Shown piece after piece: positions 1 to 33,834 of a stretch of 33,834 nucleotides of DNA. The notes under the pieces are model-generated. The model saw only the letters and a program-made list of their open reading frames with translations. It did not search any database and was not told the DNA's origin. The position numbers and the translations under genes were made by a program. The DNA is taken from NCBI GenBank assembly GCA_903830565.1, contig CAIKUF010000282.1:1-33834 (forward strand), in the 5' to 3' direction. The DNA is from an uncultured bacterium. Its GTDB lineage: Bacteria; Pseudomonadota; Gammaproteobacteria; Burkholderiales; Burkholderiaceae_C. How positions within the stretch are numbered: the first letter of the stretch is position 1; every line of letters starts with the position of its first letter.

Positions 1-30
1 CAGCCGCGTCTCGTCCATGTCGATCACCAT
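1..30 (-). CDS. Start of a probable transposase/integrase, cut by the window edge
   Basis: Only ten codons are visible, reading MVIDMDETRL on the minus strand from an ATG at 30. An opening like this (M-x-D-M-[ND]-E-x-[RK]-L) is one I associate with DDE integrase-type transposases of proteobacterial insertion sequences, and the repeats just upstream fit an element end. No shine-dalgarno sequence is evident beyond a weak aggg against the start. Ten residues cannot settle the family, and an in-frame ATG four codons downstream could also be the start. Confidence 0.35.
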   Translation of the reverse strand, partial: MVIDMDETRL

Positions 31-71
31 CCCTGTGATGATCAACTCGCCCCCCATTGGGCCTCACGCCG

Positions 72-133
72 CCTCGCTCAGGCTCATTCCTCGTTGGAAA
101 CACGCCCCTCGTTCAGGCTCATACCACGTTGGA
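72..133. repeat. Pair of 27-bp direct repeats at the IS end
   Basis: The units cctcgctcaggctcattcct... (72-98) and cctcgttcaggctcatacca... (107-133) differ at three positions, with 8 bp between them. They sit between the putative transposase start and the chromosomal genes. The likely role is tandem transposase-binding sites, by analogy to IS ends with multiple internal repeats. Confidence 0.6.
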
Positions 134-234
134 CAAGGCTGAGCTCGGCAGCCGAGTCCCAATAGGAGGACAATACAGGGTTAAGCCGGCACAGCGCCGG
201 CACGCTTTCAACCCGGAATTCAAGCCCCAGCGCC

Positions 235-486
235 ATGGCCACACGACGTTCCGCACCCACTCCTCCCACCGACGGCTCGAACAAGCTGCGTCAATCGCAG
301 GCCGAGTACACCGCCGCCCGCCCGGCCCCGGAGCGCGGCGTGAAGCCGATGATGTCCAACTCCCGGATGTACGTTTGCCGGCGCTGCCAGGCGAACTTCA
401 AGACCGGCGACGGCAAGCCCGACCTGCGCCTGAGCGGTCTGGGCAAGTGCAACAAGTGCATTGCCGCGACGGCGGTCGCCGCCTGA
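235..486 (+). CDS. Small four-cysteine (zinc-ribbon-like) protein of unknown function
   Basis: This 83-residue protein has a charged, proline-rich N-terminal half and a C-terminal module with C48-x2-C51 and C72-x2-C75, the spacing of a small zinc ribbon or knuckle. There is no signal peptide or membrane segment, so it is likely cytoplasmic. Many basic residues surround the cysteines, which would suit nucleic-acid or protein contact, but this is inference. No good ribosome-binding site precedes the ATG; the MM at residues 39-40 (349) would be an alternative start that keeps the cysteine module. It lies 43 bp upstream of a lipoprotein gene on the same strand. I do not recognise the family. Confidence 0.6.
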   Translation: MATRRSAPTPPTDGSNKLRQSQAEYTAARPAPERGVKPMMSNSRMYVCRRCQANFKTGDGKPDLRLSGLGKCNKCIAATAVAA

Positions 487-529
487 GCCGTTCCTGACAG
501 GCCGCTGGCCGCCATCCAACGAGGTCAAC

Positions 530-1051
530 GTGTCGCAAGCGAGGTACCTGTGTGGTTGGTTCTTCGCCATCGCCATCGCCTGCACGCTTGCGCTGGGCGG
601 CTGCAGCGGCTATTCGCCCAAGAAGCTGCAGGCCGGCCAGACCGAGGCCGAGGTCGTGCAGCAGATGGGCCCCCCGACCGCGCGCTACGCGCTGCCGGGC
701 GGGGGCAAGCGCCTCGAATACGCCCGCGGCCCGGCCGGGCGCGAGACCTACATGGTCGACTTCGATGCCGGCGGCCGCATGACGACCTGGGACCAGGTCC
801 TGAACCTGCCCAACCTGTACGCGATCTCGCCCGGCATGACGCAAGACGAAGTGCTCTTGCGCGTCGGCCATCCGGGAACGACGTTCCCGATCAAGCGCCA
901 GCAACTCGTGCTCTGGAACTACCGCTACCCGACCAACGACTGCCTGTGGTTCCAGATCTCGATGGGCGACGACGGCAAGGTGATCACCGCCTCGCAGGGC
1001 ACCGACCCGCAGTGCGACGCGCCCAGCGACGCCCGTAGCGACGGCCGCTGA
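530..1051 (+). CDS. Outer-membrane lipoprotein with two BamE (SmpA/OmlA)-like repeats
   Basis: The GTG start at 530 is chosen because GAGG lies a few bases upstream and because it gives a clean lipoprotein signal: hydrophobic residues 9-23, then lipobox LGGC with acylated Cys25. The frame stays open upstream to 461 but would bury the signal peptide. The mature part (about 148 residues) holds two repeats of the pattern x-G-x-T-x-x-E-V-x-x-x-x-G-x-P. The first begins near LQAGQTEAEVVQQMGPP and the second near ISPGMTQDEVLLRVGHP. This is the hallmark of the SmpA/OmlA fold found in BamE, a part of the outer-membrane protein assembly machine. The real bamE usually has one such domain, so this is better read as a BamE-like paralogue than as BamE itself. 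Confidence 0.75.
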   Translation: MSQARYLCGWFFAIAIACTLALGGCSGYSPKKLQAGQTEAEVVQQMGPPTARYALPGGGKRLEYARGPAGRETYMVDFDAGGRMTTWDQVLNLPNLYAISPGMTQDEVLLRVGHPGTTFPIKRQQLVLWNYRYPTNDCLWFQISMGDDGKVITASQGTDPQCDAPSDARSDGR

Positions 1052-1072
1052 GCGCCGGGCCGCCTCGGCGCC

Positions 1073-3808
<2,736 letters not shown>

Positions 3809-4083
3809 GGTTTAGCTCCTGGGTCTTTCGTGCGGCAATGCCCGTTGAGCTTACGCACTTCCCGGCGATCGACATCAGCGTGTCGCCTCAAGCCCATGAT
3901 CGCAGCGCTGTGCCCTGCGCGCGGTGCGGCGGTGCCCTCGGTGCGTTGAGCGTTGCCCACACGTTCTCTGCGAAAGCGGGACAATGCCGGGCCGGATCGT
4001 GCGCCGACGACGTCCGGTGTCGCGTGCATCCACGCAGCGCGTTCACGATCTTCCCAACCCCTTCACCAGTCAGAAATCACTCC
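3809..4083. promoter_or_regulatory. Divergent intergenic region between acnA and the parvulin gene
   Basis: This 275-bp gap must hold the promoters of both genes. The only element I can point to is the acnA ribosome-binding site just outside its start. A gacaat sequence near 3982 could be a -10 box reading rightward, but the nearest TTG-type -35 is badly spaced. I see no convincing operator or small gene. Confidence 0.35.
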
Positions 4084-4965
4084 ATGCGAATCATCAAGAG
4101 CGGAATTCTTCTCGTCGGCGCTGCATCGCTGCTCATTCTTGGCGCCTGCAATCAGGGCAAGGACGCCAAGTCCGCCGACTCGGCAGCTGGCGGCCCGGCG
4201 GCTGCCACCGTGAACGGCGCGCCCATCAGCCAGAGCACCGTTGACGCCATCGTCAAGCAAGCCGCCAGCAGCGGCCGCCCCGACACGCCCGAAACGCGCA
4301 AGGCCATCATCGACCAGCTCGCGCTGCAGATGGTGATCGCGCAGGAGGCGATCAAGAAGGGGCTGGACAAGAGCCCCGAGGTGATGGAACAGGTGGAGGT
4401 GATGAAGCAGTCGGTGCTCGCCAACGCCTATGTGCAGGACTTCGTCAAGAGCAACCCGGTCACCGAAGAAGCGCTGAAGGCCGAGTACGAGCGCGTCAAG
4501 GCGACCGTCTCCGGCACCGAGTACAAGGCGCGCCACATCCTGGTCGAGAAGGAAGCCGAAGCCAAGGACATCATCGCCAAGCTCAAGAAGGACCCGGCGG
4601 CCTTCGCCAAGCTGGCTGCGGAGAAGTCCAAGGACCCCGGCTCGAAGGACAAGGGCGGCGATCTTGGCTGGTTCGACGTGCGGAGAATGGTCCCCGAATT
4701 CGGCGCCGCGGTGAGCAAGCTGGAGAAGGGCAAGTTCACTGAGGAGCCGGTGAAGACGCAGTTCGGCTACCACGTCATCCTGCTCGAAGACTCGCGACCG
4801 ATCGAAGCGCCGCCGCTGGAGGAGGTTACGCCCCAGCTCAAGCAGCAGCTCGCGCAGCAGGGCTGGCAGAAGCAGATCGATGCCCTCAAGACCGCGGCCA
4901 AGATCGAGATCGTCGGCGCGGCCGCTTCGGCGCCGGCGGCATCCGCTGCGTCGGCAGCGAAGTAG
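4084..4965 (+). CDS. Parvulin-type peptidyl-prolyl cis-trans isomerase lipoprotein (PpiC/PrsA-like)
   Basis: The 293-residue product starts with a lipoprotein signal (basic MRIIK, hydrophobic stretch, lipobox LGAC with Cys at about 21), so it should be membrane-anchored in the periplasm. An N-terminal SurA/PrsA-like helical segment (about 40-140) has the typical ARxTPETR/QMVIAQEAIKKG pattern. It is followed by a parvulin domain (about 146-238) beginning EYKARHILV, with GGDLGWFD and FGYHVILLED motifs. The tail is an alanine-rich low-complexity stretch. The ATG at 4084 is the start that gives the signal peptide; the ribosome-binding site is poor. Likely role: folding of secreted or outer-membrane proteins. 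It also resembles EpsD-type isomerases of exopolysaccharide loci, but no such genes are nearby. Confidence 0.88.
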   Translation: MRIIKSGILLVGAASLLILGACNQGKDAKSADSAAGGPAAATVNGAPISQSTVDAIVKQAASSGRPDTPETRKAIIDQLALQMVIAQEAIKKGLDKSPEVMEQVEVMKQSVLANAYVQDFVKSNPVTEEALKAEYERVKATVSGTEYKARHILVEKEAEAKDIIAKLKKDPAAFAKLAAEKSKDPGSKDKGGDLGWFDVRRMVPEFGAAVSKLEKGKFTEEPVKTQFGYHVILLEDSRPIEAPPLEEVTPQLKQQLAQQGWQKQIDALKTAAKIEIVGAAASAPAASAASAAK

Positions 4966-4969
4966 GATA

Positions 4970-5013
4970 GCGTCGGCCGACGCGGAACACTGTCGAGTGC
5001 GATTGTTCCGTGT
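4970..5013 (+). terminator. Two adjacent dyads after the parvulin gene
   Basis: A perfect 14-bp palindrome (gcgtcggccgacgc, 4970-4983) runs into a stem made of cggaaca (4983-4989) and tgttccg (5004-5010), extendable to ten pairs with one G-U. They begin five bases after the stop codon. No U-run follows, so intrinsic termination is uncertain. The second dyad could equally be an operator for the sulfatase gene downstream. Confidence 0.35.
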
Positions 5014-5033
5014 CGCCGCAAAGATTCACCGCA

Positions 5034-5055
5034 ATGCATGCAAGCCGGCATGCAT
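5034..5055. promoter_or_regulatory. Inverted repeat upstream of the sulfatase gene
   Basis: A perfect 8-bp inverted repeat (atgcatgc ... gcatgcat, 6-base spacer) sits 35 bp before the sulfatase start codon. Position and symmetry fit a regulator binding site or a leader hairpin. No regulator gene is found in the window, so the binding factor is unknown. Confidence 0.3.
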
Positions 5056-5090
5056 GAGCGTCGAATTCCAATAGCAACGGAGGTTCGATA

Positions 5091-6740
5091 GTGACTCGGA
5101 TTCGATTCTCGAAGATCGCTGCCTGGCTCGGCACGCTGCTCGTGGCGTTCAGTGCCGCGGCACCGGCACTCGCGCAGGCGCCGGTCGCCAAGCCCAACAT
5201 CATCCTGATCGTGTCCGACGACTTCGGCTACGGCGACATGGGAGCCTACGGCGGCGGCGTAGGCCGTGGGATGCCGACGCCCGCCCTGGACCGCATTTCA
5301 AACGAAGGCATGACCTTCTTCTCGAACTACGGCCAGCCGAGTTGCACGCCGGGCCGCGCCGCGATACAGACCGGGCGCATCCCCAACCGCAGCGGCATGA
5401 CGACCGTGGCCTTCCAGGGCCAGGGCGGTGGCCTGCCGGCGGCTGAGTGGACGCTGGCGTCCGTATTGAAGACCGCGGGCTACAACACCTTCTTCAGCGG
5501 CAAGTGGCACCTCGGCGAGGCGGACTACGCGCTGCCCACCGCGCAGGGCTACGACGAGATGAAGTACGTCGGCCTGTACCACCTCAACGCCTACACCTAT
5601 GCCGACCCGCAATGGTTCCCGGCCATGCCGGATGAACTGCGCGCGTTGTTCACCAAGGTGACCAGGGGCATGTTGTCGGGCACGGCCGGCGGCAAGACGA
5701 TCGAGGAATTCAAGGTCAACGGCGAGTATGTGAACACGCCCGAGAAGGGCATGGTCGGGATCCCGTTCCTCGACGAGTACATCGAAAAGGCCTCGATCGA
5801 CTACCTCGATCGCGCCGCCAAGGGCGGCAAGCCCTTCTTCATGAACATCAACTTCATGAAGGTGCACCAGCCGAACATGCCGCACCCGGACTTCATTCAC
5901 AAGTCGATTTCCAAGAGCAAGTTCGCCGACTCCATCGTCGAGAACGACGCCCGGATCGGCAGGGTATTGGACAAGGTGCGCGCGCTCGGCCTCGACAAGA
6001 ACACGTATGTCTTCTGGACCACCGACAACGGCGCGTGGCAGGACGTCTACCCCGACGCCGGCTACACGCCGTTCCGTGGCACCAAGGGCACGGTGCGCGA
6101 AGGTGGCGCCCGCGTTCCCGCACTCGCCTGGGGCCCGGGCATCAAGGCCGGCACCAAGAACCACGACATCGTCGGTGGCCTGGATTACATGGCCACCTTT
6201 GCCGCGATGGCCGGAGTCAAACTGCCGGAGAAGGATCGCGCGGGCCAGCCCACCATCTTCGACAGCTACGACATGGCGCCACTCTTGTTCGGCAGCGGCA
6301 AGTGGCAGCGCGACAAGTGGTTCTATTTCACCGAGAACGAGTTGTCGCCCGGGGCATTCCGCTACAAGCAGTTCAAGTTCGTGTTCAACCTGCGCGGCGA
6401 CGATGGCGCTCACACCGGTGGCCTTGCGGTAGATTCCAACCTCGGCTGGAAAGGCGCGGAAAAGTATGTTGCGGCCGCTCCGCAGATCTTCGATTTACTT
6501 GCCGACCCGCAGGAGCGCTACGACATCCTGATGAACAGCTTCACCGAGAACACCTGGACCGCGCCGATCATGGCCGACGCGATCAAGGGACTGATGGAGT
6601 CCTACATCAAGTACCCGCCCCGCAAGGTGCAGAGCGACGCATACTCGGGTCCGATCACGATCACCAACTTCCAGAAGTTCGAGTGGCTGCGCGATCAGCT
6701 CAAGAAGGACGGCATGAACTTGAGTCTTCCCGGGCAGTGA
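5091..6740 (+). CDS. Secreted arylsulfatase-type sulfatase (formylglycine class)
   Basis: This 549-residue enzyme hydrolyses a sulfate ester to alcohol and sulfate. A signal peptide (about residues 1-29, ending ALAQA) directs it to the periplasm. The type I sulfatase core opens with NIILIVSDDFGYGDMGAYGG, whose D-D pair binds calcium. The active-site signature is C85-T-P-G-R, where Cys85 must be oxidised to formylglycine by a separate maturase that is not encoded here. Further family motifs are FFSGKWHLGE (about 140) and the late metal-binding TTDNGAWQD (about 308). The GTG start at 5091 follows GGAGG at good spacing. The substrate cannot be read from sequence; the context of alkylsulfatase, alcohol oxidase and aldehyde dehydrogenase suggests organic sulfate esters. 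It begins a same-strand run that extends to 12552. Confidence 0.93.
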   Translation: MTRIRFSKIAAWLGTLLVAFSAAAPALAQAPVAKPNIILIVSDDFGYGDMGAYGGGVGRGMPTPALDRISNEGMTFFSNYGQPSCTPGRAAIQTGRIPNRSGMTTVAFQGQGGGLPAAEWTLASVLKTAGYNTFFSGKWHLGEADYALPTAQGYDEMKYVGLYHLNAYTYADPQWFPAMPDELRALFTKVTRGMLSGTAGGKTIEEFKVNGEYVNTPEKGMVGIPFLDEYIEKASIDYLDRAAKGGKPFFMNINFMKVHQPNMPHPDFIHKSISKSKFADSIVENDARIGRVLDKVRALGLDKNTYVFWTTDNGAWQDVYPDAGYTPFRGTKGTVREGGARVPALAWGPGIKAGTKNHDIVGGLDYMATFAAMAGVKLPEKDRAGQPTIFDSYDMAPLLFGSGKWQRDKWFYFTENELSPGAFRYKQFKFVFNLRGDDGAHTGGLAVDSNLGWKGAEKYVAAAPQIFDLLADPQERYDILMNSFTENTWTAPIMADAIKGLMESYIKYPPRKVQSDAYSGPITITNFQKFEWLRDQLKKDGMNLSLPGQ

Positions 6741-6781
6741 GTATCTGACCTGCGGCCCCCCGGGGTCCACGTCGGACCGAA

Positions 6782-6807
6782 AGCGACGCGCCGCCGCGCG
6801 CGTCGTT
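6782..6807 (+). terminator. Strong GC hairpin after the sulfatase gene
   Basis: Arms gacgcgc (6785-6791) and gcgcgtc (6798-6804) pair perfectly across a 6-base loop and extend to about ten pairs (6782-6807). The following sequence is gttgtc-repeated rather than a clean T-run. It may terminate or attenuate transcription between the sulfatase and the membrane protein gene. Confidence 0.4.
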
Positions 6808-6850
6808 GTCGTTGTCGTAGCGCCGGAATAACGCTCGAAGGAGGAGTGCA

Positions 6851-7366
6851 ATGCGCAGCCACTTCATGGCCAAGGTCAAGGAAGAGTTCTTCGAGCTTCT
6901 GCCGCCGACGATCTTCTTCTTCGTCACCTTGCACATGATCGTGCTGATCCGGTCGCTGATGCTCAAGGGCACGGGCATCCCTGTCGTGTCGTCGATCGTC
7001 GTCACCGTGGGCGCCCTCACGCTTGGCAAGGCGGTGCTGCTCGCCGACGCGCTGCCCCTGGTCAACCGTTTCCCCGACAAGCCGCTCGCCTACAACGTGG
7101 TGTGGAAGACGGCGATCTACTTCGTTGCCGCGACCTTCATCCACTACCTCGAGAATCTCTTGGATGCCTGGAGATCGGCCGGCGGCCTGGTGGCCGCCAA
7201 CGAGAAACTGCTGGCCGAGATCGTGTGGCCGCATTTCTGGGCGATCGAGATGCTGCTGGCGGCGCTCCTGCTGATGTATTGCGTCATCCGCGAATTCAGT
7301 CGCGCGATCGGGCGCGACAAGGTGATTTCCCTGTTCTTCGGCCCGCTGCCGCGGACACCGGTCTGA
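6851..7366 (+). CDS. Four-helix integral membrane protein of unknown function
   Basis: The 171-residue product has four hydrophobic segments at about 16-38, 42-68, 82-105 and 126-150, with a charged N-terminus (KVKEEF) and a basic C-terminal tail. There is no signal peptide, and residues near 105-125 form a hydrophilic loop. A strong ribosome-binding site (GGAGGAG) precedes the ATG. It lies 110 bp after the sulfatase and 100 bp before the GMC oxidoreductase on the same strand, so a role beside those enzymes (for example as a membrane partner) is possible but unproven. I do not recognise a named family. Confidence 0.75.
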   Translation: MRSHFMAKVKEEFFELLPPTIFFFVTLHMIVLIRSLMLKGTGIPVVSSIVVTVGALTLGKAVLLADALPLVNRFPDKPLAYNVVWKTAIYFVAATFIHYLENLLDAWRSAGGLVAANEKLLAEIVWPHFWAIEMLLAALLLMYCVIREFSRAIGRDKVISLFFGPLPRTPV

Positions 7367-7466
7367 ACGCTGCGACCGCAACCGATCGCCGCGGGGTAAA
7401 GTGCATGGTCGGCCGCTTGCAGGGCCATTCATTCTTGGCAGCGGCTGAGCTGGTGCCGCCCAACCT

Positions 7467-9077
7467 ATGACAACCGCCATGGCACACAACGGCTTCGACT
7501 ACGACTGGCTGATCGTCGGCTCGGGCTTTGGCGGCAGCGTCTCGGCGCTGCGGCTGACGGAGAAGGGCTACCGCGTCGGCGTCCTCGAATGTGGGCGCCG
7601 CTACCGCGACGAGGACCACGCGAAGACGACCTGGAACCTGCGCCGCTTCCTGTGGGCGCCGGCGTTCGGCCTGCGCGGGATTCTTCGCCTCACGCCGTTC
7701 AAGGACATCTTCGTCGCCAGCGGTTCGGCCGTCGGCGGCGGCAGCGTCGTCTACGCCTGCACGCTGTACCGGGCCGCACCGGCGTTCTTCGCCAACCCGC
7801 AGTGGGCCGACCTGGCCGACTGGGCCACGGCGCTCAAGCCGCATTACGACACCGCCGAACGCATGTTGGGCGTGAACCAGGTGCCCTTCGAGAGCGACGG
7901 CCAGATCCTGCTCAAGGAGATGGCGGCGCATTTCGGCTGCGAGCAGACCTTCACGCGAACGCCCGTCGGCATCTTCTTCGGCAAGCCGGGCGCGGCCGTG
8001 CCCGATCCGTACTTCGGCGGCAGCGGGCCCGAGCGCAGCGGCTGCATGCGTTGCGGCGCGTGCATGGTGGGCTGCCGTGTCGGGGCGAAGAACACGCTGG
8101 TCAAAAACTACCTGTGGTTTGCCGAGAAGGCGGGCGCAGAGGTGATGCCAGACCAGGAGGTGGTCGACATCCGCCCGCTGGGGGCGGCCGACGGCAGCGA
8201 CGGTTACCGCGTCGTGACCGAATGGCCGGGCGCGTGGTTCAGCAAGCGGCGGCGCAGCTTCACCGCGCGCGGCGTCGTCGTCGCCGCCGGCGCGCTGGGA
8301 ACGAACCGGCTGCTCGCCAAGTGCAAGCTCTCGGGCTCGCTGCCCGCGATCAGCGACCGCCTCGGTGAGCTCGTGCGCACGAACAGCGAAGCGATCCTCG
8401 CCGTGCGGCTGCCAGGTGACAAGCTCAATCCGGCGAACGACGTCGCCATCAGCGCCAGCATCCACCCCAAGGCCGACACGCACATCGAGTTCGTCACCTA
8501 CGGCCCGAAGGGCGACTTCATGTCGACCCAGCTCACGCTGCTGACCGGCGAGGGCTCGCGCGTGACGCGCCCGCTGCGCCTGCTGGGCGGCATCGTGCGC
8601 CACCCGGTGCGCTTCGCGAAGGCCTCTTGGCCATTCGGCTGGGGTCGCCATTCGGTGCTTCTGCTGGTGATGCAGACGCTGGACAACGCGATCAGCTTTC
8701 GCGCCAAACGCGGCCTGTTCGGCGGCACGGTGCTCTCGACCGCGCAGAACCCAGAGAAGCCGAACCCGACCTTCATTCCGCTCGCCAACCAGGCCGCGGA
8801 GTGGCTGGCCGCGCACACCGGCGGTACTGCGCAGAGCTCGCTCCTCGAATCGATCGCCAGCATTCCGACAACGGCGCACTTGCTCGGCGGCGCGGTGATC
8901 GGCCGCGATGCAGCGAGCGGCGTCGTCGACCGCTACAACCGCGCCTTCGGCTACCAGAATCTGCTCGTCTGCGACGGCTCGGCGATGCCAGCCAACCCGG
9001 GCGTGAACCCTTCGCTCACCATCACCGCCATCGCCGAACACGCGATGAGCCACGTTCCCGCCCGCCAAAGCCACTGA
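7467..9077 (+). CDS. GMC-family FAD oxidoreductase with a ferredoxin-like cysteine cluster
   Basis: This 536-residue FAD enzyme opens with the dinucleotide-binding motif IVGSGFGGSVSALRL (about 16-30) and has the GMC C-terminal signature NPGVNPSLTITAIAEHAM near the end. The subgroup resembles cholesterol oxidase-like and long-chain alcohol oxidases rather than choline dehydrogenase. Its oddity is C193-x2-C196-x2-C199-x3-C203 (GCMRCGACMVGCRVGAKNT). This is the spacing of a [4Fe-4S] ferredoxin site, but with Arg instead of the usual Pro after the last Cys. Likely reaction: oxidation of an alcohol to an aldehyde or ketone. The aldehyde dehydrogenase gene follows 32 bp later, which fits passing the aldehyde on. 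The start is uncertain: ATG at 7467 or 7479, neither with a clear ribosome-binding site. Confidence 0.85.
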   Translation: MTTAMAHNGFDYDWLIVGSGFGGSVSALRLTEKGYRVGVLECGRRYRDEDHAKTTWNLRRFLWAPAFGLRGILRLTPFKDIFVASGSAVGGGSVVYACTLYRAAPAFFANPQWADLADWATALKPHYDTAERMLGVNQVPFESDGQILLKEMAAHFGCEQTFTRTPVGIFFGKPGAAVPDPYFGGSGPERSGCMRCGACMVGCRVGAKNTLVKNYLWFAEKAGAEVMPDQEVVDIRPLGAADGSDGYRVVTEWPGAWFSKRRRSFTARGVVVAAGALGTNRLLAKCKLSGSLPAISDRLGELVRTNSEAILAVRLPGDKLNPANDVAISASIHPKADTHIEFVTYGPKGDFMSTQLTLLTGEGSRVTRPLRLLGGIVRHPVRFAKASWPFGWGRHSVLLLVMQTLDNAISFRAKRGLFGGTVLSTAQNPEKPNPTFIPLANQAAEWLAAHTGGTAQSSLLESIASIPTTAHLLGGAVIGRDAASGVVDRYNRAFGYQNLLVCDGSAMPANPGVNPSLTITAIAEHAMSHVPARQSH

Positions 9078-9109
9078 AGACCAGCCATGACGCCGGCAAG
9101 GAGACCGAC

Positions 9110-10585
9110 ATGAACGACCTGACCCAGGCCATCCACCTGACAGATCCCGCCGTCGAGCGCGTGCAGCGCCTTTTCGCGGCGCAGGAAGCGGCCTATCTGA
9201 AGGCCCCGTACCCGAGCGCCGAGGACAGGCAGGCCCGGCTGAAGGCGCTCAAGACGCAGGTCTCACGCTACCAGGATGTGCTCGCCGAGGCGATCTGCCG
9301 CGACTTCGGCTTTCGCTCGGCGTCCGAATCGAAGATGCTCGACCTACTCGGCTCCATGCTCGAGATCAGCCACGCGATCTCGCACCTCAAGCGCTGGATG
9401 AAGCCGAGCCGGCGCTCGACCGAGCTGCTCTTCCTGAGCAACAGCGTCAAGGTGACCTACCAGCCCAAGGGCGTGGTCGGGATCATCGTGCCGTGGAACT
9501 TTCCCGTCTACCTCGCCCTCGGGCCGACGGCCGCCGCGCTCGCGGCGGGCAACCGGGTGATGATCAAGATGGCCGAGGTCACGCCGGCCACCAACGCGGT
9601 CTTCAAGCGCATGCTGGCCGAGATCTTCAGCGAAGACCAAGTCGCAGTGTTCGGCGAGGAGTTGCTCGACCCGAACGTCTTTACCGCCCTCCCGTTCAAC
9701 CACATCATCTTCACCGGCTCGCCGGCCGTCGGCCGCATCGTGATGCGCACCGCGGCCGAGAACCTGACGCCGCTAACGCTCGAACTTGGTGGCAAGTCGC
9801 CGGCGGTGGTGACGCGCAACTACCCGCTGGCCGACGCGGCGACGCGCATCACGCACGGCAAGACGGCCAACTGCGGGCAAATCTGCGTCTCGCCCGACTA
9901 CGCGCTGGTGCCGCGCGAGAGCGTGCCCGAGTTCATCGTCGGCGTGCGGGCTGCGTTCGAGCGCCTGTACGGCAAGCGCAGCGACGGCAACCCGGACTAC
10001 ACCTCGATCATCCACGACCGCCACTACCAGCGCGCGCTCAAGCTGCTCGACGACGCGCGCGCCCGCGGCGCGCACATCGAGGCCCTGGCCCCGGCGCCGG
10101 TCGGGGCTGGGCGCCAGATGCCGCTGCACATCGTGACCCACCTGACGCCCGAGATGGCGGTGATGCGCGAGGAACTCTTCGGCCCCATCCTGCCGGTCGT
10201 TCCCTACGACACGATGGACGAGGCGATCCGTTTCATCAACGAGCGCCCGCGCCCGCTGGCGCTGTACTGCTTCAGCCGCGACGCCAACGAGCGCGAGGAG
10301 TTGTTGCGCAGAACGCACTCGGGCGGCGTGACCGTCAACGACTGGGCCTGGCACGTCATCAACCACGACGCGCCGTTCGGCGGCATCGGCAACTCGGGCA
10401 TGGGCACGTATCACGGCGTGGAGGGCTTTCGCGAGCTCTCGCACGCAAAGACGGTGTTCAGGCGCCAGCGCTTCTTCCCGACCTTTCTCTTCTATCCGCC
10501 TTACGGCAACTTCGTTCAGCGCCTGGTGCTGAGCACCTTCCTTGGCAAGGCCGACCCCAAACTCGGTTCAGGAGCCGGCAAATGA
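9110..10585 (+). CDS. Aldehyde dehydrogenase (coniferyl-aldehyde/ALDH3-like)
   Basis: This 491-residue protein oxidises an aldehyde to the acid with NAD(P)+. Key residues are in place: the Asn of VPWNFPVYL, the general-base Glu225 in LELGGKSP, and nucleophile Cys259 in NCGQICVSPDY. The EELFGPILPV motif and a hydrophobic C-terminus (FPTFLFYPPYGNFVQRLVL) are like those of fatty-aldehyde and coniferyl-aldehyde dehydrogenases of the ALDH3 type. The ATG at 9110 follows AAGGAG. Its stop codon overlaps the next gene's start (ATGA at 10582), indicating translational coupling with the alkylsulfatase. Context suggests a long-chain or alkyl aldehyde released from a sulfate ester via the GMC enzyme; the common database label coniferyl-aldehyde dehydrogenase should not be taken as its substrate. 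Confidence 0.92.
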   Translation: MNDLTQAIHLTDPAVERVQRLFAAQEAAYLKAPYPSAEDRQARLKALKTQVSRYQDVLAEAICRDFGFRSASESKMLDLLGSMLEISHAISHLKRWMKPSRRSTELLFLSNSVKVTYQPKGVVGIIVPWNFPVYLALGPTAAALAAGNRVMIKMAEVTPATNAVFKRMLAEIFSEDQVAVFGEELLDPNVFTALPFNHIIFTGSPAVGRIVMRTAAENLTPLTLELGGKSPAVVTRNYPLADAATRITHGKTANCGQICVSPDYALVPRESVPEFIVGVRAAFERLYGKRSDGNPDYTSIIHDRHYQRALKLLDDARARGAHIEALAPAPVGAGRQMPLHIVTHLTPEMAVMREELFGPILPVVPYDTMDEAIRFINERPRPLALYCFSRDANEREELLRRTHSGGVTVNDWAWHVINHDAPFGGIGNSGMGTYHGVEGFRELSHAKTVFRRQRFFPTFLFYPPYGNFVQRLVLSTFLGKADPKLGSGAGK

Positions 10586-12552
10586 AGAACTCGCTACCCA
10601 TCGTCGCCGCATGGCTTGCCAGTGTGGCGCTCATCGCGCCGCCGTCTTTCGCCCAGCAGACCGCCGCACCGAAGGCGGCGAGCGCCACCACGGCGCGTGC
10701 GAACGAGGCCGTCGCCAAGGCGATGGCGATGAACGACAAGCAGGACTACGAAGATGCCAACCGCGGCAAGCTGGCTGAACTCAAGGAGCCGCTGGTCAAG
10801 GCGGCCGACGGTAGCGTGGTCTGGAACACGCAGCGCTACGACTTCGTCAAGGGCGACGCGCCGGTGACGGTCAACCCCAGCCTGTGGCGCGAACAAAAGC
10901 TCAACACCGCGCAAGGCCTGTTCAAGGTCACCGACGGCATCTACCAGATTCGCGGTTACGACGTCGCGAACATGACGCTGGTCGAAGGTGCGACCGGCTG
11001 GATCGTGATCGACACCCTGCTGTCCGCGGAGATGTCCAGCGCCGGCTTCAAGCTGGCGATGCAGACGCTGCGCAGCACCAAACCGGTGGTGGCGGTGATC
11101 TACACGCACAGCCACGCCGACCACTACGGCGGCGCGCGTGGCGTGATCGACGAAGCCGACGTGCGCTCGGGCAAGGTCAAGGTCATCGCGCCTGACGGCT
11201 TCATGGAAAACGCAGTCGCCGAGAACGTGCTCGCCGGCAATGCGATGTCGCGGCGCGCGAACTACATGTACGGCGTGTCGCTGCCGGCCGGCGACAAGGG
11301 TTCGGTCGGCACCGGCCTCGGCCTGGCGTTGAGCAAGGGTTCGCTCGGGCTCATTCCGCCGACGCAGATCATCAAGAAGAGCGGCGAGGAGTTGACGATA
11401 GACGGCGTGCGCATCCAGTTCCAGATGGCGCAGGGCTCGGAGGCGCCGTCGGAGATGATGTTCTATTTCCCCGACAAGAAGGCCTTGTGCCTGTCGGAGG
11501 TGGCGACCAAGTTGATGCACAACATCTACACCATCCGCGGCGCGAAGACGCGCGATGCACTGGCTTGGAGCAAGTACATCAACGAGACGTTGGACCTCTT
11601 CCCCGACGCCGACGTCGCCTTTGCCAGCCACAACTGGCCGACCTGGGGCAATGCCAACATCCGCCAGTACCTGGCCAACCAACGCGACACCTATCGCTTC
11701 CTCAACGACCGCGCGCTGCACCTGGCCAACCAGGGGCAAACGATGACCGAGATCGGCAACGCGGAGTTCTTCCCCAAGGGCCTGGCGACGGACTCCAGCT
11801 CGCACGGTTACTACGGCACGCTGAGCCACAACCTGCGCGCCGTCTACAACTTCTACCTCGGCTACTACGACGCCAACCCGGCGACGCTGGCTCCGCTGTT
11901 ACCGACCGAGTCCGCCAAGCGCTATGTGGCGGCGATGGGCGGCGAAGCCGCCGTACTCGCCAACGGGCGCAAAGCGTTCGCCGACGGCGACTACCGCTGG
12001 GTCGTCGAGCTCGTGAACCATGTGGTGTTCGCCAATCCGGGCAACGTCGAGGCGCGCGCGCTGCAGGCCGAGGCGCTGGAGCAACTCGGCTACCAGGCCG
12101 AGTCGGCCACCTGGCGCAATGCCTATCTGATGGGCGCCTTCGAACTGCGCAATGGAGCGCAGGACATCGGCGCGAGCTCGGGCGGGCCGGACACCGTGCG
12201 CGGCATGACCAACGAGCTGCTGTTCGACTACATCGCGCTGCGCCTGGACCACGAGAAGACTGACGGCATGAAGGCCGCGATCAGCATGGTGTTCACCGAC
12301 ATCAGCGAGGTCTGGGCGCTGGAGCTCTCGAACTCGGTGCTGAACAACACCAAGGGCCGGGTGCTCAAGAACCCCGATCTCACGCTGACGCTGACGCGCC
12401 CGGCTTTCCTCGCGATGCTGTTGCAGGGCAAGAAGCTGCCCGAGCTCGTCCAGGCCGGCATGGTCAAGCTCGACGGCGACCCCAAGCCGTTGGCCGCGGT
12501 GTTCGCCAACATCGTCGATTTCGACCGCAAGTTCAACATCGTGACGCCCTGA
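10582..12552 (+). CDS. SdsA/YjcS-like alkylsulfatase (metallo-beta-lactamase fold, periplasmic)
   Basis: This 656-residue zinc hydrolase is of the type III linear alkylsulfatase class, which cleaves primary alkyl sulfates such as dodecyl sulfate to alcohol and sulfate. A signal peptide (about 1-24, ending SFAQ) exports it. The di-zinc site begins with T175-H-S-H-A-D-H181-YGG; later ligands are likely the acidic residues of GSEAPSEMMFYFP and LSEVAT and the His of ASHNWPTWG. A helical dimerisation region follows, and the last 130 or so residues look like the SCP2-type substrate-binding domain seen in SdsA1 (NELLFDYIALRLD onward). The length is the family's usual. It is translationally coupled to the aldehyde dehydrogenase upstream, strong context for a sulfate-ester-to-acid route. 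Confidence 0.93.
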   Translation: MKNSLPIVAAWLASVALIAPPSFAQQTAAPKAASATTARANEAVAKAMAMNDKQDYEDANRGKLAELKEPLVKAADGSVVWNTQRYDFVKGDAPVTVNPSLWREQKLNTAQGLFKVTDGIYQIRGYDVANMTLVEGATGWIVIDTLLSAEMSSAGFKLAMQTLRSTKPVVAVIYTHSHADHYGGARGVIDEADVRSGKVKVIAPDGFMENAVAENVLAGNAMSRRANYMYGVSLPAGDKGSVGTGLGLALSKGSLGLIPPTQIIKKSGEELTIDGVRIQFQMAQGSEAPSEMMFYFPDKKALCLSEVATKLMHNIYTIRGAKTRDALAWSKYINETLDLFPDADVAFASHNWPTWGNANIRQYLANQRDTYRFLNDRALHLANQGQTMTEIGNAEFFPKGLATDSSSHGYYGTLSHNLRAVYNFYLGYYDANPATLAPLLPTESAKRYVAAMGGEAAVLANGRKAFADGDYRWVVELVNHVVFANPGNVEARALQAEALEQLGYQAESATWRNAYLMGAFELRNGAQDIGASSGGPDTVRGMTNELLFDYIALRLDHEKTDGMKAAISMVFTDISEVWALELSNSVLNNTKGRVLKNPDLTLTLTRPAFLAMLLQGKKLPELVQAGMVKLDGDPKPLAAVFANIVDFDRKFNIVTP

Positions 12553-12687
12553 TGCAGCGGCCGGATCCTCAACCGGTTCGACACCAGCGTTGTCATCAAG
12601 GGCAACCTCGGCGGGGAGATCAGCGCCGTGCGGGTCCATTCAAGGCTGACATGTTGATGTCGACGCTTCTTCGCGCCGACGACGACG

Positions 12688-12789
12688 CTGCCAATCCTGT
12701 TCGCGGCCCGGTTCGGGCGGTTCTACACAGCGATCGTGATCTCGCGGTTCGTGGGCCTGGCGCAGGAAACGGTGCGTGACGGTGCTTAG
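12688..12789 (+). pseudogene. Probable remnant of a two-helix ion-channel gene
   Basis: The frame ending at TAG 12787-12789 reads TLPILFAARFGRFYTAIVIS followed by RFVGLAQETV. This resembles the second transmembrane helix of bacterial K+ channel-like proteins, where a GQxYxAxxxARLVGL pattern is common. The pore and first helix cannot be found upstream, where the frame is unconvincing and interrupted, so at most the C-terminal tail survives. The stop codon overlaps the left end of the palindromic element at 12788. This is family resemblance judged by eye. Confidence 0.35.
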
Positions 12790-12948
12790 TGCCTACTTGC
12801 ATGAGCCTGCGTCGGCACTGATCGGCGCTTGGGGCGCCGAGCGCAGGCGCGAACCGCAGCCATGGCTAGGCTATGGCGAGCGTTCGCGACGCCGCGATCG
12901 GCGATGCCAAGCGCGCCGAATGCAGCAAGACTTATGCAAGTAGGCACT
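12788..12948. repeat. Palindromic element, copy 1 (161 bp)
   Basis: Perfect 15-bp terminal inverted repeats (agtgcctacttgcat and its complement) bound a sequence that folds on itself over nearly its whole length. The core at about 12843-12894 is shared with two other copies in the window (32534-32585 in reverse, 33595-33646). It has no coding capacity of its own and no obvious target duplication. It supplies the sequence just upstream of the MscS-type channel gene and contaminates any start codon placed between 12829 and 12948. Confidence 0.8.
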
Positions 12949-12963
12949 GGCGCCCGCACCTGC

Positions 12964-15444
12964 GTGCGGTGTCTCGCATCCCGGCAGCGCGCTGCGGTTC
13001 GCTGGCGTCCGCCATGGCCGCTCGCGATGGCGCTGGCCATGCTTCTGGCGATTGCGGAGTGCCCCGACGCAACGGCCGCAACGAGCGGCCACGACGGCCC
13101 GGCATCGGCCTCGGCCCATGCCTCGGCCCCGGCCCCGGCCCCGGCCCCGGCCGTGGCTGGGTCGGCGCCGTTCAGCGTCGCCGAGACCGTCGCCCAGATT
13201 GCCGCCGACGACGACTTGCAGCGTGCGGCGCTGGCCCGTCTGGACAAGACCGAGCCACAGCAAGACCTGGTCCGTCGCACGGCGGCGTTGCAAGCCGACT
13301 TCGATCGCCTCGACCTGAGCCGGATCGAGCAGGCCGACCTCGTCGAGCTTGTTGTGCTCGTGCATCGCGCCTGGGTGCTCAAAGGCATGGCTTCGAACAT
13401 CGTCGACGACGCTGCCTCCATCCTTCACCATCTCGAACGGGATCGCATCGCCCTCGAGAAGGAGGGCCGTATGTGGCAGGGGCGCCTCGCTTTCCTCCGC
13501 GATCGGCTCGTGCCCGTGCTGGTGCTCGATCGTGCCCGCGCCGTCGAGGCGGATCTGCAAACCACGGGGGACCGCGTTCGAGAGGTTCGTGACAGTGCGC
13601 TTCTGGGCTATGTCGGGGCGGTTACGTTGAAGGCCCGCATCGTCGAGACCGATGCGCGTATTGCGGTGCGAATCGAGGACGTCCGTGCGCGACGGGCGGA
13701 ACTGGAGAAGTCTGCGCTTTGGCAGTTGGGCGCGGTGCGGTCGCAATCCGAGCGTGTCGCCTCCGACATACACAGGAGCAGCCGCGTGCTGCGAGACTAC
13801 CTGGCAGATACCGGTGCGCAGCTTGCCGCCTTGTTCTTTTCCGTTCTTGCCGTGGCCTGGTGGCTGCTGCGCGCCAGGCCGGCGCGGGAGGTCGCGGCGA
13901 CGCACGGAGATGTCCGCGGCCAGCCGGTCGTCGCCTCGGTGCTGGTCGCGCTGATGGCGCTCTTGTGGCTGGCCCCGAGCCCGCCGATCGCCTTCTACGT
14001 GACGTTGCTCGCTTTGGCCCCGATTCCCGCCGCGATCCTGGCCAGTCGCACGTTCGCTGCCAACATCCCGTTGACGCTGTGCGGCCTGACGTTCGCCACG
14101 GTGCTGCTGGCCTTGCGCAACATGGTCGAGGCGAGCCCGATCGCGGATCGGACGCTGCTGCTGCTGCAGGCCATCAGCCTGAGTGTGCCTCTGGCCATTG
14201 ACCTCGGACGCGGGCGGTTGCAACGGGCATTCCCGCGCTGGGGCGCGGACGCGGTGCGCCTTGCCGCCGGATTCGTCATCGCCGCGGCGGCCGTGTCGGC
14301 CTTGCATGTCTTCATCGGATTTTCCGGGCCGGCTCGATCGCTGCGCGCAGGGACCGGCAGCATCATCGGGTTCGGACTCGTGTTCGGTGCGTCCGCGGTT
14401 GCGCTCTATGGCGTGGTGCTCGCGCTGCTTGCCAGGCCCCCGCTGGCCTGGCTTCGAAGTGCTCGTGCTGCGGACCCGACGCTCTTGCGGTTGGTACGCA
14501 TGGTGCTCGGCGTGCTGGCCATAGGGGGTGTCACGTTCGTCACTTTGGGCAACCTTCGTCTGACGGAAGCGGCGCTCGCTGCCTTCGATTCGCTGATGGG
14601 ATCGACCGTTGAAGTGGGCGCGTTGTCCGTCCCGGCGAGTGCGATCGCTGGGGCGCTCGGCATTGCCCTGACGACGCTCGTTGTGACCGCCATGACCGGG
14701 TTTGTTCTCGATCGCGAAGTCTTTCCGCGCATCAAACTGCTCCCAGGTGTCGGCTACGCCGTCGCCACGTTTACGCGTTGGGTCATGGTCATCGTCGGCG
14801 CCGTTCTCTCGGTGGCTGCGCTGGGCCTGGACATGACCAAGGTCACGCTGATTGGCGGCGCGCTGGGTGTGGGCATCGGGTTCGGCCTGCAAAACGTCGT
14901 CAGCAACTTCGTTGCAGGACTGATCCTCATCGTCGAGCGGCCGGTCAGCGTGGGCGATCTGATCGAGATCGGGCCGCTGACGGGTGAGCTCAGGCGCATC
15001 GGGATCAGATCGTCGAGCGTCAAGACCACGCACGGGGCCGAGGTCATCGTGCCCAACTCGAACCTGGTCTCGAAAGAGGTGATCAACTGGACCCGTTCGG
15101 ATCGGCAGCGGCGCTATGACATCGATGTCCGCGTACCCTACGGCTGCGAACCTGAACAGGTGATGCGCCTGCTGCAGGAAGCTGCGATGGAAGTTCCGGA
15201 GATCATGACCAATCCGGCACCGCGCGCCGTGTTCGAGGGCTTCGGCGAGAGCTCGCTCGACTTCAAGTTGCTCGCCTGGGTCCGAACCGTCGACCTCGGG
15301 GCCGAAGCCCAAAACGCGCTGCGCGTTGCCGTACTGGGCAAGCTCGAAGGCGCGGCCATCGTCATGCCATTCAAGCGGCGCGAAGATCAGCCTCGTGCCG
15401 TGAATGCGCCAGCGCCTGCCGGAATGGGTCCGGCTCCAAAGTAA
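12964..15444 (+). CDS. Large MscS/MscK-type mechanosensitive channel
   Basis: The product (826 residues from GTG 12964) would be a tension-gated channel releasing solutes on osmotic downshock. A signal peptide ends near TAA|TSG. A proline/alanine repeat and a periplasmic helical, coiled-coil-prone region follow. Then come a series of membrane segments, and finally the MscS core: pore helix GGALGVGIGFGLQNVVSNF and beta domain with PVSVGDLIEIGPLTGELRRI and VIVPNSNLVSKEVINW (about 625-710). The size resembles MscK/YbdG-like multi-helix members rather than minimal MscS. The frame is open from 12829, but that start falls within the palindromic element; GTG 12964 and ATG 13027 both give a signal peptide, and neither has a good ribosome-binding site, so the true start is unsettled. 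Confidence 0.88.
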   Translation: MRCLASRQRAAVRWRPPWPLAMALAMLLAIAECPDATAATSGHDGPASASAHASAPAPAPAPAVAGSAPFSVAETVAQIAADDDLQRAALARLDKTEPQQDLVRRTAALQADFDRLDLSRIEQADLVELVVLVHRAWVLKGMASNIVDDAASILHHLERDRIALEKEGRMWQGRLAFLRDRLVPVLVLDRARAVEADLQTTGDRVREVRDSALLGYVGAVTLKARIVETDARIAVRIEDVRARRAELEKSALWQLGAVRSQSERVASDIHRSSRVLRDYLADTGAQLAALFFSVLAVAWWLLRARPAREVAATHGDVRGQPVVASVLVALMALLWLAPSPPIAFYVTLLALAPIPAAILASRTFAANIPLTLCGLTFATVLLALRNMVEASPIADRTLLLLQAISLSVPLAIDLGRGRLQRAFPRWGADAVRLAAGFVIAAAAVSALHVFIGFSGPARSLRAGTGSIIGFGLVFGASAVALYGVVLALLARPPLAWLRSARAADPTLLRLVRMVLGVLAIGGVTFVTLGNLRLTEAALAAFDSLMGSTVEVGALSVPASAIAGALGIALTTLVVTAMTGFVLDREVFPRIKLLPGVGYAVATFTRWVMVIVGAVLSVAALGLDMTKVTLIGGALGVGIGFGLQNVVSNFVAGLILIVERPVSVGDLIEIGPLTGELRRIGIRSSSVKTTHGAEVIVPNSNLVSKEVINWTRSDRQRRYDIDVRVPYGCEPEQVMRLLQEAAMEVPEIMTNPAPRAVFEGFGESSLDFKLLAWVRTVDLGAEAQNALRVAVLGKLEGAAIVMPFKRREDQPRAVNAPAPAGMGPAPK
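13125..13152 (+). repeat. Hexamer tandem repeat (ggcccc) inside the channel gene
   Basis: Four exact ggcccc units plus a partial fifth encode an alternating Ala-Pro tract just after the signal peptide. Because the unit is two codons, slippage would change linker length without breaking the frame. Confidence 0.6.
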
Positions 15445-15468
15445 AGGGGCTACATTAGGGACTTAAGC

Positions 15469-15595
15469 CAATGCTGTTCGATTCAGGCAGGGTTGCGGGT
15501 AACCCCTTGCATACGGAAAGCCTGGCCCTCATAGGCGAGGGCATCGGGCAAGTTCAAGGGAATCAAGCCCTTGGTATTCAAAGCGAACAGCATTG
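15469..15595. repeat. Inverted-repeat element of a different type (127 bp)
   Basis: Ends are perfect 12-bp inverted repeats (caatgctgttcg at 15469-15480, complement at 15584-15595). Inside are further short stems: caaggg/cccttg near 15555-15573 and gccctc/gagggc near 15526-15543. On the minus strand a 36-codon frame (15593 to 15483, beginning MLFALNTKGLIPLNLPDALA) spans almost the whole unit and looks coding-like, possibly a relic of a transposon or a small peptide. It shares no core with the 161-bp family. Most likely a MITE or IS remnant. Confidence 0.5.
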
Positions 15596-15688
15596 AGACG
15601 TGACCATACCTTGTGGGCGCTGAACGCCGCCCCTCGCTCGTCGCGCGAAGCCCCGTTCATCCTTTCAACAACGCGAGGAGCACCCGTC

Positions 15689-16147
15689 ATGATCAGAAGC
15701 CGCTTTCGTCCTGTGATTGTCGTTCTCGGTCTGTCCGCGCTGTGCGCGGCCCAGCTCGCCCAGGCGCAGTGGGTCATGGTGGCCAGGCACGCGATCGGCA
15801 AGGTCGAGCAGATATCGCAATCGCAGCCGAACGGCGCGAGCTACGATGCGGCCGCGGTGATGATCGAAGCGCCCGCCGACAAGGTGTACGCGACAGTGGT
15901 GAATGGCGTTCGAAAGAGGGAGGGCATTAGGGTCACCAGCGAGGACGCGCCGACGCGCTCGATTCAGTTTACGAACGGCACGCAGATCGCGGGCATCAAG
16001 GTGAGCGTGCTGGGCGACAACCTCTCGCACTTGCTCGTGTCCTCCGCGCACACTGGACCGGACTCCAACGCCGCAGCCATGGTGTCGGACAGCATCCTGC
16101 GAGTGTGCAAGGAAATGAACGTGGAGTGTTCGCGCGCGAGCCAGTAG
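15689..16147 (+). CDS. Small secreted protein of unknown function
   Basis: The 152-residue product has a signal peptide ending AQAQ (about 1-26). The ATG at 15689 is chosen over upstream starts because GAGGAG lies about nine bases before it and it alone begins the signal peptide. The mature part has the pattern VMIEAPADKVYATVVNGVRK followed by beta-strand-like segments (SIQFTNGTQIAGIKVSVLGD, HLLVSSAHTG). This suggests a small alpha/beta domain similar in look to stress-related periplasmic proteins that treat a substrate through a START- or SRPBCC-like fold. Two cysteines lie near the C-terminus. I cannot name the family. It stands alone between the inverted-repeat element and a 270-bp gap. 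Confidence 0.75.
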   Translation: MIRSRFRPVIVVLGLSALCAAQLAQAQWVMVARHAIGKVEQISQSQPNGASYDAAAVMIEAPADKVYATVVNGVRKREGIRVTSEDAPTRSIQFTNGTQIAGIKVSVLGDNLSHLLVSSAHTGPDSNAAAMVSDSILRVCKEMNVECSRASQ

Positions 16148-16419
16148 CGGCGCGTGCCGGCCATACCTTGCACGACAAGTGGGATCGAAGGCTGGGCCCT
16201 AACCCGGCGGCGAGTGGGTGCAATCGTTCGACTGTGCGGGGAATCACGATTTGCGACCAGTGGGCCGCTGGGTCGACCTTCGTCTCACTACCGTGAACAA
16301 CTGGCGGGCCTTGATTCGATATGCCCAGAGCGTTGTGCGTGTGCCGGGAAACAATCTGCTGCCGCTGATTGGCACATCGCTATACTGGGTACATTCAGCC
16401 GCGCTGGAAGGCCTCGACG
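16148..16419. other. Gap with little recognisable content
   Basis: No gene is supported here. A tatact sequence at 16381-16386 could be a -10 box for the small ORF at 16420, with a poor ctgccg -35 at 16359. I see no strong terminator, repeat or RNA gene. Confidence 0.3.
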
Positions 16420-16632
16420 ATGCTCGAAGACATGCAGGCCAAGATCGGCAACGTGGACGGCGAGGCAGGGGCCTTCATGACGGCCGCCGTCGACATGCTG
16501 AATCGCAAATGGTGCCTGGACCTCGCCTACCTGTACACCAAGCTGTCCGTCGATGCGAACAACTCCGGCTTCAACGGCAACCTCGACTGAAAGACGAGCG
16601 CCGTGCAGGCTTACGCAGCGCTGAAGTTCTGA
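16420..16632 (+). pseudogene. Small ORF interrupted by an in-frame TGA
   Basis: From ATG 16420 (preceded by GGAAGG at good spacing) 56 codons run to TGA at 16588-16590. In the same frame 13 more sense codons (KTSAVQAYAALKF) follow to TGA 16630-16632, and that second stop overlaps the next gene's ATG as TGATG, the usual geometry of coupled genes. The simplest reading is a 70-codon gene with a recent nonsense mutation or a sequencing error. The peptide (motif KWCLDLAYLYTKL near the middle) is not one I recognise. It could also be a plain 56-residue protein or non-coding. Confidence 0.35.
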
Positions 16633-17060
16633 TGCCGCGCCTTCGACAAACCGCGTTTGCCTTGTTGCAAGGCCTCTTGGTGGCGGCAGGCGCGGCGCTC
16701 GCGCAGGGGTCGGCGGTCGCTCCGGCTGGCCCGGCGGTGTCGGCCGAGCAGCCCGCGCTCGGCGTGCTGGTCGGACGCTGGGTGCGTCCCGACGGCGGCT
16801 ACGTCATCACGATCAAGGGCATCGATGCGGCCGGCAAGCTCGACGCCGGCTACGCCAACCCGACACCGCTGCCGTTCTACACCGCCGAGGCGTCGCGCGA
16901 CGGCGCTGCCCTCAAGCTCTTCTTCGAGCTGCGCGCCGGTGGCTACGGCGGTTCCACCTATACGTTGACCTACGACGCCGCGAGCGACCGGTTGAAGGGC
17001 GTGTACTACCAGGCCGTCGCGCGCCAGAAATTCGAGGTTGTGTTCCTGCGTTCGAAGTAG
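16632..17060 (+). CDS. Small secreted protein of unknown function
   Basis: The 142-residue product has a signal peptide (basic MPRLRQ, hydrophobic core, ending ALAQ at about 25). A mature domain of roughly 100 residues reads as beta-rich: LVGRWVRPDGGYVITIKGID, then alternating strands to the end (KGVYYQAVARQKFEVVFLRS). This looks like a small lipocalin- or barrel-like fold with a GxW motif, but that is shape only. The ATG overlaps the preceding frame's stop (TGATG). It is followed after 68 bp by an outer-membrane channel-like gene. No specific function can be given. Confidence 0.75.
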   Translation: MPRLRQTAFALLQGLLVAAGAALAQGSAVAPAGPAVSAEQPALGVLVGRWVRPDGGYVITIKGIDAAGKLDAGYANPTPLPFYTAEASRDGAALKLFFELRAGGYGGSTYTLTYDAASDRLKGVYYQAVARQKFEVVFLRSK

Positions 17061-17128
17061 CGCATTGCCACGCAGATCGCCGCCGATTCACCCGCCTTCA
17101 CGACCGACACGTTCATCATCACGCTGCG

Positions 17129-17956
17129 ATGCCAGCCATGCCCGCGCCACTCTCCGCCGTCACCCATCTCACCCTTGCCGCCGCGCTGCTGGCGGCACTT
17201 CCGGCGGCGCATGCCGAGATGTCCGCCGAAGACCTCGCCAAGCTGGCGCAGAACCCGGTCGGCAACCTGATCAGCGTGCCGTTCCAGGACAACATCAACC
17301 TCAACACCGGGCCGCTCAAGGGAACGCAGAACATCCTCAACATCCAGCCGGTGATCCCGGTCTCGGTGAACGACGAGTGGAACGTCATCACGCGGACCAT
17401 CATCCCGGTGATCTCGAACCCGGCATTCGCGCCGGGCGAGGAGCGCGTCAACGGCGTCGGCGACATCCAATTCACGGCTTTCCTGTCGCCGGCCAAACCG
17501 GGCGCATGGATCTGGGGCGCCGGGGCGATTGCACAGTTGCCGACGAATACCAACGAATCGCTGGGCAACAGGAACTGGGGCCTCGGGCCGTCGGTCGTCG
17601 TGTTGCACCTGGAAAAGGGCGACCCCTGGGTCTACGGCGTGCTCGTCAATAACGTCTGGTCGCTCAGCAGCGACAAGCAAGGCGGCGCCTTCAACAACGG
17701 CCTGATCCAGCCCTTCGTCAACTACAACTTTCCGCAAGGCTTCTACCTTACGAGCGCGCCGATCTGGACTGTCAACTGGAAGGCCGACAGCGGCCAGCAA
17801 TGGACGGTTCCGCTGGGCGGTGGCATCGGCAAGATCTTCCACCTGGGCAAGCTGCCGGTGAACACCCATCTCTCGGCGTACTACATCGTGGCGCGACCCG
17901 ACTACGCATCCAACTGGCAGATTCGCGCGCAAGTGCAGTTCATGTTCCCGAAGTAG
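17129..17956 (+). CDS. Outer-membrane channel-like protein (phenol-MetA/neuromedin-U type label)
   Basis: The 275-residue product has a signal peptide ending AHAE (about 1-29). It then has a beta-barrel-like pattern of alternating aromatic strands and ends in an aromatic/basic terminus (VQFMFPK) typical of outer-membrane barrels. Phrases such as NVITRTIIPVISNP, GVGDIQFTAFLSPAKPG and GLGPSVVVLHLEKG match the family annotated as transporter, oddly also called neuromedin U in bacteria, and the MetA-pathway phenol-degradation proteins. Those are thought to help uptake of hydrophobic substrates. It precedes an SDR and a GMC dehydrogenase, suggesting uptake coupled to alcohol oxidation. Confidence 0.8.
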   Translation: MPAMPAPLSAVTHLTLAAALLAALPAAHAEMSAEDLAKLAQNPVGNLISVPFQDNINLNTGPLKGTQNILNIQPVIPVSVNDEWNVITRTIIPVISNPAFAPGEERVNGVGDIQFTAFLSPAKPGAWIWGAGAIAQLPTNTNESLGNRNWGLGPSVVVLHLEKGDPWVYGVLVNNVWSLSSDKQGGAFNNGLIQPFVNYNFPQGFYLTSAPIWTVNWKADSGQQWTVPLGGGIGKIFHLGKLPVNTHLSAYYIVARPDYASNWQIRAQVQFMFPK

Positions 17957-18008
17957 CGGGACAGGACTCGCAAGCCACGCAGGCCGCCGTCGGTCTCAAG
18001 AACTCGCA

Positions 18009-18803
18009 GTGACTGCATCCAAGGATCCCGGGACCGCCCTCGTCACCGGCGCCTCGTCGGGCATCGGCGAATCGCTGGCACGCTGCTTCGCGGCCAACGG
18101 CCACCGCATGGTGCTCGTTGCGCGCAGCGCCGACAAGCTCGAAGCGCTTGCGAAGTCGCTGCGCAGCGAGTTCGGCATCGGCGTGACGGTGATGCCGGCC
18201 GACCTGTCGCTGCCGGATGCCGTGGCCACACTGGCGGCCGGCCTCAGGCGCCGGCGAATTCGCGTCGATGTGCTGGTGAACAACGCCGGCATCCTCGAGC
18301 AGGGCGCGTTCGTCAAGACCACCCCGCGGCGGCATCAGCAGCTTATAGACCTCAACGTCTCGGGCCTGACGGCGATGCTGGCGCAGTTCGTTCCGGCGAT
18401 GGTCGAACGTGGCCGCGGCAGGGTGCTCAACGTTGCATCGATCGCCGCCTTTCAGCCCGTGCCGTCGCTCGCGACCTACGCGGCCACCAAGGCCTACGTG
18501 CTGTCGCTCACCGAATCGCTCTCGGAAGAGCTTCGCGGAAGCGGCGTCACGATCACGGCACTGTGCCCCGGTATCACGGCGACGCCCATGCTCAGCGGCG
18601 CGGTCGACGCCAATGAGCAACTGGCGAAACTGCCCGGCTTCCTGATCGGCGAGGTGGACGCCGTCGCCGCCGAGGGTTACCGTGCATGCATAAGCGGCGA
18701 AGTGATCCGCGTTCCCGGCCTGCTCAACCGCGCCGCCACCGTCGCTGGCCGGGCGACGCCCAAGTGGCTGCTGCGGCGCATTGCCGGCACGCTCGGCCGC
18801 TGA
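18009..18803 (+). CDS. Short-chain dehydrogenase/reductase
   Basis: This 264-residue NAD(P)-dependent oxidoreductase is of the classical SDR type. The cofactor motif T13-G-A-S-S-G-I-G20, the NNAG motif (about 94-97), catalytic Ser144 and Y157-x3-K161 are all present. The GTG start at 18009 gives the standard short lead before the first strand; the ribosome-binding site is weak. The group looks like the DltE/YciK-like general SDRs whose substrates are usually unknown. It lies 52 bp after the outer-membrane protein and 38 bp before the second GMC enzyme on the same strand, so it probably handles the same carbonyl or alcohol. Confidence 0.92.
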   Translation: MTASKDPGTALVTGASSGIGESLARCFAANGHRMVLVARSADKLEALAKSLRSEFGIGVTVMPADLSLPDAVATLAAGLRRRRIRVDVLVNNAGILEQGAFVKTTPRRHQQLIDLNVSGLTAMLAQFVPAMVERGRGRVLNVASIAAFQPVPSLATYAATKAYVLSLTESLSEELRGSGVTITALCPGITATPMLSGAVDANEQLAKLPGFLIGEVDAVAAEGYRACISGEVIRVPGLLNRAATVAGRATPKWLLRRIAGTLGR

Positions 18804-18841
18804 TGCGGGCGCACGGCCTAACCTTCGAAATGAGGTGAGCG

Positions 18842-20476
18842 ATGTCTGAACTTCCCACCTTCGACACCATCGTCGTCGGCGCCGGCACGGCCGGCTGCCT
18901 GCTCGCCAACCGCTTGAGCGCCGACCCGGGCCGGCGCGTGCTGCTGATCGAGGCCGGCGGGCGCGACAACTACCACTGGATCCACATTCCGGTCGGCTAC
19001 CTTTACTGCATCGGCAACCCGCGCACCGACTGGCTGTACCAGACCGAGCCCGATGCGGGCCTCAACGGGCGCCGCCTGCGCTACCCGCGCGGCCGCGTGC
19101 TGGGCGGCTGCTCGAGCATCAACGGCATGATCTACATGCGCGGCCAGTCGCGCGACTACGACCACTGGGCCGAAGTCAGCGGCGAGCCGCTGTGGCGCTG
19201 GGAGCACTGCCTGCCGGCGTTTCGCGAGCACGAGAACCACCACGCCGGCGCGAACGAATTCCACGGCGCCAGCGGCGAGTGGCGGGTCGAGAAGCAGCGC
19301 CTGCACTGGGACGTGCTCGACGCCTTCGCGGAAGCGGCGTTGCAGGCCGGCATCCCGTCGACCAACGACTTCAATCGCGGCAACAACGAGGGCGTGGGCT
19401 ACTTCGAGGTCAACCAGCGCAGCGGCTGGCGCTGGAACACGGCCAAGGCCTTTCTGCGCCCGGCCTGCAGCGAACGCAAGAACTTCGAGCTCTGGACCGA
19501 CGCCCAGGTGCACCGCCTGCTGCTGGATCGTGGTGCGGATGGCCGCTTGCGCTGCACCGGCGTCGAGCTGGCGGCGGCGCAGGGCCTGCAGCAGGTGCGG
19601 GCCACACGCGAAGTGGCGTTGTGCGCGGGGGCTATCGGATCCGTGCAGATCCTCGAGCTCTCGGGCATCGGCCCGGGTGCGCTGCTGCAAAGCCATGGCA
19701 TCGACGTGCGCCACGATCTGCCCGGCGTCGGCGAGAACCTGCAGGACCATTTGCAGATCCGCTCGGTCTACGCCGTCAGCGGCGCGAAGACGCTGAACCG
19801 GCTCGCCAACTCGCTGTGGGGCAAGGCGTCGATTGCGCTCGAGTACGCGCTCTCGCGCAGCGGGCCGATGAGCATGGCGCCGTCGCAGCTCGGCGCGTTC
19901 ACGCGCTCGGCGCCTGGCAACGCCTGGCCCGACCTCGAATACCACGTGCAGCCGCTGTCGCTCGATGCGTTCGGCGAGCCGCTGCACTCGTTCGACGCGA
20001 TCACCGCCAGCGTGTGCAACCTGAACCCGACCAGCCGCGGCACGGTGCACATCACCTCGCCGCGGCCCGAGGACGCGCCGGCGATCGCGCCGCATTACCT
20101 GTCGACGCCCGAAGACCGCCGCATCGCCGCCGAGTCGCTGCGCCTGACGCGGCACATCGTCGGCCAGCCGGCCATGGCGCGCTATGCGCCCAAGGAAGTC
20201 AAGCCCGGCGTGCAATACCAGACCGACGACGAACTCGCGCGCCTGGCGGGCGACATTGCGACGACGATCTTCCACCCGGTGGGCACCTGCCGCATGGGCC
20301 GCGCCGACGATGTCGATGCCGTCGTCGACCCGCGCCTGAAACTGCGCGGCATGGACGGCCTGCGCATCGTCGATGCGAGCGTGATGCCGACCATCACCAG
20401 CGGCAACACGAACTCGCCGGTGCTGATGATCGCCGAACGCGCGGCGAAATGGATGATCGAGGACGCTGCGCGCTGA
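18842..20476 (+). CDS. GMC-family alcohol/choline-type dehydrogenase (FAD)
   Basis: The 544-residue flavoprotein has the FAD motif VVGAGTAGCLLANRLS (about 11-26) and the two GMC signatures (PRGRVLGGCSSINGMIY near 80-96 and GAIGSVQILELSGIGP near 262-277). The active site has His478 (FHPVGTCRMG) and Asn524 (SGNTNSPVLMIAERAAKWM). It resembles BetA and AlkJ, membrane-associated dehydrogenases that oxidise choline or medium-chain alcohols to aldehydes and feed electrons to quinone. Nothing choline-specific (betB, betI, transporter) is nearby, so an aliphatic alcohol is more likely. The start is supported by GAGGTGAG. Unlike the GMC protein at 7467 it has no cysteine cluster. Confidence 0.92.
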   Translation: MSELPTFDTIVVGAGTAGCLLANRLSADPGRRVLLIEAGGRDNYHWIHIPVGYLYCIGNPRTDWLYQTEPDAGLNGRRLRYPRGRVLGGCSSINGMIYMRGQSRDYDHWAEVSGEPLWRWEHCLPAFREHENHHAGANEFHGASGEWRVEKQRLHWDVLDAFAEAALQAGIPSTNDFNRGNNEGVGYFEVNQRSGWRWNTAKAFLRPACSERKNFELWTDAQVHRLLLDRGADGRLRCTGVELAAAQGLQQVRATREVALCAGAIGSVQILELSGIGPGALLQSHGIDVRHDLPGVGENLQDHLQIRSVYAVSGAKTLNRLANSLWGKASIALEYALSRSGPMSMAPSQLGAFTRSAPGNAWPDLEYHVQPLSLDAFGEPLHSFDAITASVCNLNPTSRGTVHITSPRPEDAPAIAPHYLSTPEDRRIAAESLRLTRHIVGQPAMARYAPKEVKPGVQYQTDDELARLAGDIATTIFHPVGTCRMGRADDVDAVVDPRLKLRGMDGLRIVDASVMPTITSGNTNSPVLMIAERAAKWMIEDAAR

Positions 20477-20501
20477 GAGCGAGAACTGGCGCTCAGGCGC
20501 G
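20469..20501. terminator. Hairpin between convergent GMC and dsbB genes
   Basis: cgcgctgag (20469-20477) pairs with ctcag-g-cgcg (20492-20501) with one bulged base, spanning the 16-bp gap between the two convergent stop codons. A bidirectional terminator is the natural reading, although no long T-run is seen on either strand. Confidence 0.4.
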
Positions 20502-21002
20502 GTGCGAGAAACGCATCGCGCGCACCGCCAGCGCGGCCGAGACGACGCCGATGAAGACGAACACCGACAGGCTGTAGAACTCGAACGGCACGCCGAATAG
20601 CTTGACCGCCGCTTCGGCGCAGGTGGCGGTGACCTCGAACATGGCCGGCCAGAGCGCTTCGACGCCCAGTGCGTCGAGCATCTTGTCGGCGTAGCTCAGG
20701 TTGCAGGAGTAGGCCTGGGAGGCGATCTGGTTCTGGTACAGCGCGGTGAAGACGCCGAAGCAGCACAGCGCGACGGTCACGAGCTTGAGGGCGATGCGCA
20801 GGCGCCGCCAGCGCATCGACGCGGTGACGAGGCACAGCGCGGCGATGGCAAGGAAGATCAGCCGCTGCAGGATGCAAAAGGGGCAGGGCCGGTACTCGAA
20901 CACGTGCTGGAACACAAGGGCCGCGGCGACTGCGAGCAGGCAGATCGCCGCCAGCGCGAGCGAGATGCGGCGCGGCGTCAGCGAGAACGGCAGCGAGATC
21001 AT
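20493..21002 (-). CDS. dsbB: Disulfide bond formation protein B
   Basis: This 169-residue inner-membrane protein reoxidises DsbA and passes electrons to quinone. Four hydrophobic helices are visible. The first periplasmic pair is C40-P-F-C43 and the second pair is C100 and C128, separated by a loop ending EVTATC, as in the family. The length is normal. The ATG at 21002 overlaps the stop codon of the RidA gene (ATGA), so the two are translated together, a common arrangement in related Burkholderiales as far as I recall. No dsbA is present in the window. Confidence 0.93.
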   Translation of the reverse strand: MISLPFSLTPRRISLALAAICLLAVAAALVFQHVFEYRPCPFCILQRLIFLAIAALCLVTASMRWRRLRIALKLVTVALCCFGVFTALYQNQIASQAYSCNLSYADKMLDALGVEALWPAMFEVTATCAEAAVKLFGVPFEFYSLSVFVFIGVVSAALAVRAMRFSHRA

Positions 21003-21469
21003 CGGATTTGCGCGATGAGTTCGATCTCGACGCAGGCGCCGAGCGGGATCTGCGCCACACCGAACGCGCTGCGGGCATGCGCGCCCTTGTCGCCGAAGAC
21101 CTCGGCGAGCAGTTCCGAGCAGCCGTTGGTGACCAGGTGCTGCTCGGTGAAATCCGGCGTGCTGTTGACGAGGCTCATCACCTTGACGATGCGCTCGACC
21201 CGATCGAGGTCGCCCACCGCGGCCTGCAGCGTTCCGAGGAGGTCGATCGCGACCGCGCGCGCTGCCTGCTTGCCGATGGCGGTATCGGTGTCGCGTCCGA
21301 GCTGGCCGACCCAGGGCTTGCCGTCGCGCTTGGCGATGTGGCCGGAGAGGAAGACGAGATTGCCGCTGCGAACGAAGGGCACGTACGCTGCAGCCGGCAC
21401 GGCGACCGGCGGCAATTCGATGGACAAGGACTTGAGGCGGTCGTAGACGGACATGGAGGGCGGGCGCAT
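20999..21469 (-). CDS. RidA/YjgF-family protein
   Basis: RidA-type proteins form trimers that hydrolyse reactive enamine/imine intermediates. This 156-residue member has the expected pattern: VRSGNLVFLSGHIAKRDGKP, AIDLLGTLQAAVGDLDRVER, and a C-terminal GACVEIELIAQI near the substrate-binding Arg and Glu. It belongs to the larger YjgF-like group with the SVYDRLKSLSIELP opening, whose members often differ from true RidA in specificity. The ATG at 21469 is the longest start; ATG 21454 (MSVYDRL) is an equally plausible start, and neither has a clear ribosome-binding site. It overlaps dsbB by four bases and is divergent from comEC with 44 bp between starts. Confidence 0.88.
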   Translation of the reverse strand: MRPPSMSVYDRLKSLSIELPPVAVPAAAYVPFVRSGNLVFLSGHIAKRDGKPWVGQLGRDTDTAIGKQAARAVAIDLLGTLQAAVGDLDRVERIVKVMSLVNSTPDFTEQHLVTNGCSELLAEVFGDKGAHARSAFGVAQIPLGACVEIELIAQIR

Positions 21470-21513
21470 CGAAGCACCGCTGCAAAGGACAACCCAAATC
21501 CTACACTGCGACC

Positions 21514-23952
21514 ATGCAAGCCCCTCCTTACGGCGCGATCCTGGCTGGCCTCGCTCTGGCCTGGCTCGCTGGCGTGGGCGCCCAGCTCCAGCAGGCTGCG
21601 CTGTGGCCGCAGCTGGCCTATGCGCTCGCGTTGGTGACCGGCGTAATCGGCCTCGGGCTTGCTATCAGGTTGGGTGCAGCGCGGCGATTCATCCTTGCGC
21701 TGGTGCTGCCGGCAGCGGCATTGTCCGGCCTGGGGGTGACCGGCCTGCAGGCCGGCGCGCGGCTCGCCGATGCGTTGCCGGCGGCGCTGGAGGGGAGCGA
21801 CCTCGTCGTCACCGGCGTCGTCGCCAATCTGCCGCAGGCCGGTGCGAACGGGCTGCGCTTTCGATTCGAGATTGAGCAGGCCACGCAGGCCGGGGCGGCG
21901 GTGCGCGTGCCGCCGTTGATCGCGCTCGGCTGGTACAAGGGCAGACACGAAGACGCCGCGCTCGTGCAGCCGCTGGCGGAGTTGCGCGCCGGGCAGCGCT
22001 GGCGCTTCGCGGTGCGGCTGCGCCAGCCGCACGGCAACGCGAACGCGCACGGCTTCGACTACGAGCTCTATCTCTTCGAGCAAGGCGTTCGCGCGACCGG
22101 CTACGTGCGCGACGCACCCGCCGCGCAGCGCCTGGACGATGCCGCCGCCCACCCGGTCGAGCGCCAGCGCCAGAGCGTGCGCGATGCCATCGTCGCCCAC
22201 GTGAGCGACCCCGCCGCCGCGGGTGTGCTGGCCGCGCTCGCCGTGGGCGACCAGGCGGCGATCGAGCGCGACGACTGGGACTTGTTCCGCAACACCGGCG
22301 TCGCCCACCTGATGTCGATCAGCGGCCTGCACGTGACGATGTTCGCGTGGCTGGCCGGGCTGGCTGTCGCCGCCGTCTGGCGGCGCAGCGAGCGGGCGAT
22401 GCTCTGGCTGCCGACGCCGCTCGCGGCGCGCTGGGGCGGGTTGGCGGCGGCGCTCGCGTATGCCGTCTTCTCCGGCTGGGGCGTGCCGTCCCAGAGGACG
22501 TTGTGGATGTTGGCCACCGTCACCGTGCTGCAGTCCCTCGGAAGGCGCTGGCCGTGGCCGCTGGTGTTGCTGGCGGCCGCGGTGGTGGTCACGCTCGGCG
22601 ATCCGTGGGCGCTGCTGCAGCCGGGCTTCTGGTTGTCGTTCATGGCGGTCGGGCTGCTGATGTCTTCCGATGTTGTCCACGGCGCGGCGGCCGAGGTGCC
22701 GGACCGCAACCCACCGAGCTGGCGCGACGCGCCGCTGCGCGTGTGGCACGGCCTTCGCGGCGAGCTGCGCGCGCAGGTCATCGCCACCGTCGGCCTGACG
22801 CCGCTGACGCTGGTCTTCTTCCAGCAGGTCTCGCTGGTCGGCTTCTTTGCCAATGTGGTTGCCATCCCAATGGTGACGCTGGTCGTCACGCCGCTGGCAT
22901 TGCTGGGCGTCTTCGTCGCCCCGCTGTGGGCGCTCGGCGCCTGGTCGGTGCAGGCCCTCATTGCATGGCTGGCCTGGCTCGCGAGCTGGCCGCTCGCCGT
23001 GTGGACGGTGCCCGCGGCCCCGCTGTGGGCACAGCTCGCCGCGCTGCTGGCGGCGCTGCTGCTGGTGCTGCCGTTGCCGTGGCGCTTGCGCCTGCTCGCC
23101 GTACCGCTCGCGCTGCCCTTGCTCTTGCCGCCCAAGGAACTGCCCGGCGAAGGGCAGTTCGCGGTCGACGTCGTCGACGTGGGGCAGGGCACGGCGGTGC
23201 TGCTGCGAACGCGCAATCACCTGCTGGTCTACGACTCCGGCCCGCAATACTCGCCGGGCAGCGATGCCGGCCAGCGCGTGCTGCTGCCGCTGCTGCGTGC
23301 GAACGGCGAGACGCGCATCGACGTGCTGATGCTCAGCCACCGCGACACCGACCACACCGGCGGTGCGGCGTCGCTGCTCAATGGCATGCCGGTGGCGCAG
23401 GTGCATACGTCGATGGTGGGCGAGGCCGACGTCGCCGCCGGCCCGCCATGGCGCCGCTGCGAAGCCGGGCAGCGCTGGCAGTGGGACGGCGTCGCCTTCG
23501 AGGTGCTGCACCCTCAGGCGCTGGACTACGAGCGCGAGCGCAAGCCGAATGCGATGTCGTGCGTGCTGCGCGTGCAGGGCCGCGAGACGAGCGTGCTGCT
23601 GACCGGCGATATCGAGCGCGAGCAGGAGGCCGCGCTTGTCGAGGCTCTGGGCACTTCGCTGCGCAGCGAATTGCTGGTCGTCCCGCACCACGGCAGCCGC
23701 ACGTCGTCGAGCGAGGCGTTCATCGACGCCGTGCAGCCGCAGATCGCCCTCGTCCAGGCCGGCTACCGCAACCGCTACGGCCACCCGGTGGCCGAGGTGC
23801 TGCAACGCTATCGCGACCGAGGCATCGCGTTGCACCTCAGCCCCTCGTGTGGCGGCTGGACGCGCGCTGCCGCGGGCCCGAGCGGCGGCGAGTGCGAGCG
23901 CGACCGTTCGCGGCGCTATTGGCACCACACCGGTGCGCAGGAACTTCCATAG
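21514..23952 (+). CDS. comEC: ComEC/Rec2 DNA-uptake channel
   Basis: The 812-residue inner-membrane protein carries single-stranded DNA into the cytoplasm during natural transformation. N-terminal helices and a soluble OB-like DUF4131 region (about 40-200) come first. The Competence membrane domain (about 225-500) contains the ISGLHV motif (about 270) and the GFWLSFMAVGLL motif. The C-terminal metallo-beta-lactamase domain begins VDVVDVGQGTAVLL (about 550) and has H609-R-D-T-D-H614, VLLTGDIE and VVPHHGS, as in full-length nuclease-like ComEC proteins. All three domains are intact. The ATG at 21514 is close to the divergent ridA start, so both promoters share a very short region. Confidence 0.95.
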   Translation: MQAPPYGAILAGLALAWLAGVGAQLQQAALWPQLAYALALVTGVIGLGLAIRLGAARRFILALVLPAAALSGLGVTGLQAGARLADALPAALEGSDLVVTGVVANLPQAGANGLRFRFEIEQATQAGAAVRVPPLIALGWYKGRHEDAALVQPLAELRAGQRWRFAVRLRQPHGNANAHGFDYELYLFEQGVRATGYVRDAPAAQRLDDAAAHPVERQRQSVRDAIVAHVSDPAAAGVLAALAVGDQAAIERDDWDLFRNTGVAHLMSISGLHVTMFAWLAGLAVAAVWRRSERAMLWLPTPLAARWGGLAAALAYAVFSGWGVPSQRTLWMLATVTVLQSLGRRWPWPLVLLAAAVVVTLGDPWALLQPGFWLSFMAVGLLMSSDVVHGAAAEVPDRNPPSWRDAPLRVWHGLRGELRAQVIATVGLTPLTLVFFQQVSLVGFFANVVAIPMVTLVVTPLALLGVFVAPLWALGAWSVQALIAWLAWLASWPLAVWTVPAAPLWAQLAALLAALLLVLPLPWRLRLLAVPLALPLLLPPKELPGEGQFAVDVVDVGQGTAVLLRTRNHLLVYDSGPQYSPGSDAGQRVLLPLLRANGETRIDVLMLSHRDTDHTGGAASLLNGMPVAQVHTSMVGEADVAAGPPWRRCEAGQRWQWDGVAFEVLHPQALDYERERKPNAMSCVLRVQGRETSVLLTGDIEREQEAALVEALGTSLRSELLVVPHHGSRTSSSEAFIDAVQPQIALVQAGYRNRYGHPVAEVLQRYRDRGIALHLSPSCGGWTRAAAGPSGGECERDRSRRYWHHTGAQELP

Positions 23953-24057
23953 CGGGGCACGATGCTGCGTGCTCCACGCGTCAGCACCGAAAGCAAGCAT
24001 GCGGCCCGGAATTTGCTAACCTCGACCATCAGCATGGAAGTCAACGAGGGCAGGTCG

Positions 24058-25494
24058 ATGAGAGCGAGCTTCGACGAGATGCAGGCAGCGTCCGGTTCGG
24101 TGCGCGAACACTACGCGGCCTATGACCGCTGGCTGGCGCGCCAGCCGAGCGACGTCATGAAGTCGCGCCGCGAGGAGGCCGAGGTCATCTTCCGACGCGT
24201 CGGCATCACCTTCGCCGTCTACGGCGACAAGGACGATGACGGCGCAGGCACCGAGCGCCTGATCCCGTTCGACCTCATCCCGCGCGTGATCCCGGCCCAC
24301 GAATGGAGCGAGCTCGAGCGCGGCCTGCGCCAGCGCGTGACGGCGCTGAATCGCTTCGTGCAGGACGTCTATCACGGGCAAGAGATCGTTCGCGCAGGGA
24401 TCGTCCCCGCCGAGCAGATCGTCGGCAACTCGCAGTACCGGCCGGAGATGAAGGGCGTCGACGTACCCGGCGGCGTGTATTCGCACATCGCCGGCATCGA
24501 CATCGTGCGCGCCGCCAACCCCGACGGCAGCGGCAGCTACTATGTGCTCGAAGACAACCTGCGCGTTCCGAGCGGCGTGAGCTACATGCTGGAGAACCGC
24601 AAGATGATGATGCGGCTCTTTCCCGATCTCTTCAACCAGCACCGCGTGGCCCCGGTGGCGCACTACCCCGACCTCTTGCTGGAAACGCTGCGCGCGGTGG
24701 CGCCGCCGGCGGTGAACGAGCCGACCGTCGTCCTGCTCACGCCCGGCATGTACAACAGCGCCTACTTCGAGCACGCGTTCCTCGCCCAGCAGATGGGCAT
24801 CGAGCTGGTGGAAGGGCAGGACCTGTTCGTCAAGGACAACTTCGTCTACATGCGCACGACGCGCGGCCCGCGGCGCGTGGACGTGATCTACCGCCGTCTG
24901 GATGACGACTTCCTCGACCCGCTCGCCTTCCGCCCCGATTCCACGCTCGGTTGCGCCGGCCTGCTCAGCGCCTACCGCGCGGGCAACGTGACGCTGGCCA
25001 ACGCGATCGGCACCGGCGTCGCCGACGACAAGTCGATCTACCCCTATGTGCCGAAGATGGTCGAGTTCTACCTCGGCGAGAAGCCGATCCTGAATAACGT
25101 TCCGACTCATCTGTGCCGGGTGCCCGACGATCTCAAGTACGTGCTCGACAACCTGGCCGAGCTGGTGGTCAAGGAAGTGCACGGCGCGGGCGGCTACGGC
25201 ATGCTCGTCGGCCCCGCGGCCAGCAAGCAGGAGATCGAGGACTTTCGCGCCGCGCTGCTCGCCAACCCGGGCGGCTACATCGCGCAGCCGACGCTCGCCC
25301 TCTCGACCTGCCCGACCTTCGTCGACAGCGGCATCGCGCCGCGCCACATCGATCTGCGGCCCTTCGTGCTCTCGGGCCGGGCGGTGCAGATGGTTCCCGG
25401 CGGGCTGACCCGCGTCGCGCTCAAGGAAGGTTCGCTGGTCGTCAACTCGTCGCAAGGCGGCGGGACCAAGGACACCTGGGTGCTCGAAGGCTGA
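24058..25494 (+). CDS. Circularly permuted ATP-grasp protein (DUF404/DUF407 type)
   Basis: The 478-residue protein belongs to the circularly permuted ATP-grasp family (COG2308), predicted to form amide bonds using ATP. Visible motifs are [20 protein letters not shown] (about 163-182), [33 protein letters not shown] (Mg/ATP acidic cluster), the lysine strand [14 protein letters not shown] (about 370), [11 protein letters not shown], and the C-terminal [12 protein letters not shown]. The ATG at 24058 has a purine-rich ribosome-binding site (GAGGGCAGG); an in-frame ATG at 24034 is possible. It heads a same-strand cluster with the alpha-E protein 34 bp later. Substrate unknown; a peptide ligase or peptide tagger is the published prediction from comparative genomics. 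Confidence 0.92.
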
Positions 25495-25528
25495 ACGATG
25501 AGCTCGACGAATCAGCGGGAGTTGAACG

Positions 25529-26500
25529 ATGTTGTCTAGGACGGCTGACCATCTTTTCTGGATGGCGAGATACATGGAGCGGGCCGAAAACACCGCCCGC
25601 TTGCTCGACGTCAACTACCAGACCTCGCTGCTGCCGCAGACGGCCGACGCCGCGCTCAACGGCTGGAAGGGGCTGCTCAGCATCTCCGAGCTGGGCTCGG
25701 CCTATGCCCAGCGCTACGGCGAGGTCGACGCGCGCGACGTGATGCACTTCATGGTGCGCGACGAAGAGAACCCGTCGAGCATCGTCAGTTGCCTCGGCTC
25801 GGCGCGCGAGAACGCGCGCGCGGTGCGCGGCACGCTGACGACCGAGGTCTGGGAGACGCAGAACCAGACCTGGCTCGAATTCAAACGCGTGCTCGCCGCC
25901 GGCGACTTCCTCGACGACCCGAGCGAGACCTTCGAGTGGGTCAAGTTCCGCTCGCACCTGTCGCGCGGCGTGACGGTGGGGACGATGCTGCAGGACGAAG
26001 CCTTCCACTTCCTGCGCATCGGCAGCTTCCTCGAGCGCGCCGACAACACGGCGCGCCTGCTCGACGTGAAGTTCCACGCCGTCGAGAGCGAGTTCTTCGG
26101 CCCCGCCAGCGGCAACGCCGAGGGCCACGGCGAAGGGCAGGAGTACGACTTCTATCACTGGTCCGCCATCCTGCGCTCGGTGTCGGCGTTCGAGGTCTAC
26201 CGCAAGGCCTACCGAAACGTGATCCGGCCCGAGAAGGTGGCCGAGCTGCTGATCCTGCGCGACGACATGCCGCGCTCACTCGCGGCGTGCATGAACGAGG
26301 TCGTCCTCAACCTGCGCATGGTCGCCAACGAGCAATCGCAGGACACCCTGCGCCGAGCCGGCCGGCTGCGCGCGGACCTGCGCTTCGGGCGCATCGACGA
26401 GATCCTCGCGACCGGGCTGCACGCCTTCCTGACCCAGTTCCTCGACCGCGTGGGCACGCTCGGCATGGGCATCAGCCGCGACTTCCTGGTCCCGGGCTGA
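25529..26500 (+). CDS. Alpha-E domain protein (DUF403)
   Basis: The 323-residue all-helical protein starts with the hallmark MLSRTADHLFWMARYMERAENTARLLDVNY, repeated in variant form at about 161 (FLRIGSFLERADNTARLLDV). The alpha-E domain is named for its conserved acidic positions and almost always accompanies the circularly permuted ATP-grasp protein, as here. Its biochemical role is not known to me; a partner or scaffold of the ligase is inferred. The start is preceded by GGGAG ten bases away. It is followed 57 bp later by the transglutaminase-DUF2126 gene. Confidence 0.93.
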   Translation: MLSRTADHLFWMARYMERAENTARLLDVNYQTSLLPQTADAALNGWKGLLSISELGSAYAQRYGEVDARDVMHFMVRDEENPSSIVSCLGSARENARAVRGTLTTEVWETQNQTWLEFKRVLAAGDFLDDPSETFEWVKFRSHLSRGVTVGTMLQDEAFHFLRIGSFLERADNTARLLDVKFHAVESEFFGPASGNAEGHGEGQEYDFYHWSAILRSVSAFEVYRKAYRNVIRPEKVAELLILRDDMPRSLAACMNEVVLNLRMVANEQSQDTLRRAGRLRADLRFGRIDEILATGLHAFLTQFLDRVGTLGMGISRDFLVPG

Positions 26501-26557
26501 GACACTACGGCTTGCGGGCACCCGCCCGCAACGCCAAGCAGCAACCGAAAGCCGTTC

Positions 26558-29500
26558 ATGTCCATCCACGTCGCGCTCAATCATGTGACGCACTACCGCT
26601 ACGACCGGGCCATCCACCTCGGCCCGCAGATCGTGCGCCTGCGCCCGGCGCCGCACTCGCGCACGCGCATCCTCTCGTACTCGATGCGCGTCGAGCCGGC
26701 CACGCACTTCATCAACTGGCAGCAAGACCCGCAGTCCAACTACCTCGCGCGGCTGGTGTTCCCGGACCGGGCGACCTCGATGCGGATCGAAGTCGACCTC
26801 GTGGCCGAGATGTCGGTGCTCAACCCGTTCGACTTCTTCCTCGAACCGTCGGCCGAGAACTATCCCTTCGAATACGAGCCGGCGGTCAAGCACGAGCTGC
26901 TGCCCTACCTCGAGAAGGCGCCGGCAACGCCGGCGTTTCAGGCCTACCTGGAGGCCATCCCGCGCGAGAAGAAGCAGACCACCAATTTCCTCGTCGCCCT
27001 GAACCAGCGGCTGCAGAAGGACATCGGCTACCTGATCCGCATGGAGCCCGGCGTGCAGACGCCGGAGACCACGCTCGTCAACCGCAGCGGCTCGTGCCGC
27101 GACACCGGCTGGCTGCTGGTGCAGCTTTGCCGCCACCTCGGCCTCGCGGCGCGCTTCGTGTCGGGCTACCTGATTCAACTCAAGAGCGACGTCAAGTCGC
27201 TCGATGGCCCGAGCGGCACCGAGGTCGATTTCACCGATCTGCATGCCTGGTGCGAGGTGTTCCTGCCCGGCGCGGGCTGGATCGGGTTCGACCCGACCTC
27301 GGGCCTGCTCGCAGGCGAAGGCCACATCCCGCTCGCCTGCTCGCCCGACCCCGGCTCGGCCGCGCCGGTGACCGGCGCGCTCGAGAAATGCAAGACTGAG
27401 TTCGAGCACCACATGACGGTCTCGCGCGTGTGGGAAGCGCCGCGTGTGACCTTGCCCTACACCGACGGCCAGTGGGCTGCCATCGAGGCGCTGGGCCACC
27501 AGGTCGACCAGGATCTGCGCAAGAACGACGTTAGGCTCACGCAGGGCGGCGAGCCGACCTTCGTCTCCGTCGACGACCGCGACGGCGCCGAGTGGAACAC
27601 CGACGCCATGGGCCCGACCAAGCGCTTGCTCAGCGCCGACCTGATGGCCAAGCTGCGCGCCAAGTATGGTCAGGGCGGCCTGCTGCACTTCGGCCAGGGC
27701 AAGTGGTATCCGGGCGAGCAGCTTCCGCGCTGGTCGCTGAACCTCTTCTGGCGCAAGGACCGCGAGCCGGCCTGGACGCATCCCGAGCTGTTCGCCGACG
27801 AGCACCGGGACTACGGCGTCACCGAGGTGCAGGCGCAGCAGTTCCTGCACGGCGTCGCGCGGCGCCTGTCGCTCGACCCGAAGTACGTCTTCCCGGCCTA
27901 CGAGGACGTCTGGTACCACCTGTGGCGCGAGCGCAAGCTGCCGGTCAACGTCGATCCCTTCGATGCCCGCCTGTCGGACGCGCTCGAACGCGAGCGCCTG
28001 GCCAAGATCTTCACCCGCGGCCTGGACAAGGTCGTCGGCCACGTGCTGCCGGTGGCGCGCCACCCGGGCAGTTCGCTGCGCTGGCAGACCGGCACGTGGT
28101 TCCTGCGCAGCGAGCGCTGCTACCTGATCCCGGGCGATTCGGCGATGGGTTACCGGCTGCCGCTCGACTCGCAGCCCTGGGCCGCGTCGGGCGACTTGCC
28201 TTGGGTGGTCCCGCCCGACCAGACGCAGCCCTTCGCGCCGCTGCCGCCCTACCAGCGCCTGCGCTTTCCGAGCCAGTTGGCCGCAGCGTCTGCGCAAGCT
28301 GGTGCCTCGCCCGATGCGGCCAAGGCCAGCGCACGCGGTGTGGGCTTCGCCGATCGCTCGCGCGCCGCGCGTCGCAGCGAAGGGGTGAGCGCCGCCGCCA
28401 GCCCTGCGCTAGCGTTGAAGGCGCCCGAGCGATTCGAGTCGGCGGGCTGGATCACGCGCACCGCGATGAGCGCCGAGCCGCGCGGCGGGCGGCTCTACGT
28501 GTTCATGCCGCCGGTGTCGGCGCTGGAGGACTACCTCGAACTCGTCGCCGCAGTCGAAGACACGGCGGTCGAGATGAAGCTGCCACTGATCCTCGAAGGC
28601 TACGAGCCGCCCAAGGACCCGCGTCTCTCGACGCTGCGTGTGACGCCCGACCCGGGCGTGATCGAGGTCAACATCCATCCGGCGCACAGTTGGGAAGAAC
28701 TCGTCGAGCAGACGACGCACCTGTACCAGTCGGCACACGAGACGCGTTTGTCGACCGAGAAGTTCATGCTCGACGGGCGGCACACCGGCACCGGCGGCGG
28801 CAACCATTTCGTCCTCGGCGGCGCGACGCCGGCCGATTCGCCCTTCCTGCGCCGGCCCGAGCTGCTGACCAGCATGATCGGCTACTGGCACAACCATCCG
28901 GCGCTGTCCTACCTGTTCTCGGGCCTCTTCGTCGGTCCGACCAGCCAGGCGCCGCGCATCGACGAAGCGCGCAACGACTCGGTCTACGAGATCGAGATCG
29001 CCTTTGCCGAGATCCGGCGCCTGACGGCCGCCGGCCAGCCGCCGTGCCCGCCGTGGCTCGTCGACCGCACGCTGCGCAACCTGCTCATCGATGTCTCGGG
29101 CAACACCCACCGCGCCGAGTTTTGCATCGACAAGCTGTACTCGCCCGACGGCCCCGCGGGGCGCCTGGGCCTGCTTGAGATGCGTGCCTTCGAGATGCCG
29201 CCGCATTCGCGCATGAGCCTGACCCAGCAACTGCTGATGCGCGCGCTCGTCTCGTGCTTCTGGCAGCAGCCCTATCGCCCGCAGCGCCTCAAGCGCTGGG
29301 GCACCGAACTGCACGACCGCTTCATGCTGCCGCACTTCGTCTGGCAGGACATGGCCGACGTGGTCGAGGAACTGAACGACTTCGGGTATCCGATCGATCT
29401 CGAATGGTTCGCGCCGCACCTGAACTTCCGCTTCCCGCGCCTCGGGGACTTCGCGGCCAGCGGCGTCGACGTCGAGCTGCGCTTGGCCCTCGAACCCTGG

Positions 29501-29974
29501 CACGTGATGGGCGAGGAGGGTGCGCCCGGCGGCACGGTTCGCTTCGTCGATTCGTCGGTCGAGCGTCTGCAGCTCAAGGTCAGCGGCCTCGTCGGCGATC
29601 GCCACCTGCTGACCTGCAACGGCCGCGTGATTCCGCTGCAGCCGACCGGCGTCGTCGGCGAATTCGTCGGTGCCGTGCGTTACCGCGCGTGGCAGGCCGT
29701 CTCGGCGCTGCACCCGACGATCGACGTGCAGGCGCCCCTAACGTTCGACCTCGTCGACACCTGGATGAACCGCTCGCTGGGCGGCTGCCAGTACCACGTG
29801 GCGCACCCGGGCGGGCGCAACTACGACACCTTCCCCGTCAACGCCTACGAGGCCGAGGCGCGGCGGCTAGCGCGCTTCTTCCGCCTCGGCCACACGCCGG
29901 GAGAGATGCGCGTGCTGCCCGAAGCGCGCAACCCGGACTTCCCGTTCACGCTCGACTTGCGTACTGCCGTGTGA
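26558..29974 (+). CDS. Transglutaminase-like giant with DUF2126 C-terminal region
   Basis: This 1138-residue protein has an N-terminal bacterial transglutaminase-like beta domain (about 1-95). A transglutaminase/protease core follows with a complete triad: C180 (GSCRDTGW), H229 (LHAWCE) and D245 (IGFDPTSG). The remaining 850 or so residues are the DUF2126 region, starting near LTQGGEPTFVSVDDRDG (about 327) and including HNHPALSYLFSGLFVGP (about 777); a variable alanine-rich linker sits around 570-620. Length and order match the family's usual giant form. The core may cleave or transfer peptide amides made by the ATP-grasp partners. No clear ribosome-binding site; the start is supported by the conserved SIHVALNHVTHYRYDR opening. 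Confidence 0.93.
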   Translation: MSIHVALNHVTHYRYDRAIHLGPQIVRLRPAPHSRTRILSYSMRVEPATHFINWQQDPQSNYLARLVFPDRATSMRIEVDLVAEMSVLNPFDFFLEPSAENYPFEYEPAVKHELLPYLEKAPATPAFQAYLEAIPREKKQTTNFLVALNQRLQKDIGYLIRMEPGVQTPETTLVNRSGSCRDTGWLLVQLCRHLGLAARFVSGYLIQLKSDVKSLDGPSGTEVDFTDLHAWCEVFLPGAGWIGFDPTSGLLAGEGHIPLACSPDPGSAAPVTGALEKCKTEFEHHMTVSRVWEAPRVTLPYTDGQWAAIEALGHQVDQDLRKNDVRLTQGGEPTFVSVDDRDGAEWNTDAMGPTKRLLSADLMAKLRAKYGQGGLLHFGQGKWYPGEQLPRWSLNLFWRKDREPAWTHPELFADEHRDYGVTEVQAQQFLHGVARRLSLDPKYVFPAYEDVWYHLWRERKLPVNVDPFDARLSDALERERLAKIFTRGLDKVVGHVLPVARHPGSSLRWQTGTWFLRSERCYLIPGDSAMGYRLPLDSQPWAASGDLPWVVPPDQTQPFAPLPPYQRLRFPSQLAAASAQAGASPDAAKASARGVGFADRSRAARRSEGVSAAASPALALKAPERFESAGWITRTAMSAEPRGGRLYVFMPPVSALEDYLELVAAVEDTAVEMKLPLILEGYEPPKDPRLSTLRVTPDPGVIEVNIHPAHSWEELVEQTTHLYQSAHETRLSTEKFMLDGRHTGTGGGNHFVLGGATPADSPFLRRPELLTSMIGYWHNHPALSYLFSGLFVGPTSQAPRIDEARNDSVYEIEIAFAEIRRLTAAGQPPCPPWLVDRTLRNLLIDVSGNTHRAEFCIDKLYSPDGPAGRLGLLEMRAFEMPPHSRMSLTQQLLMRALVSCFWQQPYRPQRLKRWGTELHDRFMLPHFVWQDMADVVEELNDFGYPIDLEWFAPHLNFRFPRLGDFAASGVDVELRLALEPWHVMGEEGAPGGTVRFVDSSVERLQLKVSGLVGDRHLLTCNGRVIPLQPTGVVGEFVGAVRYRAWQAVSALHPTIDVQAPLTFDLVDTWMNRSLGGCQYHVAHPGGRNYDTFPVNAYEAEARRLARFFRLGHTPGEMRVLPEARNPDFPFTLDLRTAV

Positions 29975-29999
29975 CGCGACAGGCCGAACCTGGAGTGAC

Positions 30000-32480
30000 A
30001 TGCCCAAGCGCCTGCTGAGCGACTACGCCGTCCCCGCCGACCGCTACGACGAGATGCTGGCCGCGCCGGGCGAGCCGCGGCCGCACTGGGAGGCGTTCGT
30101 GCGGGCGCTCGCGGCGCGCCAGGGTAGGGAGGTCGGCGACACGCTTGCGCTGATGGAGCGCGAGATTCGCGAAAGCGGCATCACCTACAACGTGTATGCC
30201 GATCCCAAGGGCGCCGACCGGCCGTGGCAGGTCGACCCGCTGCCGCTGCTGATCTCGGCCGACGAGTGGGCGCACATCGAGGCCGGCATCGCCCAGCGCG
30301 CCGAACTGCTCAACCGCGTGCTGGCTGATGTCTACGGGCCGCAGGATCTGCTCGCCAGCGGCGCGGTGCCGCCCTCCGTGGTGTTCGGGCACAGCGGCTT
30401 CCTGCACCAGGTGCAGGGCATACGCCCGCCGGGCGGCGTGCACCTGTTCCATTACGCGGCCGACCTCGCGCGCTCGCCCGACGGCCACTGGTGGGTCGTC
30501 AACGACCGCACGCAGGCGCCCTCGGGCGCGGGCTATGCGCTGGAGAACCGGCTCGTCGTCGCCCGCGTCTTCCCGCAGATGTTCAGCGACCTGCGCGTGC
30601 AGCACCTGGCGTCGTTCTTCGACACCTTGCGCGATTCGCTGCGCCAATGGGCGCCCCGGGGCGACGGCCCGCCGCTGGTCGCGCTGCTCACGCCCGGGCC
30701 ATACAACGAGACCTATTTCGAGCACACGCTGCTCGCGCGCTACCTCGGCTTCACGCTCGTCGAGGGCAGCGACCTCACGGTGCAGGGCGGCAAGCTGTGG
30801 ATGAAGACCGTCGAGGGCTTGCAGCGCGTGCACGCGCTGCTGCGCCGCCAGGACGACGACTATTGCGACCCGCTGGAGTTGCGCTCGGACTCTGCGCTCG
30901 GCGTCGCCGGCCTTACCGATTGCGCGCGCCGCGGCGCGGTGATGCTGGCCAATGCGCTCGGCGCTGGCGTGCTTGAGTCCGGCGCGCTGCTCGGCTACCT
31001 GCCGCGCCTGGCCGAGCGCCTGCTCGGCGAGCCGCTTCGCATGCCGTCGATCGCCACCTGGTGGCTGGGCGAACCGGCCGCGTTCGAGGATGCCTGGGAG
31101 CACCTGGGCCACCTCATCATCAAGCCGCTCGACCGTGCCTCGGGCGAAGAGGCGGTGTTCGGCGTCGACCTCTCGGCCGCCGAGCGCGACGCGCTGCACG
31201 CACGCGTTGCCGCGCAACCTCAGCGTTATGTCGCGCAGGAGTGGGTGCGCGTCTCGCAGGCACCGGTGCTCGATCGCGAGCGTGGTGATCGCCCCGGCAC
31301 TCTGCGCGACCGCCTGAGCGCGCGAACGGTCGGCCTGCGCGTGTTCGCGGTGGCGACGCCCACCGGCTATCGCGTGATGCCGGGCGGGCTGACTCGGGTC
31401 GCCGGCGACGGCGACGCGCGCGTGATCGCGATGCAGCGCGGCGGGCGCTCGAAAGACACCTGGGTGCTCTCCGACAGGCCGGTGAACGCGTCGTTCTCGC
31501 TGTTGTCGACCATGGTCACGCCGCAGGACCTGGTGACGACGCGCACCAACGTCTCGTCGCGCGCGGCCGAGAACCTGTTCTGGTTCGGCCGCTACGGCGA
31601 GCGTTGCGACGCCACCGCCCGCGTGCTGCGCGTCGCCATCGCCAGCGTGCTCGGCGACGCGGCGCGCTCGGGCGACGGCGTGGCGCCCGCGCTGGTGCTG
31701 GCTGCGCGGCTGGGCTTGCTGGAGACGCCGCAAAGCCCGGCCACCGACCTGTTGCGCGCCGCGACCCACCCCGACGAAGGCCTGGGCGAGCAGTTGCGTC
31801 GCCTGTCGCGGGTGGCCTTCAACCTGCGCGACCGCATGTCCAGCGACAACTGGCGCACGCTCAACCAGCTCATCGGCGACCCGATCTTTCGGCGCGGCCT
31901 CGCGTCTTCGCTGCAACTGCCGCTGGCGCTAGCCTGGCTGGATCGCGCGGTGACGTCGATGATGACGCTGTCGGGCTTCGTACTCGACGGCATGACGCGC
32001 GGCACCGGCTGGCGCTTCCTCTCGATCGGCCGGCGCATCGAGCGCCTGACACAGCTTTGTGCGGCGCTCGATGTGGCCACTGGCGAAGGCCGCGCGAGCG
32101 GGCTCGACTGGCTGCTCGAGTTGGCCGATTCGAGCATGAGCTACCGCTCGCGCTACCCGGTGGCGCCCGAGTGGCTGCCGGTGCTGGACCTGCTCGTGCG
32201 CGACGCCACGAATCCGCGCTCGGTGGCGTTCCAGATGAAAGGCCTGGTCGAATACGTCGACAAGCTCGAACGCGTTCATGGCCGTTTCGCGAGCGACGTG
32301 CTGGCGCCTGGGATGTCGGCCTTGAACGAACTCGCCGCTGCCGACCTGCACCCGGAGAGCGCCGCGCTGGCGGCGCTGCTCGAACAGCTCGGGCGCACGG
32401 CGCGCGGCGTGTCGGACGAGCTGACACTCAAGTTCTTCTCCCACGCCGCATCGCGCAGTGTGCTGTCGTTGGTGGCCTGA
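30000..32480 (+). CDS. Fusion of circularly permuted ATP-grasp and alpha-E domains
   Basis: The 826-residue protein joins in one chain the two activities encoded separately at 24058 and 25529. The ATP-grasp half (about 1-500) repeats the motifs of the first copy: NDRTQAPSGAGYALENR (about 167), TPGPYNETYFEHTLLARYLG, LIIKPLDRASGEEAVFG (about 372) and [11 protein letters not shown] then GGRSKDTWVLSD. The alpha-E half starts near 515 with SRAAENLFWFGRYGERCDAT and repeats as IGRRIERLTQL. Sequence is clearly diverged from the stand-alone pair, so this is an old paralogue rather than a recent duplication. The start is supported by GGAG seven bases upstream. Its stop codon shares its last base with the left edge of the 161-bp palindromic element. 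Confidence 0.92.
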   Translation: MPKRLLSDYAVPADRYDEMLAAPGEPRPHWEAFVRALAARQGREVGDTLALMEREIRESGITYNVYADPKGADRPWQVDPLPLLISADEWAHIEAGIAQRAELLNRVLADVYGPQDLLASGAVPPSVVFGHSGFLHQVQGIRPPGGVHLFHYAADLARSPDGHWWVVNDRTQAPSGAGYALENRLVVARVFPQMFSDLRVQHLASFFDTLRDSLRQWAPRGDGPPLVALLTPGPYNETYFEHTLLARYLGFTLVEGSDLTVQGGKLWMKTVEGLQRVHALLRRQDDDYCDPLELRSDSALGVAGLTDCARRGAVMLANALGAGVLESGALLGYLPRLAERLLGEPLRMPSIATWWLGEPAAFEDAWEHLGHLIIKPLDRASGEEAVFGVDLSAAERDALHARVAAQPQRYVAQEWVRVSQAPVLDRERGDRPGTLRDRLSARTVGLRVFAVATPTGYRVMPGGLTRVAGDGDARVIAMQRGGRSKDTWVLSDRPVNASFSLLSTMVTPQDLVTTRTNVSSRAAENLFWFGRYGERCDATARVLRVAIASVLGDAARSGDGVAPALVLAARLGLLETPQSPATDLLRAATHPDEGLGEQLRRLSRVAFNLRDRMSSDNWRTLNQLIGDPIFRRGLASSLQLPLALAWLDRAVTSMMTLSGFVLDGMTRGTGWRFLSIGRRIERLTQLCAALDVATGEGRASGLDWLLELADSSMSYRSRYPVAPEWLPVLDLLVRDATNPRSVAFQMKGLVEYVDKLERVHGRFASDVLAPGMSALNELAAADLHPESAALAALLEQLGRTARGVSDELTLKFFSHAASRSVLSLVA

Positions 32481-32640
32481 GAGGCTGAGAGTTCTTCGAT
32501 CATGCCCGCTCATCACGCCATATGGCGCACGCTCGTCGTTGCAAATGCTCGCCATAGCCCGAGCTATGACTGTGCTTTGCGCCTAGATCGGCCGCCTTCT
32601 GGCGCGCTGCTCGCGCACGCCCGAAGAACTTGCAGCCTCT
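32480..32640. repeat. Palindromic element, copy 2 (161 bp)
   Basis: Ends pair at 17 of 19 positions (agaggctgagagttcttcg at 32480-32498 against 32622-32640). The core (32534-32585, reverse orientation relative to copies 1 and 3) contains catagctcgggctatgg on the minus strand. It fills the whole space between the ATP-grasp/alpha-E stop codon and the GTG of the next transglutaminase, whose ribosome-binding site it may have displaced. TGA flanks the inner boundaries on both sides (32478-32480 and 32639-32641), a possible but weak 3-bp target duplication. Confidence 0.8.
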
Positions 32641-32643
32641 GAC

Positions 32644-33522
32644 GTGACGAACGCACGCTACCGCGTCGAGCACGAGACGCTCTACACCTACGCGTCTCCG
32701 GTTGCGCGCTCGTGGCAGCTCGCGCGCCTGACGCCGCGCAGCCTGCCGTGGCAGCGCTTGCTCAGCCATTCGCTGCAGATCGACCCGCGGCCCGACGAGT
32801 TCGAGGACGCGATCGACAGCTTCGGCAACACGGTGACCCACTTTGCGCTGCATGGTGCGCACCGCCGATTGCAGGTGCGCATGCACTGCACGGTCGACGT
32901 CGCCGCGCGGCCTGCGCTGCCGGATGCCGATCTGCCTTGGGAATCCGTGCGCGACGCGCAGCGCGATTCCGAGCCGCCACTGGACCTCGCTGCGGCGAGG
33001 ATGACCGAGCCGACACCGCTCGTGCCCTTGTCCGAGCAGGCACTAGCCTATGCCGCCCCGCACTTCACGGCCGCAAGAGGCTGGCTGGAAGCCGTCCGGT
33101 CCTTGATGAAGGCCATCCACGCCGACTTCAGCTTCGACCCCGAGGCGACGACCGTCACCACCTCGGTCGACGAAGTGCTGGCGCAACGGCGCGGCGTGTG
33201 CCAGGACTTCGCTCACCTGATGCTCGCCTGCCTGCGCGCGCACGGCCTTCCAGCGCGCTACGTGTCAGGCTACCTGCTGACCGACCACCGGCCGGGGCGG
33301 GCACGCCTGATGGGCGTCGACGCCACCCACGCCTGGGTGGCCGCCTACTCGCCTGAATGCGGCTGGGTGGAGTTCGACCCCACCAACGATCAGCTTGCCG
33401 ACACGCGCTACATCACGCTCGCCTGGGGCTGCGACTTCGCCGATGTGGTGCCGCTGCGCGGCGTGATCCTGGGTGGCGACGAGCAGACGCTGGATGTACG
33501 GGTGAGCGTGATCCCCGGTTGA
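32644..33522 (+). CDS. Transglutaminase-family protein with N-terminal beta domain
   Basis: The 292-residue protein has the bacterial transglutaminase N-terminal region (about 1-90, opening YRVEHETLYTYASPVARSWQ). A papain-fold core with full triad follows: C186 (RGVCQDFAH), H229 (DATHAW) and D245 (WVEFDPTN). It ends in a short beta tail (GVILGGDEQTLDVRVSVIPG). It is the compact counterpart of the giant at 26558 and the usual last gene of the ATP-grasp/alpha-E set. The GTG at 32644 has no shine-dalgarno sequence because element copy 2 ends four bases before it; expression may depend on sequence within that element. No signal peptide: cytoplasmic. Confidence 0.93.
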   Translation: MTNARYRVEHETLYTYASPVARSWQLARLTPRSLPWQRLLSHSLQIDPRPDEFEDAIDSFGNTVTHFALHGAHRRLQVRMHCTVDVAARPALPDADLPWESVRDAQRDSEPPLDLAAARMTEPTPLVPLSEQALAYAAPHFTAARGWLEAVRSLMKAIHADFSFDPEATTVTTSVDEVLAQRRGVCQDFAHLMLACLRAHGLPARYVSGYLLTDHRPGRARLMGVDATHAWVAAYSPECGWVEFDPTNDQLADTRYITLAWGCDFADVVPLRGVILGGDEQTLDVRVSVIPG

Positions 33523-33540
33523 GAACAGCAGCGAGTTAGG

Positions 33541-33699
33541 GCAACGCTGAATAAGTCCCCGCGAGGCGGCGCGCCTCGGTTTGGGATGGGCTGCAAGGCG
33601 CAAACCACAGCCATAGCTCGAGCTATGGCGAGGATTTGCAACGCCGCAGGCCGCCCAAAGCGGGGATGCGCCGTCCGCGAGGGACTTGTTCAGCGTTGC
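33541..33699. repeat. Palindromic element, copy 3 (159 bp)
   Basis: Terminal inverted repeats gcaacgctgaataagtccc (33541-33559) and the complement (33681-33699) match at 18 of 19 positions, and the two halves pair along most of the 159 bp. The centre is a perfect 20-bp palindrome, gccatagctcgagctatggc. The core (33595-33646) matches copies 1 and 2. It lies 18 bp after the transglutaminase stop and just before an IS1595-type element, so it could also act as a strong transcription stop. Confidence 0.85.
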
Positions 33700-33731
33700 G
33701 GTCTTAGACCGAACCATGCCTATCCGGTTGC

Positions 33732-33760
33732 TTGCCAAATGACCTGACTCGGACTATCTT
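33732..33760 (+). promoter_or_regulatory. Promoter-like sequence ahead of the transposase
   Basis: TTGCCA (33732-33737) and TATCTT (33755-33760) are separated by the ideal 17 bp, a fair sigma-70 match in otherwise GC-rich DNA. The predicted start point coincides with the GTG at 33767, so the mRNA would be nearly leaderless if that codon is used. Confidence 0.45.
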
Positions 33761-33766
33761 CGGGCT

Positions 33767-33834
33767 GTGGATCCGCGCGGCTTTCCGACCACCCTGCCAG
33801 AATTCCAGCGTGTCTTCCCCAGCGACGCTGCCTG
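33767..33834 (+). CDS. IS1595-family-like transposase, N-terminus only
   Basis: The frame from GTG 33767 reads MDPRGFPTTLPEFQRVFPSD and continues to the window edge. This FPxTLxEFQxxFxSxxA opening is typical of IS1595-type transposases, in which a zinc ribbon (WPxGFxCPxC) and then an ISXO2-like catalytic domain follow. Only 22 residues are visible, so whether the gene is intact is unknown. It is probably the left part of an insertion sequence downstream of the transglutaminase cluster. Confidence 0.6.
   Translation, partial: MDPRGFPTTLPEFQRVFPSDAA

Follow-up and report, generated by a model that had tools for sequence, protein, structure and literature searches.

The 159-bp palindrome between an ATP-grasp/alpha-E gene and a transglutaminase-like gene is, with high confidence, a non-autonomous DNA transposon (MITE) that was inserted into the TGA stop codon of the upstream gene and duplicated this TGA. 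The element, named F1 here, was found in the window (the whole stretch of DNA that was analysed, 33,834 nt). It is short and non-coding, carries terminal inverted repeats (GAGGCTGAGAG), is bordered by a target duplication and occurs in dispersed copies with orthologous empty sites. A sequence-only reading of the window had noted that a repeated palindrome fills the gap between two clustered genes. This observation stands, with the ends of the element moved inwards past the last stop base and the bases up to the GTG, so that the stop codon is followed by the element, by TGAC and by the GTG (Table 1). This GTG is the first ATG, GTG or TTG in the open frame of the transglutaminase gene.

Table 1. 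Coordinates of F1, its neighbouring genes and the related palindromes in the window
Feature	Position	Strand	Remarks
Third palindromic element, F8, ends AGTGCCTACTTGCAT	12788..12948	-	Related core, other ends
Circularly permuted ATP-grasp + Alpha-E gene	30000..32480	+	Pfam CP_ATPgrasp_2, Alpha-E; upstream; stop TGA is the insertion site
Left copy of 3-bp target duplication TGA	32478..32480	+	Stop codon of the upstream gene
Palindromic MITE F1, 159 bp	32481..32639	+	13 further copies in own genome, and copies in other genomes
F1 left terminal inverted repeat GAGGCTGAGAGTTCTTCG	32481..32498	+	
46-nt core hairpin GTTGCAAA...TTTGCGCC	32538..32583	+	Common to other element types
F1 right terminal inverted repeat CGAAGAACTTGCAGCCTC	32622..32639	+	Complementary to left repeat at 16/18
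Right target-duplication copy TGA	32640..32642	+	
Transglutaminase-like gene	32644..33522	+	Downstream; single base C 32643 separates right TGA from GTG
Second palindromic element, F2, ends GCAACGCTGAA	33541..33699	-	Same core, other ends

BLAST searches of the genome to which the window belongs (own genome; a 4.13-Mb draft of 339 contigs) detected 14 full-length F1 copies including the window copy. Identity is 85-93% for the other 13, one of which is truncated at a contig end. Together with two palindromes of the window that share the core, these copies verified that the palindrome is repeated. F1 was matched at E 1e-20 in 8 of 60 genomes, the own genome included, and a pattern scan of named genomes yielded at least 117 F1 stretches, which among the 80 listed came mostly from Burkholderiales. 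The genera among the matches listed were Rhizobacter, Acidovorax, Massilia, Pseudoduganella, Ideonella, Xenophilus and Tibeticola, along with a few metagenome-assembled genomes (MAGs) that are titled otherwise or only vaguely, among them one titled Chloroflexi. The F1 arm was counted 641 times in a Rhizobacter MAG (an estimated 300 copies or so), 152 times in Massilia glaciei (146 with the TNA included) and 82 times, at 51 places, in genome G029. No F1 match was obtained among 50,697 phage records, and only the core part was matched in plasmids (6 records). Two loci, L227 (G061:C228) and G029:C6 near 140541, contain three F1 copies in a row with only the TGA duplicate between them, as well as 8-bp tandem runs of the end repeat.

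Identical 3-bp flanks were found for 37 of 41 Tibeticola copies, 35 of 41 Massilia copies and 26 of 40 Rhizobacter copies. Against the assignment as a MITE, the own genome keeps identical flanks in only 6 of 13 copies. The flanks were mostly TGA/TGA (34 of 57 copies), with TCA/TCA in four and TTA/TTA in two. Five Tibeticola copies of 42-68 bp that lack the core are still flanked by TGA/TGA or TCA/TCA. Given the TCA/TCA and TTA/TTA flanks, the TGA is no fixed end of the element but one form of a duplicated TNA target. The proposed comparison with an orthologous cluster that lacks the element could be made in the relative G003, where the corresponding junction is empty (GTCGCCTGAGCC) and the cluster reads CCTGAGCC, with an ATG 12 nt past the stop. 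The second comparison involves rplN, which in the own genome carries an F1 copy (L012), ends in TAA and has TGA at the far end of the element. In all three relatives with a match (G001, G003 and G004; G002 was unmatched) the element is absent and rplN ends in CTCTGAG. As the relatives use TGA, the TAA stop of the own gene must have arisen after the insertion. These two orthologous empty sites support an insertion at a CTGA stop.

A TAA stop with a far duplicate TGA was observed at L011, L012, L020, L034, L048, L141 and L240. Such copies had prompted the consideration of a fixed right-end TGA without true duplication, as in IS200/IS605-like elements. This candidate was ruled out by the TCA/TCA and TTA/TTA flanks and by the rplN genes of the three relatives, which end in TGA and place the TAA later than the insertion.

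IS5-type insertion sequences use TNA or YTAR as target and match F1 (TNA) and F2 (YTAR) in the type of target. No IS5-type element with these end repeats was detected in the searched genomes, in which DDE_Tnp_1 and DDE_Tnp_1_2 loci were checked. Likewise, no autonomous element with F1 ends was present in the fetched loci or in 41 transposase loci, which covered 30 of 36 DDE_Tnp_1 and all 11 DDE_Tnp_1_2 matches (several at the same places) in five of six searched genomes. In genome G008, the same check did reveal a multi-copy DDE element by its ends, which have CTAG/CTAA-type flanks. Four pairs of distant F1 arms were evaluated as autonomous elements and rejected. One pair, 1.8 kb apart in L107 (Rhizobacter MAG), shows unequal flanks (TGA and TCA), with part of an IS21-type helper gene (IstB; 882-1394, minus strand) lying between its arms. 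The arms of L122 have nearer partners, those of L221 enclose TctC and HIT genes, and those of L222 (flanks TCA/TCA) enclose a sigma-54 regulator and a hemerythrin-domain gene; all four pairs were read as separate copies.

As another possibility, F1 could be an element of the REP kind, mobilised in the form of single-stranded DNA by a Y1 (RAYT) transposase. F1 resembles REP/GTAG palindromes in being palindromic and close to the 3' ends of genes, and the portion of PMC3733652 considered here describes REP termini that can supply a stop codon. The orientation of F1 relative to TGA, which is invariant in Massilia and almost invariant in Tibeticola, would also fit. However, F1 has a length of 159 bp in contrast to the 20-40 bp given there for REPs, and it shows 3-bp target duplications, whereas a REP element is recognised by a Y1 partner and the lack of a target duplication. 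No Y1 match was obtained in G029, which carries about 50 copies, and ten Y1 loci from the five remaining genomes contain neither arm nor core. A REP origin is therefore considered extremely unlikely.

The placement at stop codons was compared with chance. In the own genome, nine of the 13 copies with a left flank are located exactly at the stop end of an open frame and one more with a 2-nt shift, while the stop is 8, 10 and 70 bases off in the remaining three. In seven other genomes, 25 loci were read, of which 23 have a left flank; placement was exact in 21 of these, the exceptions being L041 (an F7 element immediately after TAA) and L045 (TGG). The expectation was derived from the background of other non-coding sites, with genes called by an in-house script. 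Copies at plain TGA sites coincided with stops significantly more often than expected in all four sets: Tibeticola 27/36 (21% expected), Massilia 15/33 (8%), Rhizobacter 7/24 (10%) and own genome 5/5 (26%). CTGA sites showed a stop excess as well (p from 3e-8 to 0.03). For CTGAG sites, the excess was significant in Tibeticola (21/28 vs 39% expected, p 1e-4); it was not in the own genome (3/3, 58% expected), nor in Massilia (9/23, 37%) and Rhizobacter (2/11, 18%), where the backgrounds are small (35 and 143 sites). These background counts weakened a clean targeting of stop codons to an uneven excess.

No copy fell within a called gene, but such calls are blind to a gene that was broken by an insertion. 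For this question, a count was made of copies in which a coding frame on one strand runs open into the element from left and right alike. There were two among 134 copies (L233 and L245, both Massilia, phase unchecked) and none among 41 Tibeticola, 39 Rhizobacter and 13 own copies. Gene-breaking insertions are rare among surviving copies. In our reading, the target CTGA(G) and the avoidance of genes account for much of the stop placement, and an uneven excess remains. Motif and gene avoidance may not be the whole explanation, given the excess at plain TGA sites in all four sets and the further CTGAG excess in Tibeticola. One could imagine that the mobility machinery senses stop codons as such, for example through the termination of transcription or translation, beyond the TGA itself. 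The Tibeticola CTGAG excess and the excess at plain TGA and CTGA sites would agree with this idea. The lack of a CTGAG excess in Massilia and Rhizobacter, given their small backgrounds, and the many copies at TGA or TCA sites that are no stop argue against it, and we regard it as highly unlikely. Relative to the TGA strand, the orientation of F1 is fixed in all 31 orientable TGA copies of Massilia and in 30 of 31 of Tibeticola, and it is kept at non-stop sites (17/17 and 8/8, respectively). Rhizobacter copies are mixed at non-stop sites (8 to 7), and its seven stop copies are all in plus orientation.

A host-kept regulatory hairpin that sets downstream expression, be it as a terminator, an RNase III site or a stability hairpin behind the stop, was weighed against insertion. 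The RNA fold of the F1 palindrome was better than that of 200/200 dinucleotide shuffles on both strands (z -4.0 for plus, z -6.8 for minus). The exact stop placement and its excess over the background would be expected of such a hairpin. So would the gene context of 157 F1 copies, with 82 in plus and 10 in minus orientation between tandem genes (39 others are convergent, 8 divergent and 18 at edges), and the paired changes at 14 of the 40 pairs in the plus-strand consensus of 41 non-redundant copies (of 133 distinct). Rare changes in Tibeticola, with 9 A.C to 1 G.U, point in the same direction, but those that arose after insertion are even in the own genome and in Massilia (8:8 each). Furthermore, relatives lack the element at both loci compared, and insertion by itself explains position and duplication. 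The element end has no T-run, and thus no GC hairpin followed by a T-run as in an intrinsic terminator; the sole terminator-like hit within F1 is an inner 6-bp hairpin with TTT. Rfam gave no match over the gathering cut-off in the window and a single hit at E 6.5 in a further search. Overall, a regulatory hairpin retained by the host appears unlikely.

For the transposon, the following course of events can be proposed. A DDE-type transposase acting in trans would have used the CTGA(G) site formed by the stop codon of the ATP-grasp/alpha-E gene. The TGA duplication would keep the upstream stop in place and set a second TGA just before the next gene, and the exact fit between the two genes would result from transposition into TGA with TGA duplication. 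Insertions that interrupt genes would be removed by selection and stop codons would make up a large share of the surviving sites. The transglutaminase gene would thereby have lost a tight stop-start coupling and its former GGTGG ribosome-binding site. When the flanks are joined, GGTGG is found 6 nt before the GTG and the stop-to-start gap is 1 nt; with the element in place, no purine run is closer to the GTG than GAAGAA, at 15 nt, which agrees with the sequence-only reading that the expected ribosome-binding site was replaced. RNA polymerase would read through the element and leave the operon mRNA with a long, imperfect hairpin, and a lower, uncoupled translation of the last gene would be expected. 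A changed expression of the transglutaminase gene is plausible and RNase III cleavage of the hairpin is possible, while F1 itself is most likely a passenger.

Two further suggestions were that F1 acts by termination or by providing a start site. No ATG, GTG or TTG is present within the element in the frame of the downstream gene. A co-directional gene follows next downstream of 10 of the 13 other own copies, with gaps of -2 to 68 nt. The gene pairs separated by F1 include hscA|fdx, iscA|hscB and rplN|rplX (named over curated cut-offs) as well as DUF4845|RNase III and Colicin_V|glutamine amidotransferase (by Pfam domains); below the cut-off, an ATP-synthase subunit-K-like gene and a UrtD/LivG-like|UrtE/LivF-like pair lie beside F1. 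The downstream genes of the rplN|rplX, iscA|hscB and hscA|fdx operons are important. Copies inside such operons, together with the inner position of the only terminator-like hit, make strong termination unlikely. One own copy (L015:2000-2163, contig C211) immediately precedes the RNase III gene, with 6 bases between it and the called start, and its long hairpin could be a substrate of the enzyme encoded just downstream.

F1 is one of seven element types (F1, F2, F3, F4, F5, F7 and F8) that have different ends and one 46-nt core hairpin, the core of F8 being related; the window carries three of them (F8, F1 and F2). F2 has the ends GGCAACGCTGAA and YTAR flanks, F4 has the ends TGCAGTGTTC and the ends of F7 resemble those of F1. 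The element types may share ancestry and F1 and F7 probably do. Among the 14 full-length own copies, the core stem GCCATAGC/GCTATGGC is unaltered in 13, and the four-base loop (window 32559-32562) is variable, with CCGA, ACGA, GGGG, TGGG, TCAA and others.

The strand opposite to the reading direction of the core folds better in 204 of 205 sampled copies (F1 156/157, F2 29/29, F3 14/14, F4 3/3, F5 1/1, F7 1/1), and the same was observed for F8. With the core removed, the opposite strand is still better in 157/157 F1, 29/29 F2, 12/14 F3 and all five other copies. This advantage is mainly due to wobble-type arm mismatches that are A.C on the plus strand and hence G.U on the other. In a comparison of the arms that favoured neither strand, the ratio of plus-strand A.C positions to G.U positions was 9:0 in F1, 5:2 in F2, 7:4 in F3, 9:3 in F4, 2:0 in F5 and 5:1 in F7, the last three types being counted from 3, 1 and 1 copies. 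Their sum is 37:10 (p 1e-4, sign test with positions treated as independent); F1, F2 and F3 together give 21:6 (p 0.006), and F2 and F3 alone 12:6 (p 0.24). Other kinds of mismatch outnumber both in F1, F2 and F3 (in F1, 1258 cells vs 689 A.C and 94 G.U). DNA folding parameters favoured the same strand in 41/41 copies, which makes RNA and single-stranded DNA indistinguishable. Rare recent changes, counted at pairs found on both strands and leaving out fixed mismatches at minus-derived pairs, which are biased, were near even in the own and Massilia sets given above, 17:13 in the Rhizobacter set (including 37 untitled loci), 7:4 in F2 (7:7 in Tibeticola alone) and 7:4 in F3.

The strand pattern suggests a selected single-stranded stage (RNA or single-stranded DNA), for which independent support outside F1 is thin. 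Taken with the near-even recent changes, the pattern hints that one folded strand is under selection in the lineage that propagates. It could alternatively stem from selection that keeps the mRNA hairpin weak, as F1 is plus-wise between tandem genes at 82 to 10. F2, with 5 plus-wise to 11 minus-wise between tandem genes, shows the same strand pattern and speaks against this alternative. As a tentative and rather doubtful proposal, the core would be a mobile module in MITEs with varied ends and targets. The palindromes around it would be under selection as a folded single strand (RNA or single-stranded DNA), always of the same sense, while they spread, and would mostly drift once inserted, with the module as the unit on which selection acts and with interchangeable ends. 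If this were true, the selected strand of F1 would be antisense to most neighbouring operons and the operon mRNA would have the weaker hairpin.

A TGA-targeting transposon can enter tight operons without breaking the gene that is hit, because the duplication rebuilds the stop. With 82 of 157 F1 copies between co-directional genes and empty sites at the two loci checked, the family offers a natural experiment on translational coupling and long mRNA hairpins. The shared core and one-sided mismatches make a folded single-strand stage or small RNA in such MITEs testable.

Among the literature matches listed, with subscription papers mostly outside the scope, no paper was recognised as describing the F1 family. 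A lead for the identity of the 46-nt core, compared by description only, is the beta-proteobacterial repeat element BRE. In the part of PMC3110155 drawn on here, BRE is described from Bordetella, Polaromonas, Acidovorax, Delftia and others, with a length of about 90 bp, conserved partial copies of 40-60 bp and tandem repeats; small RNAs arise from a region that contains one of the copies. Pneumococcal repeats are the subject of PMC3049150. Prokaryotic MITEs such as Correia/NEMIS, Chunjie and ERIC are covered by the review PMC10969869. In the sections considered, it states that Correia transcripts are cut by RNase III, and the title of a paper cited there places Chunjie inside an operon without disturbing it. 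Like these elements as portrayed in that review, F1 is short, mostly non-coding and bordered by inverted repeats and a target duplication, with many dispersed copies. Unlike them, going by the same sections, F1 has a duplicated target that is usually TGA, so that the stop codon hit is regenerated, and a core hairpin that is common to types with different ends.
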